Part shown: positions 1-64,000 of the stretch, in pieces
Numbering within the stretch: position 1 is the first letter of the stretch
Layout: the number at the start of each line of letters is the position of its first letter
Source: Chloroflexota bacterium
GTDB taxonomy: Bacteria > Chloroflexota > Anaerolineae > Anaerolineales > UBA4823
Length of the DNA: 64,000 bases
Direction of reading: 5' to 3'
Assembly (NCBI GenBank): GCA_029265355.1
Contig: JAJUJL010000003.1
Location: forward strand, 62,001-126,000
Notes under the pieces: model-generated
The model's database searches: none
What the model saw: the letters and a program-made list of their open reading frames with translations, nothing else
What the model was told of the DNA's origin: nothing
Translations under genes and position numbers: made by a program

Positions 1-93
1 ACAAACCCGCGCCATGCCTTCGTTTTTGGCGGCGCGAGCCGATTCGGCGCGTTCCAGCTCCCTCTGGAAGCGTTGGTATTCACCGTCATCCAT
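1..93 (-). CDS. N-terminal fragment of a hypothetical protein, cut by the window edge
   Basis: An open frame runs off the left edge on the minus strand. It starts with ATG at 91-93, 9 bases after the stop of the PAS/GGDEF gene, so the two could be cotranscribed. The visible 31 residues begin MDDGEYQRFQRELERAESAR and are rich in Glu, Arg and Ala, which fits a charged helix. There is no clear Shine-Dalgarno sequence. The family cannot be named from this fragment. Confidence 0.5.
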   Translation of the reverse strand, partial: MDDGEYQRFQRELERAESARAAKNEGMARVC

Positions 94-102
94 AAGTTGA
101 TT

Positions 103-3100
103 TTAACCGATTTCGACGCAATCTTTGCCGCGCTGCTTGGCCCGGTACAAAGACTGGTCAGCCTGGGCGAAGAGCGCTTCCAGGTTGGTTGTCCGCTCTG
201 TCACCAATGTCACGCCGATGCTGAGGCTGGTTTGCAGGATGCAGTTATTGTAGCGGATATACAACTGGCGCACGCGACTGGCTAACCGCTCTGCGACCTC
301 CAAGGCGGTGGGCAGGTCGGTTTCCGGGAGCATGATAAAGAATTCGTCGCCGCCGTAACGGCCGAGGAGATCAATGCTGCGCAGATTGGCTTCCAGGCAG
401 CGCGCCACCTGGCGGAGCACCTGGTCGCCGCAGGGATGACCGTAGGTATCGTTGACGCGCTTGAAATCGTCGATATCTGCCATGATAGCGGCCAGGGGGT
501 GTTTGAAACGGTGAGCGCGTGTCACTTCACGCTCGCCCACCTCGACCAGGCCGCGGCGGTTGTAGAGAGAAGTCAGCTCATCGGTGATCGCCTGCCGTTG
601 GATCTGGGCGTGCAAGCGGGCATTTTGCAAAGCAGCGGCGGCGGTCGTCGCCAGGGCTCCCAAGAGGGCGCGATCGGCTTCGTTGAAAGCCTCCAGCCTG
701 GAGGTGCTCAACACGAGCACACCCAGGGGTCTGGCGTCATTGTACAGGGGGGCGATCAAGACCGGCGTCGGCCTGTCTTGTTCGTTGCTGGCGGCATGGA
801 CCAGGAGCGGCTGGCGGCTGGCGATGGCTTGCCGAAAAGGAGCTTCCAGTTCGGCTGCCGGAACAAATGAGATGCGTTGATCCTGGAAAGCGGTGGCGGC
901 GCGCAGCTCCAACTCGCCGGTGTTGGCTGAGAGCAAGCGGATCTCGCCTTTCTCAGCCGATGGGATGGCGGTTTTGGCGGCGTCCAGTATTGCGCCCAGC
1001 AGCGATTCCAGATCCAGGGTGGTCAATAAGGCCGAGGTGGCGTGGTTGAGCGCGTCCAGCTCCCTGGCGCGCTGTGTCTGAAGCAAGTAGAGTTGGGCGC
1101 TCTCCAGGCTGAGCGAGATACGGTTGGCGACATCCTGCAAGAATAGAAGGCCGTCGTTTTTGAGGAAAGGAGATTTGCCATGATCCAGCAGAGTGATCAC
1201 GCTGGACACCTGGCCTTGCAGGGTAAGCGGGAGGAGCAGAATCTCGTTCAACGGCGCGTTGCTTGCCTCGGCGGGCAAGCCGGCGCTTGCTGGAGATAAG
1301 ACCTGTGGGGAGGTACTTTGAAAGACCTGAGCGATGGAGGAGGTGGGGTCGTTCAACCTTTCCGAAAAAGCCACCAGGAGAGCTGTGTTTTCAACGCCGC
1401 CAGCGAAACGAGCTTCGATCAGTTCGACCTGGCGCGTTCGCGGGTAGCGTGTGTGCAACAGACAGCTTGCGCCGGTTTTTTCGCACAGGTAGCCGGCTAT
1501 CGCCTCATAAATCGCGGAGGGATTGAAACCCGCCTCCATCAGGCAGCGACTCAGGCCAGCCAGTAAGTCTGCGCGCCAGGCAGCAGCCTGTATGCGATGC
1601 TCTTCGTTGCGCTGGATGGTGACATCGCGAACCAGGGTGATGACCCGCACGGCCTGGTCATCCTGGATGATGGGGATCAAATAGGTTTGGGTGAACACAT
1701 CCCCTTCGGGGAGCGAAAAGTGTTCTTCATATATGCGTGATTGGCGCGTGCTAAAGGCGCGCGCACATTCCTGGGCCAGGGCGGGGGAGAAAAAGTGGAA
1801 CAAGGAGAACAGGCGGGCGCCAACCGGCTCGACGCCGGGTGTGAGCTTTTCTACCCAGCGCCGCATGGCGCGGTTGCACAGCAAGATGGTCAGGTCGCGA
1901 TCGGTCACCAAAAGGCCGTCTTCAATGGCGTCGATGGTCGTCTGGTAGAGCGTGCTGGAGGAGCGCAACGCTGTCTCAGCTTCCTTGAGCTCGGTAATGT
2001 CATGCGAGATGGTGACCACGTACTGGACGCGCCCCTGGTTGTCGAATACCGGGCGCGAGCGCACCATCTTCCAACGTTCCTGCCTATCCTTCAGGAAGCG
2101 CATCCTCAAAACCTGGTCGGACTGAGGTTTGCCTGCCAGCAGGGATTGTGGAGGAAGTTCTGATGCAGGCAGCAGCTCACCGTTGGCATCCAGGATTTGG
2201 TAGCTGCTGCTCCATGAATTATCCTGGAAGAGCTCGTCTACGACGCGCAGGCCAGCAGCCTGGGCTGCGGCGGTGTTGGCGTACACCAGGCGACCGCTGG
2301 CGTCCAAAACAGTGATGGCATCGGCGACGCTTTCCAGGATGACCGACAACTGCCGAGATGTGCGTTCGAGCTCCAACTCGTAATGCTGGCGCTCCAACGC
2401 GCTGATGACCAACTCGCCGGTGAGCCTGAGCAGCAGGTGATCGGATGGTCCCCAGGTTGGTGTGGCTTTGGAAGCGGTCATGCCGATGTAGCCGCTCAAT
2501 TCACCAGCGCGCATCAGCGGCGCGGCGACAATCGCTGTGCAGGCGGAGGCGCGCGTTTCGGGCGGGCAACAGGCGCATTTTTCCAGGTCTAGCTGGAGAA
2601 CATCCCGCTTGACCAACCAGTATTCGCCGCCAGGCGGGTAGCGTTGGATGAGCTGCTGAAAGACCTCGTCTTGGGCGGCAGCCTGCCCCGAACGCCATTG
2701 ATAGGAGATCCGCACCTGGCTACCGATGGCGCTGGTATCCAGGATGAAGCAGCGGTTGGCCTGGGCATGTTCGCCAACCATGTGCAGCGCCTGTTGGATG
2801 GCTGAGTTCAGTTGAGCAGCGCTGACATTCAGGAACAGGGTAGAAATTTCAGCCAGGATCTGCTCGAGCTCCACCTGGCGTCGCAGGGATTCCTGCAAGG
2901 CTTTTTGCCTGGTAAAATCTCGATTGGAGCCCCGCCTGCCCAGGTAGCGACCATCGGGGGCGATGATTGCCAGGCTGACGTGATCGATCCAGCGTTCCAC
3001 GTTTTGAGGCGTGCGAATGCGAAATTCAGCCCGCAGCGGTTTGGAGCTGATCAGGCTGGTCTGGAACGTGTCTGTGATGACGGAGCGGTCATCGGGATGG

Positions 3101-3654
3101 GTGATCTCGAAAACCAGGCTGGGTTTCTGGAAAAAAGCTTCTGGTGGATAGCCGGTGATGCGCTCTACCGATGGCGAGATGTAGATGTAATTGCCTTCGG
3201 GGTCCACCCAATACACCCAGTCGGAGCTATAATCGGCCAGTGTTCGGAAAAGCTCTTCACTCTGGCGGAGTTGAGCCTCTGCTTGCTTGCGCTCGGTGAT
3301 ATCGCGAAACCGGAGGAGAAGGTTGCGGTTATCAGCGGGGCGACGAAGGGGTAGGCAGGAAATTTCGAGGGTGCATGAGCGTCCATTCCGCAGGCTGGTG
3401 TCAATCTCGAATGTGAATGGAGAGTCAAGCTGCTGATCGAGGTGCTGCTGGCAGGCGCTGAGAAAATTCAAGCGTGATTCGGGCGGCATCAGCATGCTGA
3501 AATGCTTGCCGCTGAGCTCTTCAGCGGGCAGGCCGGCCAGCTCCAGGCAGGCGCGGTTGGCAGCCAGCACCCGCCCTGCTTGATCTGCAAGCAGGACTGG
3601 CTCGGGCGAATCTTCCCACAGAGCATGATGAATTTGCAGCCAGAGCTCGTTCAT
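103..3654 (-). CDS. Multi-sensor diguanylate cyclase (PAS/GAF/GGDEF)
   Basis: Predicted to make cyclic di-GMP from two GTP in response to small-molecule or redox signals. The 1183 residues read as PAS (about 10-125), PAS (130-250), GAF-like (265-420), PAS (430-560), PAS (570-690), two GAF-like segments (700-865 and 870-1010) and a C-terminal GGDEF domain (about 1020-1183). The active-site loop is an intact GGDEF within RYGGDEFF. Five residues before it is RSID, which matches the RxxD inhibitory site for product feedback. PAC-type endings such as FRDITERK and ISHDITELKEAE follow the PAS units. No transmembrane segment is evident, so it is probably cytoplasmic. No EAL or HD-GYP partner lies in the window. 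The upstream region is AT-rich and carries no clear ribosome site. Confidence 0.93.
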   Translation of the reverse strand: MNELWLQIHHALWEDSPEPVLLADQAGRVLAANRACLELAGLPAEELSGKHFSMLMPPESRLNFLSACQQHLDQQLDSPFTFEIDTSLRNGRSCTLEISCLPLRRPADNRNLLLRFRDITERKQAEAQLRQSEELFRTLADYSSDWVYWVDPEGNYIYISPSVERITGYPPEAFFQKPSLVFEITHPDDRSVITDTFQTSLISSKPLRAEFRIRTPQNVERWIDHVSLAIIAPDGRYLGRRGSNRDFTRQKALQESLRRQVELEQILAEISTLFLNVSAAQLNSAIQQALHMVGEHAQANRCFILDTSAIGSQVRISYQWRSGQAAAQDEVFQQLIQRYPPGGEYWLVKRDVLQLDLEKCACCPPETRASACTAIVAAPLMRAGELSGYIGMTASKATPTWGPSDHLLLRLTGELVISALERQHYELELERTSRQLSVILESVADAITVLDASGRLVYANTAAAQAAGLRVVDELFQDNSWSSSYQILDANGELLPASELPPQSLLAGKPQSDQVLRMRFLKDRQERWKMVRSRPVFDNQGRVQYVVTISHDITELKEAETALRSSSTLYQTTIDAIEDGLLVTDRDLTILLCNRAMRRWVEKLTPGVEPVGARLFSLFHFFSPALAQECARAFSTRQSRIYEEHFSLPEGDVFTQTYLIPIIQDDQAVRVITLVRDVTIQRNEEHRIQAAAWRADLLAGLSRCLMEAGFNPSAIYEAIAGYLCEKTGASCLLHTRYPRTRQVELIEARFAGGVENTALLVAFSERLNDPTSSIAQVFQSTSPQVLSPASAGLPAEASNAPLNEILLLPLTLQGQVSSVITLLDHGKSPFLKNDGLLFLQDVANRISLSLESAQLYLLQTQRARELDALNHATSALLTTLDLESLLGAILDAAKTAIPSAEKGEIRLLSANTGELELRAATAFQDQRISFVPAAELEAPFRQAIASRQPLLVHAASNEQDRPTPVLIAPLYNDARPLGVLVLSTSRLEAFNEADRALLGALATTAAAALQNARLHAQIQRQAITDELTSLYNRRGLVEVGEREVTRAHRFKHPLAAIMADIDDFKRVNDTYGHPCGDQVLRQVARCLEANLRSIDLLGRYGGDEFFIMLPETDLPTALEVAERLASRVRQLYIRYNNCILQTSLSIGVTLVTERTTNLEALFAQADQSLYRAKQRGKDCVEIG

Positions 3655-3859
3655 GGCTAATGGAAAATGAATATGAATTTAATAAAATTTTAACACGCTG
3701 TTGAGCAGAAATTCATAATAATTTTCTAGCTTGCTAAGCTGTAAGGCAGAGACGGTATGCAAGCGCATGCACCTGGTTATTCTCAGCGGTTTGCTTTCCA
3801 AAGGCAATTCAATTAGAATGGGTGCATCCCTGGAAAATTCGTTGAAAGGAAAAGTGTCC

Positions 3860-4759
3860 ATGGAAATTGCAGTAGCGCTGGGCGGAGGCGGCGTCAAGGG
3901 TAATGCGCACATCGGGGTGATGCGCGTTTTGGAACGAGAAGGCTTTCAGGTGCGGGCGCTGGCCGGCACGAGCGCTGGTGGGTTGTGGGGCGTGCTGTTT
4001 GCTGCCGGGTACAGCGCGGATGAGATCGAGCAACGCTTCATGGGATTGGATCCGGATTTTCTGTACCAGCGCAAGCCTGGCGATGGACCCGCCATGTTGG
4101 GCCTGGGCGGGCTGCACCAGATGCTGGAAGAGACACTGGGCGAGACGACCTTCGAGCAGTTGGAGATCCCTTTCGCGGTGACAGCGGTGGACCTGGACAC
4201 GGCTCGCCCGGTGGTGCTGCGCCATGGGCGGGTGCGGGATGCCATCCTGGCGACGATCGCCGTACCGGGGATTTTTCCACCGGTAATGATGAATGGTCAC
4301 CACTTGATCGATGGCGGTGTGCTCAACCCCGTCCCGGTGGATGTGGCGCGTTGGCTGGCGCCCGGGTTGCCGGTGGTGGCGGTGGTGCTCTCGCCGCCGC
4401 TGGAAAGCTGGGAGGGCGCGGATAAACCGCGCTTGTTGAACACGCTGCCGTTCCTGGCGAACTACATCGGAAGGCTGCGCGTGGCGCAGGCCTTCAATAT
4501 CTTCATGCGTTCGGTGGATATCGCCGGAGCGAAGTTGACCGAGCTGAGGCTGGAAGTAGAGAAGCCAGATGTTATCATCCGCCCGGAGGTGCCACAGATC
4601 GGGCTGCTGGACCGGGTGGATGTGCACGAAGTGGCGCGCCTGGGAGAACAGGCAGCCATCCAGGCGCTGCCAGCGCTGCGCCGAGCGACGAGCTGGCAGG
4701 GTTGGCTGGCGCGGCGCATTGGCCTGACAGGCGCTCACCGCAAAGTGGCCTTGAATTGA
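3860..4759 (+). CDS. Patatin-like phospholipase / lipid acyl hydrolase
   Basis: A 299-residue serine lipid hydrolase of the patatin family, predicted to deacylate membrane lipids in the cytosol. The oxyanion loop GGGGVKG is at residues 8-14. The nucleophile elbow GTSAG (36-40) places the catalytic Ser at 38. The second half of the Ser-Asp dyad is Asp151 in LIDGG. The ATG at 3860 is chosen because AAAGGA at 3845-3850 gives a ribosome site and because the GGGG loop then sits at the N-terminus, as is usual. The frame is open 129 bases further upstream without family resemblance. It heads a plus-strand run with a small membrane protein, an esterase and a rhomboid. Confidence 0.9.
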   Translation: MEIAVALGGGGVKGNAHIGVMRVLEREGFQVRALAGTSAGGLWGVLFAAGYSADEIEQRFMGLDPDFLYQRKPGDGPAMLGLGGLHQMLEETLGETTFEQLEIPFAVTAVDLDTARPVVLRHGRVRDAILATIAVPGIFPPVMMNGHHLIDGGVLNPVPVDVARWLAPGLPVVAVVLSPPLESWEGADKPRLLNTLPFLANYIGRLRVAQAFNIFMRSVDIAGAKLTELRLEVEKPDVIIRPEVPQIGLLDRVDVHEVARLGEQAAIQALPALRRATSWQGWLARRIGLTGAHRKVALN

Positions 4760-4766
4760 TTTTGCC

Positions 4767-4997
4767 ATGAGCAGGGACCTGCGCAAGTACGCCCGGCAAA
4801 CCAACTTCCGCCTGGCGCTGGGTGGTATACTGGTTTTATTTGTCGTGGGCGGAGGCATGATCTGGATAGTTTATGGAAGAGAGGCAGCAATATTGGGCTT
4901 CATTTGCCTGGCGGCTGGCCTGGCGCCAATTGCCCTGGTGTGGTTGGCGCTGGGTGGCCTGGAAAAGCTGGTCCGGTTTTTGGATAAGGATTCGTGA
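4767..4997 (+). CDS. Small two-helix membrane protein, unknown function
   Basis: A 76-residue protein starting 7 bases after the patatin stop. A basic N-terminus (MSRDLRKYARQTNFR) is followed by two hydrophobic segments at about 16-35 and 41-65, then a charged tail LVRFLDKDS. The positive-inside rule predicts both ends in the cytoplasm. Position and tight spacing suggest cotranscription with the flanking hydrolases. No family recognised. Confidence 0.7.
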   Translation: MSRDLRKYARQTNFRLALGGILVLFVVGGGMIWIVYGREAAILGFICLAAGLAPIALVWLALGGLEKLVRFLDKDS

Positions 4998-5027
4998 GCT
5001 GGTGGAAGGCAGCACGGTCAGTATCGA

Positions 5028-5684
5028 GTGAAGATCGAGACGCGAAAATTCGAGGATTGGGTGTTCAAAGAGCGCCGCCCGGATGGAGAAGGTCCGTCGC
5101 CGGTGATTTTGACGCTGCACGGTTGGACGGGGGATGAGCAGGCCATGTGGGTGTTTGCCAATCGCATGCCGCAGGATGCGCTGCTGCTTGCGCCGAGGGC
5201 GCCTTACCCATCGCCGCTGGGTGGTTACTCCTGGCATGCGCAACAACACAAGGTGTGGCCCTGGGTGGACGATTTCAACCCAGCGATCGAGGCGCTGTTT
5301 CAAGCGCTGGATGGAGGACATTTTCCAGAGGCAGACACTTCCCGCCTGGCATTGGTGGGCTTCTCTCAAGGGGCTGCGCTGGCGTACGCCCTGGCGTTGC
5401 AGCACCCGCAGCGGGTGCGAGCGCTGGCGGGGCTTTCCGGTTTCATGCCCGAGGGAGCTGAAGCCCTGGCGCGCTACCGACCGCTGGAGGGGATGCCGGT
5501 TTTTATCGCGCATGGCTCCCAGGACCAATTGGTGGCTGTGGAAAAAGCGCGAGCAGCGGTGCGGATTTTGCAGGAGGCTGGCGCAAAGGTGACCTATTGC
5601 GAGGACGATGTCGGGCACAAGCTGGGGGCAGGCTGTTTCAAGGGCCTGGAAAACTTTCTCAGGAGCACTTATGTTTCAAAATAA
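5028..5684 (+). CDS. Alpha/beta-hydrolase, phospholipase/carboxylesterase family
   Basis: A 218-residue compact serine esterase of the phospholipase/carboxylesterase (YpfH/lysophospholipase-like) type. The nucleophile elbow GFSQG puts the catalytic Ser at 113, the acid is Asp166 in HGSQDQLV, and the base is His197 in DVGHKLG. An N-terminal LTLHGWTGDE supplies the oxyanion turn. The start is GTG at 5028. The 3' end overlaps the rhomboid gene by 14 bases, which suggests translational coupling. The substrate is not deducible; neighbours suggest acyl esters. Confidence 0.88.
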   Translation: MKIETRKFEDWVFKERRPDGEGPSPVILTLHGWTGDEQAMWVFANRMPQDALLLAPRAPYPSPLGGYSWHAQQHKVWPWVDDFNPAIEALFQALDGGHFPEADTSRLALVGFSQGAALAYALALQHPQRVRALAGLSGFMPEGAEALARYRPLEGMPVFIAHGSQDQLVAVEKARAAVRILQEAGAKVTYCEDDVGHKLGAGCFKGLENFLRSTYVSK

Positions 5685-6507
5685 CGAGGCCAGGCTGTCG
5701 ATACAATGCCCGCGCTGCCGCAAGCTGGTCAGCCGCAACGCAGAGCGCTGCTACAACTGCGGATTGCCGCGGCCGGGCCTGTTTTACCGCTTCCCGGCGC
5801 TGGTAACGCTGATGCGCGGCAATTTCAGCTCTGTGGATGCCATCATCGCCGTGTGCTTTGGCATCTATGTGGTGTCCATGCTGATGAGCCTGGAGGCGCT
5901 GTTCGCTCCCGGAGATATGTTCAGCATGCTGGGACCGAGCGGTGAAGCGTTGTACCGGCTGGGGATGGGCGGCGCCATTCCCTGGATGCAGGGGCGTTGG
6001 TGGACGCTGATCACAGCCACTTTTCTGCACGGCGGTATCCTGCACATTGCATTCAATATGATCTGGCTCAAGCGCCTGGGGCCGTGGGTCGAAGAGCTTT
6101 TTGGACCTTCGCGCTTCTGGCTCATTTACGTCGTGGCTGGGATCACTGGCTCGGCGGCTTCCACCCTGGCGGGGACGTATTATTTCGTCGGCGCATCGGG
6201 TGCCATCTTCGGCTTATTCGGGGCGCTGATCTATTACGGGCGCGCCCGCGGCGGCACCTTTGGATCGGCGCTGTTCAGGCAGATGTTGATTTGGGTGGGA
6301 ATTGGCTTCCTGTTTGGCCTGGCGATGCCGGGCGTGGATAACTGGGGCCACGCCGGAGGATTCCTGGGTGGATTGGCGTCAGCCTTCTTGCTGGGTTACC
6401 AGGAGCGCAGGCGGGAGGGGTTCTTCCATCATCTGCTGGCAATCGCCGTGCTGCTGCTGGTGTTGGTCAGTTTTGGCTTGATGATCTTCAGGGCGATCAC
6501 GGGGTAA
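5671..6507 (+). CDS. Rhomboid family intramembrane serine protease with N-terminal zinc ribbon
   Basis: Predicted membrane protease that cleaves within transmembrane helices. The ATG at 5671 has AGGAG at 5661-5665. A zinc ribbon lies at the N-terminus with Cys pairs 13/16 and 27/30 (CPRC and CYNC). Six hydrophobic segments follow. Catalytic Ser176 is in GASGA and the partner His227 is in NWGHAGG; the HGGILHIAFNM stretch (120-130) matches the conserved TM2 motif. At 278 residues it is slightly longer than minimal bacterial rhomboids because of the ribbon. It overlaps the upstream esterase. The substrate is unknown. Confidence 0.92.
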   Translation: MFQNNEARLSIQCPRCRKLVSRNAERCYNCGLPRPGLFYRFPALVTLMRGNFSSVDAIIAVCFGIYVVSMLMSLEALFAPGDMFSMLGPSGEALYRLGMGGAIPWMQGRWWTLITATFLHGGILHIAFNMIWLKRLGPWVEELFGPSRFWLIYVVAGITGSAASTLAGTYYFVGASGAIFGLFGALIYYGRARGGTFGSALFRQMLIWVGIGFLFGLAMPGVDNWGHAGGFLGGLASAFLLGYQERRREGFFHHLLAIAVLLLVLVSFGLMIFRAITG

Positions 6508-6564
6508 AGTCCGAAGTGGTCAGGCAGGTGAGGGTCAAGCAAACCGGAGGTGGTGGGGCTGGCG

Positions 6565-8448
6565 TCAGGCCGGTTTGCCAGCCAGCCAGATCGACGCTCC
6601 CTGGGGGTGCTCGGGCAACATCAGCATGCCATCTTGAACGGAGCGCCGCTCGCCGCTGAAAAATTCGGTGAAGGCAACGCCATCTGGGACGCCGGCCAGG
6701 GCGAGCGGTATGCCGCCAGCCGGGCGCGGCGTGGGAGAGCGCTGGGCAACGACCAATGCATACGCCTGGGGGGATTCGCGCAGGTAAGCGAAGGCATCGT
6801 TTTCTTCGAGGATTTCCTGGAAACTGCCGCTTTGCAGGGCGGGCGACTGTTTGCGCAGCTTGATCAAGGCTCGGTAAAAGGCGAGCAAAGACTGGTCCCA
6901 GGCGGATGGGTCCCAGGGCATGCAGCCGCGGCTGGCAAGCTGGGGATGGTCGGCGAGGCCGATTTCGTCACCGTAATAGACGCCGGGGACGCCCGGATAG
7001 GTGAACTGCAGGGCGATTGCCAGGCGGTGCAAACGCGGGTTGCCTCCCAGGGTGGACAGGATGCGCGAGGTATCGTGGGAATCAAGCTGGTTGTACTGCT
7101 GAACGGCAATTGCCCACGGAATGCCAGCGCGGCGTTGTCGCCATGATTGGAGCAGGGCGCGGGTGGGCAGAGGCTGACCGACGCTGATGGTTTCGTTCAA
7201 GCCATGCGAGCGGTAACGCACCTGGTTGAGCCAGTGTTCCAGGGGGATGGTGAAGCCGGCGTAGTTCATCACGCCGTCCCACTGGTCGCCCTGGAGCTGG
7301 GGGGTGGCGTCGAAGAAATTCTCGCCGATCAGGTAGGCCTGGGGGTTGACGTGCTTGACCGCGGAGCGAATACCGCGGGCGATTTGGTCGCCAGATTGGA
7401 GAGGACCCTGGCGGGCGAGCATATTGGCGACATCCACGCGCCAGCCATCGGCGGAGAAAGGCGGCAGCAGCCAGCGGCGGAAGATAGCGTCCGGGGCTTC
7501 GTACATGCGCCAGCGCAGTTCATGGCTGGTGTAGTTGAGCTTGGGAAGAGACCAGACGCCCAGCCAGGTGGCGTACTCATCGGGATAATTGAGAAAGGTG
7601 AAGAAGCCGGCTTCTGGGGAAGAAGGGTCGCGTTGGGCAGTCTGGAACCAGTGGCTGGCAAAGCCGCAGTGGTTGGGGACGATGTCGAGGATGTAGCGCA
7701 TGGAGCGGGCATGCAGGTTGTCGGCGAGGCGGATGAGGGCTTGGTCGCCGCCCAGGTAGGGGTCAACTTGCGTGTAGTCAACGACATCATAACGATGGTT
7801 GGAGCGGGCGGTGAAGACCGGGTTGAGGTAGAGGGCGTCGACGCCCAAGGATTGGAGATAGTCCAGGCGTTGGAGGATACCGGGCAGGTCGCCGCCGTAG
7901 AACACCATGGAGAAAGGTGTGCCCGGGTCTGGCGGGGATCCCCATGGGAAAGTGCGTGGGCGTGCGCCGCGGATTTCCCAATCCTGGGGGCGAGGGTCGT
8001 CGGCTGGCGAGCCATTGGCAAAGCGATCTGGGAAGATCTGGTAAAAGACCGCGCTGCGCACCCAGGCGGGTTGCGCATAGTCGGCGACCAGGCGAAAGGC
8101 GCTGGCGTCGAGCGGCTCAGCCTGGCTCAAGCCAGCAGCGCTGTAGTGCCACAGTCCACCCGGCGTGACCAGCACGAAGCGGTAGAGCACGCGCGGTTCG
8201 CTCATCGTGATCTCGACCTGCCACCAACGCGCCAGCCGCGTGTCTTCGATGAGCGTCATGGGGGTGAAGGATTGCTCGCCGTCCGGGGCGGTGCGCAGGT
8301 AAACCGCCTTCACCTGGGCGTTGGGGTGGCAGCGCAGGCGCAGCGTGATGCGCTCGCCCAGGGAGGGTGTGGGGTTGGAGAGGAAGAGAGGCGACCCGTC
8401 GTGGTGGATCGATTGCAGCCAGTCGATGGTGTGGAGAGTGTCGGGCAT
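6565..8448 (-). CDS. GH13 alpha-amylase family enzyme (neopullulanase/cyclomaltodextrinase-like)
   Basis: A 627-residue alpha-glucan hydrolase. The first roughly 120 residues form a beta-sandwich region typical of the neopullulanase/maltogenic-amylase subgroup. The barrel carries the GH13 regions: DIVPNHCG (region I), DGWRVDVANML with the nucleophile Asp (II), LIGENFF with the acid/base Glu (III) and LDSHDTSRI (IV). No signal peptide is seen, so it probably degrades imported maltodextrins or stored glycogen in the cytoplasm. It lies 18 bases downstream of the aldo/keto reductase gene on the same strand. No Shine-Dalgarno is evident, which fits a downstream operon position. Confidence 0.93.
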   Translation of the reverse strand: MPDTLHTIDWLQSIHHDGSPLFLSNPTPSLGERITLRLRCHPNAQVKAVYLRTAPDGEQSFTPMTLIEDTRLARWWQVEITMSEPRVLYRFVLVTPGGLWHYSAAGLSQAEPLDASAFRLVADYAQPAWVRSAVFYQIFPDRFANGSPADDPRPQDWEIRGARPRTFPWGSPPDPGTPFSMVFYGGDLPGILQRLDYLQSLGVDALYLNPVFTARSNHRYDVVDYTQVDPYLGGDQALIRLADNLHARSMRYILDIVPNHCGFASHWFQTAQRDPSSPEAGFFTFLNYPDEYATWLGVWSLPKLNYTSHELRWRMYEAPDAIFRRWLLPPFSADGWRVDVANMLARQGPLQSGDQIARGIRSAVKHVNPQAYLIGENFFDATPQLQGDQWDGVMNYAGFTIPLEHWLNQVRYRSHGLNETISVGQPLPTRALLQSWRQRRAGIPWAIAVQQYNQLDSHDTSRILSTLGGNPRLHRLAIALQFTYPGVPGVYYGDEIGLADHPQLASRGCMPWDPSAWDQSLLAFYRALIKLRKQSPALQSGSFQEILEENDAFAYLRESPQAYALVVAQRSPTPRPAGGIPLALAGVPDGVAFTEFFSGERRSVQDGMLMLPEHPQGASIWLAGKPA

Positions 8449-8466
8449 GGCGCGGTGGGCGCTTTT

Positions 8467-9324
8467 TCAGGTAAACAAGGGCTGGTAAAGGGCTGCGGAG
8501 GCGATGGCAGCTTCTTGCTGGTCGGGCGCCATCGGTGTGAAGTTCTCGCAGGCCTGGAGCACGAGGGGCAGCAGGCGCGTATCTCCGGCGGTGCAGATGC
8601 CGGTGACGCCGGGTTGAGAGAGGGCGAAATCCACCGCTTGCTGGATTTGCTCGGGCTGGTCGAAAGGCTGGTACCAGGTGGTGTAATTCCTGGGTGTTTC
8701 TCCCCACGGGCCGCGGGTGATGGACTTGATGATCATCACGCCGACCTGGCGCTGGCGACAAAGTTGCAGCAGCTCCGCTGCGCTGCGGCGAAACTCGGGA
8801 TCGGCGCATTGCACAAAGTTGAGCGGGAAGAGCACAGTATCGAAGTTGAAGCGGCGCAAAGCCTCGATGAAGAGCCGCGGGCTGGAGCTGCCGTGCCCGG
8901 TGATGCCCAGGTAGCGGGTGAGACCAGCTTGTTGTGCCTCGACCAGGGCGTCCAGCGCGCCGCCCGGGCGCGTGGCCGCGTCCAGCTCTTCCAGGCTGGT
9001 GATGGCGTGAATCTGGTAGAGGTCGAAATAGTCGGTTTGCAGGCGGGCAAGCGAGCGGCGCATCTCTGCCAGGGCACCTGCTTTGCTGCGCTGCATGGTT
9101 TTGCAGCCCAGGAAGAAACGCTGGCGTTCCTTCGCCATCCAAGGCGCCAGGCGCTCTTCGGCAATGCCGTAAGAGGGGGCGACGTCGATGTGGTTGACGC
9201 CGTGCTCGATCAGCAGGCGCATGGCCTGGTCGGTTTCTTCTGGCGAGCTCGACCAGAAGGCTGCAGCGCCGAAGATGGCGAGCGTGCTGTGGTGACCGGT
9301 GCGCCCGAAAGGTCGTGTTTGCAT
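8467..9324 (-). CDS. Aldo/keto reductase
   Basis: A 285-residue NAD(P)H-dependent oxidoreductase of the aldo/keto reductase fold. Family features are the N-terminal FGRTG, the Asp/Tyr pair in HIDVAPSYG, Lys in FLGCKTMQR, and the LYQIHAI strand holding the His. The start at 9324 is chosen because AAAGGAG lies just before it on the minus strand; the frame extends 75 bases further without support. It precedes the GH13 gene by 18 bases, so the two may be cotranscribed. The physiological substrate is unknown. Confidence 0.9.
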   Translation of the reverse strand: MQTRPFGRTGHHSTLAIFGAAAFWSSSPEETDQAMRLLIEHGVNHIDVAPSYGIAEERLAPWMAKERQRFFLGCKTMQRSKAGALAEMRRSLARLQTDYFDLYQIHAITSLEELDAATRPGGALDALVEAQQAGLTRYLGITGHGSSSPRLFIEALRRFNFDTVLFPLNFVQCADPEFRRSAAELLQLCRQRQVGVMIIKSITRGPWGETPRNYTTWYQPFDQPEQIQQAVDFALSQPGVTGICTAGDTRLLPLVLQACENFTPMAPDQQEAAIASAALYQPLFT

Positions 9325-9527
9325 GGCGACTCCTTTGTCCAATGGGTGGGCAATAACAGTGAGGCGAAGATACAGGCAGTGAAGAGGATTATACTGCATC
9401 GCTCAGCATGGGTTGATTCATTTTTGACCGGATCAGAGAGTTTCACGGGCTTGCGTAATCACGGCACGGCGCAACCCGATAGCAAGGGTCAATCAGCCAG
9501 GAGCAAAGCGCCGCTGCCCTTTGGATG

Positions 9528-9574
9528 GCGGGGAGATTGCTTCACCCGGCGCCGAACGCCGGTTCGCAATGACA
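9528..9574. repeat. Dispersed palindromic repeat, copy A (right half only)
   Basis: The GGGGAGATTGCTTC and TTCGCAATGACA ends match the right half of copy B at 42894-42977 almost base for base. Between them is a small hairpin, CCGGCG-ccgaa-CGCCGG. The left half of the palindrome is missing here. Confidence 0.75.
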
Positions 9575-9700
9575 GGCGGAGGCGCTGCGAGCGGCGGTTC
9601 TCCGAACTGCTCTGCCAAGCAGTCTTCTGGCGCGGAGGTTATGCCGCTTTGTGGCGTGAGTGCGGTCGATAATTGCGATGAATCTCTCTCGTCTAAGAGT

Positions 9701-9706
9701 TATAAT
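9701..9706 (+). promoter_or_regulatory. -10 box TATAAT, 8 bases before a start codon
   Basis: A perfect TATAAT is followed by tcttccgc and then ATG at 9715. Transcription would begin within a base or two of the start codon, so the mRNA is probably leaderless. No good -35 box is present at 17 bases; there is also no ribosome site before the ATG. Confidence 0.6.
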
Positions 9707-9714
9707 TCTTCCGC

Positions 9715-10347
9715 ATGGGAAATATCTCCTCCTGGCTACGGAAGATCTTCCAATCCAACCTTTCGGGTCATATCACCATCGTCTCTGGGCTGCCGCGCTC
9801 GGGGACGTCGATGATGATGCGCATGCTGGAGGCGGGCGGGATACCGCCGCTGAGCGATGGTCAGCGCGCGGCGGATGAAAATAACCCGCGCGGCTATTAT
9901 GAGTTCGAAGCGGTGAAGAAGCTGCCCGAAGGCAAGTATGCCTGGCTGGCGCAGGCAAACGGGAAGGCTGTGAAGGTGATCTCGGCCCTGTTGGAGTACA
10001 TGCCGGCGGGCTATCCTTACCGGGTGGTGTTCATGGAGCGCGACCTGGCGGAAGTGCTGGCCTCCCAGCGACGCATGCTGCTCAGGAATGGCCGGCAGGA
10101 CGACATTTCGGATGCCGAATTGATGGCGCTGTACCAGTCTCACCTGGCGCAAGTGAAGCAGATGCTGCGCCAAAGGACGGGGATGCCGGTCTTGTACTTG
10201 AGTTATAATGATCTGATCGTTAACCCTGCGCCAGGTATTCAACAATTGGACAGGTTCTTGGGTGGTGTGCTGGAGCAGGGTGCGATGCGCGCGGTGGTCG
10301 ATCAAACTTTATATCGAGAACGCAGTTCAGAAAAGGAGCTCAGTTAA
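9715..10347 (+). CDS. Sulfotransferase-like P-loop protein
   Basis: A 210-residue protein that resembles PAPS-dependent sulfotransferases. The phosphosulfate-binding loop is SGLPRSGTSMM (about 24-34). Further downstream are VVFMERDLAEVLASQ and LYLSYNDLIVNP, which are typical sulfotransferase strands. It is shorter than classical enzymes (about 250-300), so the acceptor part is reduced. It stands 3 bases before a sugar epimerase gene and heads a surface-glycan run, which suggests sulfation of an exported sugar or lipid. The start is supported by the -10 box eight bases upstream. Confidence 0.82.
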   Translation: MGNISSWLRKIFQSNLSGHITIVSGLPRSGTSMMMRMLEAGGIPPLSDGQRAADENNPRGYYEFEAVKKLPEGKYAWLAQANGKAVKVISALLEYMPAGYPYRVVFMERDLAEVLASQRRMLLRNGRQDDISDAELMALYQSHLAQVKQMLRQRTGMPVLYLSYNDLIVNPAPGIQQLDRFLGGVLEQGAMRAVVDQTLYRERSSEKELS

Positions 10348-10350
10348 TTT

Positions 10351-11361
10351 ATGGCGGAATCTTATCTTGTTACGGGTGGCGCGGGATTCATTGGCTCGCA
10401 TTTGTGCGACAGCCTGGTAAGGCAAGGTCATCACGTGGTTGCCATCGATGATTTATCGACCGGCAAACTGGAAAATATCCAGCACTTGAAACCGTTGCCC
10501 AATTTTCAATTCGTGCGAGAGACGATCACCAACCTGCAAGTGCTGGACCGGTTAACCAGCCAGGCGTCCATCGTCGTGCACCTGGCGGCTGCAGTGGGTG
10601 TGAAGCTGATCGTGGAAGACCCGGTGCACACCATCGAAACTAACATTATGGGCACCGAGGCGGTGCTGACCACGGCCAACCGTTACGGGTGCAAGGTGTT
10701 GATCGCCTCGACCTCAGAGGTGTACGGCAAGGGCGTCAAAGTGCCCTTCAGCGAAGATGATGACCGCCTGATGGGCTCCACCACGCACAGCCGCTGGGCT
10801 TACGCCACCTCCAAAGCGGTGGATGAGTTCATGGGGCTGGCGTATCACCGCCAGTTTGGGCTGCCGGTGGTGATCATGCGCTTCTTTAACACCGTGGGAC
10901 CGCGCCAGACCGGGCAATACGGCATGGTGGTACCGCGCTTTGTGCAGCGCGCTCTGCGCAACGAACCGCTGGAAGTTTACGGCGATGGCAACCAGTCGCG
11001 CTGCTTCGCGGATGTCTCCGATGTGGTTGGGGCGGTTGTGAAGCTCTCGCAGAACGAACAGGCCGTGGGGCAGGTGTTCAACGTGGGCAATACCGAAGAG
11101 GTGTCCATCGCTGAGCTGGCCAGGCGAGTGATCGAACTCACGGGCAGCCAGTCCGAAATCCGTTATCTCACCTACGACCAGGCCTATGCGCCCGGCTTCG
11201 AGGACATGCAGCGGCGCGTGCCCAACCTGGAGAAGATCAAGCGCCTGATCGGCTACAACCCGCGCTACAAGCTGGATGATATCCTGCGGCGGGTGATCGC
11301 CTTCGAGCGTGAGCGCCTGGAAGCGCAGCAGGCCGGCGGAGAGTTCGTGTCATCTTTCTAG
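10351..11361 (+). CDS. NAD-dependent sugar epimerase/dehydratase (extended SDR)
   Basis: A 336-residue nucleotide-sugar enzyme. The Rossmann loop VTGGAGFIGSHLCD is at residues 6-19, followed by AIDDLSTGK, which is typical of NAD-binding extended SDRs. Catalytic features are STSEVYGKG and the YATSK (YxxxK) motif. The sequence style is that of UDP-sugar 4-epimerases, decarboxylases and 4,6-dehydratases; I cannot decide between them. AAGGAG lies 12 bases before the ATG. The following WxcM-like gene acts on 4-keto sugars, which makes a dehydratase role attractive. Confidence 0.88.
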   Translation: MAESYLVTGGAGFIGSHLCDSLVRQGHHVVAIDDLSTGKLENIQHLKPLPNFQFVRETITNLQVLDRLTSQASIVVHLAAAVGVKLIVEDPVHTIETNIMGTEAVLTTANRYGCKVLIASTSEVYGKGVKVPFSEDDDRLMGSTTHSRWAYATSKAVDEFMGLAYHRQFGLPVVIMRFFNTVGPRQTGQYGMVVPRFVQRALRNEPLEVYGDGNQSRCFADVSDVVGAVVKLSQNEQAVGQVFNVGNTEEVSIAELARRVIELTGSQSEIRYLTYDQAYAPGFEDMQRRVPNLEKIKRLIGYNPRYKLDDILRRVIAFERERLEAQQAGGEFVSSF

Positions 11362-11365
11362 GGGT

Positions 11366-12301
11366 ATGGATTACTTCTGTCACCCACAAGCGATTGTCGA
11401 AAGCAAGCGCATCGGTCCGGGAACGCGGATATGGGCCTTTGCCCATATCCTACCCGGCGCGGTGATCGGCGCGGATTGCAACATCTGCGATCACACCTTC
11501 ATCGAAAACGACGTGATCATCGGCGATCGGGTGACGATCAAATCGGGCGTGCAGCTCTGGGACAGCATCACGGTGGAAGATGATGTGTTCATCGGCCCAA
11601 ATGCGTCCTTCAGCAACGATCCCTTCCCTCGCAGCAAGCAGCACTTGACGGCGTATCCGCGCACCATCTTGCACAAAGGCGCTTCGATCGGCTCCAACGC
11701 CACCATACTGCCGGGCATCCGCGTGGGGCGCAACGCCATGGTGGGGGCTGGCTCGGTGGTGACGCACGATGTGCCGCCCAACGCCATCGTTTCGGGGAAC
11801 CCGGCGCGTATCATGGGATACGACGCCGGTGAGGTGGATGTTGGCGCGGAAGCGATCTCCATGCCCACCGGAGAAGTGGGGGTGCGGGAAGTTGGGGTAG
11901 GGGGCGTGAGAATTTACCGCCAGCCGTTTGTGGAAGATCTGCGCGGCAACCTGAGCTTTGGCCAGGCGCCGGAGACGCTGCCGTTCACACCGCAGCGCTA
12001 TTTCCTGATCCTGGATGTGCCCAGCAAAGAGGTGCGCGGTGAGAGCGCGCACCGTCAACTGTCTCAGTTCATCGTTTGCGTGCGCGGCAGCGTGCATTTG
12101 GTGGTGGACGATGGGCAGCATCGGGCGAACCTGATTTTGAATCGCCCGGATCTGGGTGTGTATATACCGCCCATGGTGTGGATCGTGATGTACCAGTTCT
12201 CGCCGGAGGCAGTTTTGATGGTGCTGGCCTCCGGGCGTTACGAGTCTGCGGAGTATATCCGAGATTACGAGGAATTTCTCCATTTGCGGGGTGTGGGATA
12301 G
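11366..12301 (+). CDS. WxcM-like bifunctional acyltransferase / 3,4-ketoisomerase-type cupin
   Basis: A 311-residue fusion. Residues 1 to about 165 form a left-handed beta-helix with hexapeptide repeats (for example VIGADCNI, ILPGIRVGRNAMVGAGS), as in sugar N-acetyltransferases. Residues 180-311 resemble the FdtA/QdtA cupin that isomerises dTDP-4-keto-6-deoxyhexose. The same fusion is known as WxcM. In the cupin motif usually written RGxHAH, this protein has RGESAHR (224-230), so the first His is Ser227 while His229 remains. The ATG is at 11366, 4 bases after the previous stop. Function: making an acylated amino sugar for surface glycan. Confidence 0.85.
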   Translation: MDYFCHPQAIVESKRIGPGTRIWAFAHILPGAVIGADCNICDHTFIENDVIIGDRVTIKSGVQLWDSITVEDDVFIGPNASFSNDPFPRSKQHLTAYPRTILHKGASIGSNATILPGIRVGRNAMVGAGSVVTHDVPPNAIVSGNPARIMGYDAGEVDVGAEAISMPTGEVGVREVGVGGVRIYRQPFVEDLRGNLSFGQAPETLPFTPQRYFLILDVPSKEVRGESAHRQLSQFIVCVRGSVHLVVDDGQHRANLILNRPDLGVYIPPMVWIVMYQFSPEAVLMVLASGRYESAEYIRDYEEFLHLRGVG

Positions 12302-13294
12302 ATGGCTTTGATCTCGATCATCGTACCGGTTTTCTTCAACGCTGGCACGCTGGAGGCGCTGCAAGTGCGGCTGGCTGCGCTGGCGGATCGTCACGCGGGA
12401 GATGAGTTCGAGTTTATTTACGTGGACGATGGCTCCGGGGATGACTCCCTGGAAGTACTGCGTCGACTGGCCGCGAAAGACCGGCGGGTGAGCGTGGTGA
12501 AGCTGAGCCGCAATTTCGGATCGCAAACTGCGATATTGGCAGGCATCAGCCAGGCGCGCGGGCAGGCGGTGGGCTTCGTGGCGGCTGACCTGCAGGATCC
12601 GCCAGAGGCGCTGGATGAGATGATCGCCGCCTGGCGAAGCGGTGAGCGGGTGGTGCTGGCAGTGCGGCGTGACCGCAAAGGCGACCCGTGGGCGACTCGG
12701 CTGTTCTCCAACCTGTTCAACATCCTGTTTTCCAGGCTGGTATTCAGCGGGTTCTCGCCGCAGGGAGTGGGCTTTTTCTTGATCGATCGGCAGGTGGCGG
12801 ACGTGCTGCTGGCGTGTGAAGAGAAAAACCCCCACCTGGTGGGGCTGATCTACTGGACCGGTTTCCCGGTGCACAGCGTGGTGTATGAGCGGATGGAACG
12901 CACCGTTGGGAAATCGCGCTGGACGTTTGGAAAGAAGCTCAAGTATTTTATTGACGCCTTCGTCGCCTTCTCCTACCTGCCGCTTAGGGCGGCCTCGGTG
13001 ATGGGCATCCTGCTGGCGCTGGCGGGAGGCCTGTACGCCGCCGCCCTGGTGGGGCTGCGCCTGGCCGGCGCGGTGCAGGTGGAAGGGTGGACGGCTCTGA
13101 TGGTGGTGGTGCTGTTGCTCTCCGGTGTGCAGCTCATCATGTTGGGTGTGATCGGCGAGTACCTGTGGCGCAACTTCGACGCCTCCCGGCGCAGACCCGT
13201 GTTTATCATCGACCAGGTGATCCGTGCGACCCGGGCAGATGCAACGGAGAGCGCCAGTCGGCGGATGACAGAAAGGCCAGGGGAGAGCTTGTGA
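12302..13294 (+). CDS. GT2 glycosyltransferase with C-terminal membrane helices (GtrB/DPM-like)
   Basis: A 330-residue enzyme predicted to transfer a sugar from a nucleotide donor to polyprenyl phosphate. The GT-A start SIIVPVFFNAGTLEAL, the first acidic motif YVDDGSGDDS and the DLQDPPE motif (metal-binding DxD region) are all present. Two hydrophobic helices follow at about 235-260 and 270-295, in the arrangement of GtrB-type proteins. The ATG directly abuts the previous stop. Its 3' end overlaps ruvA by 4 bases. It would load a glycan sugar for export. Confidence 0.92.
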   Translation: MALISIIVPVFFNAGTLEALQVRLAALADRHAGDEFEFIYVDDGSGDDSLEVLRRLAAKDRRVSVVKLSRNFGSQTAILAGISQARGQAVGFVAADLQDPPEALDEMIAAWRSGERVVLAVRRDRKGDPWATRLFSNLFNILFSRLVFSGFSPQGVGFFLIDRQVADVLLACEEKNPHLVGLIYWTGFPVHSVVYERMERTVGKSRWTFGKKLKYFIDAFVAFSYLPLRAASVMGILLALAGGLYAAALVGLRLAGAVQVEGWTALMVVVLLLSGVQLIMLGVIGEYLWRNFDASRRRPVFIIDQVIRATRADATESASRRMTERPGESL

Positions 13295-13869
13295 TTGCCA
13301 GCTTGAGCGGAACGGTGCAGGAAGTGACCCATGATGGGGTCGTGGTGGAGGTGGGCGGGATCGGTTTGCACGTCTTCACGCCGGCGCCGCTGCGCGACGG
13401 TCTGCGAGTGGGAGAGCGGTTGACGCTGTTCACGCAGCTCGTCGTGCGCCAGGACCTGTTGGCGTTGTACGGCTTCGAAACGCGCGAGGCGCGCCAGTTT
13501 TTCAACCTGTTGCTGGGCGTGGACGGCATCGGTCCGCGCCTGGCGTTGGCTGTGCTCTCGACCTTGAGCATCGATGCCATGCGGCGAGCGGTGTTCCACG
13601 AGCAAGCAGAGGTATTCAGCCGGGTGCCAGGAGTGGGCAAACGCACGGCGCAGAAGATCCTGCTGTACCTGCAGGACCGCGTTCCAGGGGAGGCGGGATT
13701 GGAGCGGGTGGCAGCCATCTCGGATGTGGATGGCGAGGTGATCGCGGCGCTGACCGCCCTGGGCTACAGCGTGGTGGAGGCGCAGTCAGCGCTGCAGGCG
13801 CTGCCCAAGGACGCCCCTGACGAGGTCGAAGAAAAGCTGAGGCTGGCGCTGCAGTACATCGGGCGCTGA
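13291..13869 (+). CDS. ruvA: Holliday junction branch migration protein RuvA
   Basis: A 192-residue protein, the normal RuvA length. It has the N-terminal OB fold (VIASLSGTVQEVTHDGVVVEVGG begins it), helix-hairpin-helix motifs around LLGVDGIGPRLALAVLS and RVPGVGKRTAQKILL, and a C-terminal domain that would bind RuvB (AALTALGYSVVEAQSALQAL). The start is GTG at 13291, overlapping the GT2 stop by 4 bases. RuvB and RuvC are not in the window. The link to a polysaccharide cluster seems positional only. Confidence 0.95.
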   Translation: MIASLSGTVQEVTHDGVVVEVGGIGLHVFTPAPLRDGLRVGERLTLFTQLVVRQDLLALYGFETREARQFFNLLLGVDGIGPRLALAVLSTLSIDAMRRAVFHEQAEVFSRVPGVGKRTAQKILLYLQDRVPGEAGLERVAAISDVDGEVIAALTALGYSVVEAQSALQALPKDAPDEVEEKLRLALQYIGR

Positions 13870-13900
13870 TCGAAGAACTCAAATTGGAGAAGCTCAATCA

Positions 13901-14749
13901 ATGTTCAACGATAAGAAGATTGCCTTTATCGGCCCGGGTGTGATGGCCGAAGCGATGATCAGCGGCTTGATCCGCCAGCAGGTGGCGCCGGCCGCAGCGC
14001 TGGTGGCAGCGGGTCCGCGCCAGGAGCGGCTGGACGAACTGCAGGCGCGCTACGGCATCGCTGGCACACTGGAGAATGCCGCGGCGGCGCGCCAGGGGGA
14101 TGTGGTGGTGCTCTCGGTAAAACCGCAGCGCCTGGACAAGGTGATGGACGAGCTGCGCGGGGCGATACACCAGCAAGCCTTGGTGCTCTCGATCATTGCT
14201 GGCGCTTCCATGCGCAAGATCTCCCACGGGCTGAAGCACGAGGTGATCGTGCGCGCTATGCCCAACACGCCAGCCCAGATCGGGGAGGGGATCACGGTAT
14301 GGACAGCGTCCCCCTCGGTGAGCGCCGAGCAGCAGGAAATGGCCCGGCGCATCCTGGGCGCGTTTGGCGAAGAGATCTTCGTGGAGGACGAGAGTTACCT
14401 GGATATGGCGACAGCCCTGTCTGGCACCGGGCCGGCGTATGTGTTCATCTTCATGGAGGCGCTGGTGGATGCCGGCGTGCACCTGGGATTCCCGCGGCGC
14501 ATCGCCGAGCAGCTTGTCGCTGCCACGGTGCGCGGCTCGGTGGATTTCTATCGCACGCACGAAGACCAGGTGCACCTGGCGCGGCTGCGCAACCAGGTGA
14601 CCTCGCCGGGCGGTACGACGGCAGCCGCGCTGTATTTCCTGGAGAAGGCCGGCTTCCGCACCGCGCTCAGCCGGGCGGTTTGGGCGGCGTACGAGCGCTC
14701 GCGGGAATTGGGGAAGGGCGGCGAGGCGCATCCCCCGCAGGAGCGGTGA
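13901..14749 (+). CDS. proC: Pyrroline-5-carboxylate reductase
   Basis: The last step of proline synthesis: reduces 1-pyrroline-5-carboxylate with NAD(P)H. The Rossmann start is IAFIGPGVMAEAMISGL (8-24). The family signatures AMPNTPAQIGEGI and the C-terminal block TALSGTGPAYVF...RNQVTSPGGTTAAAL are complete. Length of 282 is slightly above the usual 260-280. GGAG lies about 11 bases before the ATG. The gene follows ruvA by 31 bases. Confidence 0.95.
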   Translation: MFNDKKIAFIGPGVMAEAMISGLIRQQVAPAAALVAAGPRQERLDELQARYGIAGTLENAAAARQGDVVVLSVKPQRLDKVMDELRGAIHQQALVLSIIAGASMRKISHGLKHEVIVRAMPNTPAQIGEGITVWTASPSVSAEQQEMARRILGAFGEEIFVEDESYLDMATALSGTGPAYVFIFMEALVDAGVHLGFPRRIAEQLVAATVRGSVDFYRTHEDQVHLARLRNQVTSPGGTTAAALYFLEKAGFRTALSRAVWAAYERSRELGKGGEAHPPQER

Positions 14750-14821
14750 CCTGACTGCCTGGGCTGCTGCTCACCATCTCGCGGATGGGATGCTTCAGAA
14801 CCAATAAGACTTCATGCAGCG

Positions 14822-15964
14822 CTACCACAACGATTTTCGATCGTAGCGACGGTGGCATTTCGGGCAATAGCCAGACTCGAACTCCCTCCGTTTCCCGGCG
14901 TAATCGCAGTTCTGGCAACGCACTTCGGGCATGATGCGGATCACCCCCAGCACGATGAGCACGATGACCAGCGAGAAGACGCCAATCTTCAGGAAAGCGC
15001 GGCGCTGCTGCCAGGCGGAGACCCGCTCGAAAAAGGCCTGGTCGTTGCCGATCATCAGGCCTGAGTACAGGTCGGATGGCTGGGCGCTGTCCAGCGAGGT
15101 CTTGATGCGCTGGTAAAGTCTTTCCTGGCCGAGTTCAGCTTCCAGGAATTGGAAGTTTGCCTGGTACCTTCGATACGCTTGCGGGGGTGTGCGGCTGACC
15201 GTCAGGTCTGGGGCGATGACGGTGTGGCTCTCGCCGCTGCCGCTGAAGTAGATGGCAAGTCCCTCATGGTACCAGTCGGGCAGATCGATCCCAGCGAAGC
15301 CCAGGGTGCTGTTGATGTAGGCGTGGACGAGCTCATGGGAGATCGTGCCCGGCAGGGTGAGATGCTGCAGCGCCCGCTCCTGCCAGTTGGTAGTGTCCTC
15401 AACCAGCACAGCCACATAGCGGATCAAGATGGTCACTCCGGCGACATCGGGGTTCTCGAAGGCCTGCCGAATGAGGGTGGGCATGGCTGCGCGTGAGGCG
15501 TAATAACGAACGAACACATAGCCGGTGGGCGGTGGAATTCCCACCTGGTCGCGCAGGGCAATGATGGCAGGATCCTGGCATTCGGCGAATGCGATCAAAT
15601 CCAGGTAGGATTGGCCCTCGGGTGTGTGGTAGCCGCCAGCGAAAATCAAGTAATATTCCAGCAGGGTTCTGATCAGCACGACCTCTTCCGAGTCCTCGCC
15701 GCCAGAGCCGCCAAGGCACTCGTACAGCGCTGTAAACTCCTCCAAAGTCTGTTCAACTGCTGCGGATGAGGTGAGCGTGGGGTTGACTAACTGCTCGAAC
15801 CAGCCAGGGCGAGCGGTGAAATCGAGCCAGAGTTGATCACATTCGGTTGGCTGATGTGGGGTTGGCGTTGCAGAGATAATCGGCAGGTCGCTTGCCCTGG
15901 CAATGGGTTTGATAGCCATCCAGCCGCATAACAGGACTGCCAATAATCGCAATGGCCAGCGCAT
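14822..15964 (-). CDS. Secreted or membrane-anchored HExxH metallopeptidase (gluzincin-like)
   Basis: A 380-residue protein with an N-terminal signal sequence (about 1-25). The zinc motif HELVH (210-214) is followed by Glu234 in WYHEGLAIYF, the spacing seen in peptidase MA-like gluzincins. One membrane helix lies at about 325-345, then a C-terminal zinc ribbon with CQNC and CPKC pairs. The peptidase domain would thus be outside and the ribbon in the cytoplasm. AAAGGA lies before the ATG. Substrate unknown. Confidence 0.8.
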   Translation of the reverse strand: MRWPLRLLAVLLCGWMAIKPIARASDLPIISATPTPHQPTECDQLWLDFTARPGWFEQLVNPTLTSSAAVEQTLEEFTALYECLGGSGGEDSEEVVLIRTLLEYYLIFAGGYHTPEGQSYLDLIAFAECQDPAIIALRDQVGIPPPTGYVFVRYYASRAAMPTLIRQAFENPDVAGVTILIRYVAVLVEDTTNWQERALQHLTLPGTISHELVHAYINSTLGFAGIDLPDWYHEGLAIYFSGSGESHTVIAPDLTVSRTPPQAYRRYQANFQFLEAELGQERLYQRIKTSLDSAQPSDLYSGLMIGNDQAFFERVSAWQQRRAFLKIGVFSLVIVLIVLGVIRIMPEVRCQNCDYAGKRREFESGYCPKCHRRYDRKSLW

Positions 15965-16155
15965 ACGCGTTGATCCTTTCCGGCGTCATGAGCCGGGCGA
16001 CAGGTGCTGATGATTTAATCTTAGCACAATTCGCGATTGGAGAGACACCTGGGGGGTTGGCTGTGATCGCCCAGGCGAACCGAATGAGGCTGGCGTGCAG
16101 GTATGCGGTTTTGGGATTGTCTGAGGTGAGGGAGTTAATTTTCGGCGCGGGCTAT

Positions 16156-16515
16156 TCACGTCTCCAGGTTTTCGGCGAGCCGAAGCTTGACCAACCTGGA
16201 GATCAGATCATAGGGAATGGGTTTATTGAGGGGAAAATGCACTGAGCCCTTTGTGCCCCCATAGGCAGCCAGGTCGGGTATAGCGTCCATGGCGGGCGTG
16301 CGCGGGTAGAAGCCGATGTGGCGCTTCCAGGCGCTGAACGAGACCAGGAAGCCATTGAGATAGTAGGCCGGCATGGCGTAGCCGATTCGCTCTTCGGCTT
16401 GCGGGGCGGCTTCTCGGATCACCTGGCGGATGTGGTGCAGCAGCGGCTGGACGTTTTCTGGTTGGCGGGCGATGTATTCGTCAACTCCGGTGGGATGGTT
16501 TGTGATCACTGGCAC
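16156..16515 (-). CDS. DUF1801 / YdhG-like protein
   Basis: A 119-residue protein of the DUF1801 (YdhG, frataxin-like fold) family. Features are VDEYIARQPENVQPLLHHIR at the start, EERIGYAMPAYYL and the SAWKRHIGFYP strand. Some relatives act as iron chaperones or are of unknown role, so no function is asserted. The start is GTG at 16515 with GGAG about eight bases upstream. Confidence 0.85.
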   Translation of the reverse strand: MPVITNHPTGVDEYIARQPENVQPLLHHIRQVIREAAPQAEERIGYAMPAYYLNGFLVSFSAWKRHIGFYPRTPAMDAIPDLAAYGGTKGSVHFPLNKPIPYDLISRLVKLRLAENLET

Positions 16516-16580
16516 GGCGGTTTCTCCGGTGGATTCTTGGGATTATCGTTCCAGCGCCCGGCGAGCTCACGCCTGGCGGC

Positions 16581-16957
16581 TCAGGATATTTTGGGAGCGC
16601 CTGGCTCAGCAGCAATCGACTGCCTGGGCTCGGTTTTCACGCCCAGCCGGCCGCGGGTGGTGAACAGCAAGGCAGAGACCATCAGGGTGACAACCACCAC
16701 ACAGACCACCCAGTAGCTCTCACGGTCAGCGCCAGTAAGCAACGGGCTTACCATGGCAAACACCCGGTTCAAAGACAGGTGGCACAGCATGGGGATCAAC
16801 ACGCTCTCAGGTATAAAGATGGCGACAGGAGAGACGCTGCGCTGACGATCTGCAATCTCCCTGACCACAGGCTAAACACCAGCGCGCCCAGGTGAGCAGC
16901 GAGGATGATGCCCGGCGCGATCAGGTACCATTTCCAGCCTACCCGCCAACGGGACAT
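16581..16957 (-). pseudogene. Decayed CPBP-family intramembrane protease (CAAX/Abi type)
   Basis: Two fragments in different frames match the two ends of one CPBP protein. The 5' part (ATG at 16957, stop at 16796) encodes MSRWRVGWKWYLIAPGIILA, the usual N-terminal helix. The 3' part, open from about 16868 to the stop at 16581, encodes ESVLIPMLCHLSLNRV and RGRLGVK, which resemble the last conserved helix and tail. The catalytic Glu-Glu motif and the middle helices are absent. An internal deletion with frame loss explains this. The 95-residue frame alone is unlikely to be a functional gene. Confidence 0.6.
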
Positions 16958-17243
16958 CTCTCTCTACAAGCGAGCGGTTCCCTGGCGACCTGACACGAGC
17001 GCCAGAAGGAGTGTTTTGACCTTTCGAGGCTGGCGACAGATAATATGACTGAATTCATCTGAATTATATCCTGATCGGGAGCGCCGTCAATAGCCAGAAA
17101 TCAGCTCTTCACTTGGTGGTTCTCTCGCCAAAAACCATCGTATGGCATGCCTTGCTGTTCCTGCGCCGTTGTGAATAACTGGACAAGCGTTCATCTTTCA
17201 GGTATCATTTGACCACTTTCAACAGGAAGGAATTGATGCGCGC
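16958..17243. other. Intergenic region upstream of the M42 peptidase
   Basis: This gap of almost 300 bases holds a good promoter for the M42 gene at 17180-17208 and otherwise AT-rich sequence near 17040-17070. No coding frame or RNA gene is visible. Confidence 0.5.
17180..17208 (+). promoter_or_regulatory. Sigma-70-type promoter of the M42 peptidase gene
   Basis: The -35 box TGGACA (17180-17185) and -10 box TATCAT (17203-17208) each match consensus at five of six positions and are exactly 17 bases apart. The start codon follows 35 bases later. Confidence 0.65.
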
Positions 17244-18314
17244 ATGGATTTTACCCAGCAGCTTCTCAAAGAGCTGACCGAGGCGTATGGCGTGCCCGGA
17301 TATGAAGCCCCCATCCGGGCCGTTGTTCGCAAGCACCTTGAACCGCTTGGAGACCTCTCACAAGATAAAATTGGCAGCCTGATTTGCCGCAAGGTGGGCG
17401 CCGCACAAACCCCCCGGGTGATGATCGCCGGGCACATGGACGAGATCGGGTTCATGGTCAAGCACATCACCAAGGAAGGTTTTATTCGTTTCCTGCCGTT
17501 GGGGGGGTGGTTCGACCAGGTGATGTTGGGCCAGCGCGTGGTGATCCAAACCCGCAAGGGCGAAGTGGTCGGTGTGATCGGCGCAAAACCGCCGCACCTG
17601 CTCTCGGCGGATGACCGCAAGAAAGTGGTCGAGAAAAAAGATATGTATATTGACATCGGCGCCACCAGCGCCGAGGAAGTCGAAGCGGCAGGCGTGCGCC
17701 TGGGAGACCCGGTGGCGCCTCGTGCGGATTTCGTGCCCCTGGCGAACGGTAAGACATACCTTTCCAAGGCCTTCGATGACCGCGTGGGTGTGGCGCTGGT
17801 GGTTTCGACGCTGCAGGCGTTGCAGGGCAAGCCGCACCCCAACACGGTGTACGGCGTCTCAACGGTGATGGAAGAGGTTGGGGTGCGCGGCGCCACAACC
17901 AGCGTGCGCGCCGTCAATCCGGATGTGGCGATTGTGCTCGAATCGGACATTGCCGGGGATGTACCCGGGATCAGAGATGAAGAATCCTCGGTCAAGCTGG
18001 GCAAAGGGCCGAGCATGCTGATTTACGACGCGCGCATGATTCCCAACCTGCTGCTGCGCGACCTGGTGCGGGACACTGCAGCCGAGATCGGCGTGCCGCT
18101 GCAGCTTTCGTATGTCGAGGCTGGGGCAACGGATGGCGCGGCGATTCACCTGCACGATACGGGCGTGCCCACCGTGGTGATCGGTGTGGCTGCCCGGCAC
18201 ATTCACTCACACTCGGCCATTTTGCACCGCGATGATTACGATGGCGCGGTGCGGCTGTTGGAAGCGCTGCTGATGCGCCTGGATGCGGAAACCGTGGCGG
18301 GACTGACCCGCTGA
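17244..18314 (+). CDS. M42 family metallopeptidase (glutamyl/deblocking aminopeptidase type)
   Basis: A 356-residue di-zinc aminopeptidase that forms dodecameric shells in characterised relatives and trims peptides in the cytosol. Metal and catalytic residues are visible: His and Asp in AGHMDEIGFMV, Asp in FDDRVGVAL, the Glu pair in VMEEVGVRG, Asp in LESDIAGD and the final His in ARHIHSHSAI. The ribosome site AGGAAGG (17224-17230) is 13 bases from this ATG, further than normal. It is better spaced for an out-of-frame ATG at 17236, which would make a 13-codon peptide overlapping this start. Confidence 0.92.
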   Translation: MDFTQQLLKELTEAYGVPGYEAPIRAVVRKHLEPLGDLSQDKIGSLICRKVGAAQTPRVMIAGHMDEIGFMVKHITKEGFIRFLPLGGWFDQVMLGQRVVIQTRKGEVVGVIGAKPPHLLSADDRKKVVEKKDMYIDIGATSAEEVEAAGVRLGDPVAPRADFVPLANGKTYLSKAFDDRVGVALVVSTLQALQGKPHPNTVYGVSTVMEEVGVRGATTSVRAVNPDVAIVLESDIAGDVPGIRDEESSVKLGKGPSMLIYDARMIPNLLLRDLVRDTAAEIGVPLQLSYVEAGATDGAAIHLHDTGVPTVVIGVAARHIHSHSAILHRDDYDGAVRLLEALLMRLDAETVAGLTR

Positions 18315-18374
18315 CAACACTGCTCGCCTGATCGATTAACTATCTGAACTTTATCCTTATTCTGCGGAGGAACA

Positions 18375-20030
18375 ATGACCGACTTGATCTCTCAAATTAC
18401 CGCCGACCTTCAAAAACAAATCGAGGCCTTCAAGCCAGAGTATGAAATGCGCGATGTCGGCACGGTGACGGATGCCGGCGACGGGATTGCGCGCGTGCGC
18501 GGGCTTTCGGATGTGCGCGCCCAGGAGCTGGTGCAGTTTGCCAACGGTGTGCTGGGTGTGGCGTTCAACCTGGAAGCCGACTCCGTGGGCGTGATCATCA
18601 TGGGCGATTATGCGGAGATCGAAGAAGGCATGACGGTGCGCTCGACCGGGCGCATCGCCTCCGTGCCAGTGGGCGATGGCATGATCGGGCGCGTGGTGAA
18701 TGCGCTGGGTCAGCCCATCGATGGCAAGGGGCCGATCCAATTCGAGCATTACCGCCCCATCGAGCGCATTGCGCCGGGCGTGGTGCTGCGCAAGGATGTG
18801 GATACGCCGGTGCAGACCGGCATCAAAGCCATCGATGCCATGATCCCCATTGGGCGCGGGCAGCGTGAGCTGATCATCGGCGATCGCCAGACCGGCAAGA
18901 CTGCCCTGGCTATTGATACGATTATCAACCAAAAAGGCAAAGACCTGCTGTGCATCTACGTGGCGATCGGTCAGAAGAAAGCGGCCATCGCCCGCACCGT
19001 GGCCACGCTGGAGCGCTTCGGGGCGATGGATTACACCACGGTGGTGGTGGCGGCAGCCGATGAACCAGCTGCGCTGCAGTATTTTGCGCCTTATTCGGGC
19101 TGCACCATCGGCGAGGAATTCATGGAAACGGGGCGCGATGCGCTGGTGGTGTACGACGACCTGTCCAAGCACGCCTGGGCGTATCGCCAGGTGTCGCTGC
19201 TGCTGCGCCGCCCGCCGGGGCGCGAGGCATACCCCGGAGATGTCTTCTACCTGCACTCGCGCTTGTTGGAGCGCGCCGCACGCCTGGCGATCGAGTATGT
19301 GATCGTGCCGGCGGCTTTCCAGGGCGAGACCGCGGGCGTGGAGGAGTCGGTCGATCAGAAGGTTTACGGCGGACCGCTGGCGCGGCATGACGCTGAGCAG
19401 GCGCTGAAGGCCATGCAAGGCGATTTCAAGATCGTCCGGCGCAAGGGTTCGGGCGGTTCGCTGACCGCCTTGCCGATCATCGAGACGCTGCTGGGCGACG
19501 TTTCGGCGTACATCCCGACCAATGTGATTTCGATCACCGATGGCCAGATCTACCTGGAGAGCAACCTGTTCTACGCCGGCATTCGCCCGGCGGTGAACGT
19601 CGGTCTCTCGGTCTCGCGGGTGGGCGGCGACGCCCAAACGCGGGCGATGAAGCAGGTTGCCGGTCGCCTGCGCCTGGATATGGCGGCTTTCCGCGAGCTG
19701 GCGGCCTTTGCGCAGTTCGGCTCTGAGCTGGACAAGGCCACTCAGCAGCAGCTCAACCGCGGCCTGCACCTGCAGGAGATCTTGAAGCAGCCGCAATATG
19801 AGCCGGTATCTCTGGAGCATGAAGTGATCGTGATCTATGCGGGAACGCGTGGCTACGCCGACAAGGTTGCCCTGGACCAGATGCGCCGTTGGGAGCTAGA
19901 TCTGGTGCGATTTATGGAAACCTCCTATCCAGAAATCGGGAAAGATATTTCTGAAAAGAAGCGCATCACGGAGGAAAACGAGGCCAGGCTGCGAGCGGCG
20001 CTGGAGGCTTTTACCAGCACCTGGCAGTAA
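18375..20030 (+). CDS. atpA: ATP synthase F1 subunit alpha
   Basis: The non-catalytic nucleotide-binding subunit of F1. The 551 residues are longer than the usual 500-515, with an extended C-terminal tail (after about 510, [20 protein letters not shown]). The Walker A loop is GDRQTGKTA and the signature [14 protein letters not shown] is intact. GGAGG precedes the ATG. It heads a set with gamma, beta and epsilon. The delta subunit gene, which normally stands just before atpA, is missing: the upstream neighbour is the M42 peptidase. Confidence 0.97.
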
Positions 20031-20101
20031 CCAGACCCGCTGGGCTGCGACCGGAAACAGGTACGCTGATCGCAATGACCGTGTAGAGACCACGAGGGAC
20101 T

Positions 20102-22397
<2,296 letters not shown>

Positions 22398-22439
22398 CGG
22401 CAGGATTAATCCTGGCGCTGCCGAGTGAGGAATCAATCT

Positions 22440-22904
22440 ATGCCAATTCGCTGCGAGATTGTTTCGCAAGACCGTATGGTGTGGGAAGGGGATGCCGATA
22501 TCGTGATCATTCCCGGCACAGAAGGGGAAATGGGCATCCTGCCGCGGCACGCCCCGCTGCTTTCGACGATGAAGTTTGGTATCCTGAAAGTGCGCACACA
22601 GGGTCGCGAGGAAGTGTTCGCGATATCGGGAGGCATCGTCGAGGTGCAGCCAGATATCGTCACCGTGCTGGCGGATGCGGCGGAAAATGTGGAGGAAATT
22701 GACGTGGCGCGGGCTGAGGCAGCGCGCCAGCGCGCTGAGGAGTTCTTGAAAGCGGGGCCGCCACCGGATACCGACGCTTACCTGGCAATGGAAGCGGCGC
22801 TGCGCCGCTCCAACCTGCGCCTGGAGGCCGCCCGTCGCTATCGACGCGGCGTCAGCCGACCGACAGACTATGGAGAGGGCGGCTCGACGACGGGGCGCGG
22901 ATAA
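22440..22904 (+). CDS. atpC: ATP synthase F1 subunit epsilon
   Basis: The small regulatory subunit of the rotor, 154 residues. The N-terminal beta-sandwich contains the family motif IPGTEGEMGILPRHAPLLS. A helical C-terminal part follows (DVARAEAARQRAEEFL), with an unusually long Arg/Gly-rich tail from about 125. The ATG at 22440 is preferred over a GTG at 22425 because TGAGG lies nine bases before it. It is followed 3 bases later by the MreB-like gene. Confidence 0.94.
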   Translation: MPIRCEIVSQDRMVWEGDADIVIIPGTEGEMGILPRHAPLLSTMKFGILKVRTQGREEVFAISGGIVEVQPDIVTVLADAAENVEEIDVARAEAARQRAEEFLKAGPPPDTDAYLAMEAALRRSNLRLEAARRYRRGVSRPTDYGEGGSTTGRG

Positions 22905-22907
22905 TCT

Positions 22908-23918
22908 ATGGCGCTTTTTTCAAAAGAATTGGGCATCGACCTGGGGACGATGTTCACGCGCGTCGTGGAAGGCAACCAGGTGGTCTTGGAAGAACCCACC
23001 ATGGCTGCCATTGTGATCGATGAAGAAAAGATGGTCGCCTGGGGCAAGGAAGCCCAGGAGATGTACGGCCGTGTTTCGGACGTGATGGAAGTCTCCCGTC
23101 CCTTGATGAACGGGGTGATCGCCGATTACGTGGTGGCAGAAAACCTGCTGGCCGCTGTGCTGCAGCGCTTGAGCAGTCCCCTGTTGCGCTTTTTCAAGCC
23201 CAAGGTGATGATCACGGTGCCCTATGGCGTGACCAGCGTGGAGAGCCGGGCGGTGCACGAAGCGGCGCTGCAAGCCGGCAGCAGCGAGGTATATTTGATC
23301 CAGCAGCCGCTGGCAGCCGCCCTGGGCGTGGATCTGCCGATCAGCACGCCAACGGGCAATATGCTGCTGTGCCTGGGCGGCGGAGCGACACAGGCGGCGG
23401 TGATGGCGATGTATGGCATTGTCTCGGCAGAGACGATGCGCGCCGGCGGCATGACGCTGGATGAAGCTATCGTGGCTTACGTGCGCAAAAAATACGGCGT
23501 GATTATCGGGCCGCTGACGGCTGAGATGATCAAGATAAAGATCGGGGCGGCAGTGCCCCAGCCCGAGGAGCAGAGCATCGAGGTGCAGGGGCAGGACCAG
23601 GTGAGCGGTTTGCCCAAGCCGGTATCGCTGACCACCGGCGAGGTGGTGGAGGCGATGCAGGATGCCCTGCACGATGTGGTGGAGACCGCCCGGCGCGTCC
23701 TGGAAAAGACCCCGCCTGAATTGGTCTCGGATATCATTGACCGCGGCCTAGCGCTGACCGGCGGCGGAGCGCTGCTGCGCGGCATCGATAAGCTGCTGAC
23801 CAAGGAGCTGGGTGTGCCGGCCTACCTGGTGGACAACCCAACCACTTGCGTGGCGGAAGGCGCGGCGCGCGGCTTGAGCCTGTATCCGCTGATCCGCAGG
23901 AATTTGCCGCCGGTATGA
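22908..23918 (+). CDS. MreB-like actin homologue with altered active site
   Basis: A 336-residue actin-fold protein, the normal MreB length, aligned end to end with MreB. The adenosine loop LTGGGALLRG (283-292) is intact, and so is IDLGT (10-14). Key positions differ: the catalytic LIEEP of MreB is LIQQP (130-134); VDIGGGTT is LCLGGGAT, with Cys155 in place of the conserved Asp; and GGDxxDE is GGMTLDE (180-186). DLGTANT is DLGTMFT. ATP hydrolysis is therefore doubtful, while binding may remain. No MreC, MreD or RodA follows. It sits 3 bases after atpC and is probably cotranscribed. Role in cell shape is an inference. Confidence 0.85.
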   Translation: MALFSKELGIDLGTMFTRVVEGNQVVLEEPTMAAIVIDEEKMVAWGKEAQEMYGRVSDVMEVSRPLMNGVIADYVVAENLLAAVLQRLSSPLLRFFKPKVMITVPYGVTSVESRAVHEAALQAGSSEVYLIQQPLAAALGVDLPISTPTGNMLLCLGGGATQAAVMAMYGIVSAETMRAGGMTLDEAIVAYVRKKYGVIIGPLTAEMIKIKIGAAVPQPEEQSIEVQGQDQVSGLPKPVSLTTGEVVEAMQDALHDVVETARRVLEKTPPELVSDIIDRGLALTGGGALLRGIDKLLTKELGVPAYLVDNPTTCVAEGAARGLSLYPLIRRNLPPV

Positions 23919-24070
23919 TCACTGAAGGTCACCGAGAACACAGAAACGCTGAGCCCCAGGGGACATTGAAGCACCAAGGAGTCTGAGTAGGGTAAGAGGG
24001 GTGAGGCTCGTGGTTGATTCGACTGGTGAGCTGTGTGGCTTTTTGTTAGGCGGGAGAGAGGAGGCAGGCG

Positions 24071-24787
24071 ATGAGCGAAGGCGAGAGAAGAACGATTTTG
24101 ATCACGGGTGCGAGCGGGGCAGCCGGGCAAGCGGCAGCGAAACGATTTGCTGCCCAAGGCTACGCCCTGGCCCTTTCGGGCAGGGATGTTGGCAAACTTC
24201 AGGCGCTGGCAGGCGAGATGGGCATCGACGCGGACCGCCTACTGTTGATTACCGGCGATGTCTCCAAAGAGGAGGGAGCGCAGGCTGCGGTGCAGGGCGC
24301 GTTGGCGCGCTTTGGGCGGTTGGATGTGCTGGTGAACCTGGTGGGCGGCTGGACAGGCGGCAAGAGCGTGGTGGAGACGCCGCTGGATGAGCTCGAAACG
24401 ATGCTCCAGCAGCACTTCTACAGCACGCTGCACTTGAGCCGGGCGGCGCTGCCCGGGATGCTCTCGCGCGGCTGGGGCAGGATCATCGTGGTCACCGCGC
24501 CGACGGCGGGCAACCCGACCGCTGGCTCGCTGGCTTATGCAGCAGCCAAGGCAGCCCAAGAGACACTGATCCTGACCATTGCCGAGGAGGTCAAAGGACG
24601 CGGGGTGACTGCCAATGCCATTCGGGTGCGGGCGATCGACGCCAGGCGCGAGAAGCTCAGCGCGCCAACGGCGAAGAACGCCTTTTGGTCCACGCCGGAG
24701 GAGATCGCCGAGGCGATGCTGTTCTTGTGCTCAGAGGCGGGCAGCATGCTCAACGGAGCGAGAATTCCGCTCTACGGCAGCGCCTGA
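24071..24787 (+). CDS. Short-chain dehydrogenase/reductase (SDR)
   Basis: A 238-residue classical SDR. The cofactor loop is ITGASGAAGQAAAK (10-23) and the catalytic pair is in YAAAK. The conserved Asn appears in VNLVGGWTGG, where NNAG is usual. At the catalytic Ser strand the sequence reads IVVTAPTAG, so the usual Ser-Ser is not obvious. AGGAGG lies before the ATG. It ends at a strong bidirectional terminator. Substrate unknown. Confidence 0.88.
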   Translation: MSEGERRTILITGASGAAGQAAAKRFAAQGYALALSGRDVGKLQALAGEMGIDADRLLLITGDVSKEEGAQAAVQGALARFGRLDVLVNLVGGWTGGKSVVETPLDELETMLQQHFYSTLHLSRAALPGMLSRGWGRIIVVTAPTAGNPTAGSLAYAAAKAAQETLILTIAEEVKGRGVTANAIRVRAIDARREKLSAPTAKNAFWSTPEEIAEAMLFLCSEAGSMLNGARIPLYGSA

Positions 24788-24805
24788 CCATCGCCATCGA
24801 GGAAA

Positions 24806-24845
24806 AAAAGATCCCAAAGGCCTTTTGAGACCTTTGGGATCTTTT
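24806..24845. terminator. Bidirectional rho-independent terminator
   Basis: AAAAGATCCCAAAGG and CCTTTGGGATCTTTT form a 15-base perfect stem around a short loop. Runs of T occur on both sides: seven on the minus strand and four on the plus strand. It lies between the convergent SDR and subtilase genes. Confidence 0.88.
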
Positions 24846-24864
24846 ATTAAAAGTGGTTTATTCG

Positions 24865-24903
24865 GGGGTAAGTTTGGGCGGTGAAGCCGCCCAAACTTAC
24901 CCC
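24865..24903. terminator. Second, perfect 17-base-pair hairpin before the subtilase stop
   Basis: GGGGTAAGTTTGGGCGG (24865-24881) pairs perfectly with the arm at 24887-24903 around the loop TGAAG. There is no T run next to it. It may stabilise the 3' end of the subtilase mRNA or act with the neighbouring terminator. Confidence 0.6.
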
Positions 24904-24930
24904 AAACGACATCTGCCTCAGACCAGAGGG

Positions 24931-27900
24931 TCACGGGACGACATAGGCCTGGGGCACGATCGGTAAGATGACCTCCGTCTCCAGAGCCAGGAAAGAGCCA
25001 ACGGCGCCGGAAGGCAAAGCGAACGCGCCCAGCGGTTGGTTGACGCCTTCACCGGTGGCGAAGACAGACAGGATCGAACCGGCTGCCAGGTCGACCGGGT
25101 AGAGGTCGATGTACTCCACCAGGCCATCCGGCGAGGTGATCTCCAGGTCGTATTTTCCAGCGGGCAGCTCCAGGTAGGCGGCCACGTCGCCAAAGACTAC
25201 GTCATTGGCAATCACCGTGCCATCGTCGGTGCGCACATCGGCGGTAGTGGCCGGCAGGGTATTGGCGAAGGGCGCCAGGTGACCGAGGCGCAGCTTGAAG
25301 TTGCCGCTGGTGGGGGCGGTGTTGTCATCGGTGAGCAGCAGCAGGTCGAGCGGCTGGTTCGTTCCATCGCCGACAGCAACTGCGGTGTAATCCATGCCGG
25401 CAGCAAGGTTGACGGTGGCGGTGATCGCTGGGGTCATGCTGCCAGTGGGGAAGATCTCGATCAGATAGTTACCGGGCGCGAAGTCCAGGTAAGTGGTCGA
25501 GTCGCCGTAGTTGAAGGTTGGGATGGCGGTTGTTCCGTCGATATCGACGCGCACCGTGGCAGGATCGCCGAAGGGCGCCAGGTGAGCGACCTGCAGGCGG
25601 GCGTTCTGAGCCACCTTGAGGTAGTTCCAGGCGGCAAAGTCAAGCGCGGCATCGTTGGTGGCCAGCGCTTCATTGAAGATGCTGGTGTTATCCACGGCAG
25701 CTTCCACCTGGAAGGTGAAGATCTTGGGCGGCGATGCTTTGCGCGTGACCAGCACCTCGCTGTTGTTGGGAACCGTGCCCGTACCGTTGTAATAGTACAT
25801 GTCGCCCACGGAGGCGTCGGCATTCTCAGCGCCAATGGTGCCATTGGTGGTGTCGCCGGTGAAGGCGTTGCTGGGATAAGCAAACCAGATGTTCTCGGCG
25901 CCTAACTGGATCCAGACCTGGAAGGTGGCCCTGGAGCTGGCGTCGCCGTAGCGGGGCACGTTGTTCCATTCCAGAACCAGGAAGTCATTGACGCCATCGG
26001 ATAGAATACCGATGTACCAGTTACCAGAGCTGGTCATATCCAGGTCGGTCCACCAGGGTGCGAGCACGTTGTTGGGAAGAGCGGCGTTGGGGAGCGCCTG
26101 GTTGGCGCCGCCAGCGGCGACGCCACTGGCTGTGCCCGCCTCCACGGTGCCGTTCACCGACCAGATAATGGAGGTGTAGGTTTGGCCGAAGTATTGGAAC
26201 GCCGGCACATTGTAGGCGACGCCACCGTCATCGGGGTTGGAAGGTTTGGCAGCGGGAGTGACACCGAAACCGGAGAGCGCCAGGAAGGGGGCGTATCCAA
26301 CACCGGCATCCACGCTGAAGCCTGACGGGCCGATATCGCCGCTCCAGGTGAGCTGATTGCTGCCGCCATTGTAGACCAGCCCGCCGGTGGCGGAGGCGGG
26401 TACATAGGTGGCGTTGACCGGCACGCTGTCGGTCAGGTGGAAGGTGCGGGTAACGATATCGGTGTTGGCCAGGGTGATGGTGTAGGTGGCAATGCCGCCT
26501 TGCACCGTCTCAGCCACGTCAGCAACCTTGGAGATGGTGTTCAGGTCGGTGCTGGCAGCGACATAAGCTGCCACGGGCATGTGCGCATCCGGCGCCAGGC
26601 CAGCAGCTTCGCTCCAAACCACCTTGCCGAACTGCCAGGTTTCCTGCGGGAGCGTGGTCACATCCAGGGTAAAGGTGAAGGTGGCGCTGGCGCCTGGAGC
26701 GATGGCGAAGCTGCCCGGAGAGAAGCTGCCCGCGCCTGGGCCAACATAGGAAGCGCTCCAGTTCATCGCCTGGGTGGTGGGATTGCTCACGGTGCGCGTC
26801 CAGGAGCAGGTCTTGTAGCAAGCGCTGGATTGCATGCTGGGCAGGTTGAGTTCAGACGGGTCGCCGCCCAAAGCGGGATCAGCGTTGGTGAAATTGGCGA
26901 CAGTCTCGTCCATCACCAGGCCGACCAGGGGAGCTTTGTTCAGGTCGGTGCGCCCGGCGCCCTGGTCAAAGGGATCCGCCGGAGTGATGGCGTTCTCCTT
27001 GAGCATGGAGTCGTCGGAGGTGGTCATCAGCGCCGAACGCAGTTGGGTGGGCGTCCAGGAGGGGTAGAGATCGCGCAGCAGCGCCAGGGCGCCGGCGGTG
27101 TGCGGGCTGGCCATGGATGTGCCCTGCAGGAAGGCGAACTCTTCCGGGGTTTTGTAGGCAGCCAGGATGTTCACGCCGGGCGAGGCGATGTCGGGCTTGA
27201 TCACCTCCACCGGGGCAGGGCCGCGCGAGCTGAAGCCCGCCAGGATGTCTTCGTAAGCCGGGTTGAGCACATACACGGCTTGCGGGTTGATCTGGGCGGT
27301 AGCGCCGGGGTGAGCGTCGATCCAACTGCGCACAGCCAGGCCGCTGGGGTTATCGATCATCACCGAGGGAATGGTGGTGGTTTCGAGGCCGCCCATGGCG
27401 ATGGGAGGGCCGCCGACGTTGTTATAAACGACCACGCCGATGGCGCCGGCGTTGTATGCGTTGGTCACCTTGTCCACGAAGGCGCAGGTTCCACGCGCAA
27501 TCAGCGCCAGGCTGCCGGTGAAGAAGCCAGCACTGTGCGCGACGCAGCCGGTCACGTTGGCGGGATTGTAGCGGATTTCTGCAGAGATGGTGGTGGTGAT
27601 GGCTGGGCCGGTGCCGACCAGGGCAGCCAGGCCAACCAGGTTCGGATCGACCGGGGTTGGGCCGGTGATATCCATCGAATTGGCGAACAGGCGGCTGTGG
27701 GTGGTGGCGGCGCTGGACATCGTCCAAACCGGTTCGGGGCCGACCGTGGCAGGGCCAGGACCGGAGTTGCCAGCCGAGCGGGAGGCGGCGATGCCAGCCG
27801 CCAGGGCGCTCAGGTAGGCCAGTTGTTTATCGCCGGTGAAGGTGTCGCCGCCAATGCCGATCGATTCGTTGAGCACGTCAACGCCGTCAGCGATAGCCTG

Positions 27901-28911
27901 GTTGATGCCGGCGACAACCGAGGAGGTGGGGCAGGAGTTCAGCTCGCAGACATCATAAGCGATGATATTGGCGTGTGGGGCGACGCCGGAGATCGTCTTG
28001 GTGATGAGATTCACACCGCTGTCATAGACGAACTCGGTGAAGTTGCCGGCGACAGTGCTGGCGGTGTGGCTACCGTGGCCGTCGCCGTCTTCGGGACCAT
28101 CGGTTTCGATGCCCAAGACATCCACGTAGTCCCAAACGCCCACCAGCTTATCGTTGCAAACCAGTGTGGGGTCGTAGTTTGGATCGGCGGGATTGCACCA
28201 GCCCTTGTAGTTGCCTGCGCCAAAGGGGTTGGTGTGGTCGTATCCATCCCCGCCGATGTCGGCAAAGGAGGGGTGATCCATGTTGATGCCGGTGTCGAGA
28301 ATGCCAACGATCACGCCCTCGCCAAAGGTTCCGGGGAGTCCGCCGGTGTTGGTTCCATTCCAGATGCCAGGCGCGCCGATCAAGGTGGGGCCGACATCGG
28401 TGCTCACTGGGAAGGACTGGTCAGGTTCCACGGCGCGCACGCCCGGCATGGCTGCCAGGGCGGCGGCTTCTTCAGAGGTGAGCTCGGTAACCAGGCCGTT
28501 GAGGGCATAGAAATACTGGAAAATCACGTCCAGCTTGCGGTTGAGCGCCAGGCTGGCAGCGTCCAGGAAGTTGGCTTGCTGAGCCTGCAAGTAGCTGGTG
28601 TAGGCCTGGACTGCAGGACTATTGACGTCCAGCTTGGGGCTTCCAGTGGCAGCCGGACTGGTGGCTTCGATGCCGGAGATGCCACCGGCGTAGAGCGCAG
28701 CGGAGGCCTGCTCGAAAGTGATGATATAACGGTGCAGACCTTTGCCGCCGGAAAGGTCGGCGATGAGTTGAACGGGTTGTTCTTGTGCGAGTGTCAGGGA
28801 TTTGGTTGGAGGAGGTTGGGTCTGGGCGGCGGCTGGAGCGGTGAACCCAATCGCCAGGAGAGAGAAAATGGTGAGCAGATTGAGAATCGAAGCGAGTTGT
28901 TTTCTATTCAT
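24931..28911 (-). CDS. Secreted subtilisin-like serine protease (S8) with PA and DUF4397 domains
   Basis: A 1326-residue exported protease. Order: signal peptide (1-30, ending PAAAQ), inhibitor I9-type propeptide (about 60-165), catalytic domain with Asp206 in VGILDTGIN, His279 in DGHGSHTAS and the Ser in LQGTSMASPHTAGA (about 600), with a PA domain inserted before the Ser. An Ig-like fibronectin region, a DUF11-like domain, and two DUF4397-type repeats follow (each with QVAHLAPF or RLGHLAPF). It ends VILPIVPQAYVVP, similar to two other exported proteins here. It probably digests proteins outside the cell. AAAGGAA lies 10-15 bases before the ATG. Confidence 0.94.
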   Translation of the reverse strand: MNRKQLASILNLLTIFSLLAIGFTAPAAAQTQPPPTKSLTLAQEQPVQLIADLSGGKGLHRYIITFEQASAALYAGGISGIEATSPAATGSPKLDVNSPAVQAYTSYLQAQQANFLDAASLALNRKLDVIFQYFYALNGLVTELTSEEAAALAAMPGVRAVEPDQSFPVSTDVGPTLIGAPGIWNGTNTGGLPGTFGEGVIVGILDTGINMDHPSFADIGGDGYDHTNPFGAGNYKGWCNPADPNYDPTLVCNDKLVGVWDYVDVLGIETDGPEDGDGHGSHTASTVAGNFTEFVYDSGVNLITKTISGVAPHANIIAYDVCELNSCPTSSVVAGINQAIADGVDVLNESIGIGGDTFTGDKQLAYLSALAAGIAASRSAGNSGPGPATVGPEPVWTMSSAATTHSRLFANSMDITGPTPVDPNLVGLAALVGTGPAITTTISAEIRYNPANVTGCVAHSAGFFTGSLALIARGTCAFVDKVTNAYNAGAIGVVVYNNVGGPPIAMGGLETTTIPSVMIDNPSGLAVRSWIDAHPGATAQINPQAVYVLNPAYEDILAGFSSRGPAPVEVIKPDIASPGVNILAAYKTPEEFAFLQGTSMASPHTAGALALLRDLYPSWTPTQLRSALMTTSDDSMLKENAITPADPFDQGAGRTDLNKAPLVGLVMDETVANFTNADPALGGDPSELNLPSMQSSACYKTCSWTRTVSNPTTQAMNWSASYVGPGAGSFSPGSFAIAPGASATFTFTLDVTTLPQETWQFGKVVWSEAAGLAPDAHMPVAAYVAASTDLNTISKVADVAETVQGGIATYTITLANTDIVTRTFHLTDSVPVNATYVPASATGGLVYNGGSNQLTWSGDIGPSGFSVDAGVGYAPFLALSGFGVTPAAKPSNPDDGGVAYNVPAFQYFGQTYTSIIWSVNGTVEAGTASGVAAGGANQALPNAALPNNVLAPWWTDLDMTSSGNWYIGILSDGVNDFLVLEWNNVPRYGDASSRATFQVWIQLGAENIWFAYPSNAFTGDTTNGTIGAENADASVGDMYYYNGTGTVPNNSEVLVTRKASPPKIFTFQVEAAVDNTSIFNEALATNDAALDFAAWNYLKVAQNARLQVAHLAPFGDPATVRVDIDGTTAIPTFNYGDSTTYLDFAPGNYLIEIFPTGSMTPAITATVNLAAGMDYTAVAVGDGTNQPLDLLLLTDDNTAPTSGNFKLRLGHLAPFANTLPATTADVRTDDGTVIANDVVFGDVAAYLELPAGKYDLEITSPDGLVEYIDLYPVDLAAGSILSVFATGEGVNQPLGAFALPSGAVGSFLALETEVILPIVPQAYVVP

Positions 28912-29381
28912 GACCTCTGTTCCTTTGGTATGTTATGCGAGTAAGCGCTATACTGAGCGATGAACTGAGTGACTGAAATTGAGGGTACGCTTCTAAATTA
29001 CTATTATCACCTCCTTAACTGTGAGTTTGGGTCCAGGCTGAACTTCGCTATGGAATTACGCGGTTCCGGCGCTGGCCAGTCATGTGGACTGGCTCTCAAA
29101 ACTTAACCTGGATGAACTCTGCAGGAATAGCATTCTCTAACCTGGCTTGTGCAGCAGAGGCACCACTGACCGAGAAATATGCTGACAAGAAAAATAGGAC
29201 ATCCAACGCCTATCGAGGAAATCGATCAGGTTGATGTCCGGTAAAGCGGTGGAATGTGACGAAATCGCATAAATTTGCTTGAGGCGCTTAATTGTCAGTA
29301 ATATTATCAGATTACATAAAATTTCTGATTAAGGGATGGTTAAATCTCGACCCGCGGCGATAGAAAGCGGTGGTCAATCGA
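28912..29381. other. 470-base intergenic region between rex and the subtilase gene
   Basis: Both flanking genes are on the minus strand. The region holds the rex terminator (29188-29239), a hairpin GCCAGTC-atgtg-GACTGGC (29075-29093), and a perfect Shine-Dalgarno-like TAAGGAGGTGAT on the minus strand at 29006-29017 that has no substantial reading frame behind it. No other gene is seen. Confidence 0.6.
29188..29239 (-). terminator. Rho-independent terminator of rex
   Basis: On the minus strand GGACATCAAC pairs with GTTGGATGTCC (one bulge), enclosing a second stem around GATCGAT, and is followed by TATTTTTC. It lies 143 bases after the rex stop. Confidence 0.75.
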
Positions 29382-30002
29382 TTAATCCAGGTAGTAGGTC
29401 ATGCGCTGCAGGTGGGTCACTGGGTCGGTGTGCTGGACATACACGTCCTCGGGCACCACCAGGTTGATGGGGGCGTAATTCAATATGGCGCGCACGCCGG
29501 CTTTGACCAGTTGATCGGCAACGGCCTGGGCTGCGGTCGCCGGAACAGCGATCATGGCGACCTTGATGTCGGCCGAGCGGATGGCGTCGACGAGCTGTGA
29601 GGTGTCCATCACAGTAAATTCACCAATGTGATGCCCAATTTTTGCGGGATCGTTATCGAAGAGCATGACGACGCGAAAGCCGCGGTCTTTGAAACCCTGG
29701 TAGCGGGCGACAGCGCTGCCAATGTCACCCGCGCCTACCACAACGATATCCCAGACGCGATCGACCTTCAAGATGCTGCGCAATTGGTTCACCAGGTAAT
29801 CGATGTTATAGCCGGTGCCTTGTTTGCCGAATTCGCCGAATTGAGAAAGGTCTTTGCGAATTTGAGCGGCGGAAATTCCCAGGCGTTCGCCCAGTTCCTG
29901 AGAAGAGGTGACCAAACGGCCTTCATCCTGCATACGCTGCAAAGTCCGCAGGTACAGCGGTAGACGCCCTACAACGATATCGGGGATATTTTTTGCGACC
30001 AT
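29382..30002 (-). CDS. rex: Redox-sensing transcriptional repressor Rex
   Basis: A 206-residue repressor that binds DNA when the NADH/NAD ratio is low and lets go on NADH binding. The N-terminal winged helix carries [12 protein letters not shown] and the recognition segment [19 protein letters not shown]. The Rossmann loop is [11 protein letters not shown] and [11 protein letters not shown] links the domains. Length is typical (about 205-215). AGGAG lies before the ATG. It is divergent from obg, and its own promoter region holds a TTTGTG palindrome that could allow autoregulation. Likely targets elsewhere are fermentation and respiration genes. Confidence 0.96.
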
Positions 30003-30014
30003 GCGCAGCTCCTA

Positions 30015-30069
30015 TGTGGGTTTGGGTGCTCAAAATTTACCACAAATTACCGGTTTGTGCAAACCCACA
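30015..30069. promoter_or_regulatory. 10-base inverted repeat flanking the rex/obg intergenic region
   Basis: TGTGGGTTTG at 30015-30024 and CAAACCCACA at 30060-30069 are perfect inverted copies. They bracket the inner palindrome at 30041-30059. This could be an operator or a loop site for a dimeric regulator. Confidence 0.4.
30041..30059. promoter_or_regulatory. Candidate Rex-type operator within the rex promoter
   Basis: CACAAA-N7-TTTGTG is a perfect palindrome. On the minus strand it begins in the -35-like TTGCAC and fills most of the 17-base spacer to a -10-like TAAATT, so a bound protein would block the rex promoter. The half-site TTGTG is that of Rex, but the known consensus has the arms facing the other way (TTGTG...CACAA). 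Binding by Rex is therefore uncertain. Confidence 0.4.
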
Positions 30070-30091
30070 CGAGAAGCGCACAAAGTCCCGA

Positions 30092-30100
30092 TGGTATAAT
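30092..30100 (+). promoter_or_regulatory. Extended -10 promoter of obg
   Basis: TGGTATAAT has the perfect hexamer TATAAT (30095-30100) with the upstream TGn of extended -10 promoters. The obg ATG is 34 bases downstream, with a ribosome site. Confidence 0.6.
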
Positions 30101-30133
30101 CACGCTGCGGATTCACTTTCAGAAAGGTTGGAC

Positions 30134-31393
30134 ATGTTCATCGACGAGGCGGTCATACAGGTTCGCTCCGGCAAAGGGGGAGATGGGGCTGTGCATTTCA
30201 GGCGAGAGAAATACGTGCCTTACGGCGGGCCAGATGGCGGAGATGGGGGAAAAGGGGGCGACGTGGTGCTGGAGGCGCGAGCGACGCTGAATACGTTGAG
30301 CAATTTTCGCCATCAGAGCCGCTTCCAGGCTCAAGATGGCGCCAATGGCGCCAAGCAGAATATGACCGGGCGCTCCGGCGAAGACCTGGTGATCACCGTG
30401 CCGGCTGGCACGGTAATCTACGATGCAACCAGCGGGGAGCTACTGGGCGACCTGACCGCGGATGGACAGCGCCTGGTGGTGGCGCAGGGCGGGCGCGGCG
30501 GGCGCGGCAACACACGTTTCAAGAGCGCCCGCAACCAGGCGCCGCGCATCGCTGAAAAGGGCGAGCCAGCGCAGGAGAGAAAGCTGCGCCTGGAATTAAA
30601 ATTGATCGCCGACATTGGCATCGTCGGCGTGCCCAATGCCGGGAAATCGACGCTGCTCGCGGCTGTGACCCATGCACGACCCAAGATCGCCCCCTACCCG
30701 TTCACCACGCTGGAGCCGAACCTGGGCGTGGCGGAGTTGGATGATGAAACCGTGCTTGTGCTTGCGGATATCCCCGGGCTGATCGAGGGGGCGCACCTGG
30801 GCCTGGGGTTGGGACACGATTTCTTGCGTCACATCCAACGCACGCGCGTGCTGGTGCATGTGTTGGATGGTCTCTCGGAAGATCCGCTGTCGGATTTTAA
30901 CCAGATCAATGTTGAGCTGGCGCTGTTCGATGCCGAGCTGGCGAAAAAGCCGCAAGTGGTGGCGCTGAACAAGATGGACCTGCCCGAAGTGCGCCAGCGC
31001 TGGCCGGAAGTTGCAGCCGCGCTCAAGAAGCGTGGTTACGAATCGTTTGCGATATCCGCCGCAAGCGGCGAAAACGTGCGCCCGCTGCTCTTCCGGGCTT
31101 ATGAGCGACTGCAGGAAGCGCCGCGACCTGCCAGCGAAGAAGAATTGCCAGTGTACCGTCCAGAAGAAGACCCGCGCCAATTTCGGGTGGAACGCGAAGA
31201 GTCTGGCTGGCGGGTGAGCGGGCGGGCGATCGAGCGGGCTGCGGCGATGACTTATTGGGAACATGATCAATCCATTGTCCGTTTTCAGCGCATCTTGAAG
31301 ACGTTGGGCATCGAAGACGCGCTGCGTGCGGCCGGCGTAAAGGAGGGGGACAGCGTGTTCATCGGGGATTATGAGCTAGAATGGAGCGACTGA
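30134..31393 (+). CDS. obg: GTPase Obg/CgtA
   Basis: An essential ribosome-associated GTPase, 419 residues. The glycine-rich Obg fold (MFIDEAVIQVRSGKGGDG and GGDGGKGGD) is followed by the G domain: G1 GVPNAGKST, G2 around YPFTTLEPN, G3 DIPGLIEGA, G4 NKMD, G5 SAASGEN. The C-terminal OCT domain (about 345-419, ESGWRVSGRAIER to GDSVFIGDYELEW) is present, as in Gram-positive and Chloroflexi-type proteins. AAAGG is seven bases before the ATG. The end overlaps nadD by 13 bases. Confidence 0.97.
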   Translation: MFIDEAVIQVRSGKGGDGAVHFRREKYVPYGGPDGGDGGKGGDVVLEARATLNTLSNFRHQSRFQAQDGANGAKQNMTGRSGEDLVITVPAGTVIYDATSGELLGDLTADGQRLVVAQGGRGGRGNTRFKSARNQAPRIAEKGEPAQERKLRLELKLIADIGIVGVPNAGKSTLLAAVTHARPKIAPYPFTTLEPNLGVAELDDETVLVLADIPGLIEGAHLGLGLGHDFLRHIQRTRVLVHVLDGLSEDPLSDFNQINVELALFDAELAKKPQVVALNKMDLPEVRQRWPEVAAALKKRGYESFAISAASGENVRPLLFRAYERLQEAPRPASEEELPVYRPEEDPRQFRVEREESGWRVSGRAIERAAAMTYWEHDQSIVRFQRILKTLGIEDALRAAGVKEGDSVFIGDYELEWSD

Positions 31394-31986
31394 CGCGCTA
31401 CGGGGTGTTCGGCGGCAGTTTTGACCCGCCGCACATCGGGCATTTGATCCTGGCGGAAGAAGCGCGCTGGCAGTTGAGGCTGGATGCTGTGCTGTGGGTG
31501 CTGACGCCGACGCCGCCTCACAAGCCGGGGCAGCAATTCGCTCCGTTGGAGGCGCGGCGCAGGATGGTGCTGGCTGCTATTGTGGGCAATCCCCATTTTC
31601 TGTTTTCAACGGTGGATATCGATCGCCCTGGACCGCATTACGCGGTGGACACCATCCATTTGCTCAAGGCTCAATTTCCACGAGCGCAGCTCATCTACTT
31701 GATGGGCGGCGATTCGCTGCGCGACTTGCCCACCTGGCAACGCCCGGCAGAGCTGGTGCAGGCTTGCGATGGGCTGGGTGTGATGCGCCGCCCCGGCGAT
31801 CAGCCAGACCTGGATACTTTGGAGGCGTCAATTCCCGGCATCCGTGAAAAAGTGTGCTTCATCGAGGCGCCGTTGTTGCAGATTGCCTCGTCCCAAATCC
31901 GGGCGCGGGTGGCAGCCAGGCAGCCGGTGCGCTATTACCTGCCAGCGGAAGTGCTGGCGATCATCGATAGCGAACGATTGTACTGA
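31381..31986 (+). CDS. nadD: Nicotinate-nucleotide adenylyltransferase
   Basis: Joins ATP to nicotinate mononucleotide in NAD synthesis. The 201 residues begin with the nucleotidyltransferase motif GGSFDPPHIGHL and end with the second signature SSQIRARV. LMGGDSLRDLPTW is the conserved middle block. It overlaps obg by 13 bases, a common obg-nadD arrangement in bacteria that implies coupled translation. Confidence 0.95.
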   Translation: MERLTRYGVFGGSFDPPHIGHLILAEEARWQLRLDAVLWVLTPTPPHKPGQQFAPLEARRRMVLAAIVGNPHFLFSTVDIDRPGPHYAVDTIHLLKAQFPRAQLIYLMGGDSLRDLPTWQRPAELVQACDGLGVMRRPGDQPDLDTLEASIPGIREKVCFIEAPLLQIASSQIRARVAARQPVRYYLPAEVLAIIDSERLY

Positions 31987-32110
31987 GCGGGCCAGACGCG
32001 CCTGTTAGCCAAACTTTCCCAACCGTGTAAGCCTTAATATTATCGTATGTTAACCTGGGCAGGGTCTTGAACGCGGTAGAATAGCGCTGATCTGCCCCCG
32101 AGGTGAAGCT

Positions 32111-33229
32111 ATGGAAAAGCGCAATTATACGATCGATTACCCGCGCAACAAGTTCATGCGCACGTTTATGCGTTTCCTGGGACGCACCGTTCTGCCCATC
32201 GCGTTCAAGCTGGATATCCAAGGCGAAGAAAATTTCCCGCAGCATGGTCCGCTATTGGTGGTTGGCAATCACGTGGCGATGATGGAAGCGGTGCTGATGA
32301 CCGTCTTTACTCCGTGGCTGGTGGAGATGGTGGGCTCTGCAGATATTCCCCAGGAGGGATTGACCGAATCGGTGCTGCGCTTCTATGGCTACATCCCCCT
32401 GCGGCGCGGGCGCACGGATCGCAAGGCGATGACCATGGCGCTGGATGTGCTGCGCCAGGGCGGGATCGTGGGCATTTTCCCGGAGGGCGGCATCTGGGAG
32501 ACCGGGGCAAAGAAGCCGCAGACCGGCGTGGCGTGGTTGAGCCAACAATCTGGAGCGCCGGTGCTGCCGATTGGCTTCAGCGGTACCCTGGGAGCGCTCG
32601 GAGCAGCGCTCAAGCTGAAGCGCCCGCGATTGAAAATGCGGGTTGGCAAGGTGATGCCCGCCGCCAACCCGCCGGAACGGGCGGCGCGCAAAGAATACCT
32701 GGAGAGCTACGCTGCGCAGGTGATGCAGGCGGTGATCGACCTGCTGCCGGCAGACGACGCCTCTCGCTCGCCGGAGGTGTTGGATGAAAAATTCGAGCTG
32801 CGGGTGAGCGTTTTCAGCCAGGATGGATCATTGGTGACCTTGCCCAAGGAACTGCTGATCAACCACCCGGTTGAGCTGGCGAAGTTCTTACATCGCCCAA
32901 TCATTCTGAAGATCTTCAAGAAAAACCTGCACATGCCCGTGGATGCGCTGAATGGGCTGGATGTGGAACAGAACCCCGAGAAGATCGGCCAAGCCATTCG
33001 CTATGTGTTGGATTACCTGGGTGGTGAAAATCCATACTTGCTGACCTACCGGTTTGGTCCAAAGGAAGGCGAGGCCATGAAGCTCGGATTGGAAGAACTT
33101 TACCGGTTGGCAATTTGGTGCCAGGAGAGAGATTGCCAGTTGAAGGTTGTCCCCATCCGGCGTTATCTCACCCGGGAAAAGAAAGAGATCATTCAAATCA
33201 AACAAAGTGAATTCCGGGAGTGGATGTAA
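32111..33229 (+). CDS. PlsC-like 1-acyl-glycerol-phosphate acyltransferase with C-terminal extension
   Basis: A 372-residue membrane-associated acyltransferase, predicted to acylate a glycerolipid. The first 240 residues match PlsC. The catalytic block, normally NHxxxxD, is NHVAMME (53-59): His54 is kept but Asp is replaced by Glu59. The acceptor motif FPEGGIWE is intact. The final 130 residues (from about 240) are an unrecognised charged domain. GAGGTGA stands before the ATG. It is followed by a sulfatase-fold enzyme and lgt on the same strand, so a role in envelope lipid making is likely. Confidence 0.85.
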   Translation: MEKRNYTIDYPRNKFMRTFMRFLGRTVLPIAFKLDIQGEENFPQHGPLLVVGNHVAMMEAVLMTVFTPWLVEMVGSADIPQEGLTESVLRFYGYIPLRRGRTDRKAMTMALDVLRQGGIVGIFPEGGIWETGAKKPQTGVAWLSQQSGAPVLPIGFSGTLGALGAALKLKRPRLKMRVGKVMPAANPPERAARKEYLESYAAQVMQAVIDLLPADDASRSPEVLDEKFELRVSVFSQDGSLVTLPKELLINHPVELAKFLHRPIILKIFKKNLHMPVDALNGLDVEQNPEKIGQAIRYVLDYLGGENPYLLTYRFGPKEGEAMKLGLEELYRLAIWCQERDCQLKVVPIRRYLTREKKEIIQIKQSEFREWM

Positions 33230-34821
33230 ACTTGAGAAAACCGCATCTCGTGTTGCTGATTCTGGATACACACCGCCGCGACCGGCTGGGAATCTACGGT
33301 CGCCCGGGGAATATCACACCGAACCTGGATGCTTTTGCTTCCAAGTCGGTGGTTTTTGAAACTGCAATTTCGCCGGCGCAATGGACGATACCCGTTCATG
33401 CCTCTATGTTCACGGGCGAGTATCCGGCAACTCACCTGACGGTGCAGTCCAGCGACATGTTGAGCCCGGATTTTGTCACACTGGCAGATCTGCTGCGCAG
33501 GAACGGGTATCGGACGGTCGGGTTTTGCAATAATCCATTGGTAGGCGTGCTGGATAACCACCTGAAGCGTGGGTTCGAGACCTTCTACAACTACGGCGGG
33601 GCGGTTCCGTCTCTGCCGGCAAGCGAGATCGAAGGTTCCCTCCGTCTGCTGGGGCGCGTGTGGGAGAAATACACCCAGCTCTTGCGGCGCATCTCTTACC
33701 CGGTGCAGAATGCGGTGGCGCGCTCAGACCGCATCTTCCAGATCACCATGCACCCGATGTTGGTGCCGCTGTGGACGCGCTACGCTCACTTCAAGGGCGA
33801 TACGCGCAGATCGCTGCAAGACGCGGTGCACTATTTTCGGAAGAATCTGCAGCCGGGCAGCGAAGCGTTTAGCAAGCCGCAATTCGTGTTTATCAACCTG
33901 ATGGAGACGCACTTGCCTTTCACGCCGCCAGAGCCGTTCTTATCGCGCTTTGCACCCGTTTACAAGGATGACCGCCTTGCCAGGGATTTCATGCGCGTGT
34001 ATAACACGCAAGCGGTGCGTTGGCTGCTGCCGATGGATGCCCCTTTCGAACCGCTCGAGGCGCTGACCTTGAGCCAGATGTACGACGCCGAAGCCGCCTA
34101 CCAGGATCATCTTCTGGGTCAACTCTTGGAGGAGCTGGACCAGCCGTATCACCGGGAGAACACGCTGGTGCTGATCGCTGCGGATCACGGGGAGATGCTG
34201 GGAGAACACCGCTTGATGGGGCATGGGTTGGGCGTGTATGAAGAGCTCATCCATGTGCCGCTGATGGCGCGCTTCCCCGGGCAAGAAGCAGGACAACGCC
34301 AGCCAGCCCCCGTTTCCACGACGCAGGTGTTTCACACCTTGCTGGCCGAGTCGCGCCCTGACGAAGGGGTGCTTTCTCGGGCAGCGGTACCCGCGAAAGA
34401 GGTGGCTCATTTCAACCTGCGCCGCTGGCTTGGATCCAAACCAGCGCCTGGCATGCCAGCGGTGAGCGAGTCTTACCCGCCGAACAATGTGATCCGCATT
34501 CTAGAAAGGCAGAAGTCCCCCCTGATGGAGGCGTTTGCTGTGCGTTCTGTATTCAGGGCGCTCTACGATGGGGGTGGGAATAAATATGTGCGCAGCGAAG
34601 CCGGGCAAGAATGGTATTTCCGCCCCGGCGAAGATCCTGGTGAACTGGAGCCGTTACCTGAAGGTGCGATGGCTTTGCGCGCCGGGCGATTGCGGACAGC
34701 GTTGGAGCTTTTCCTGGAGCGGGCTCGGCAAAGACGCCCCTCCGGCATGCAGCGCGGCAGCCTGGCGGTGGATGACGCACGCTTGAAGAACAGGCTGCGC
34801 AGCCTGGGTTACCTGGAGTAG
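33220..34821 (+). CDS. Sulfatase-superfamily enzyme with a Thr nucleophile
   Basis: A 533-residue alkaline-phosphatase-fold protein. The metal site begins LILDTHRRDRLG (Asp16). Instead of the Cys/Ser-x-Pro-x-Arg formylglycine motif of sulfatases, the segment reads SPAQWTIPVHASMFTG, so Thr56 is the probable nucleophile, as in phosphoglycerol and phosphoethanolamine transferases. The later metal motif is ADHGEMLGEH. No signal peptide or membrane helices are seen, unlike LtaS. The start is GTG at 33220, overlapping the acyltransferase by 10 bases; TTG at 33232 has better ribosome-site spacing. The reaction is not certain: hydrolase or transferase. Confidence 0.82.
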   Translation: MDVNLRKPHLVLLILDTHRRDRLGIYGRPGNITPNLDAFASKSVVFETAISPAQWTIPVHASMFTGEYPATHLTVQSSDMLSPDFVTLADLLRRNGYRTVGFCNNPLVGVLDNHLKRGFETFYNYGGAVPSLPASEIEGSLRLLGRVWEKYTQLLRRISYPVQNAVARSDRIFQITMHPMLVPLWTRYAHFKGDTRRSLQDAVHYFRKNLQPGSEAFSKPQFVFINLMETHLPFTPPEPFLSRFAPVYKDDRLARDFMRVYNTQAVRWLLPMDAPFEPLEALTLSQMYDAEAAYQDHLLGQLLEELDQPYHRENTLVLIAADHGEMLGEHRLMGHGLGVYEELIHVPLMARFPGQEAGQRQPAPVSTTQVFHTLLAESRPDEGVLSRAAVPAKEVAHFNLRRWLGSKPAPGMPAVSESYPPNNVIRILERQKSPLMEAFAVRSVFRALYDGGGNKYVRSEAGQEWYFRPGEDPGELEPLPEGAMALRAGRLRTALELFLERARQRRPSGMQRGSLAVDDARLKNRLRSLGYLE

Positions 34822-34827
34822 GCAACA

Positions 34828-35667
34828 ATGATCGATCCAATCCTGTACACGATCAAAATAGGCAATCTGGTTCTGCCAATCCGCTGGTACGGCGTGCTGG
34901 TGATGCTGGGCGTGTTGGCAGCCACATGGGTGACGGAGCGCGAGGTGCGCCGGCGCGGCCATAACCCGGAATTCATCTACGATGCCTTGCTGTGGGTGCT
35001 GCCGGCAGGCATTCTGGGAGCGCGGTTGTGGTATGTGCTGAACGATATCGCGGGCGGCAACCCGCGCTTTCTCGAGCAGCCCTGGCGCATCCTGAACCTG
35101 CCGGAAGGCGGGCTGCACATCTATGGCGCCATTTTGATGGGCGGGCTGGTCGCCTACCTGTACGCCCGCCGCAAGGGGATCGATATCTGGCTGTTATTGG
35201 ATTCGGCAGCGCCTGCCTTGCTGATTGGCCAGGCCGTAGCTCGACCGGCGAATTTCATCAACCAGGAGCTGTACGGACCGCCCACGCAATTGCCCTGGGG
35301 TATTCCGATCAGCGGCGAGCACCGCCTGCCGCCCTGGGATGACTTGCTGCAGTACCCGGTGGAGAGCACGCGATTTCACCCGACGTTTGCCTACGAGATG
35401 ATCTGGAACCTGCTTTCGGCGGCGCTGCTGTTATGGGCAGCCCGGCGCTTTGAAAAACAGTTGAAACCCGGCATGCTGTTTGCCGGCTGGTTGGTGCTGG
35501 CGGGCCTGGGGCGGGCGCTGATCGAGGCATTTCGGCCAGACCAACCGCTCATTCCAGGGACAGGCGTCAGCTATTCCAGGCTGGTTTCGCTGCTGATGGC
35601 GCTGGCTGGGGCTGCCTGGCTTTTGACCGGCGCGGGCATCTTGAAGTTGGGAGGCGCGCGAACCTAG
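34828..35667 (+). CDS. lgt: Prolipoprotein diacylglyceryl transferase
   Basis: Moves diacylglycerol from phosphatidylglycerol to the lipobox Cys of lipoproteins at the membrane. At 279 residues it has normal length, with about seven membrane helices. The start ILYTIKIGNLVLPIRWYG and the signature VARPANFINQELYG are recognisable. GGAG of the upstream gene end serves as the ribosome site. It shares an operon-like run with the acyltransferase and sulfatase-fold enzyme. Confidence 0.95.
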   Translation: MIDPILYTIKIGNLVLPIRWYGVLVMLGVLAATWVTEREVRRRGHNPEFIYDALLWVLPAGILGARLWYVLNDIAGGNPRFLEQPWRILNLPEGGLHIYGAILMGGLVAYLYARRKGIDIWLLLDSAAPALLIGQAVARPANFINQELYGPPTQLPWGIPISGEHRLPPWDDLLQYPVESTRFHPTFAYEMIWNLLSAALLLWAARRFEKQLKPGMLFAGWLVLAGLGRALIEAFRPDQPLIPGTGVSYSRLVSLLMALAGAAWLLTGAGILKLGGART

Positions 35668-35726
35668 CCCAAGGCCGGGCGTAATAACACGAGTTCAGAC
35701 AAGAGTTCGGACAATTAGGATAAGGC

Positions 35727-35800
35727 TGTCATCGCGAGCGATAGCGAAGCGATCTCCGCGGTCATTCAGGGGATTCCACGCCCCTGCGCCCGAAATGACC
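35727..35800. repeat. Dispersed palindromic repeat, copy C (left half plus diverged right part)
   Basis: TGTCATCGCGAGCGATAGCG and the following AAGCGATCTCC match the left arm of copy B at 42894 with only transition-type differences. The right part has a different inverted repeat, GTCATT...AATGAC (35761-35766 and 35794-35799). Confidence 0.6.
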
Positions 35801-35845
35801 CGTGAAATGGATGTTGTCCGGACATGGTCCGCAGGTCAGTTAAAA

Positions 35846-35874
35846 TTGCTCCGTACGGTGCAGTTTGATATAAT
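35846..35874 (+). promoter_or_regulatory. Promoter of the membrane HhH protein gene
   Basis: TTGCTC (35846-35851) and the perfect -10 TATAAT (35869-35874) are 17 bases apart. The start codon follows 33 bases after, with GAGGAG before it. Confidence 0.65.
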
Positions 35875-35906
35875 CCATCCATTGACTTCAGACGAGGAGA
35901 ATGAAC

Positions 35907-36440
35907 ATGACTTCAGTGATACTTCAGGTTACCGGCTATGCAGCGGGAATTTTCTCGGAGGGCGCGCCCCACGGCAGTGAGACGCCAGCTAACCTGGCAG
36001 ACGGAGCGGCGCTGCTGCTTTATCTTGGACTCATATTTCTTATTGGGATCCTCGTAATCTGGAATGCGCTCACGTACCAGGCGCCGCAGTTGGCGCATTC
36101 AGCTCACGGTGGGCATGAAGCGCACACCACCGGGGCTGCGATGGACGAGGAGCGAACGCTGGCAGCCGAGGCGCTCAGCGAAGCGCCCGCCAGGGATGAC
36201 CTGAAGATTATCGAAGGGATTGGTCCAAAGACGGAAGCGGTCTTCAATGCGGCAGGCATCTACAGTTTTCATCAGTTGGCCAATACCCCTGTGGACAAAT
36301 TGGATGAGATTCTGGATGCGGCCGGTTTGCGCCTGGGAGACCCGAGAAGCTGGCCTGAGCAGGCGCGCCTGGCAGCCGAGGGAGATTGGCAGGGTTTGAA
36401 GCGGCTCCAGGAGCGCTTGAAGGGCGGCCGGGTGATCTAA
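35907..36440 (+). CDS. Membrane protein with C-terminal helix-hairpin-helix domain
   Basis: A 177-residue protein. One hydrophobic helix lies at about 30-55 (ALLLYLGLIFLIGILVIW), followed by a His-rich linker and a C-terminal domain from about 105. That domain reads DDLKIIEGIGPKTEAVFNAA, the helix-hairpin-helix type seen in COG3743/DUF4332-like proteins fused to various carriers. Such domains usually touch nucleic acid, but here it is tied to the membrane. The ATG at 35907 is chosen over that at 35901 because GAGGAG sits six bases before it. Role unknown. Confidence 0.75.
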   Translation: MTSVILQVTGYAAGIFSEGAPHGSETPANLADGAALLLYLGLIFLIGILVIWNALTYQAPQLAHSAHGGHEAHTTGAAMDEERTLAAEALSEAPARDDLKIIEGIGPKTEAVFNAAGIYSFHQLANTPVDKLDEILDAAGLRLGDPRSWPEQARLAAEGDWQGLKRLQERLKGGRVI

Positions 36441-36460
36441 ACACGAGTCGCTGCTATGAA

Positions 36461-36494
36461 AGGGCTGCCGAATGATTTAAGGCAGCCCTCTTTG
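36461..36494 (+). terminator. Rho-independent terminator after the HhH gene
   Basis: AGGGCTGCC and GGCAGCCCT form a perfect 9-base-pair stem around an 11-base loop, followed by CTTTG. It starts 21 bases after the stop codon. Confidence 0.75.
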
Positions 36495-36577
36495 TAACTC
36501 GAGAGTCATAGCACATCTTAAGCACATGAAAATGGAATCTTAACGCAAGCTTTTCCCTTACAGATTAAAATCACTAT

Positions 36578-37801
36578 ATGGGTAAAAAGTCTCTTGGCAA
36601 GGGCAAAATATTGGGGAAATACAAAATCCTTGAACCAATGGACCCATTTCCGCGCCTGCAGGCGTACAAAGCGCGCGACCTGGAACAGCAGCGCGCAGTG
36701 TGCCTGCTCGCATTGGCGGATGCTGCGGCCCGGCGCCCAGACAGCCTGCAACAGATCAAGACGCATGTGAACAAGCTGTGCAGCCTGGAGTATGTGGGGA
36801 TCGCAAAAGTCTACGAAGCATTCGAGAGCAATGAACAATACTTTGTGGCGATGGAGTTCATTCCCGGCGCGAACCTGGAAACTATCCTGCAAAGAATGCA
36901 GCAAAACCAGGCCCGTCCGCGATACGATGAGGCGTTGGGAATATTCCGTCATGTGCTCACCAGCCTGGTCCGATTGGAGCAGTGGGGACTATCCAGCCGC
37001 AGCTTCGATCCTTGTTGGATCCATTTTCGCCCCGAACCGTGTTTGGAAATGCCTTTCTGCAGCGTACTGACCGATCCTGGGGTTGGTTATTTGCCGATTG
37101 CACGCCCGCGAAAGAGCGTCAAAGCGACTGCTCCAGCATTGAACGGCGATCCGGAGCGCCAGATCGAAAAACTTGGTGTATTATTATATAGGCTGGTTAC
37201 CGGTAAGCCTGCGCCTGATGCCTCGAGCGATCCTGTTCGCCTGGTGCAAGAGTCTCCTGGCGTACCTGAGAGGGTAATCCGTATGGTGGAGGGATTGCTT
37301 GGACAGGATCAAAAGCGGCGTTTCGAGCAATTGAGCGAGGTAGCGGAAGCGTTGGCTGCGGTGGATAGCCAGATCACGCAAATTTCTTCCAGCAGTGGGG
37401 TGCTGGGCAGGCCGGAGAGCCTGATGGGATATTACCTGGACAGCCTGGTGAATGAACGGAGCGGTAATACGGTGGCGCCTGCAGACAGCAACGAAACCGA
37501 TAAAATTCAAATCAACGGACCTGGCATTGGTAGACAGGTCGTTCCAATCAATCGAGATGGGATAACCATTGGGCGTGTGGCTGGCAATGATATTGTGCTC
37601 AATGATTTGTTGGTTTCCCGGTTGCATGCGCGCATTGATTTTGAGGATGGATCGTACCGTGTGATCGATCTGAACAGCACGAATGGCACCTTCCTGGGCG
37701 ACCAGAAGCTGTTGCCAGGCGTCCCTGAAACCTGGCGACCTGGCACTCCGCTACGCTTAGGCGACACCGTGCTGCGGCTGCTGCTGAGCAAAGATAGTTG
37801 A
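36578..37801 (+). CDS. Pseudokinase fused to an FHA domain
   Basis: A 407-residue protein. Residues 14-285 follow the Ser/Thr kinase fold (KYKILEPMDPFPRLQAYKARD, VAMEFIPGANLETIL, LGVLLYRLVTGKPAP). The catalytic residues are lost: the ATP-binding Lys is absent in RAVCLLAL (39-46), HRDxKPxN is SRSFDPCW (140-147), and DFG is DPG (166-168). Residues 318-405 are a canonical FHA domain with GRVAGNDI, VSRLHA and NSTNGTF, so phosphothreonine binding is expected. It probably acts as a scaffold or reader of phosphoproteins. No ribosome site precedes the ATG; a -10-like TAAAAT lies six bases before it. Confidence 0.85.
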   Translation: MGKKSLGKGKILGKYKILEPMDPFPRLQAYKARDLEQQRAVCLLALADAAARRPDSLQQIKTHVNKLCSLEYVGIAKVYEAFESNEQYFVAMEFIPGANLETILQRMQQNQARPRYDEALGIFRHVLTSLVRLEQWGLSSRSFDPCWIHFRPEPCLEMPFCSVLTDPGVGYLPIARPRKSVKATAPALNGDPERQIEKLGVLLYRLVTGKPAPDASSDPVRLVQESPGVPERVIRMVEGLLGQDQKRRFEQLSEVAEALAAVDSQITQISSSSGVLGRPESLMGYYLDSLVNERSGNTVAPADSNETDKIQINGPGIGRQVVPINRDGITIGRVAGNDIVLNDLLVSRLHARIDFEDGSYRVIDLNSTNGTFLGDQKLLPGVPETWRPGTPLRLGDTVLRLLLSKDS

Positions 37802-37808
37802 TACCCGT

Positions 37809-38798
37809 TTAGCTTGCAGGCTGCCGGAAAAATTCCAGGGCGCGGCGAATGGCTGGCAGGTATTCATCCTGGTAGTCGTGTCCGGCAGAGGGGACAATTT
37901 CCAGGCGCGTTTCGAAGCCGCTATCCCTCAGAATGGCAATCAATTGACCAATTTCCTGGTGCGGAATGGTTTCATCAGCCTGCCCGAGGATGAAAGCCAG
38001 GCGCAAGGGAACTGCCTGGGCGTCTGCGAGCTGCAAGTAGTCCTGGATCAGCTCCTGCCAGGCTGCCGGATCGTTGGTCAACGGTCCGCCGGGGCCAATC
38101 AACAGCACGCCGCGAGCGGGCAAGGCGCGCTTGAGAGCCAACCACAGGGCAGCCTCGGCGCCCATCGAATGGCCTGCCAGCAAAATGAGCTCGGGGTCCA
38201 GGGCGTAGTTTTGCTGCAAGGCGTGGAAGTGGCGCTCGATCTGTTGCCGGGTGATCTCCAGGTCGTCCCAAATGTAGGCGCCTCGCCACATGGCCTGGAC
38301 CGATTCGGGAGCGGCGACCAACCAACCTTCGAAAGCGGCGGGTTGCCAGAAAGGCAAAGAAGCCTGGGCGCGGGCCGCGTTGGCGTGCAGGCCGATCAGC
38401 AAAGGACAAGGGGCGTCGCGCTGCGTGCAGGCAGAGCGTGGTCGTATGGTGATCAACGGGAAGGCTTCCTGGCGGGAAGCGGCTTCCTGTTGCTGATTGC
38501 GCTCGACGAGGGCTTCGAACTCCGGTAGGCCCTGCAGCGGTTGGAGCGAGGGGCTCTTGCGCAGCAGTGTTTCGCCATACCAAAAACCTCCACCCAGGGC
38601 GGACTCGAGGACGCTCAAGGCGCGCGAGATGTCGCCCAGGCGAGCTGCCATGCACATCTGCCAGTAAGCAAACAGGTGCGTGTGCTCAGGAAATTCGCCA
38701 GCATGGCGATCGGCGAGCGCCAGGGCGCCGGCAAAATCGCCGGCCTGGTAGCAAGCCTGGATAGATGCTTGTATGCTTTCGAAGGTGGGTGTGCTCAC
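37809..38798 (-). CDS. Alpha/beta-hydrolase with N-terminal helical repeat region
   Basis: A 329-residue serine hydrolase. Residues 1-110 are TPR-like helices (YQAGDFAGALALADRHAGEF). The hydrolase part has the nucleophile elbow GHSMGAEA, an acid in LGQADETIP and a base His in SAGHDYQDE, as in phospholipase/carboxylesterase relatives. The start is GTG at 38798, six bases after a TATAAT, so it may be leaderless. It ends seven bases from the convergent FHA gene. Substrate unknown. Confidence 0.82.
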   Translation of the reverse strand: MSTPTFESIQASIQACYQAGDFAGALALADRHAGEFPEHTHLFAYWQMCMAARLGDISRALSVLESALGGGFWYGETLLRKSPSLQPLQGLPEFEALVERNQQQEAASRQEAFPLITIRPRSACTQRDAPCPLLIGLHANAARAQASLPFWQPAAFEGWLVAAPESVQAMWRGAYIWDDLEITRQQIERHFHALQQNYALDPELILLAGHSMGAEAALWLALKRALPARGVLLIGPGGPLTNDPAAWQELIQDYLQLADAQAVPLRLAFILGQADETIPHQEIGQLIAILRDSGFETRLEIVPSAGHDYQDEYLPAIRRALEFFRQPAS

Positions 38799-38805
38799 GA
38801 GTGAA

Positions 38806-39729
38806 TTATATCCCGGCTTTCAAGGCCTGGTAGATGATATCGAGCTGAGGCGCGGCGATCAGGCCGTCGGAGACGCCGCGCAAGGTGCAGCAATGGCGGG
38901 CGGCGATTTGACCTCGCAGCAGGGAATCTTCCAGCGAATAGCCATCCAGCACATAGCTTGCCAGGAAACCGACAGCCAGGGAGTCGCCTGCGCCGTTGGT
39001 ATCTACCACGGGCAATGGCAGAGGCGGCGGAGGGAAATGCTGCACTTGCCCATTCACCGCCAGTGCGGCGCCTTGCGCGCCCAACCCGACAACCATCACT
39101 GCCCTGGAATTGATGCGCTGGAAATGCTGGACCAGGGGCATGGGATCTGGAAAGTTGGCCGCCGAGAAAAACAGGAAGTCGGCCCAGGCAATGAAATCCT
39201 GGCGGTAGGCATCGCCGGGGTCTTGAACATCCTGGATGTCACACGCGATCAGAGCGCCGCCCTGGCGCGCGAATGGCAGCAGGTGTCGCGCCCAATTGGG
39301 AATATTGAAATGCGCCAGGCGACATGACGCCAGCAACTCCCGGCAGGCTGGCAAATCGGGCTGTAGGAGCATGTGACCGCGCCCGTCGTAGAAATTCTTC
39401 CGGCGACCATCGGGATAAACGATGTTGACGCTGCGAGCTGTCCCCTGGGGATCTTCGAAAACCAGGCGCGTGTCAATGCCATCCTGGGTGAAGACCGAGC
39501 GAACGTGATCGCCCTGGAAATCGCGACCCAGGGCGCCAATGAAGGCTGCGCGCCTGCCCAGGGCGGCATAGCCGCGCGCTGCATAGCCGCCAGCCTGCCC
39601 GACACAGTCAACATTCTGGGTGAAATTGGCTTCCACCGAGAAGTCGATCTCTTGACCGTAGAGATAAATGTTGGTATCGATGCCAGCGTTGCCAATGACA
39701 ACCACGTCGTATCCAGGCGAGAGGGACAT
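38806..39729 (-). CDS. PfkB-family carbohydrate kinase (ribokinase-like)
   Basis: A 307-residue sugar or nucleoside kinase. The N-terminal glycine pair is in VDCVGQAGGYAARG. The catalytic signature DTNGAGDSLAVGFL, with the base Asp and anion hole, is intact. The substrate (ribose, fructose phosphate, nucleoside or other) is not clear. It lies three bases after the SGNH hydrolase gene, so both are probably cotranscribed. No Shine-Dalgarno is evident. Confidence 0.9.
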   Translation of the reverse strand: MSLSPGYDVVVIGNAGIDTNIYLYGQEIDFSVEANFTQNVDCVGQAGGYAARGYAALGRRAAFIGALGRDFQGDHVRSVFTQDGIDTRLVFEDPQGTARSVNIVYPDGRRKNFYDGRGHMLLQPDLPACRELLASCRLAHFNIPNWARHLLPFARQGGALIACDIQDVQDPGDAYRQDFIAWADFLFFSAANFPDPMPLVQHFQRINSRAVMVVGLGAQGAALAVNGQVQHFPPPPLPLPVVDTNGAGDSLAVGFLASYVLDGYSLEDSLLRGQIAARHCCTLRGVSDGLIAAPQLDIIYQALKAGI

Positions 39730-39732
39730 GGT

Positions 39733-40482
39733 CTAGGGCGCTTCCGTGAGGATGTTCCTGAGAGCTTCGTTCAAGGCGGCATACCCGGCGTCGGTCAGGT
39801 GCAGCGCATCCAGGCTGAAGTGGGGTTGGACGTAGCCATCCGCTCCGGCGAGCACGGCAGAGGCGTCCAGAATTACGACCCCCTCTCCGCCGAGGCCCTT
39901 CAGGTAACCGTTGACCGCGAGGATGTCCTCTTGAACGGTCTGCCAGCCGGTCAGGCGCTGCCAGGGATCGAGCCTGCCAAGGGGGAAAATGGTGACCAGG
40001 ATGACTTGAGAAGGAAGCTGGCGCAGCTCTGCGACGATCTTTTGCAGGTTGGTTTGCACCTGAGAGGCGATGACCTGGCGCTGGTCGGGAAGGTATACGC
40101 TGCTCCATAAATCGTTCACACCCACCTGGAGCACCACCAGGTCGGGATTGAGCGGGGCAAGGTGCGTGGCCAGGCGGCCGAGAGCCTGGGCGCTGCTCTC
40201 ACCGTTGACGCCGCGATTGAGAAAGCGGTAGCCCGGTATGGTCGGCGCGCTCCAGGCGGCGGCGCGCGAATCTCCAAAGAAGACCACCAGGCGACCGGCG
40301 GAGCTCGATGCAGGAGCGGTTGGCTGCATGGCAAAGGCCTGCAAGCCGAGCGGATCGAGCAATACTTCGCGCCAGCGGCGGAGGAGCTGCTGTGAACGGC
40401 GCAGCAAGAGCAGGTTGGCCAGGAGAGAGGCCAGCGCCAGCAGGCTGAGCAGGGGGAGGAGGAGCGAGGTGCGGTTTTTCAC
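39733..40482 (-). CDS. SGNH/GDSL hydrolase with N-terminal membrane anchor
   Basis: A 249-residue esterase-type enzyme. One hydrophobic segment (about 7-27) is a signal anchor, so the enzyme faces outside. Block I is FFGDSRAAA (Ser72), block III has VGVNDLW, and block V is DALHLTDAG with the Asp and His. GTG at 40482 is preferred to TTG at 40521 because the latter overlaps the previous gene by 29 bases; TATAAT lies nine bases before the GTG. It may deacetylate a glycan. Confidence 0.85.
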   Translation of the reverse strand: MKNRTSLLLPLLSLLALASLLANLLLLRRSQQLLRRWREVLLDPLGLQAFAMQPTAPASSSAGRLVVFFGDSRAAAWSAPTIPGYRFLNRGVNGESSAQALGRLATHLAPLNPDLVVLQVGVNDLWSSVYLPDQRQVIASQVQTNLQKIVAELRQLPSQVILVTIFPLGRLDPWQRLTGWQTVQEDILAVNGYLKGLGGEGVVILDASAVLAGADGYVQPHFSLDALHLTDAGYAALNEALRNILTEAP

Positions 40483-40492
40483 GCCAGGGCGA

Positions 40493-42667
40493 TTATAGCC
40501 CAATAGATCGAGTTGGATCAAGCTCTAACAGCAGGTGAAGGTCTCCAAGGGGAACAAACTTGACGACCAGCATGGGGAAAGGCAGGTAGTGTCCGCCGGG
40601 AAATTCGGCATTGGGATTTTCGGGAGCGCCCATCATTTGCCGGGAGTCGTCAAAGGCTTCCACGGTGAAGGACTGGCTGGCGCTCAGGCGCAGGATGCTG
40701 CCGGTTGAATAGCTCAGATGCAAGACGTTTGCGGTTTGTGAGTGGGTAAAGCGGCTGCCCCAACCGGGAGCGAAGCGCTGCCAGGGGTCGAACGCCAATG
40801 GCAGTTGCCAGGCGGAGGGCGGGGAGGCGGTCGAGGAGGAGGCGTGGATGGCCAGTCCCCGCCAGGTCAGCGCGTAGCTCAGCCAGGTGCCGTCACAGGT
40901 GAAATTGATTTGCCCGTTCTCGGCCTGGGACTGGCATGCGCCAGCCTGGGAAAACGCGCCGAGGATGACCTGCGGGTCGCTGAGCAAGCCTTCCTGAACA
41001 CCGTTCAGTCGCCAGCTTGCGGGTGGAGATTGCCCAACGATAAATTGAGAGCTGGGGGCGACCAACTGGTGCAGGCCATCGCTGCCCAGGACGAATAAAT
41101 AGGAGAGCGCGGCAGACTGCGCTTGAAACACGGCGAAGACGTTGGATGAGGAAAGGATACACTCAGGGAGCGAGTCGCCATCCACATCGCGGCTGCAATC
41201 TGAGTTCGCCAGCGGATGGTTGCTCCAATCGAGCACCAATTGCAGCACGTTGATTTGCGCCAGGTAGCGGCTGCGCAGCTCGCTCAGGGCGGGCGCGGCG
41301 GGGTAGAGGGGGGCGTGCAATGCGCTGCAGGCCAGGCTGGCGGCGGCTTGCGCGCCAGGTGGCAAAGCAGTGGGGGGCGGAGAGATGTGCGCCGGTGAGT
41401 GCAGCCATTCGCCCAATTCGTGAACAGCCACCGGTCGAATCCAGGGGCGGGCGCGTATCTCCTGCATGGCAGCGCGAGCCATGCCGGGTATTCCCCAGGG
41501 ACTGCCGGGGAGACTGCCTCCCAAGACGATCACTGGCGGCTGGGGCTGGGCAGCGCTGTTTGCTAGCAAGCTGCGCACGAAAAGCGATAAGCCGTGCTCA
41601 TCGATTTGCTCGCCGGGCAGGGATGGCATGGCTGTGAGGAGAGGCGAAAAATCAGCACTGGTGTATGGGACCAGGGGAAGCTCGAAGGCGGCAGCGGCCA
41701 GGCTGGCGGGGTAGGGCTGGCACGCAGGCTTTCCCGGCTGAGCGGGGGGCGGCAACCAGGCTGGCAGCGCCAGGAGACGCGCTTGCGCCAGGTTTCGCAG
41801 CATCTCCAGGCCGGCTGCGTAGTCCAGGGCGGAGAGCGACTCGGGGGCGCTGAGGTCGAGCAGCGTGAGGGTCACGGCATGGTTGCGGGCGGCGCGCAGC
41901 AAGTTGTAGAGACCATGCCTGCCGCCCTGCGGACCGGTGTGAGCGCCATCCCAACGGCGCAGCGCCTGGGCAGGGGTGAAGGCCGGAAAGACGTCCCAAA
42001 ATGCAAGCAGTAGCGGCGCGGGCGGCGGGGGCTGAGCTTGCAAAGCCGCTGGGCTGCTTTCATCCTGGAGCGAGCCATAGAGCGGTTCACCGGTGGTTGA
42101 GAAGGCTTGCACCCACAAGCCGGCGCGGGCGGCAGGCAGGGCAGACAGATTGAGGGAGATCTCGATCTGCTGGCGCGAGAGGTTGCGCAGCACGCGAACG
42201 GCAGCGGCGGGGCGCGGCTGGAACCCGGCGTCTAACAAGGCAATCTCATGCGGCGCAGCGCCCGGGTCTGGTATCACCAGCAAAGAGTCCCAAGCGCGCC
42301 CGGCAGGGCTGCCATTGGGCATGCGGTCATTCCCGCCAGGCGCGTGGTCCAGGGCAATGATCCAATTGACAGGCTCTGCGAGCTGACCGTCGAGCAGGTC
42401 CAGGCGAATTTCGAGTCGTCCGGTTTGACGGTTGCCCGGCGCGGCGCGCAGGTAGATGGCGAGGATATCGGCGCTGGGCTGGGCAGCATCGGCAGGGTCG
42501 ACCTGGCGCAGATCAGCGTATTGCCATTCGGGAAAATCTGCGACCAACCGACCTGTTTGAAACAGTGGGCGGACAGCCTGGCAGGCGCCTGTAGAGGCGA
42601 GGAGCAGCAGACAGACGGCTAACCGAAGGGCTGGCCTGTGCAGCAGGCGATGGTGAGCGTTTCTCAT
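40493..42667 (-). CDS. Exported putative lipoprotein, unknown function
   Basis: A 724-residue protein from ATG 42667. The N-terminus MRNAHHRLLHRPALRLAVCL continues into a hydrophobic run and the possible lipobox STGAC, with Cys at about residue 29. No known domain is recognised. Parts such as ILAFWDVFPAFTPAQALRRWD and IRPVAVHELGEWL resemble polysaccharide deacetylase or glycosidase neighbourhoods but lack clear catalytic motifs. A -10-like TAAAAT lies eight bases before the ATG and there is no ribosome site. It is likely surface-exposed and cotranscribed with the SGNH hydrolase. Confidence 0.65.
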   Translation of the reverse strand: MRNAHHRLLHRPALRLAVCLLLLASTGACQAVRPLFQTGRLVADFPEWQYADLRQVDPADAAQPSADILAIYLRAAPGNRQTGRLEIRLDLLDGQLAEPVNWIIALDHAPGGNDRMPNGSPAGRAWDSLLVIPDPGAAPHEIALLDAGFQPRPAAAVRVLRNLSRQQIEISLNLSALPAARAGLWVQAFSTTGEPLYGSLQDESSPAALQAQPPPPAPLLLAFWDVFPAFTPAQALRRWDGAHTGPQGGRHGLYNLLRAARNHAVTLTLLDLSAPESLSALDYAAGLEMLRNLAQARLLALPAWLPPPAQPGKPACQPYPASLAAAAFELPLVPYTSADFSPLLTAMPSLPGEQIDEHGLSLFVRSLLANSAAQPQPPVIVLGGSLPGSPWGIPGMARAAMQEIRARPWIRPVAVHELGEWLHSPAHISPPPTALPPGAQAAASLACSALHAPLYPAAPALSELRSRYLAQINVLQLVLDWSNHPLANSDCSRDVDGDSLPECILSSSNVFAVFQAQSAALSYLFVLGSDGLHQLVAPSSQFIVGQSPPASWRLNGVQEGLLSDPQVILGAFSQAGACQSQAENGQINFTCDGTWLSYALTWRGLAIHASSSTASPPSAWQLPLAFDPWQRFAPGWGSRFTHSQTANVLHLSYSTGSILRLSASQSFTVEAFDDSRQMMGAPENPNAEFPGGHYLPFPMLVVKFVPLGDLHLLLELDPTRSIGL

Positions 42668-42893
42668 GTGGCAAGATTTTACCGTTTTGAATGGATTCTC
42701 GCCACCTTTCAAGATTGTAAGGCGACCTTGCATTGCTGAAAGTTGACAAAATATTAAAAATCTGTCATGATAAGCATGACACTTGTGCCAGTGTCATCGA
42801 ACAAGGAGACTCACCCCGGGCACTCCGGACCTGGGGTGATGTCATTTAATAACGCCGGAGGGGTGAAGGGGGATTGCTGCACCCGCCACTATA

Positions 42894-42977
42894 TGTCACT
42901 GCGAACGCAGCGAAGCAGTCTCCCAGCTCGCGGGGAGATTGCTTCACCCGGCACAGAACTCCGGGTTCGCAATGACA
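42894..42977. repeat. Dispersed palindromic repeat, copy B (full length, 84 bases)
   Basis: The left arm TGTCACTGCGAAC...GAAGCAGTCTCCC pairs with the right arm GGGAGATTGCTTC...GTTCGCAATGACA. Mismatches are mostly G-T type. The centre is AGCTCGCG. This MITE- or REP-like palindrome matches copy A on the right and copy C on the left. Confidence 0.8.
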
Positions 42978-43030
42978 GGCGGGGGGGGTCTCGATAGTAC
43001 CTATTGGGGGTATGGTTTGATTGTGACAAT

Positions 43031-43039
43031 TGGCATAAT
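43031..43039 (+). promoter_or_regulatory. Extended -10 box of the glycosidase gene
   Basis: TGGCATAAT contains the -10 hexamer CATAAT with an upstream TGn. It is 34 bases before the ATG at 43074, which has a GAGGAG ribosome site. The -35 region is weak. Confidence 0.45.
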
Positions 43040-43073
43040 CGGATCATTGGTACTTACATCGAGGAGAACAGAC

Positions 43074-44945
43074 ATGCGACTCACCAACCTATCCCAGCAC
43101 AGCAAGATGGCATCCTTTGTGGTGCTCGGCAGCCTGCTGCTGACGCTATGCTCGCCCGGTGTGGATGGGCGGGCGACGAGTATGCCGAGCAATGCGGCCT
43201 CGCCCAGGGCGGAGATGAGCCCGGTTGTGGTCGCCTCACAGCAGACAGACCGCGCTGCAGCGGAACCGCCGGAGGTTTCCGAGCAGCCAGGAAGCTCGCT
43301 TGCGGCAACGCAGCCCGCAGCGGTCACACCTGATGCGCCTTCGGCAATCAACATCAGCGTGGATGTGAATGCCGCTGGCAAGCCCATCGACCGGCGCGTG
43401 CTGGGCAGCAACCTGCCTGCATGGCTGAACCCTTACCGCTTCACGGACAGTGTGTTTCGTGAACGGATTGCCGATAGCGGCGCCTCGCTCATCCGCATGC
43501 CAGGCGGGAGCTGGAGCAATTCCTATGACTGGCTGGCTTGTGAGAACGGGGGTGCGGGCATCGACGCCAACGCGGTGTGCTGGTGGACCTGGGCTTCGCG
43601 GCCAAGCGATTTTGTGACGATCTTGAAAGCGCTCAATTTGCCGGGCATGTGGACGATCAATCAGAACGGCACTTCAAAGGAGGCTGCCGCGCTGGTGGCG
43701 TTTTTCAATGGCGATGTCAACGATACGCGGGTAATCGGTGTGGATGTGCGCGGGCGGGACTGGGGCACGGTGGGACGCTGGGCGCAACTGCGGGCAGACC
43801 ACGGCAATCCACAGCCCTACAAGGTGCAGTATTGGGAGATTGGCAATGAAACATACGGCGGTAAGCCAGATACCGGCGGCGCGCAGTGCTATGAGTGGGG
43901 TTGGGAAGACGTGTGGACCTGCGACGGCACCGAGTACGTCAATGGCAAGGGCGCCGGCGCCGACCGCAAGGAAGGATTCATTGAGTTTCGCAATGCGATG
44001 CGGGCGGTTGATCCATCCATACAGGTGGGCGCAGTGGGGGTTTGGCCGAGCGACGGCTGGAGCAACTGGGGCAACGAGGTCATCCAGGCGGCAGGAACGG
44101 TGATGGATTTCTATGTGGTGCACCAGTACGCCTACTTCCAGCCGCCGGGGGCGATCAGCGATCCGCTGGCAGAACCGCGCGGCACCTGGAAGAACATGAT
44201 CCAGGATGTGCAGGCTGCTTTCGACACCTACGCGGGAGGGCGCAAAGTGCCGCTGGCGATCACCGAGTACAACCTTTTCTCGGTGCAGGAAAACGACTGG
44301 TATGACTGGATGTCGAAGGGGGTCAACATGCTGTTCATCGCCGAGACGGTGGGACAGATGTTGGAGAATGGCTTTGGAATGGCGAACCAGTGGAACCTGG
44401 CAGCCTACAGCGTGACCAACCCGAATTGGGACACCGCCGGTTACGGCATGTTCATGTCCGAGGGGAGCATCATGCCGCGCGCTCCGCAGTATTACGCCTA
44501 TGTGCTGTGGGAGCGGTTTGGAAGCGAAATGCTGCCCGTGAGCAACTCGGCGGACCCGGTCCACGAACTCTCGGTGTACGCCGGAAAGCTGGACGCAGAT
44601 ACGATCAGCATCTTGGCGATCAACAAGACCGGCAGCAGCAAAACGGCGACAATCAATTTTGTGAACGCGACATCGGTGCTGAGAGGATGGGTGGACCGGG
44701 CGCAGGCGAGCTCGCTGGAAGCCACGAGCGTGAGCTACAATGGCACGACGAATGCGGAAGTGGATCTCGATAGCCTCGGCTCGCAGGCGTTGACCAATCC
44801 CGCCAATCCGTTGAGCTACACATTTCCGCCGTATTCGGTGAGCCTGTTGCGCGTAGACATCTCGGCTGAAGCGATACCCACGCCCACGCCACCGCCCGCC
44901 TGGTGGAATCACCTATTTCTGCCATTGGTGGGGATAAACCGTTAG
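43074..44945 (+). CDS. Secreted clan GH-A glycosidase (GH51/GH79-like)
   Basis: A 623-residue exported enzyme. After a signal sequence (about 1-35) and a Ser/Thr/Pro-rich linker, the barrel begins near residue 90. The acid/base Glu259 is in WEIGNETYGG and the nucleophile Glu398 is in PLAITEYNLF, with the spacing of retaining clan GH-A enzymes such as alpha-L-arabinofuranosidases. A C-terminal beta-sandwich follows (about 530-605). It ends PTPTPPPAWWNHLFLPLVGI, a tail pattern also seen in two neighbours. GAGGAG lies just before the ATG. It probably trims plant-type polysaccharide. Confidence 0.85.
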   Translation: MRLTNLSQHSKMASFVVLGSLLLTLCSPGVDGRATSMPSNAASPRAEMSPVVVASQQTDRAAAEPPEVSEQPGSSLAATQPAAVTPDAPSAINISVDVNAAGKPIDRRVLGSNLPAWLNPYRFTDSVFRERIADSGASLIRMPGGSWSNSYDWLACENGGAGIDANAVCWWTWASRPSDFVTILKALNLPGMWTINQNGTSKEAAALVAFFNGDVNDTRVIGVDVRGRDWGTVGRWAQLRADHGNPQPYKVQYWEIGNETYGGKPDTGGAQCYEWGWEDVWTCDGTEYVNGKGAGADRKEGFIEFRNAMRAVDPSIQVGAVGVWPSDGWSNWGNEVIQAAGTVMDFYVVHQYAYFQPPGAISDPLAEPRGTWKNMIQDVQAAFDTYAGGRKVPLAITEYNLFSVQENDWYDWMSKGVNMLFIAETVGQMLENGFGMANQWNLAAYSVTNPNWDTAGYGMFMSEGSIMPRAPQYYAYVLWERFGSEMLPVSNSADPVHELSVYAGKLDADTISILAINKTGSSKTATINFVNATSVLRGWVDRAQASSLEATSVSYNGTTNAEVDLDSLGSQALTNPANPLSYTFPPYSVSLLRVDISAEAIPTPTPPPAWWNHLFLPLVGINR

Positions 44946-45683
44946 GTGTTCAGGAGCGAGTTGGTGCAGGGGAACCGCGTGGGACGTTTCAGGAGGCAGG
45001 GTATTCTCGATGTAGGAAACCAGGGAAATATCCTGTGGAGAGAGTGGAAAGGTGACCGCTCCGAAAGCCTGGAGGAAAGTGCGCAGATCGAGAGAGACGG
45101 AGGCGATTTCCTGCTCGGAGAGCGGATCACAGACGCCGAGGCGCAGGTACAAAGAATTGTCCTGGATGCCGGGGTGGACGTGATACTTGTGGAGGATGTT
45201 GTAGGACTGGGCCAGGCGGCGCAGGTTGTCGAGGTCTTGCGTGTAGCCAGGGTTGTGCGCCTGGCTGCCGGTCTGGAGACGGATTGGCCAACCGGCAATG
45301 ACTGGCAGGTTGCCGTAGATGCCAAAGGAGGCGATAAAGGGGGAGCGGCTGTTATCGTAAAAAGGCAGATGGTGTGGGGCGAAGCCTGCAAAGCGAATGG
45401 CGAGCGGCCATGAAGGCCACTCCAGGATAGCTTGCGCATAGCCAAGAATGTCCATCTGCCTGCGCTCACCGCGCGCCAGCAGGAAATTGCGATTGATACC
45501 CGGCGACCCCGGTTCGTGTTCCAGTCCCACCAGCGTGGCGTGCATCTGCTGCAGCTCGTAGGGGTGAAATTTGTGAGATAGACGTTTCGAGAGCTCTTGT
45601 TGGCAGGCGCAAAGAAGCTCTACCAGCGCGGCGGGCTTGGCGTCAATAAAGGCTACCAGGGTGTGCTGAAGCTCTGCAGGCAA
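44913..45683 (-). CDS. Hypothetical protein, possible 2H-phosphoesterase relative
   Basis: A 256-residue cytoplasmic protein. One HATLVGLE motif (about 48-55) looks like the HxTL motif of 2H phosphoesterases; the second expected motif reads DISLVSY, with Asp in place of His. If the assignment is right, one catalytic His is lost. The start is TTG at 45683, 9 bases after the stop of the upstream secreted gene. The 3' end overlaps that of the glycosidase by 33 bases, tail to tail. The family assignment is tentative. Confidence 0.6.
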   Translation of the reverse strand: MPAELQHTLVAFIDAKPAALVELLCACQQELSKRLSHKFHPYELQQMHATLVGLEHEPGSPGINRNFLLARGERRQMDILGYAQAILEWPSWPLAIRFAGFAPHHLPFYDNSRSPFIASFGIYGNLPVIAGWPIRLQTGSQAHNPGYTQDLDNLRRLAQSYNILHKYHVHPGIQDNSLYLRLGVCDPLSEQEIASVSLDLRTFLQAFGAVTFPLSPQDISLVSYIENTLPPETSHAVPLHQLAPEHLTVYPHQWQK

Positions 45684-45692
45684 AGGCGCTAG

Positions 45693-46646
45693 TCACTGGT
45701 TGGGAAGGGCTGGGAGGTAGACGCGCTTGTTCAAGAAATCGGGGATACTGGGGCCGAGCAGCACATGCCACTCCACCGCTATCGAACGGCAGTCGTTGAC
45801 GGGTTGGTTCCACTGCAAGGCGATCGAGTTATCTCCCGCTTGGCTGCTGGGGGGTGTGCTGTTCGATAAGTTTTGGCCGGCCTGGATCGCATCCCACAGC
45901 GGGCGCGAAATTGTGGGAGAGATGACCACATCGTTGGAAACCATGTAAGCGTCAGCGGGGGTGAGTGGCTGGAAGTGCTCAGACCAGCCCGAGACCGGGT
46001 GATAAGCGCCAACTGCGCCGGTGAGCGAGTTAAAAACCGATTGGCTGCTCTCAGGCAGGGTATTGGTGAGCTGAACATCAGCGGCCAGGTAGGTGATAAA
46101 GCCTGCGCCGCCGGCTGGCGGGCAAACGCTCCAGGAGAGCAAGAAATAATCCCGGTTGTTCACATACTGCAGGTCAACGGTCATGGTCACACCGCTGGTG
46201 TGCTGCAGCGAGGCGTGCAAATGGTAAGGATCGGCTTGCGCGCCGCTGCCGCCCAGCGAGGGTGCGCTGAGTGTGCTCCAGGTTTGGAAACGACCATACA
46301 GGGCGGTGATATCCCGCGCCTCGAAGTTCGGCCCGATGGTATCCAGTCCGTAATGAACAAAAATGCCAGAGTCAGCGTATTCGGAGAAATTCGGATACAC
46401 CATGCCATTCAGGCTCAAGTCGCTGCCAAAGGCGTTTGCTCGGCGCACCTGGATGGAGGCGTCCTCGGAAAACAGGATGGTTAGGGGCGTTCCTGGAATC
46501 TGCACGGGGCCAACGGCCTGGCTGCGGGCGGTCGCATGAGTCATCAACACCGGGAGCAGCGCCAGGATGAGCAGCAATTTCAGCCGCCGCATGGCGAAAT
46601 TTCGCCCGGCTGGACGGTTTTGAGAAGCGGAATTGGCATGAAGCAT
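45693..46646 (-). CDS. Secreted protein of unknown function with C-terminal LP tail
   Basis: A 317-residue exported protein. The ATG at 46646 has GGAG nine bases before it; the hydrophobic signal RRLKLLLILALLPVLM starts at residue 20, so ATG 46592 is an alternative. The mature part is a beta-rich region with no recognised family (segments such as FVHYGLDTIGPNFEARDI and YFLLSWSVCPPAGG). It ends NKRVYLPALPNQ, similar to the glycosidase and subtilase tails. Confidence 0.65.
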   Translation of the reverse strand: MLHANSASQNRPAGRNFAMRRLKLLLILALLPVLMTHATARSQAVGPVQIPGTPLTILFSEDASIQVRRANAFGSDLSLNGMVYPNFSEYADSGIFVHYGLDTIGPNFEARDITALYGRFQTWSTLSAPSLGGSGAQADPYHLHASLQHTSGVTMTVDLQYVNNRDYFLLSWSVCPPAGGAGFITYLAADVQLTNTLPESSQSVFNSLTGAVGAYHPVSGWSEHFQPLTPADAYMVSNDVVISPTISRPLWDAIQAGQNLSNSTPPSSQAGDNSIALQWNQPVNDCRSIAVEWHVLLGPSIPDFLNKRVYLPALPNQ

Positions 46647-46794
46647 GCATCATTCTCCGGGAATGGGTTTACGGCTGGTGGCTTTGCCTGTAGAATTATA
46701 CCGCTTGTATCCAAAAAGAACTTCGCAGCAAATGGCAGGAAATTCCAGGTAAGCGGCGCAGGAAGCGCCAGCTCATCCAGATCGTGGAGGCGAA

Positions 46795-47763
46795 ATGCTC
46801 AAAGGGAAAGGCATGTATGTCTGGCAGGTGGCGCGCACCGAAGGCGGCAACATCTCGATGATCGCCGAGATGGCGAAATCAGCCAACTTCACGCATGTGT
46901 TGATCAAGATCGCCGATGGCACAAACGCTTACAACATCTCACCCACCGGCCAGGACCTGGCGCGGCTGCTGTCGGATGCGCTCAAAGCGAAAGGCGTCGA
47001 ACCGTGGGGCTGGCACTATGTCTATGGCAACAATCCCACGGGCGAGGCCAGCAAAGCTGTGCAGCGCATCCAGGAAACCGGCGTGGTGGGCTATGTGATC
47101 GATGCCGAGGCGGAATACGAGCTGGCTGGGAAGGCGGCTGCGGCGACAACGTTCATGCAATCGCTGCGCAGCTCACTGCCATTCTTCCCGGTAGGTTTAA
47201 GCTCCTTCCGCTACCCCTCTTTGCATCCCAACCTGCCGTGGATGGAGTTCTTGGGCGGGTGCGATTACGCCATGCCGCAGGTGTACTGGGTGCTGGCGAC
47301 GAACGCTGGCGAGCAACTGCTGCGCTCGCTGATGGAATACCGCAGCATGACGACGCTGCCGATCGTGCCCACCGGCGCGGCTTACGCCGAGGGAGGCTGG
47401 TCGGCGACGCCGGCGCAGGTGGTGGAATTCCTGGACACGGCCAGGGCGCAGAATTTGCCAGCGGCAAATTTCTGGGAGTGGTACGCAGCGCGACAGATAC
47501 CCAATATGTACGAAACGATCGCAGCCTATTCCTGGCCGGTGGTGCTACCACCTCCACCCGCGGGCGGTGGTGTGGTGATCCGCGGGGTGGTATGGAGCAG
47601 CGTGCTGAACGTGCGCTCCGGGCCTGGCAGCGAATATGCGGTGGTTGGCTCGCTGAAGCAAGGTACGCGGGTGACGATTTACAACCTGCACCGCGCCTGG
47701 GTGAAAATCAGCCCGGATAAAGAGCAATGGGTGTATTCTTATTACCTGGACCGGGTGGTGTAG
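46795..47763 (+). CDS. TIM-barrel glycosidase-like protein with C-terminal SH3 domain
   Basis: A 322-residue protein. Residues 1-240 resemble a GH25-like barrel: KGMYVWQVARTEGG, THVLIKIADG, GYVIDAEAEYE (a DxE-like strand) and DYAMPQVYW. A Pro-rich linker (VVLPPPPAGGG) leads to a bacterial SH3 domain (about 260-320, LNVRSGPGSEYAVVGSLKQG) of the type that binds cell walls. No signal peptide is seen, which recalls phage endolysins, yet no phage genes are near. GGAGG stands before the ATG. Confidence 0.72.
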   Translation: MLKGKGMYVWQVARTEGGNISMIAEMAKSANFTHVLIKIADGTNAYNISPTGQDLARLLSDALKAKGVEPWGWHYVYGNNPTGEASKAVQRIQETGVVGYVIDAEAEYELAGKAAAATTFMQSLRSSLPFFPVGLSSFRYPSLHPNLPWMEFLGGCDYAMPQVYWVLATNAGEQLLRSLMEYRSMTTLPIVPTGAAYAEGGWSATPAQVVEFLDTARAQNLPAANFWEWYAARQIPNMYETIAAYSWPVVLPPPPAGGGVVIRGVVWSSVLNVRSGPGSEYAVVGSLKQGTRVTIYNLHRAWVKISPDKEQWVYSYYLDRVV

Positions 47764-47778
47764 CTTCCGGGGAAACCG

Positions 47779-48228
47779 TCACCAAGAATAGATCTTGCGA
47801 GGCGCCAGGCGGATAATGGTGTTTTCCGGGTCGTGAATCCAGGATTGCGGCTCGGCAGCCAGAACGCCTTGCTCGCCCAGGTAGTGGGTGTAGATGCGTT
47901 CAGCCAGCTCAGCGACGCGTGAACGCGGCGATGTGATCAGCTCGGCTGCGCCTTCCAACAGCACGGCTTGCAAACCCGACGAGCCAGGCGGCGGCTCGAC
48001 GAGGACGGCGATGCGCGGGTTGCGCTGCACATCGCGCAGCTTGCGGGTGCTGGAGAAAGCGCTGATCCACAGGCTTTCACCGTCCCAGAGAAACCAGACC
48101 GGTACAACATGGGGCTGGAGGGTGTGCGGATTGGCGGTTGCCAGGCGAGCAAGCAGCGGCTGGCGGAGCAGCTCCTGGCGCTGGGCGTGGTGAGGGTGTT
48201 GGGAGAGGGTGGAGGTGCGATTGTTCAT
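47779..48228 (-). CDS. Pyridoxamine-phosphate-oxidase-like split-barrel protein
   Basis: A 149-residue flavin or F420-binding split-barrel protein. LARLATANPHTLQPHVVPVW and SSTRKLRDVQRNPRIAVLVE match the PPOX class (the latter holds the phosphate-binding region). Its cofactor cannot be told from sequence alone. It ends 16 bases from the SH3 gene (convergent) and follows a second split-barrel gene by 30 bases. Confidence 0.85.
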   Translation of the reverse strand: MNNRTSTLSQHPHHAQRQELLRQPLLARLATANPHTLQPHVVPVWFLWDGESLWISAFSSTRKLRDVQRNPRIAVLVEPPPGSSGLQAVLLEGAAELITSPRSRVAELAERIYTHYLGEQGVLAAEPQSWIHDPENTIIRLAPRKIYSW

Positions 48229-48258
48229 GCCTAAGCGGGAATCTCTCGAAGATCACCT

Positions 48259-48735
48259 TCATTGGTTTTTGGAGAGGTTGCGCAGGGAAGCGGGGGTCAG
48301 GTTGAAGGCACGCGCAAAGCCCGCCACGTAGCGGGCTTTGCGCGGCAGGATGCGAAAGAGAGTGAAATCCCCCAGCGAAAAAAGCGGTTGAGCCAGGGGA
48401 AATTTGCTGAGATAGAGGTTCACCGCGCTGGGATAATCTTGATCGCTGGCAGGCATGGGATGCGCGTCTCCCTGGATAGCAATGCGCGCCAGCGTTTGCG
48501 GATCCTGGTTTCCCAAGTCGCTTTGAGAGATGAGCAGTGAAACTCGCGGGTTGGCCAGCATGTCGCCGGTGTGCTGCGATAGACGGCTGACATGGATGAG
48601 AAAGGCTGAAAAATCCGGGTAGGCAGCAAACAAGACCAGGGAGGCGTTGGGCTCGCCGCTGTGGATGGTCGCCAGCGCAGCCGTGCGCTGGGAAACCAGC
48701 AGATTTAACAAGAGGAGCTCAGCATCACGATTCAT
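48259..48735 (-). CDS. Pyridoxamine-phosphate-oxidase-related protein (HugZ-like)
   Basis: A 158-residue split-barrel protein. TAALATIHSGEPNASLVLFA is the typical first strand and LSQHTGDMLANPRVSLLISQ the ligand-binding segment. It resembles the flavin/heme-associated HugZ-type group. GGAG precedes the ATG. It is probably cotranscribed with the next split-barrel gene, giving a pair of related proteins. Confidence 0.82.
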   Translation of the reverse strand: MNRDAELLLLNLLVSQRTAALATIHSGEPNASLVLFAAYPDFSAFLIHVSRLSQHTGDMLANPRVSLLISQSDLGNQDPQTLARIAIQGDAHPMPASDQDYPSAVNLYLSKFPLAQPLFSLGDFTLFRILPRKARYVAGFARAFNLTPASLRNLSKNQ

Positions 48736-48764
48736 TGAATGGTTGTCTCCGTTTTGATCTTAGC

Positions 48765-48813
48765 TGTCATTGCGAAACCAGCGTCGGGGGTTTTTTTACC
48801 CGCCTGCGCTGGT
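48765..48813. repeat. Repeat remnant and hairpin with a T7 loop (copy D)
   Basis: TGTCATTGCGAA at 48765-48776 equals the end of the dispersed palindrome. It runs into ACCAGCG (48777-48783) pairing with CGCTGGT (48807-48813), with an inner CGGG/CCCG stem and a loop of seven T. It lies between two minus-strand genes and may stop transcription. Confidence 0.45.
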
Positions 48814-48833
48814 CGTGGCAAGCACCTGGCAGG

Positions 48834-50357
48834 TCAGCCTGAGTGAAGCACGGCGTGGGCGACGCGGCGGGCGCCGCTCATCACTGCCGGTATGCCGCCG
48901 CCGGATTCGGACTGCGCGCCGATGAACCACAGGCCTCGAACGGGCGTGTGGTGAGGAATGCCGGAAACGCCAATTTGCGGCGCCACACCAGCGTAGGCAT
49001 GGTGCTGCAGGTTGAGGCGGCGACGAAAATCGGCGGGCGTGAAGATGGCGCTCGTCACTGCCCTGGCGCGCAGGCCGGGGATGAACCGTTCGGCGCGCTT
49101 GAGCAGCTCGTCGGCCAGCGCTGTACGCTGCGCGTCCCAGTCGCCGTCGAGCAGTTGATTGGGGGCGGCGGCGTAAATGGTCACCGCGAAACACCCTTCC
49201 GGCGCCAATTGCGGCGAGTGCATGGAGGGGATATAGATGCGGAAGCCATCCGCGCCGGGCTTGTAGATGCCCCGGCGGCAGTCTTCGATCGCTGCCTGGA
49301 CGTCATAGTGTTGGAAATAATAGCACAGCGGGCCACGCTGGTATGGACGGGGGTCGAAGTTGAGGCCAACGTGCACCATCAGCACCGACTCCATGCGCGG
49401 TAACTCGCGCGCCTGCCTGGCGAGCTGCGCAGGGAGATAGTTTTCGCCGAGCAAATCGAAGAACGTCTCCTGTGCGCCGCCAGAGGCGATGACGACATCG
49501 GCATCCTGCAGGCTGCCATCTTCCAGGCGCACGCCTTTGACTTGAAAGTCCTCGACGATGATTTTCGTCACCCTGGCTGAGGTGACCAGTTTTCCACCGG
49601 CTTTCTGGAAGGCGTCTTGCACAGCCCTGGACAGGCAACGGATGCCGCCGTGCACAAAGGCGTGGCTGGGAAAGCCGCCGTTGGTTGATTGGCGGGTGAG
49701 ACGACTGTCGAAACTGGCCTCTGAGTTAAGGGGAGGGACGCCCAGAGCGGGGAACTGGTCCGGGGAGATGCTGAAATCCGCCAGGATGGAAGTGAATACA
49801 GCTCTCAAGCGCGGATCGTGGAAAAAATGGCGCATGAGCCTCTCGGCATCCCAGTTCCGATAGCGGTGCAACGGAAGGTAGGCATTGAGCCAGAGCAAGC
49901 GCTGCGGGAGGCTGCTCAAAAAGGTTTGTTCTTTGATGCGCCTGCTCAGCGAGAGGGTTTGCATAGTGCGCCGATAGAAGCGGTAATAGCGCTGGATGCC
50001 GGTTTTCTCCCGCGGAAAGAGCGTTTCCAGGCGCTGCTGGCGCCAATGAGGGGTGGTGAAACCCTCTGGCGGCCAGAACTCGAAATCGGGGAAGTGGTAG
50101 CCACGTTCTCCAGGAAAGAGCTGCACCTGTCCTGATATACCGAGTTCGGAGAGAACCTGAGCGCCGCGCCCGCCAGGTTCGAAACCCTCTAACAGCAGCG
50201 GTCCGAGGTCCCAACCAAATCCAGACTGCCGAAAGGTGGTGGTGACGCCCCCGGGTTGGTCGAATTGTTCGAAGAGGGTTACCTGGTGGGAGCTGCGAGC
50301 CAGGTATGCAGCGGCGGTCAAGCCGGACATGCCCGAACCGATGACAACAACCTTCAA
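48834..50357 (-). CDS. CrtI-like FAD-dependent oxidoreductase (phytoene desaturase family)
   Basis: A 507-residue flavoprotein. The FAD loop KVVVIGSGMSGLTAAAYLA begins at residue 2, and EQFDQPGGVTTTF matches the CrtI family. The C-terminal block GLWFIGAQSESGGGIPAVMSG is the second FAD signature. The start is taken as TTG at 50357, since GGGAGG is eight bases before it; ATG at 50384 and GTG at 50399 are alternatives. A TATAAT at 50405-50410 puts transcription start near 50398. It probably desaturates a carotenoid or isoprenoid, but no other carotenoid genes are nearby. Confidence 0.85.
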   Translation of the reverse strand: MKVVVIGSGMSGLTAAAYLARSSHQVTLFEQFDQPGGVTTTFRQSGFGWDLGPLLLEGFEPGGRGAQVLSELGISGQVQLFPGERGYHFPDFEFWPPEGFTTPHWRQQRLETLFPREKTGIQRYYRFYRRTMQTLSLSRRIKEQTFLSSLPQRLLWLNAYLPLHRYRNWDAERLMRHFFHDPRLRAVFTSILADFSISPDQFPALGVPPLNSEASFDSRLTRQSTNGGFPSHAFVHGGIRCLSRAVQDAFQKAGGKLVTSARVTKIIVEDFQVKGVRLEDGSLQDADVVIASGGAQETFFDLLGENYLPAQLARQARELPRMESVLMVHVGLNFDPRPYQRGPLCYYFQHYDVQAAIEDCRRGIYKPGADGFRIYIPSMHSPQLAPEGCFAVTIYAAAPNQLLDGDWDAQRTALADELLKRAERFIPGLRARAVTSAIFTPADFRRRLNLQHHAYAGVAPQIGVSGIPHHTPVRGLWFIGAQSESGGGIPAVMSGARRVAHAVLHSG

Positions 50358-50430
50358 GGAGCATTCCTCCCGATGATGCGGCATTGGGTCATCCTGCACA
50401 AATTATTATACACTTCCTTTCAAAATTGAC

Positions 50431-50459
50431 TTGTATAATTGCAAAATAATTGCTATAAT
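50431..50459 (+). promoter_or_regulatory. Promoter for the 44-residue membrane peptide
   Basis: TTGTAT (50431-50436) and the perfect TATAAT (50454-50459) are 17 bases apart in an AT-rich stretch. A separate minus-strand TATAAT at 50405-50410 serves the CrtI-like gene, so the promoters diverge. Confidence 0.6.
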
Positions 50460-50512
50460 AATGATGTTGCATGAAAGGACGGGTAGGGTGCCCGCTTTGT
50501 CAAGGAGGAGCC

Positions 50513-50647
50513 ATGGGGATTTACCTGGTCTTGCTGTTGCCCATCTCGTTGATCATTTCCGTTGTGATCGGGTATTTTCTGCGTCGTGATCTCGTTGCTC
50601 ACCAGAAGGAAGAGGGGACAGTCAGGTCAACCGTCGAAAGTGTATAG
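50513..50647 (+). CDS. 44-residue single-pass membrane peptide
   Basis: A short frame with the strongest ribosome site in the window, AAGGAGGAG at 50502-50510, just before its ATG. The peptide starts MGIYLVLLLPISLIISVV, giving one membrane helix (about 3-23), then RRDLVAHQKEEG and a polar tail. It has its own promoter at 50431-50459. The peptide is too short for family assignment. Such peptides often tune membrane proteins, but this is only an inference. Confidence 0.65.
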   Translation: MGIYLVLLLPISLIISVVIGYFLRRDLVAHQKEEGTVRSTVESV

Positions 50648-50659
50648 AGCTGGCGCGCC

Positions 50660-51457
50660 TCACAGCTCGACCTTATGGGCCAGGCGTTCCATCTCGCGTA
50701 TGGGGTCGTAGTCTGCGTCGGTGACCAGGGCGAAGCGCCGCAGGTGATGGCGAGCGAGCACAGGCTGGCCTTCGGGCTGGCGGTGCATCTCCAGGAGCGC
50801 CTGCTGCAGCGGCTGGCGCAGTTCGCCGGGCAGCGACCGGGTGGTGACGAGCGGCGGGATGGGGCTGGGACCGAAGACTTCGAGGACGCGCAGCGAGTCG
50901 GTCAGCTCTGGACGGGCGCGAATTTCCGTCTCCAAGACGGTGGAGTCGATGGCGGCAGCATCGATGCGCCCCTCCAGCACCATCTGCAGGGCATTTTGGT
51001 GTGAACCGGCTTCGATCACTTCACCGAAAAAGCCGCGGTACTCCTCTAGCTGCGCCAGTCGCCAGCGGGTGACGTTGTAACCCGAGTGCGAGTGCGGCTC
51101 ATTGTATGCCCACCGTGCAGAGCGCAAATCTAAGAAGCGGCGAAACGGAGCGCTTTTCAAGACAACCACATCCGAGAAGTAAACCGGGGTATTCTGGTAG
51201 CGGAGGGCGGACATGACCGGAGCAGCCAGTAACTCGACCAGTGGGGGGCGCCGATCGGCTTTCCACGTGTAGGGCAAACCGCAGATCCAGCCGATTTGGA
51301 TTTCTCCGGCATCTAGCAGGCGTTCTCGCTCTTGCCAGGGTGGGTCGCAGATGAATTTCACCGGGCGATGCAACTGCCAGGCCAGGTAATCTGCGAGGTC
51401 AGCGATAAAGGGGTCCGCGTTCGGAGCTTGGAGTGAAGTGATGGTGATGGTTTGCAT
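50660..51457 (-). CDS. PhnD-like periplasmic-binding fold protein without signal peptide
   Basis: A 265-residue protein like phosphonate/phosphate ABC binding proteins. It has IGWICGLPYTW and YNEPHSHSGYNVTRWRLAQL, which match the PhnD hinge segments. It starts directly with a strand (MQTITITSLQAPNADPF), so no export signal is present and no permease or ATPase gene is nearby. It may be a cytoplasmic sensor or enzyme-like relative. A TACAAT lies seven bases before the ATG and no ribosome site is seen, suggesting a leaderless mRNA. Confidence 0.78.
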   Translation of the reverse strand: MQTITITSLQAPNADPFIADLADYLAWQLHRPVKFICDPPWQERERLLDAGEIQIGWICGLPYTWKADRRPPLVELLAAPVMSALRYQNTPVYFSDVVVLKSAPFRRFLDLRSARWAYNEPHSHSGYNVTRWRLAQLEEYRGFFGEVIEAGSHQNALQMVLEGRIDAAAIDSTVLETEIRARPELTDSLRVLEVFGPSPIPPLVTTRSLPGELRQPLQQALLEMHRQPEGQPVLARHHLRRFALVTDADYDPIREMERLAHKVEL

Positions 51458-51520
51458 GACGTGAATTGTACTCGATAGACAAAGTTTCTACCTGTTCGCT
51501 CGCTGGGGCGGAAGTGACGT

Positions 51521-51526
51521 TATAAT
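51521..51526 (+). promoter_or_regulatory. -10 box of the cysS operon
   Basis: A perfect TATAAT lies 33 bases before the cysS ATG. The -35 region is poor, so other factors may help. Confidence 0.5.
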
Positions 51527-51559
51527 TAGGCACGACACTCTGCAGGACGGATTGGAACC

Positions 51560-52969
51560 ATGGAATTACATCTCTACGATACCTATACGCGAAGCTTGAG
51601 GAAGTTCGAACCCCTGGAGGCAGGTAAGGTCGGCATGTACACCTGCGGACCGACCGTCTATGATTACGCACACCTGGGAAACCTGCGCACTTATGTGTTC
51701 GAGGATATTTTGCGCCGTGTGTTGGAATTCAACGGCTACCAGGTGGAGCATGTTATGAACATCACCGATGTTGGACATCTGGTGTCGGACGCGGACGAGG
51801 GCGAAGATAAAATGGAGAAGGGCTCGCGCCGCACCGGTTTGAGCGCTTACCAGATTGCCGAGAAGTACACGGCTGCCTTCCAGGAGGATATCACCCGGTT
51901 GAACATCCTTTTCCCCACGGTGTGGTGCAAGGCGACCGAACACATCCAGGAGCAGATCGACTTCATCGCCTGCATCGAAGCCAGGGGATACACCTACCGC
52001 ACTTCGGATGGCATCTATTTCGACACCTCCAAGCTGCCGAATTACGGCTACCTGGCGCGCCTGGATATCGAAGGTCTGCAGGCTGGAGCGCGCATCGAAA
52101 TGGGTGAGAAGCGCAACCCCACCGATTTCGCCCTGTGGAAGTTCAGCCCAGCGGGTCAAAAAAGGCAGATGGAATGGGACAGCCCGTGGGGAGTCGGTTT
52201 CCCCGGCTGGCATATCGAATGCTCGGCGATGTCTGCGCGCTACCTGGGCAGTTTTTTCGATATCCATTGCGGTGGAGAAGATCATATTTCGGTGCATCAC
52301 ACCAACGAGATTGCGCAAACCGAAGCCTGCTACGGCACCCGCCTGGCGAACTTTTGGCTGCATGGTTATTTTCTGCAAGTGGACGCCGAGCGCATGTCCA
52401 AGTCATCGGGAGAGTTCTTGCGCCTGCAGAGTGTGCTGGATCGAGGGATCGATCCCCTGGCTTACCGCTTGTTTTGCTTGAATGCCCACTATCGCAGCAA
52501 GCTCAATTTTTCCTGGGAGGGCTTAGAGAGCGCAGCCACCTCGCTGCAGCGTTTGCGCACGGCTTACTACGAATGGGGGCAGTCAAGCGCAGGGCGGCAG
52601 GAGCGAATCGACGAGCAGATGCTGGGACGTTTTCGCGACCAGGTGAACGACGATCTGAATATGCCACGGGCGCTGGCGGTGGTGTGGGAGCTGGTGCGCA
52701 GCGATCTACCGCCAGAGATCAAAAAAGGCACCCTGTCCACGATGGATCGGGTGCTTGGTTTGCGGCTTGCTGAATGGCGCCCAGAGGAAGAGACCGCGCC
52801 GCTGGAGATTCTGACGCTGCTGGAAGCGCGGCAGCAGGCGCGCAAGGAGAAGCGCTGGGCGGACGCCGACGCGCTGCGCCAGCAGATCCAGGAAGCTGGC
52901 TATGAGATCGAAGATACACCACAAGGCTCGCGGGTGAAAAGAAAGCGCACCACGGTAGGTGAAGGATGA
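51560..52969 (+). CDS. cysS: Cysteinyl-tRNA synthetase
   Basis: Charges tRNA-Cys. The 469 residues contain the HIGH-type motif HLGN in [18 protein letters not shown], with the zinc Cys of TCGPT, and [15 protein letters not shown] with further zinc ligands. The KMSKS motif appears as [11 protein letters not shown]. The C-terminal region (about 390-469) is the anticodon-recognising part. It overlaps the first CooC-like gene by four bases (ATGA), so coupled translation is likely. Confidence 0.97.
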
Positions 52970-53754
52970 AAATTGCAATCACTGGCAAGGGCGGCGTTGG
53001 CAAAACCACGCTCACGGCGTTGTTGGCGCAGGTTTGGGCAGATCGCAAGCGGGAGGTTTTGGCGGTGGACGCTGATCCCTCCCCGTGCCTGGCGGGAGCG
53101 CTGGGCTTTCCAAGCGAGCTGCGCGCCGGGTTGCGCCCGGTGGCTGAGATGGATGACCTGATCTATGAGCGCACCGGAGCGCGCCCAGGACAGGTGGGTG
53201 GCTTTTTCACGATCAATCCCCGGGTGGATGACATACCAGAGCGGTTTTCGGCGCTGCACCGCGGTGTGCGCCTGTTGGAGATGGGCGCGGTGGACACTGG
53301 CGGCTCGGGTTGCATTTGTCCAGAAAGCGCCATGTTGAAAACGCTGTTCACCCACCTCCTGTTTCGCAAGGATGATGTGCTTTTGTTGGATATGTACGCT
53401 GGCGTGGAGCACCTGGGGCGGGCGACAGTGGATTTCGTCGACCTGATGCTGGTGGTGGTTGAACCGACGCGCCGCAGCCTGGGCACCGCGGCGCAGATCC
53501 GCAAGCTGGCGAATGATATCGGCCTGCAACGGCTATTGTTGGTGGGCAACAAAGTGCGCAACCCGGATGAAGCGGATTTCCTGGCGAAGGAATCCCCCGG
53601 TATGCCGGTGTTGGGCATCCTCCCGCACGATCCCCTGGTGCAGGAGGCAGATCGGCTGGGTGTGGCGGTGTACGACTATGTGCCATCCCTGCGCAAGGCT
53701 GCGGAGGGCATGGCCGATTTACTGGAGCAGGAGACTGCACTCATCGAACGGTAG
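52966..53754 (+). CDS. CooC-like nickel-insertion ATPase, copy 1
   Basis: A 262-residue MinD/SIMIBI ATPase like CooC, which helps put nickel into carbon monoxide dehydrogenase. The deviant Walker A is [10 protein letters not shown] (7-16). A CxC metal motif, Cys116 and Cys118 in GSGCICPES, matches the dimer metal site of characterised Coo[15 protein letters not shown] and [14 protein letters not shown] are the other family strands. The ATG overlaps cysS by four bases. No CODH catalytic gene is in the window. Confidence 0.88.
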
Positions 53755-53765
53755 GAGCGAGAAGC

Positions 53766-54557
53766 ATGACAACGACGATTGCACTGGCAGGCAAAGGCGG
53801 CGTGGGCAAGACGACCATCGCGGCGATGGTGATCAAGTACCTGGCGCAGAAAAAAAACGGCGCGGTCCTGGCTATTGACGCTGACCCGAGCAGCAACTTG
53901 AACATGGTGCTGGGGTTGGAGCTGGAATGGACGGTGGGCGATATTCGAGAAGATATGCTGGCTCAGGTGAAGGAGTCGTTGGTGACCGGTGGAGCGGCGA
54001 TGGGCACCATGCCCGGAGGGGTCTCCAAGCGCGATTACCTGGATTACCACGTGCGCCATTCGCTCTCAGAGGGCGATGAATTCGACCTGATCGCCATGGG
54101 GCGCTCGGAAGGCCCCGGATGTTACTGCGCGGTGAACCACAACTTGCGCGAAGTGGTGGACGCGATTTCACGCAACTATCGCTACGTGGTGATTGACAAC
54201 GAAGCCGGTATGGAGCACTTGAGCCGACGAACGACGCGCGACGTGCAGCACTTGCTGATCGTGAGCGATTCCACGCAGCGCGGTATCAGCGCGGCGGCGC
54301 GCATCGCTGGTTTTCGCAAGGAGCTGGATATTCGCATCGAAAACGCCTACCTGGTGATCAACCGGGCGCCAGGCGGCGAGCTGCCGCAGGCCTTGCAGGA
54401 ATACATCCGCCAAAATATGGATATTCCGCTGCTGGGAGTCGTTCCGGCGGACGATGAACTGGCAGCCTTCGAGTTCAGCGGTAGACCGCTGGTGGAGCTG
54501 GGGGATGAGTCGCCGGTGTACCAGGCTGTTCGGACGATGATGGGGAAGATGCTGTAG
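53766..54557 (+). CDS. CooC-like nickel-insertion ATPase, copy 2
   Basis: A 263-residue paralogue of the preceding gene, 11 bases downstream. The Walker A is [10 protein letters not shown] (9-18), and the CxC pair is Cys119 and Cys121 in GPGCYCAVNH. AIDADPSSNLNMVLGLE and VVIDNEAGMEHLSRRT are family strands. The two copies are clearly diverged, so they may act as a heterodimer or on two different nickel enzymes (for example CODH and acetyl-CoA synthase). This is an inference; neither target is visible here. Confidence 0.9.
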   Translation: MTTTIALAGKGGVGKTTIAAMVIKYLAQKKNGAVLAIDADPSSNLNMVLGLELEWTVGDIREDMLAQVKESLVTGGAAMGTMPGGVSKRDYLDYHVRHSLSEGDEFDLIAMGRSEGPGCYCAVNHNLREVVDAISRNYRYVVIDNEAGMEHLSRRTTRDVQHLLIVSDSTQRGISAAARIAGFRKELDIRIENAYLVINRAPGGELPQALQEYIRQNMDIPLLGVVPADDELAAFEFSGRPLVELGDESPVYQAVRTMMGKML

Positions 54558-54603
54558 CGGAAAGCGCGTGTTTTAGAGCATTGCCAGACAATAGAAGATG
54601 AAG

Positions 54604-54658
54604 AGGGCATGGTGGTCGACCAAGCGGCAAGCAACCGCGGGGTCGAACGCCATGCCCT
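54604..54658. terminator. Three-step intergenic hairpin between convergent genes
   Basis: AGGGCATGG (54604-54612) pairs with CCATGCCCT (54650-54658); inside are TCGACC with GGTCGA and GCGG with CCGC. No T run follows. It lies between the CooC copy 2 and the dehydrogenase gene, where a bidirectional terminator would be expected. Confidence 0.55.
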
Positions 54659-54674
54659 GGACTCTTTGGAAGGA

Positions 54675-56546
54675 TCAGCCGGTCTGCGATTGCAGCAAGC
54701 GCAGCAGGGAGCGCCGCGCCAGCAGATCTGCAGAGATCATGCCCAGGACATGCTTGCCCTCCACCACCGGCATGGCGGAGATCTCGTGACTTTCCAGGCG
54801 GCGGATCATGGTCAGGATATCGTCAGTTGGTGCAGCGCACACCACGCTGCGGGTCATGATCTCGGCCAGGGGTTGGTCTTCGGGAGACGCCAGGGAGGCG
54901 GCGCGAGTGATGTCGAAATTCGTCACAACGCCGACCAGTTGCTGAGCCGTGTCCAGCACAGCCAGGATGGGGGCGCCGGTCTCGACCAACAGGGCTGCCG
55001 CCTGGCGAACGCTGGCGGTATCGGCGATCGTGGGCATGGGTTCCATCAGATCGGCGGCGGTGCGATGGCGTTCACGCGAAGCAATGCGGCGGATGCTGAT
55101 CTGGGCGGCAGCTTCGTGGGGCAGCATATCGGCGTCGGTGAGCAGCAGATCGACCAGTTCGCGCATGTTGCGGCGGATAACGTTTTCACGATAGTCTTCC
55201 GCGGCTGCCAGGCGGCGTGCTGCCAGGAGCGCGAGCTCGCTGCTGTGGGCATCCAACCAGCCCTGCACCGCCTGGCGATCTCCCAGGATCGCTTCGGGCA
55301 GGCGCAATTCTTGCGGGGTTTTGATCAGGTGCTCCTGGGCAGCGAAGATGACGCCTCCTGAGTTGACCAGGTAATCGGTGGCAATCAAAACACCCCGGGC
55401 GCGATAGACGGCGCGCTCCATGCGGGCGCGAATAGCCTGGCGAGCCGGATCAGGGGAGTAGGTATTGGCGCCTTCGACGATGACCGACCAGCTTCCCATG
55501 CGGTCAACGACCATGCAGGGGTTGGTGGCAGGGTCTGTGTCGAGGTAATGGGCGATGGGAGCGGCGGGGATGAGGCAAAAAGCAGATTCGCGCAGCAGGT
55601 CGTTGGGATCCGAGCCGAATTTTACGGGGCGCTCTGAGATTTGATCCGAAAGCATGCTGGAGATGAAATACGGGCGGCAGACCAGGCCTTGCGCCTGCCA
55701 GAGTTCGAAGAGCTGATCGACGGGGAGCCCTTCAGGGGTGTAAAGGTAACCGCTGGCATCGCTGACGCCCACCACGCGGGCGCCGGGCAGGCGTTCCTTT
55801 AAAATCCGGGCGGCGTGCGCACCCACCGCTCCAAAACCCTGGATCATCACGGTGAGCTGGTTGGGATGGGGCAGCTTGAAGGTATTGAACTGCGGCAAGC
55901 TGCGCAGGCGAGGCATTTCTTCCAGCAGGGCTTGCAGAGCGATGACACAGCCGCCAGCAGCCGCGCCCAGCTCGTCGATGCGGTTGCCGCCCATGTCGAC
56001 CGGCTTGGAAAGGGCATGGTCGATGCCGTTTTCGATGGCGATGGTCTTCATGTCTTCATCGTTGGTGCCGACATCGGGCCCAGGCAGGTATATTTCCTTG
56101 TAGCGGTAGATCAAGCGGGCGAAGCGGCGCACAATCTCTGTGTGCTGATCGTGGGGCAGGCCGGGTTTGGCGACGATGCCAGACTTACCGCCGCCGTAGG
56201 GGAGCTGGGCAGCGGCGTTTTTGAGGGTCATGCCGCGCGCCAGGTTATGGATGGCAGCCGGTGTGACGCTCGGCAGCATGCGAATGCCGCCCATGGAGGG
56301 CTTTCCCATCGCCAGGTTGTCCACAACGAGGTAACCGCCGACTTCCAGGGGGGTGCTCTCGTCCCACATGCAGACGACCAGATGGGGTCCGAGATCATCC
56401 ACCTGGATGCCCAGGCGCGCCAGGCGATCAACATCCAGGGTGTTGAATTCCATGTAACAGCGACCCTGCTCATTGAGCAGGCGGTTGCGCCAGGTGCGCT
56501 CCGGCAAGCGTTCCTTGAGAAAAGCGAGCATTGCCTGAGGGATCAT
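54675..56546 (-). CDS. Glu/Leu/Phe/Val dehydrogenase fused to a CBS pair
   Basis: A 623-residue amino acid dehydrogenase with an added regulatory tail. Residues 1-420 match glutamate-type dehydrogenases: the catalytic Lys121 in LPYGGGKSG, the Asp in LPGPDVGTND, and the Rossmann loop IQGFGAVGAHAA. After a helical linker, residues about 503-623 form two CBS motifs (LMEPMPTIADTASVRQAA and IMTRSVVCAAPTDDIL). CBS pairs bind adenine nucleotides, so energy control is likely. The start at 56546 has AAGGAC upstream. The amino acid used is not certain. Confidence 0.88.
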   Translation of the reverse strand: MIPQAMLAFLKERLPERTWRNRLLNEQGRCYMEFNTLDVDRLARLGIQVDDLGPHLVVCMWDESTPLEVGGYLVVDNLAMGKPSMGGIRMLPSVTPAAIHNLARGMTLKNAAAQLPYGGGKSGIVAKPGLPHDQHTEIVRRFARLIYRYKEIYLPGPDVGTNDEDMKTIAIENGIDHALSKPVDMGGNRIDELGAAAGGCVIALQALLEEMPRLRSLPQFNTFKLPHPNQLTVMIQGFGAVGAHAARILKERLPGARVVGVSDASGYLYTPEGLPVDQLFELWQAQGLVCRPYFISSMLSDQISERPVKFGSDPNDLLRESAFCLIPAAPIAHYLDTDPATNPCMVVDRMGSWSVIVEGANTYSPDPARQAIRARMERAVYRARGVLIATDYLVNSGGVIFAAQEHLIKTPQELRLPEAILGDRQAVQGWLDAHSSELALLAARRLAAAEDYRENVIRRNMRELVDLLLTDADMLPHEAAAQISIRRIASRERHRTAADLMEPMPTIADTASVRQAAALLVETGAPILAVLDTAQQLVGVVTNFDITRAASLASPEDQPLAEIMTRSVVCAAPTDDILTMIRRLESHEISAMPVVEGKHVLGMISADLLARRSLLRLLQSQTG

Positions 56547-56566
56547 GGAAACGTCCTTGGTTTGGA

Positions 56567-56600
56567 AAAGCCCCACAGGTCTTCTAAACCTGCGGGGTTT
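56567..56600 (-). terminator. Rho-independent terminator of the unknown 429-residue gene
   Basis: ACCTGCGGGG and CCCCACAGGT form a near-perfect stem (one mismatch) with CTTTTCC following on the minus strand. It lies just after the stop at 56608 and before the dehydrogenase start. Confidence 0.7.
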
Positions 56601-56607
56601 GGAGCGG

Positions 56608-57897
56608 TCAGCGCAGTGCTGTAGCGACCTCGGCGTGGTGCAGGCGTTGGGCGGCAATGAAGGACAGCCCATTCTCGGTGAGCGCCCAGGCGGTGCGGTT
56701 GCAGGCCTCGAATTTATCCATGAAGTTCAACTGCAAAGCCTCCCAATCGCCGGAAGCGATGATTTCGGCCTTATCGCGGAAATAATCCAGGATATCGGAG
56801 GGGTGCGAGCGCGTCTGGTCGATCTCGGGGTCTCCGCCTTCGTGCTTGGCGGAAATGTTTGCCACGCGCCGGGCCACCTCCACCAGCTCCTGGCGGCGAT
56901 TATACGGCTGACGCACGATGGATTTGTAAGTTTCGGTGATGTGATGCTCAAAGCGCACCACCTGTTCGAAACCAAGTTGCTTGCGGAACTGGGCGGTGAG
57001 CTCCAGGGTTTGGTTGTTCACCGAGTTCGACCAATTGAAGCCGATCAGTGGGGAGCTGCCATCATCTCGGCTGAAGAGCTTGGCGCCGATCAGTGTCCAC
57101 AAGCCCGCGTAAGGGTTGTCGTTGCCCATAAAGACAGAGATCTTGAACTCGATATCCACGCCCAGGCGGTGGAGCAGGTAGCCGACCAAGACGGTGCCGG
57201 GGTTGATGTTCAAAACCTGGCGAACGCCGTAGTTGGTGTAGTAATACAGGAATTCATCCAGCCACTTGAGCGGGTAGTGGTTGGGTTGGCCGATGCCGCC
57301 GAAGTAGCCGGTGATGGTCGCTGGCCCGCCCAGGTGCACATTGGAGCCATCGGTGCCCTTGGTGTCGAGCGTCTCGACATAGGAAGCGCCGATGATCTGC
57401 ATGGCTGCGGCGATGGCCGGTAGGTCGCCGTCGGCTTCCTGTTCTTTCATTTTGCGCACCTTGATGAATCTACCGGGCATGAGCATGCCCTGCTCGATGG
57501 CGCGCCTGGCGCAGGCGATCACCCAGGGAAAGTACTGCGTGGCGCTGACTTCTAGCGTGACAGCCAGCTCATCCGGAAATTCTACCTGGTTGGCGCGTTC
57601 GCCGAGCACTTTGCGGCGATAGTCTTCCACGCTGATGAAAGCATGGCGATCGCGCTGCTCTTCGAGCCATTGCAGGTCTGGCAAGTATTCGGGGTTTCGC
57701 TCCCTGACGCGCTCCAGCAGGTTTGGCAGGGAGCGCGCCTGCTCGGCTTTGCGGTTGATTTCTTCGGGTGTTCCATAGCGCTGGACGACTTCCAGAAGCT
57801 GCTCAATTGCGGCGGTCTCCGGGTTGAGCAGCACCGCGTTGATGTCGTCGAGACGCTGATAAGGGATTTTCAGGCGTTGGCGCAGGTCTTCGGACAT
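56608..57897 (-). CDS. Conserved-looking hypothetical protein, 429 residues
   Basis: I do not recognise this family. The protein is soluble, with a helical N-terminus (about 1-110, KIPYQRLDDINAVLLNPETA) and then a probable alpha/beta barrel with ISVFMGNDNPYAGLWTLIGA, GSSPLIGFNWSNSVNNQT and FEHHITETYKSIVRQPYNRR. Many Gly-Asn-Asp clusters look like an active site. AAGGAG is six bases before the ATG. It lies between the dehydrogenase-CBS gene and panB and has its own terminator. A role in amino or keto acid metabolism is only guessed from neighbours. Confidence 0.75.
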   Translation of the reverse strand: MSEDLRQRLKIPYQRLDDINAVLLNPETAAIEQLLEVVQRYGTPEEINRKAEQARSLPNLLERVRERNPEYLPDLQWLEEQRDRHAFISVEDYRRKVLGERANQVEFPDELAVTLEVSATQYFPWVIACARRAIEQGMLMPGRFIKVRKMKEQEADGDLPAIAAAMQIIGASYVETLDTKGTDGSNVHLGGPATITGYFGGIGQPNHYPLKWLDEFLYYYTNYGVRQVLNINPGTVLVGYLLHRLGVDIEFKISVFMGNDNPYAGLWTLIGAKLFSRDDGSSPLIGFNWSNSVNNQTLELTAQFRKQLGFEQVVRFEHHITETYKSIVRQPYNRRQELVEVARRVANISAKHEGGDPEIDQTRSHPSDILDYFRDKAEIIASGDWEALQLNFMDKFEACNRTAWALTENGLSFIAAQRLHHAEVATALR

Positions 57898-57923
57898 GGG
57901 GAGCTCCTTTTCCCAGCAGGGGA

Positions 57924-57956
57924 AAATCCCGCCGCCGTGCAGAGCACAGCGGCGGG
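57924..57956 (-). terminator. Rho-independent terminator after panB
   Basis: CCCGCCGC and GCGGCGGG, with an inner GTGC/GCAC stem, form a strong hairpin followed by ATTTTCC on the minus strand. It starts 8 bases after the panB stop. Confidence 0.75.
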
Positions 57957-57963
57957 GGCATGA

Positions 57964-58818
57964 TCATTTGAGCAGGTTGAGCAGCTCTTCGTATTCTTCG
58001 TCTGGCATACCGAACCAGTTTTCTGGGGCAGGAAAGGTCTGGTTGGTGACTTCGGCGACGTACTGTTTCAATCCATTGAGGATCACCTCGCCAGCGTTGC
58101 CAAACATTTTTGCCATGCGAGGTTTGAAGCGGGGGTAGAGTCCAAACATGTCGTGGTAAATCAAAAGCTGTCCATGCGCATCCGGGCCAGAGCCAAGGCT
58201 CATGATGATGCAGTCCTGGGCGCGCTCGGTGATCAGTTTGCACAGTCGGTCGGGCACCATTTCCAGGAGGATGCAAAAGGCGCCGGCGTTCTCGAGGGCT
58301 TTGGCGTCATCGATGATTTTCTTTGCCAGGGCAGCGCTGCGCCCCTGGACGCGGTAACCGCCCAGGGCGGAGACACTTTGGGGGGTGAGGCCAAGATGCC
58401 CAATGGCGGGTATGCCAGCTTTGACGATACCCTCGATGCGAGAAGCCATCTCTGCGCCGCCTTCGAGTTTGATGGCGTCGGTGGCAGCTTCTGCCATGAA
58501 ACGACCGGCATTGCGGATGGCTGTCTCAACGCTGGGTTGGTAGCTCATATAGGGCATATCGCCGACCAGGAAGACATGGGGCGCGCCGCGGCGCACTGCC
58601 TGGGAATGGCGGATCATATCTTCCATTGTCACCGGCAAGGTGGTTTCATAGCCCAGCATGGTCATGCCCAGGCTGTCGCCAACCAAAATCATATCGATGC
58701 CGGCTTCTTCTTGCAGGTAGGCGGTAGGGTAGTCGTAACAGGTGAGCCAGGTGATGGGTTCTTTGTTTGCAACTTTCTTGAATAACATCGGCAAGGTTAC
58801 TTTTTTGCGATCCGACAT
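57964..58818 (-). CDS. panB: 3-methyl-2-oxobutanoate hydroxymethyltransferase
   Basis: The first step of pantothenate synthesis: adds a one-carbon unit to 2-oxoisovalerate. The 284 residues show LTCYDYPTAYLQEEAGIDMI, LVGDSLGM (metal Asp), VGDMPYMSY, AIKLEGG and the GHLGLTPQSVSALGGY block. In the last motif, GPDAHGQLLIYHDMFGL stands where most enzymes have CDGQxLVxHD. The start at 58818 is supported by GGAGG five bases before it. No panC, panD or panE is present, so a catabolic paralogue cannot be excluded. Confidence 0.9.
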   Translation of the reverse strand: MSDRKKVTLPMLFKKVANKEPITWLTCYDYPTAYLQEEAGIDMILVGDSLGMTMLGYETTLPVTMEDMIRHSQAVRRGAPHVFLVGDMPYMSYQPSVETAIRNAGRFMAEAATDAIKLEGGAEMASRIEGIVKAGIPAIGHLGLTPQSVSALGGYRVQGRSAALAKKIIDDAKALENAGAFCILLEMVPDRLCKLITERAQDCIIMSLGSGPDAHGQLLIYHDMFGLYPRFKPRMAKMFGNAGEVILNGLKQYVAEVTNQTFPAPENWFGMPDEEYEELLNLLK

Positions 58819-58886
58819 TCGGTCCTCCATAAAAGGTTGAACAGACGAATTTTGCCAGCTTTGGCTGATGAGCTGCTGACAATTTT

Positions 58887-58915
58887 ATTGTATGTAATTT
58901 TGGGCGAGTGCGCAA
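58887..58915 (-). promoter_or_regulatory. Promoter of panB
   Basis: On the minus strand TTGCGC (58910-58915) and TACAAT (58887-58892) are 17 bases apart, followed by the panB ribosome site. Confidence 0.5.
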
Positions 58916-58933
58916 CTGAGATGGGAGATGGAT

Positions 58934-61075
58934 TCAGCGCATGCGCTGGCGATTGAGCATCAATCCGAATAAAATGACCACGACGATCAGCATGCCGAAA
59001 GCGACCATCCAATGAGAAATGTTCGGATTGGTGGGAGGTGGAATAATTGGGGGGGTCAAGGTGGGTCGGGGTGTGCGCGTCGGACGTGGGGTGGGTGTGC
59101 CGGTTGGAGCCGGGGTCGAGGAGGGGGTGATCGTCGGTGAGGCGGTGATCGTCGGGGTGGCGCTGATCAGGGCTGGCGTGGGCCGGGGATGACCAACGCT
59201 CCCCTGGTAGGCGATTTCAGGCGCAAGCTGGTCGCCTGGCCCAAAGACATCCAGCAAGCCATTGGCTATCACGAAGGCCTGGTTATCGCCCAGCTCGAGG
59301 GTTGCTGTGCGCAAGTCCAGCACCAGGGCAGCATTGTCGCCCAGGGCGGATGCGCCGCTGGAGCTGATCTCCACCGCGGTGTTTGGATTCAGTCCGACGG
59401 TGATTTGATCGTTGAAGTTGTAAGCCAGGGCGAACAAGCGTCCCCAGCGGTCATCCAGCATCACATCGGGTTCCACCGTAATATCGAGCAAACCGATGCC
59501 AGGGCGCATTTGAATGTCGCCCTGGATGAAAGCTCTCTGCAGCGCCAGGTCGCGCGGTTCGCCTCCTGGGGGCGGGGGTGGACTGGCGATGTAGTGAGGA
59601 CCAGCCATGGCGGAAGCTGCGCCAACCATGAGAACAGGCTTACCTTGCCCGAGCGCCTGCGGCAACCAGCCGGCAAACTGGGGGTGGAGCGAGCTTTGGT
59701 CGAGGGCAAGCACCAGCACAGCGTCGAAGTCTTTTAACTCTGGAATGGGGGGCTGCGAGGCAGCGCTCGGGTCGAGCGCCACGCCTGGGCCGGGAAATTG
59801 CAAGCTGGAACGAGCAAGCTGGCTGGCGCGCTGTGCGCTGTCCAGGTCTGGGTAACCATCAACGAAGATCAATACACGCCCACCATGCGCCTCGGCCAGA
59901 GTGCGGAAGCGGCTGAGCACGGGATTGTCCGGCTGGGAGAAATCCAGCGATCCAGACAGGAGCAACGGTCCAGCTCCGGAGGGGAGGTGCAAGGCTTGAA
60001 ATTCGCGGCGCAAGAGCCCCACGGGTGCAGCCAGCGAGTGTTGGCGGGTGTTTAGATCGTAACTGAATGCGCCTGGGGCAAGCAGATGAACGAGAATGTT
60101 GCGCAGGCTGAGCAGCGGCGTGCAGGGCAAGACTGGACCGCTCTCGCCGCAGCCTTTGTAGGACACATTGCGAGAGGCCTGGTAAGTCTCGCCATCGAAA
60201 ATCGCCACCGTGTACAGGCCAAAGACGCCTTCGAGACGCTCACCGGCAGGGACCAATACGCCGGTGTCGCTATCGACGCCGACGCCAACATGCGGGCTGG
60301 CTGGATCGGTGATGGCGTTCAACAGGCGTCCGACCCGTCCGCGCTGGAAGATGGACTGGTCCAGGATGGCAGTGCGTAACCCGAATGGTAAGCCGTGCTT
60401 CTCTGCGCTGTTCCACAGATCCACGGCACCAAAGTTGAGGGCGTTGGCAGCGCTGAAACCCTCTTGATAGCCACTGAGCATAGCTGCTGAGAGCATGTTC
60501 CCGCCGGCGCTGGCGCCGGCGATGATGACGCCGTTCTCGTAGGCTTGCGTCAAAGCGACTTCCACCGGTGTGCCGTTGATCACCTGCATGGCGGTGGCCT
60601 GGTCGTTGCCAAGGATGATGACCGCCGAGAGATCAGTGGAGAAATATTCGCCCACCGCAGGGTCGAGCGCATCCGAGCGGGTGAGGATGGGAGCGACCAC
60701 GGCGCTGCAAACCATCCCCGAAGGAGCGGCGAGCCTGCAGGCCTCTTCGATTTGGGAACGCTGCTCTTCTACCTGACTCAGGATAGCGCGTCGCTCGGCG
60801 TCGGAAACGGCATCTGGGCTGGCAGCGTAAGGAACTGGCAGCACCAGGATATTGACATAGCCGCTGCGGTGATTGGCCACTGCTGCCGCGGAGAATCCGT
60901 CGAAAATTTCGGCGTGACCTCCGCCGATCGGAATCAAAAAGGGTGTGGGGGATTCCTGGCGGGGAACAGCGGCGCGCGCAGGTTGCCCGCCTGCCGTTAA
61001 CCACAGTGGTGAGGAAAGTATCCCGATGAGAAAGAGGAATAGAATCGGCCGCGAGCGCCTGGAGTTAAGGCTCAT
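58934..61075 (-). CDS. Exported cyanophycinase-like (S51) protein with membrane anchor
   Basis: A 713-residue protein. A signal sequence (about 1-35) is followed by an S51-like region: LIPIGGGHAEIF, VIILGNDQA and the nucleophile elbow IAGASAGGNM, then GLRTAILDQSIFQRGRVGRL. It is predicted to cut aspartate-linked peptides such as cyanophycin outside the cell. A second region (about 330-600) is unassigned. The end is a Thr/Pro-rich linker (TPTPRPTRTPRPT), a membrane helix and RQRMR. TACAAT sits eight bases before the ATG with no ribosome site, so the mRNA may be leaderless. Confidence 0.82.
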   Translation of the reverse strand: MSLNSRRSRPILFLFLIGILSSPLWLTAGGQPARAAVPRQESPTPFLIPIGGGHAEIFDGFSAAAVANHRSGYVNILVLPVPYAASPDAVSDAERRAILSQVEEQRSQIEEACRLAAPSGMVCSAVVAPILTRSDALDPAVGEYFSTDLSAVIILGNDQATAMQVINGTPVEVALTQAYENGVIIAGASAGGNMLSAAMLSGYQEGFSAANALNFGAVDLWNSAEKHGLPFGLRTAILDQSIFQRGRVGRLLNAITDPASPHVGVGVDSDTGVLVPAGERLEGVFGLYTVAIFDGETYQASRNVSYKGCGESGPVLPCTPLLSLRNILVHLLAPGAFSYDLNTRQHSLAAPVGLLRREFQALHLPSGAGPLLLSGSLDFSQPDNPVLSRFRTLAEAHGGRVLIFVDGYPDLDSAQRASQLARSSLQFPGPGVALDPSAASQPPIPELKDFDAVLVLALDQSSLHPQFAGWLPQALGQGKPVLMVGAASAMAGPHYIASPPPPPGGEPRDLALQRAFIQGDIQMRPGIGLLDITVEPDVMLDDRWGRLFALAYNFNDQITVGLNPNTAVEISSSGASALGDNAALVLDLRTATLELGDNQAFVIANGLLDVFGPGDQLAPEIAYQGSVGHPRPTPALISATPTITASPTITPSSTPAPTGTPTPRPTRTPRPTLTPPIIPPPTNPNISHWMVAFGMLIVVVILFGLMLNRQRMR

Positions 61076-61115
61076 GCGTTAGTATTGTACACCGAATCCC
61101 CGGTTTGCTCAGCGC

Positions 61116-62276
61116 TCAATTGCGCTTCAAGATGTGGGTGATGATGGTGGCGCCTGATCCGCCAATGTTTTGCGCCATGCCGATGCGCGCATCGCGTACC
61201 TGGGTTGGGCCGCACTCGCCGCGCAGTTGCTGGACAACTTCCACGATCTGGTACAGGCCAGTGGCGCCAACGGGATGGCCGCGAGCTTTGAGGCCGCCGC
61301 GCGTGCTGATGGGCAGCTTGCCATGGATGAATATCTCGCCATCCTGGGCCAGGCGCGGCGCCTGGCCGCGCTCGGCGAAGCCGCAGGCTTCGAGAGACAG
61401 CGCCGACATGATCGAGAAGGCATCGTGCAGCTCGAAGAAATCGATCTCCCTGGGGGTGAGGCCGGCTTGCTGGTAAGCGAGAGAAGCGGAGCGATGAGCT
61501 GCCGAAAGCCAGAGCGGATCGCGGCGGTCGTGCACTGCCAGGGTATCAGTGGCAGCGGCGGAGCCTTCGATCGTGATGAGCGGGCGCGCCTTGCCATTGT
61601 GTTTCAGGCTGTCTGCGGGAACGATAAAGACCGCGGCAGCGCCATCGCCGATCGGCGAGGCGTCCAGCAGGTTGATGGGATCAGCGACCATGCGGGCGCG
61701 CTGGTACTCTTTTTCGGTGATGGACTCGCGCAAGCGAGCGTAGGGATTGTGCACAGCATTGACGTGGGCGTTGATCGAGAAGGGGGCGAAAGCAGCATGT
61801 TCCCAACCATAGTGGTGCATGTAGCGCTGCATGACCAGGGCATTGATGGCGACAAAGGAGAGTCCGTAGGCGACTTCGTAATCCGCGTCGGCCGCGGTGG
61901 CGAGCGCGGCGGTGACTTCCGGACCCGTTCGCTCGGTCATTTTTTCGACGCCCACTGCCAGGGCGCTGTCCACTTCACCGGATGCGACCGCCATCAGCGC
62001 CACGCGCAGGGCGGCCGCGCCTGAGCCGCAGGCGGCTTCCACCTTGAAGGCCTCGGCATGCTTCAAGCCGGTCCAATCCGCCACCAGGGATCCGAGGTGC
62101 TCTTGCCGGCTGAGCATACCCGAGAGCATATTGCCAACAAAGATCGCATCGGCTGAGTCTCGCCCGGCGTCTTGCAGCGTGTGAAAGACAGCTTCGCCCG
62201 CCAGCTCGCGCAGCGAGAGATGCCAATGTTCATCCACGGGCACCTGGCCGATGCCGATGATCGCGATTTTGCGCAT
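61116..62276 (-). CDS. Thiolase-family protein (SCP-x type acetyl-CoA acetyltransferase)
   Basis: A 386-residue thiolase-fold enzyme. The nucleophile Cys is in EAACGSGAAALR, the catalytic His in ELHDAFS, and ARGHPVGATGL holds the second His. The end NIGGSGATIITHIL is typical of the SCP-x group. Such enzymes act with acyl-CoA and often need a small OB-fold DUF35 partner, which is not next to it here. CGGAG lies 10 bases before the ATG. A possible promoter TTGAGA-N17-TATCAA is seen in the 130-base gap upstream. Confidence 0.9.
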   Translation of the reverse strand: MRKIAIIGIGQVPVDEHWHLSLRELAGEAVFHTLQDAGRDSADAIFVGNMLSGMLSRQEHLGSLVADWTGLKHAEAFKVEAACGSGAAALRVALMAVASGEVDSALAVGVEKMTERTGPEVTAALATAADADYEVAYGLSFVAINALVMQRYMHHYGWEHAAFAPFSINAHVNAVHNPYARLRESITEKEYQRARMVADPINLLDASPIGDGAAAVFIVPADSLKHNGKARPLITIEGSAAATDTLAVHDRRDPLWLSAAHRSASLAYQQAGLTPREIDFFELHDAFSIMSALSLEACGFAERGQAPRLAQDGEIFIHGKLPISTRGGLKARGHPVGATGLYQIVEVVQQLRGECGPTQVRDARIGMAQNIGGSGATIITHILKRN

Positions 62277-62406
62277 AGAATTTATTCTCCGTAGCGGTGC
62301 AGCCTGGCTGCATCCGAAATTTTTGATATTTTATCCACCAGTTACTCTCAATTGCTATCTTTTTGCCCACTTTCTGAGGGCATGAACAGCAGATAATGGA
62401 CCGGCT

Positions 62407-63288
62407 TTAGCACCCAGGCGCACGCAGCAGGAAATTGGTGATTTCGGGCGGGCAGTTGATGCGCAGGTGCAGCTCGGCAGCGCCCAGGCCGCGGTTGGTG
62501 TAGTGTTGCATTCCGTTGATTTGATACAGGCCAGCGCGGTACTTGCGGCCGAGGCGAGGGGTGACCGGCGCGCCGATGAGCGGCAGGACAATCTGCCCGC
62601 CGTGCGAGTGACCCGATAACTGGAGCATGAAGCGCCCACTGGCGGCGGTCTCATCTGCCAGGTCCGGCTCATGCGCCAACAGAATGGCGGCTGCGCCCAG
62701 CGGGAGCTGGCTGAGGAGCAAAGCAAGGTCATCGGCCTCGGCAGCCGCCGAATCCAGTCCGCACACGTACAAGCAGCTTGCGCCGCGCTGGATGGGATGC
62801 ACTGCGTTGCGCAAGACGGTGACGCCAGCACGGCGAAGGGCGCGCGTGACGATGCGGGGGCTGGTCCAGTGGTCGTGATTGCCCAGCACAGCCACCACGC
62901 CGTGCGGGGCGCGGAGTTGAGATAATTCGCTGGTGAGGGTATCGGCATAGCGAGCCGGGTCAAAGGTGACAAAATCCCCGGTGATGACCACCAGGTCAGG
63001 TTGCTGTTGATTGACGACTTGAACGGCTTCTGCCAGGAGCGGCTGGTTGATCCAGGTGCCGAGGTGAAGGTCGCTGATCTGCACCAGGCGAAGCCCGTCA
63101 AAATCGCACGGAAGGCCAGGCAGTTGCAGCGTGAGGTGGGAGAGATCCAGCCAGCCGTTGAGCAGACCCGGCGTCATCCGGCGGCTGAGACCGAGGAGCG
63201 ACATCACCGGCGGAGCATGCAAGATTTTGCGCACGGCGCGATAAGCCAGGCCCAATACAGGGTGGATGCGGCGATTTGGGTGGTTCAT
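62407..63288 (-). CDS. Calcineurin-type metallophosphoesterase (YkuE-like)
   Basis: A 293-residue phosphoesterase with the full metal motif set: QISDLHLG, VITGDFV, VLGNHDHW and SGHSHGGQ. The N-terminus is basic with a hydrophobic stretch, so it may stay near the membrane. YkuE relatives act on UDP-diacylglucosamine-like or other phosphate esters. The ATG overlaps the stop of the RDD gene by four bases (ATGA), which implies cotranscription. Confidence 0.92.
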   Translation of the reverse strand: MNHPNRRIHPVLGLAYRAVRKILHAPPVMSLLGLSRRMTPGLLNGWLDLSHLTLQLPGLPCDFDGLRLVQISDLHLGTWINQPLLAEAVQVVNQQQPDLVVITGDFVTFDPARYADTLTSELSQLRAPHGVVAVLGNHDHWTSPRIVTRALRRAGVTVLRNAVHPIQRGASCLYVCGLDSAAAEADDLALLLSQLPLGAAAILLAHEPDLADETAASGRFMLQLSGHSHGGQIVLPLIGAPVTPRLGRKYRAGLYQINGMQHYTNRGLGAAELHLRINCPPEITNFLLRAPGC

Positions 63289-63914
63289 GGGGCAGGGGGA
63301 GCTTTCTGAGAAGGGATCGTTTCTGGGGGAGCAGCGCCGTCCACCTGCAGGATTTCATCCACCAGGAATTGCTCGTCTGGGCGGGCTTGCCAGGCGTAGA
63401 GCACAACGGTGCCCGCCAGCTTGTCGTGCCACGCCTGGCGCTGGTCGTCGAGCAGGATCCACAGGAAGCCGGCAAACAGGGGCAGCGCGGAAAGATAATA
63501 TCCCAGGTACCGCAGCACCGCTTGCCAGGGTCTCAGCTTTCCACCGCGCACAGGCACCACCCGCACTCCCAGCAGGGCTTTACCCGGGGTTTGTCCAGCG
63601 AAGACCAGGAAAAACGCATGGTAGCCAAGAATGAAGAGCACGGTGACCAGGGCAATGAAGCCGGGGGAAGTGATGATTTCCGCCAAAGCCGTTGCGCCTG
63701 GGATGGCATCTAAAGTGATACCCAAATAGCTGCCGATGCGCAGCGTGGTCACTGTCACGGAAGTGATCCAGGTGGTGGAAACGAACAGTAAACTGACCAG
63801 GATGACATCGACCAGGAAGGCCAGCAGGCGGCTGGCGAAGCCAGCGTAATACCCCTGGAGGGTTTTGGGGGGCGCTGGCGGAGGACGGCGTGGGATGAGC
63901 GGCTCAGACAGCAT
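63285..63914 (-). CDS. RDD-family membrane protein
   Basis: A 209-residue membrane protein. The RDD motif is in YAGFASRLLAFLVDVILVSLL (Arg and Asp), followed by three or more hydrophobic helices and GKALLGVRVVPVRGGKL, which is the family C-terminal block. RDD proteins may act in transport, but the role is not settled. It overlaps the phosphoesterase gene and begins three bases after the stop of the truncated gene. Confidence 0.88.
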   Translation of the reverse strand: MLSEPLIPRRPPPAPPKTLQGYYAGFASRLLAFLVDVILVSLLFVSTTWITSVTVTTLRIGSYLGITLDAIPGATALAEIITSPGFIALVTVLFILGYHAFFLVFAGQTPGKALLGVRVVPVRGGKLRPWQAVLRYLGYYLSALPLFAGFLWILLDDQRQAWHDKLAGTVVLYAWQARPDEQFLVDEILQVDGAAPPETIPSQKAPPAP

Positions 63915-63916
63915 AG

Positions 63917-64000
63917 CTAAGCGCGCTTGTCCCGCCCAGTGCGCGGGGTGATGGCGCGTTGACGCAGTTCCGAAGGCGGTTCGGGCAAGCGGCTGCGAGG
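63917..64000 (-). CDS. C-terminal fragment of a gene cut by the window edge
   Basis: An open frame enters from the right edge on the minus strand and stops with TAG at 63917-63919, three bases before the RDD start. The last 27 residues are Arg- and Pro-rich and end AITPRTGRDKRA. Close spacing suggests an operon with the RDD gene. No family can be named. Confidence 0.45.
   Translation of the reverse strand, partial: PRSRLPEPPSELRQRAITPRTGRDKRA

Follow-up and report, generated by a model that had tools for sequence, protein, structure and literature searches.

In the window, the 64,000-nucleotide stretch of Chloroflexota DNA that was analysed as a whole, a complete open reading frame of 407 codons was found on the plus strand, with exactly the boundaries given to it in a first-pass annotation made from the sequence alone. 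The gene is present in a single copy in its genome and codes for a degraded kinase domain followed by a linker and an FHA domain (Table 1). The codon score in its own frame was 0.17 for the kinase part and 0.24 for the FHA part, with negative values in the other frames. The GC3 of the gene was 0.60 and that of its neighbours 0.66-0.78.

The stop codon lies five residues past the FHA domain, and the downstream gene, oriented convergently on the opposite strand, ends at 37809, 8 bases away. The search for the remnant of a C-terminal tail in frame 3' of the stop revealed no room for it before this convergent gene. Upstream lies a gene encoding a helix-hairpin-helix protein, and after it a perfect inverted repeat of 9 bp was read from the sequence (agggctgcc at 36461 and ggcagccct at 36481). 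Because of the convergent gene on one side and the hairpin on the other, the pseudokinase-FHA gene probably forms its own transcription unit, with no continuation into a lost tail. A promoter and terminator scan gave a single promoter-like match, on the minus strand and at chance level, and no terminator. No active kinase gene adjoins the pseudokinase-FHA gene in the window, where it stands solitary after the hairpin, and no membrane segment was recognised in the 407-residue chain.

The helix-hairpin-helix gene, which has relatives in 14 of the 38 genomes of the family, was considered as a conserved partner and rejected, as in the other genomes where both kinds of gene were found these relatives were located on contigs other than those carrying kinase-FHA genes and no synteny was observed. 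Elsewhere in the window (52966-54557), two adjacent genes code for P-loop ATPases whose starts resemble maturation factors of the CooC/MinD type.

Table 1. Features of the pseudokinase-FHA gene, with positions in the window
Feature	Residues	Position	Strand	Basis or remark
Complete ORF, pseudokinase-linker-FHA	407 aa	36578..37801	+	ATG-to-stop reading; single copy in its genome
Pseudokinase domain	9-262	36602..37363	+	HMM of active-relative kinase domains; AlphaFold model; PDB fold matches
Degraded glycine loop DPFPRLQA (active relatives GEGGMGAV)	22-29	36641..36664	+	Alignment to active relatives
Beta3 VCLL for VAIK; ATP-binding Lys replaced by Leu44	41-44	36698..36709	+	Alignment to active relatives
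AlphaC Glu replaced by His	63	36764..36766	+	Alignment to active relatives
Catalytic loop SRSFDPCW for HRDxKPxN	140-147	36995..37018	+	Alignment to active relatives
DPG for DLG/DFG, then largely deleted activation loop	166-168	37073..37081	+	Alignment; low model pLDDT at 173-189
Linker	263-307	37364..37498	+	Family signature S-L-x-x-Y-x-x-S-L, here ESLMGYYLDSL
FHA domain	308-402	37499..37783	+	Pfam 1e-16 (residues 329-395); 16/16 conserved columns
FHA motif GR	332-333	37571-37576	+	
FHA motif SRLH	347-350	37616-37627	+	
FHA motif NSTNG	366-370	37673-37687	+	

Fold and catalytic residues of the kinase half

The Pfam kinase model matched the protein below threshold (0.0029) and over residues 30-111 only. 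An HMM constructed from the kinase domains of 17 intact active relatives, with the window protein excluded, matched residues 9-258 with E=4.5e-25. When residues 1-266 alone were compared with the PDB (phmmer), kinases or kinase-fold entries accounted for 60 of the 60 matches listed, the best at 3.2e-05. A weak match of the N-lobe (residues 13-104) to PDB entries 3oun, 3uqc and 3otv was also noticed (0.004), and of these 3uqc is the mycobacterial pseudokinase MviN (PMC12599244).

The structure prediction proposed as a check by the first-pass annotation returned a kinase fold. The AlphaFold model obtained with an alignment reached a pLDDT of mostly 70-97 in residues 1-170 and 190-265 and below 50 at 173-189, and it matched PknA, MKK4 and other kinases in the PDB with Z of about 21-22 over 235-250 residues. 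The 25 rows of that alignment included 23 kinase domains and one FHA, so the model supports the fold in a way that depends on homology with the kinases supplied. Prediction from the single sequence gave a pLDDT of 37 and was discarded. Homology to Hanks-type Ser/Thr kinases thus extends across both lobes, in agreement with the predicted fold, and the assignment of residues 9-262 to a divergent protein kinase fold, made from alignment and modelling, is considered secure. The boundaries previously placed at 14-285 have to be shifted to about 9-262, residues 263-307 being the linker.

The loss of the ATP-binding Lys and of the HRD Asp, both pointed out in the first-pass annotation, was borne out by the alignment (L44 and S142). 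The annotation understated the damage, as the glycine loop, the alphaC Glu, the HRD His, the catalytic-loop Lys (Asp144) and Asn (Trp147), most of the activation loop including the APE motif and the alphaF Asp (Gln195) are gone as well. The third loss it named, that of the DFG Phe, was read correctly as DPG and was rejected as evidence of a dead kinase, since the nearest active relatives read DLG at this place. The only catalytic-motif residues left are Asp166 and Gly168, at the place of DFG. Of the five residues by which an active kinase was judged, D166 alone was kept, the others reading L44, H63, S142 and W147; with the Lys and the HRD Asp of the catalytic triad lost and the DFG Asp kept, the domain falls among the pseudokinases.

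The window protein kept 23 of the 70 kinase columns with a conservation of 90% or more across 28 active relatives, including Gly97, Gly137, Pro145, Asp166, Gly168, Gly200 and Arg248. Its kinase part was 25-28% identical to the 12 core active relatives, which share 65-73% with one another. These alignments support the view that the kinase half is catalytically dead.

The FHA domain and the linker

The FHA domain presents a different picture. None of the 16 family-conserved columns, selected at the same threshold and comprising GR, S-R-x-H and N-G, has lost its residue, and the intact GR, SRLHA and NSTNG motifs reported earlier were confirmed on the profile match, which places the domain among the FHA domains by its motif residues. 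Its identity to the 12 core active relatives was 51%, next to 53% between the active proteins themselves. As the FHA identity is near the family level and that of the kinase far below it, the FHA half appears to be under ordinary family constraint and the kinase half not. Judging from the motifs, the domain is probably able to read phosphothreonine. In the structural model this half was of low confidence, with one homologue supplied.

The FHA domain resembles those of GarA, OdhI and FhaB (NF049868 FhaB 9.7e-18; OdhI and GarA about 1e-6 in the PDB). Unlike the window protein, these proteins have no kinase domain, and the score of 64.7 bits for the FhaB family stayed far below its cut-off of 125. 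An FHA-only search of viral contigs gave no match, and a scan of named genomes gave one match only, an Acidobacteria FHA.

The Thr found in the linker of nearly all active relatives is replaced by Gly in the window protein. This Thr (S-L-x-T) was present in 19 of the 20 active members inspected versus two of the seven pseudokinases, counts which include related sequences. Such a distribution suggests that the linker Thr may be an autophosphorylation mark required only in active members.

Relatives of the protein and known systems

The best matches in related genomes were long proteins, mostly of about 800-1,400 residues, with the same kinase-linker-FHA start. Most of them carry the full set of catalytic motifs, and their C-termini contain Ig-like folds, TSP3, PD40 or DUF11 (Pfam), with a hydrophobic segment between, recognised by eye. 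Members of the same class (L022:7124-10045, L023:931-4065 and L035) share with the window protein the order of domains, 32-37% identity over most of the protein, the linker signature and about 51% identity in the FHA. In contrast to it, they keep all catalytic motifs and extend for 500-800 further residues, whereas the chain of the window protein stops at the FHA and its kinase is dead. In the kinase-FHA family as defined here, the window protein therefore has the kinase, the S-L-x-x-Y linker and the FHA, but not the Ig-like/membrane C-terminal part.

Pseudokinase versions recur in related genomes, with the catalytic loop reading HGALTP (genomes G013 and G028), HGDLYP (G025), ARGxKPxD (G059 and G485) or QRSVNP (G023, where the FHA was missed by Pfam); the degraded motifs ARGxKPxD and SLG are common to G059 and G485, which belong to two genera of one family. 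Paralogues of this kind (L022:10145-13897, L025:2-2890, L028:2106-3113 and L163:2989-6570) resemble the window protein in that the catalytic motifs are lost and the FHA is kept. They differ from it in keeping the C-terminal tail where the contig reaches (the L028 paralogue being cut off at the FHA) and in forming, in two or three cases, a tandem pair with an active copy. In the window protein the degradation has gone much further, the tail is missing and the gene has no such companion. The search for the same fusion, suggested earlier, was therefore positive for the tailed form, but the tail-less form was absent from the samples of the family, order, class and phylum, the closest protein showing 37% identity, so the window protein is the sole tail-less member found. 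In the tree it was placed on a branch of 3.6 changes per site. Its grouping with the tandem pseudokinases was not upheld, as the tree was undecided on this point (end branch of 3.6, two label changes).

Other arrangements were observed around members of the family. In G059, the pseudokinase-FHA gene (L112:9142-11235) is broken by a frameshift in the N-lobe; in G485, the relative with the same neighbours and the same degraded motifs (L163:2989-6570) is unbroken. In G001 (L021:10397-13471) and G457 (L165:2033-5015), active kinase-FHA genes adjoin a Baseplate_J gene and a gene for an FHA protein, which in G001 is fused to a phage tail domain (Tail_P2_I, Pfam 1e-16). These loci look like a contractile injection or tail-like cluster, which may be under phospho-control.

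The first-pass annotation called bacterial pseudokinases rare. This view is not tenable, given the further members described above and a 2025 review in which five of the 42 families of bacterial Ser/Thr kinases consist wholly of pseudokinases (PMC12599244). Seven pseudokinase families (ActPs1-3, GLW, CP1, DYD and DLHK) are described there, including these five, and the loss of all three motifs is called 'relatively common in prokaryotes' (PMC12599244). In a word search of PMC12599244, FHA occurred once, for FhaA with MviN, and Chloroflexi or Chloroflexota did not occur; no pseudokinase-FHA fusion was found in the titles and abstracts listed by a literature search.

The MviN (ActPs3)/FhaA pair of Mycobacterium tuberculosis is among the known systems closest to the window protein: the MviN pseudokinase works non-catalytically with FhaA, which is recruited to phosphorylated MviN (PMC12599244). 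As in the window protein, a dead bacterial kinase domain is combined with an FHA. In the mycobacterial case, however, the FHA is located on a separate protein binding the phosphorylated tail of a transmembrane pseudokinase, whereas here both are parts of one chain. What is new in the window protein is the FHA in cis with a dead kinase and the existence of active relatives of the same architecture, pseudokinases themselves being established in bacteria.

Possible roles of the protein

Among the readings considered, the best supported is that the protein is a soluble, catalytically dead phospho-reader or adaptor derived from a kinase-FHA receptor, and we put its chances at about even. The presumed direction of change is from an active ancestor to the dead form. 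The ancestor would have joined an active kinase and an FHA domain to a long C-terminal region with Ig-like, membrane and probably extracellular sections; it would have lost this region together with nearly all phosphotransfer residues and retained the folded kinase body and a functional-looking FHA. The FHA would bind phosphothreonine, on a substrate or on an autophosphorylated kinase, made by the active Ser/Thr kinases of the cell. The pseudokinase body could provide a protein-binding surface, e.g., one for dimerising with an active kinase in the manner of kinases; the adaptor would in this way couple a phosphorylation event to a partner. Such a partner, and any effect on an active kinase, are presumed here. 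The same genome encodes active Ser/Thr kinases, PP2C phosphatases and several other FHA proteins, so phosphothreonine for the FHA is likely available. Points in favour of the adaptor are also the kinase homology in sequence and fold, the unequal constraint on the two halves, the purifying selection on sibling pseudokinases, their position next to active twins in G013 and G028 and the MviN/FhaA precedent; points against it are the lack of a tail-less ortholog in the samples searched, the solitary position of the gene, its lower GC3 and its undecided place among the pseudokinases in the tree. The scaffold gathering phosphorylated partners envisaged by the first-pass annotation is a plausible hypothesis; a monomer with one FHA would hold a single phospho-partner at a time. 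Elsewhere in this genome (L029:6494-10040, contig C63), a gene for an active Ser/Thr kinase is followed by one for a protein with two FHA domains and, judged by eye, an apparent lipase or acyltransferase-like C-terminus.

A simpler reading than the adaptor gives a function to the FHA alone: the kinase half would be a decaying relic and the protein an FHA switch like GarA, OdhI or FhaB. We regard it as possible, if doubtful. The kinase half diverged far faster than the FHA, family members which lack the kinase and start at the FHA, followed by the tail, exist in G021 (L026:943-3060) and G009 (L027:7181-9790), and no ortholog showing constraint is at hand. Against it, the kinase half runs for 262 codons with no stop or frameshift despite the very long branch, shows codon preference in frame and has a confidently predicted kinase fold. 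Free decay would hardly leave the frame open and the codon preference in place in both halves; these features, and the structural kinase residues that are retained, are indirect signs of selection.

Purifying selection on the sibling pseudokinases is relaxed but clear. For the pair from G013 and G028, dN/dS (Nei-Gojobori) was 0.10 in the pseudokinase domain, 0.02 in the kinase domain of the active partner and 0.07 in the FHA of the pseudokinase protein; for the pair from G485 and G059, it was 0.23 in the C-lobe part of the kinase and 0.37 in the FHA. These figures concern the sibling pairs, as no close ortholog of the window gene was found in the samples of the order, class and phylum and selection on the gene itself is therefore not measurable.

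It is also conceivable, but quite unlikely, that the pseudokinase serves as a regulatory subunit dedicated to an active kinase, whether as allosteric activator, as competitor or as decoy, and that its FHA docks on the linker of this partner once the linker is autophosphorylated. The tandem pairs make this reading attractive. In G013 and G028, the pseudokinase-FHA gene is located directly downstream of an active kinase-FHA gene, as would be predicted for a dead copy that regulates or binds the live one. In two species of one genus, an active kinase-FHA gene followed at once by a pseudokinase-FHA gene was read at L022:7124-13897 and L025:2-5908. The same tandem, split by a contig break, is probably present in G025, as contig C302 ends in an active kinase and C311 opens in an FHA tail followed by the pseudokinase. 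The uneven distribution of the linker Thr between active members and pseudokinases points the same way. However, no active partner is encoded near the window gene, and a full-length active kinase-FHA homologue of the family was not found in the window genome.

Retention of an unusual nucleotide-dependent activity, e.g., through migrated residues as in WNK or SelO-like enzymes, is very improbable: Asp166 and Gly168 survive at the place of DFG, but the glycine loop and the activation loop are missing, the Lys and Glu, the His and Asp of HRD and both the Lys and the Asn of the catalytic loop have gone, and bulky Trp147 occupies the place of the metal-binding Asn. The chance that a sequencing or assembly artefact makes an active gene look degraded is negligible, for although the genome is a draft of 64 contigs, the gene lies inside a contig of 329 kb and its motifs were lost through dispersed substitutions and not through frameshifts, the frame being intact and the codon preference that of coding DNA.

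The first-pass annotation had no sight of the active, tailed kinase-FHA relatives, nor of the active twins beside pseudokinases in other genomes. The window protein is a much reduced relative of a functional kinase family and not a wholly new type of protein. A broader proposal, offered tentatively and rather unlikely as it stands, is that the class uses paired active and dead kinase-FHA proteins, like some kinase/pseudokinase pairs of eukaryotes. The window protein would then be a soluble, freed regulator that reads the phosphothreonine of active kinases through its FHA and docks through its dead kinase body. The window gene is an orphan, hence its own role is uncertain. The protein nevertheless offers a simple natural system for asking what purpose a kinase fold may serve after catalysis has been lost, and the dead copies located beside live ones in its relatives raise the question of whether bacteria evolved kinase/pseudokinase pairs as eukaryotes did.

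Follow-up and report, generated by a model that had tools for sequence, protein, structure and literature searches.

We found that a gene of a Chloroflexota bacterium (the target gene; Table 1) encodes the type member of a hitherto unrecognised soluble enzyme family, predicted to fold as TIM barrels, and that it is paired with a paralogue of ketopantoate hydroxymethyltransferase (PanB2). Our preferred reading, to which we assign a probability of roughly 0.4, is that the two proteins would act on C4 amino and keto acids around homoserine and 4-hydroxy-2-oxobutanoate (HOB), together with folate-borne one-carbon units; any precise reaction of the target within this pathway is held with much less confidence. 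The pair lies in a 64,000-nucleotide stretch of contig JAJUJL010000003.1 (positions 62,001 to 126,000), which is referred to here as the window.

A sequence-only reading had proposed the reading frame of the target, and codon-position evidence bears it out as coding. GC content at codon positions 1, 2, and 3 is 0.63, 0.38, and 0.77, and the differences from three homologues fall mostly on the third position (0.18/0.11/0.45, 0.19/0.11/0.46, and 0.21/0.13/0.52 per codon position). The good ribosome site described for the gene is present, six bases 5' of the ATG. The further claim that the gene has its own terminator is plausible: strong hairpins flank the gene on both sides, but a terminator scan called neither of them.

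Table 1. Features of the target locus, given in window coordinates
Feature	Coordinates	Strand	Basis and properties
PanB2, ketopantoate hydroxymethyltransferase paralogue, 288 aa, first gene of the pair	57964..58830	(-)	TIGR00222, tree, pocket residues
Strong hairpin in the PanB2/target gap	57898..57963	(-)	-36.1 kcal/mol, z -4.45; attenuator- or processing-like
Target Shine-Dalgarno sequence AAGGAG	57904..57909	(-)	Read from sequence, 6 bases 5' of ATG
Target gene, 429 aa	56608..57897	(-)	Open reading frame and translation, ATG...TGA
Terminator-like hairpin in the target/dehydrogenase gap	56547..56607	(-)	-22.0 kcal/mol, z -2.58; tail CUUUUCC
ELFV-type amino-acid dehydrogenase with two CBS domains, ~623 aa (probable start)	54675..56546	(-)	PF02812, PF00208, PF00571

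Searches of the target against profiles found no Pfam or NCBIfam family at E values up to 1, and phmmer found no match among PDB sequences at E values up to 10. A 23-row profile searched against the PDB returned unrelated proteins at E 0.26 and worse, and 23 homologues scanned singly against Pfam gave scattered chance matches, the best at E 0.034. The earlier remark that no family came to mind thus holds for Pfam, NCBIfam, and PDB sequences, and no match to a known family with another role was found. The literature, judged mainly at the level of search results, yielded no account of the target family or of a PanB2-type paralogue.

Relatives of the target abound, with identities of 56-82%. They come from Chloroflexota, Bacillota, Spirochaetota, one Polaromonas plasmid, and, in rare cases, cyanobacterial bins; phylum labels were taken from record names. 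The gene is present in 36 of 61 near relatives and in 24 of a sample of 400 Chloroflexota genomes. It was also found in 13 of 348 Bacillota and 2 of 247 Spirochaetota genomes, counts that include the genome by which each phylum was found, and the one hit in 244 Cyanobacteria genomes is the query genome itself. A single plasmid record among 72,556 carries it (Polaromonas, 57.7% identity). The species collection gave at least 594 pattern matches, at least 563 of which encode a target relative, and 80 loci were kept. Three of the loci (L055, L094, and L096) come from bins named Calothrix, Leptolyngbyaceae, and Hydrococcus; these cyanobacterial-bin copies represent either rare transfer or misbinned contigs. 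At one Bacillota locus (L186, 8508-9815, genome G497), the open reading frame list divides the target region in two and one TGA is reported by the genome search, which may reflect damage, an assembly error, or another cause.

Conservation within the family is high: 84 of the 429 positions are invariant over 107 distinct rows, which include the Bacillota, cyanobacterial-bin, and Polaromonas members. Both motifs that had been singled out from the sequence as resembling an active site are conserved, with G258, D260, and N261 as well as N288, N291, and S292 invariant in the 107 rows and placed at the ends of predicted barrel strands 5 and 6. AlphaFold models of the target (mean pLDDT 86.6 with 23 sequences and 89.1 with 56 sequences) predict a helical N-terminal part (~1-110) and a TIM barrel (~112-420); the loop after strand 3 (~180-203) is poorly modelled. 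The invariant residues, which include E116, R148, D178, K252, D260, N288, N291, E317, H318, H319, K351, H352, and E353, gather at the predicted barrel strand ends. Invariant histidines are found at 188, 318, 319, 352, and 420. No cysteine is invariant among the 107 or 56 rows, which makes an Fe-S or radical cluster, and an Fe-S or radical-SAM enzyme, unlikely.

Structure searches with the two models returned class II aldolases, beta-keto acid cleavage enzymes, CutC, DHDPS-type lyases, and a designed barrel, with Z scores of 10.5 to 12.6 among the 50 matches listed. The best Foldseek matches are class II fructose-bisphosphate aldolases and DERA-type aldolases (E 9e-4 and 3e-3), which reach TM-scores of ~0.3-0.35 on the query at less than 15% identity and have no sequence relation to the target. 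Over the full barrel, the nearest enzyme fold is that of BKACE/Kce (DUF849; Z 11.3-11.9, rmsd 3.6-3.9, 225-227 aligned positions, model residues ~108-429), tied at 8-10% identity with unrelated barrels, namely CutC, neuraminate lyase, and a designed barrel (Z 12.6). The Kce substrate, 3-keto-5-aminohexanoate, is a keto acid of amino-acid fermentation. The zinc site of BKACE/Kce includes HxH on strand 2, a strand that in the target (143-149) contains no histidine. Because the matches are tied and include unrelated and designed barrels, the fold names no function, and naming the target by its fold was given up after two models and four structure searches had produced tied barrels only.

The neighbours of the target had been identified as a dehydrogenase-CBS gene and panB. 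These identities stand, except that this panB is a paralogue and a complete pantothenate operon is located elsewhere in the genome. The genome encodes two PanB proteins: a canonical one on contig C32 (349.5 bits with TIGR00222), whose gene stands in a complete panB-panE-panC-coaX operon, and the PanB2 of the window, which at 286 bits also exceeds the curated PanB cut-off of 207.55 bits. In a tree of 115 distinct PanB sequences, one branch (SH-aLRT 99) has on one side 30 canonical sequences, selected by score as the highest-scoring ones in the relatives, and on the other 80 target-adjacent sequences (11 from Bacillota included) and five others, the window-type clade that we call PanB2. Seven positions that we take to be catalytic (D45, S46, D84, K112, E114, H136, and E181 in E. 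coli numbering) are kept in all 97 PanB2 sequences. The predicted keto-acid pocket is altered: Leu179 and Ile214 occur in 97 of 97 PanB2 proteins, whereas 30 of 30 canonical proteins have valine at both positions, and position 212, valine in all 30 canonical proteins, is leucine in 95 of the 97 (the others have one Cys and, at locus L207, one Val). The larger residues at 179, 212, and 214 suggest an oxo-acid acceptor smaller than ketoisovalerate. In the available part of one study, I202, I212, and V214 of E. coli PanB were altered to change or widen its oxo-acid scope (PMC7610986). PanB2 thus shares its score above the cut-off and its active-site positions with canonical PanB (PF02548/TIGR00222), but differs in its separate clade, its pocket, and its place outside the panB-panE-panC-coaX operon; we conclude that it is not the housekeeping PanB.

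The pairing of target and PanB2 is near-obligate and well supported. Among the 61 relatives, PanB2 occurs in 35 of 36 genomes with the target versus 2 of 25 without it (Fisher 2e-13, phylogeny ignored). This count takes as PanB2 the matches below 300 bits, the lowest of which scores 276, and adds a frame-broken copy that adjoins the target in G040; a 307.7-bit match in G052 remained unassigned, and fragments with weaker scores were omitted. The exceptions are G032, which has the target without PanB2, and G024 and G025, which have PanB2 without the target. Neighbours were counted by tblastn. In 70 of the 80 loci the sequence extends 900 bp or more upstream of the target, and 54 of these 70 have PanB2 no more than 700 bp from it (53 in the same orientation, median gap 72 bp); the remaining 16 have no PanB2 nearby. 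The two genes are also adjacent in 11 of 12 fetched Bacillota loci, where the gene order is reversed and PanB2 is only 48-56% identical to that of the window. A thirteenth Bacillota match, outside these 12 (G457, locus L109), has PanB2 upstream of the target, and the genes are adjacent in one Spirochaetota locus (L207). No PanB was found on the Polaromonas plasmid that carries the target, and no PanB2 was found near the cyanobacterial targets. The neighbourhood, whose conservation the sequence-only reading had named as a check, is kept across phyla.

The dehydrogenase on the other side of the target was listed as an open reading frame beginning at 56672; the ATG at 56546 fits most full-length relatives (621-635 aa) and is probably the start. 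Its sequence reads PSMGGIR where glutamate dehydrogenase (GDH) has PAKGGIR, and the lysine position is occupied by Met in eight and Leu in one of nine motif-bearing sequences. We take the lysine of PxKGGxR in GDH to be the residue that binds the glutamate gamma-carboxylate, and the predicted dehydrogenase lacks it. Its CBS pair suggests nucleotide control. The dehydrogenase is found within 2.6 kb of the target in 16 of the 80 loci and adjoins it in other Chloroflexota too.

Where PanB2 stands away from the target (11 loci read, L208-L218), the next gene in 6 of the 11 encodes an aminotransferase; these orthologous proteins come from five genera, are mutually 64-83% identical, and recur at 54% identity inside the target cluster of the cyanobacterial locus L096. 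In L208-L210, all from one genus (g19), PanB2 is preceded by homoserine dehydrogenase (NF004912, 409 bits versus a cut-off of 373 in L209). Formate-THF ligase is encoded within 3.5 kb in 8 of 50 loci, in several of them with FolD. The target is preceded by a threonine-dehydrogenase-like gene and KBL in L094 and L096 and by methionine gamma-lyase in L194, and a GntG/threonine-aldolase-type lyase lies beside it in L207, convergent rather than co-transcribed. An enzyme of the gamma-synthase/gamma-lyase family adjoins PanB2 in L211 and is encoded close to the target in L120, and a few loci have tyrosine-phenol-lyase/tryptophanase-type genes and Lrp regulators. Lrp-type regulators and enzymes of amino-acid metabolism likewise account for many of the other annotated target neighbours. 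The rest of the Bacillota neighbourhood (TldD/PmbA, a GH4-type enzyme, transporters, and sarcosine-oxidase-like flavoproteins) indicates no single pathway. The common ground of the remaining neighbours is C4 amino and keto acids and folate one-carbon units. Context and sequence thus support the early suggestion that the target is a metabolic enzyme of amino- or keto-acid turnover.

Several further observations concern the surroundings of these genes. Two tandem CooC/MinD-type ATPases (52966-54557, plus strand) adjoin cysS (51560-52966); several near relatives have them in convergent orientation to the target operon. Coupling of the target to the CooC-type genes and the adjoining thiolase is seen only in a subset of near relatives; we set it aside as local. 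A 713-aa cyanophycinase-like protein (58934-61075, minus strand) scores 90.5 bits with TIGR02069, below the 126.6 cut-off; it begins with a signal-like stretch and also has a tail rich in Pro and Thr and a hydrophobic segment at the C terminus. In L055 (4538-5632), a DapA-like aldolase (PF00701) and a glutamate-dehydrogenase-like gene are directly upstream of the target, and PanB2 is not nearby. A 516-aa protein of L191 (1071-2618) and L193, with no Pfam or NCBIfam match at the limits used, occurs in Bacillota clusters that contain the target, PanB2, an NhaC-type antiporter, and SoxA/SoxB-like flavoproteins.

An alternative role for the pair would be in pantothenate and CoA synthesis, with PanB2 making ketopantoate and the target adding a supplementary or regulatory step on the way to vitamin B5 or CoA. 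The score of PanB2 and its full set of catalytic residues are what this role would lead one to expect, and a canonical PanB above 315 bits is missing from 8 of the 36 relatives that carry the target; in those eight, PanB2 might serve pantothenate, or the bins might be incomplete. The role is nevertheless improbable: the complete operon on C32 argues that PanB2 is not devoted to pantothenate, a canonical PanB above 315 bits accompanies both genes in 27 of the 35 genomes that have them, and the pocket signature differs in every PanB2 sequence. In addition, panC, panD, and panE were not recognised beside the target in the annotated loci, in which some neighbours were scanned. Fermentation of branched-chain or other apolar amino acids deserves more weight, although we still regard it as unlikely. 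In this scheme, the dehydrogenase and aminotransferase would act on Val, Ile, Leu, or 2-aminobutyrate, PanB2 would hydroxymethylate or de-hydroxymethylate a 2-oxo acid such as 2-oxobutyrate, and the target would process a branched 4-hydroxy-2-oxo acid. The Met or Leu in place of the GDH lysine fits, as we take this to be the state in apolar amino-acid dehydrogenases such as leucine dehydrogenase, and so do the Lrp-type regulators, the methionine gamma-lyase of L194, which yields 2-oxobutyrate, and the gamma-synthase/gamma-lyase enzyme of L211 and L120. However, a C4 hydroxy compound is what the homoserine dehydrogenase adjoining PanB2 suggests, and the larger residues at 179, 212, and 214 argue for an acceptor below ketoisovalerate in size.

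The target might instead replace homoserine kinase (ThrB) and threonine synthase (ThrC) in threonine biosynthesis, as homoserine kinase exceeds its cut-off in 5 of 36 target-bearing genomes versus 14 of 25 without the target. That link vanishes both within the family (0/27 versus 1/10) and outside it (5/9 versus 13/15, p 0.15) and is therefore largely phylogenetic, and threonine synthase reaches at least 280 bits in 23 of the 36 target-bearing genomes, this genome included, without association; we rejected the substitution as very unlikely. A divergent B12-dependent aminomutase barrel of the lysine 5,6- or ornithine 4,5-aminomutase type would suit the TIM barrel and the amino-acid fermentation context, and the strand-3 loop of the target seems by eye to resemble KamD, a likeness that is not a test. 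Profile-profile comparison with hhalign gave 0.4% for the target against KamD and 0.2% against OraE, versus 99.9% for the KamD-OraE positive control, and Pfam detected no B12-binding domain in the target. With the control working, kinship to the large subunit of the B12 lysine/ornithine aminomutases (PF09043) was discarded, and we give it hardly any credence; the absence of the KamD structure among the structure-search matches listed carries no weight.

In the preferred HOB reading, the target and PanB2 would serve one pathway, and PanB2 would be adapted to a smaller keto acid than ketoisovalerate. It would carry a hydroxymethyl group from methylene-tetrahydrofolate to a small 2-oxo acid or back, most likely with pyruvate and HOB, the 2-oxo analogue of homoserine, as the pair. 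The neutral amino-acid dehydrogenase of the window, or the aminotransferase in other genomes, would interconvert HOB and homoserine, and FolD and formate-THF ligase would tie the one-carbon unit to formate. The target would catalyse an adjacent step with these C4 hydroxy-amino or hydroxy-keto acids; as a lyase or isomerase, it would connect the homoserine/HOB side with that of threonine and 2-oxobutyrate. Its chemistry would be acid-base, possibly with a metal, and would draw on E116, R148, D178, K252, D260, N288/N291, E317/H319, and K351/H352/E353; it would depend on neither B12 nor an Fe-S or radical cluster. We infer the identity of the substrates, the direction, and the reaction of the target. 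Several findings weigh against this pathway: the target has no residue-level homology to a known catalyst, its barrel matches are tied, threonine-side genes occur in few loci (with the lyase of L207 convergent), and homoserine dehydrogenase accompanies PanB2 in one genus only. Further points against it are the target copies without a PanB partner on the Polaromonas plasmid and in the cyanobacterial loci, the eight relatives lacking a canonical PanB, Val212 in the PanB2 of L207, and the genomes with one gene of the pair only (G032, G024, and G025).

The kinds of genes around the target and PanB2 are also those of the synthetic homoserine cycle, as far as the available text of a review describes it (He et al., in PMC8879981): pyruvate and a one-carbon unit give HOB, an HOB aminotransferase follows, threonine is cleaved to glycine, and serine is returned to pyruvate. 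That cycle is engineered and, in the same text, uses free formaldehyde with an aldolase, as well as homoserine kinase and threonine synthase (PMC8879981), whereas PanB2 is, by homology, probably folate-dependent. There is a slim chance that anaerobic Chloroflexota and Bacillota possess its natural counterpart. PanB2 would then make or split HOB with methylene-THF, a dedicated aminotransferase or dehydrogenase would link HOB and homoserine, and the target would join homoserine/HOB directly to threonine-level C4 compounds without phosphorylation, connecting formate with acetyl-CoA or glycine by way of C4 amino acids.

The target marks a real annotation gap, being a highly conserved protein for which no family model or characterised relative was found. 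PanB2 would, by the curated cut-off, be labelled a pantothenate PanB, probably wrongly. The two proteins probably handle small amino or keto acids together with folate-bound one-carbon units. If PanB2 does handle HOB or another small 4-hydroxy-2-oxo acid, anaerobes would have a natural route that exchanges one-carbon units with C4 amino acids, a kind of route for which the only example we found in the literature, in the available text of the review, is engineered (PMC8879981).
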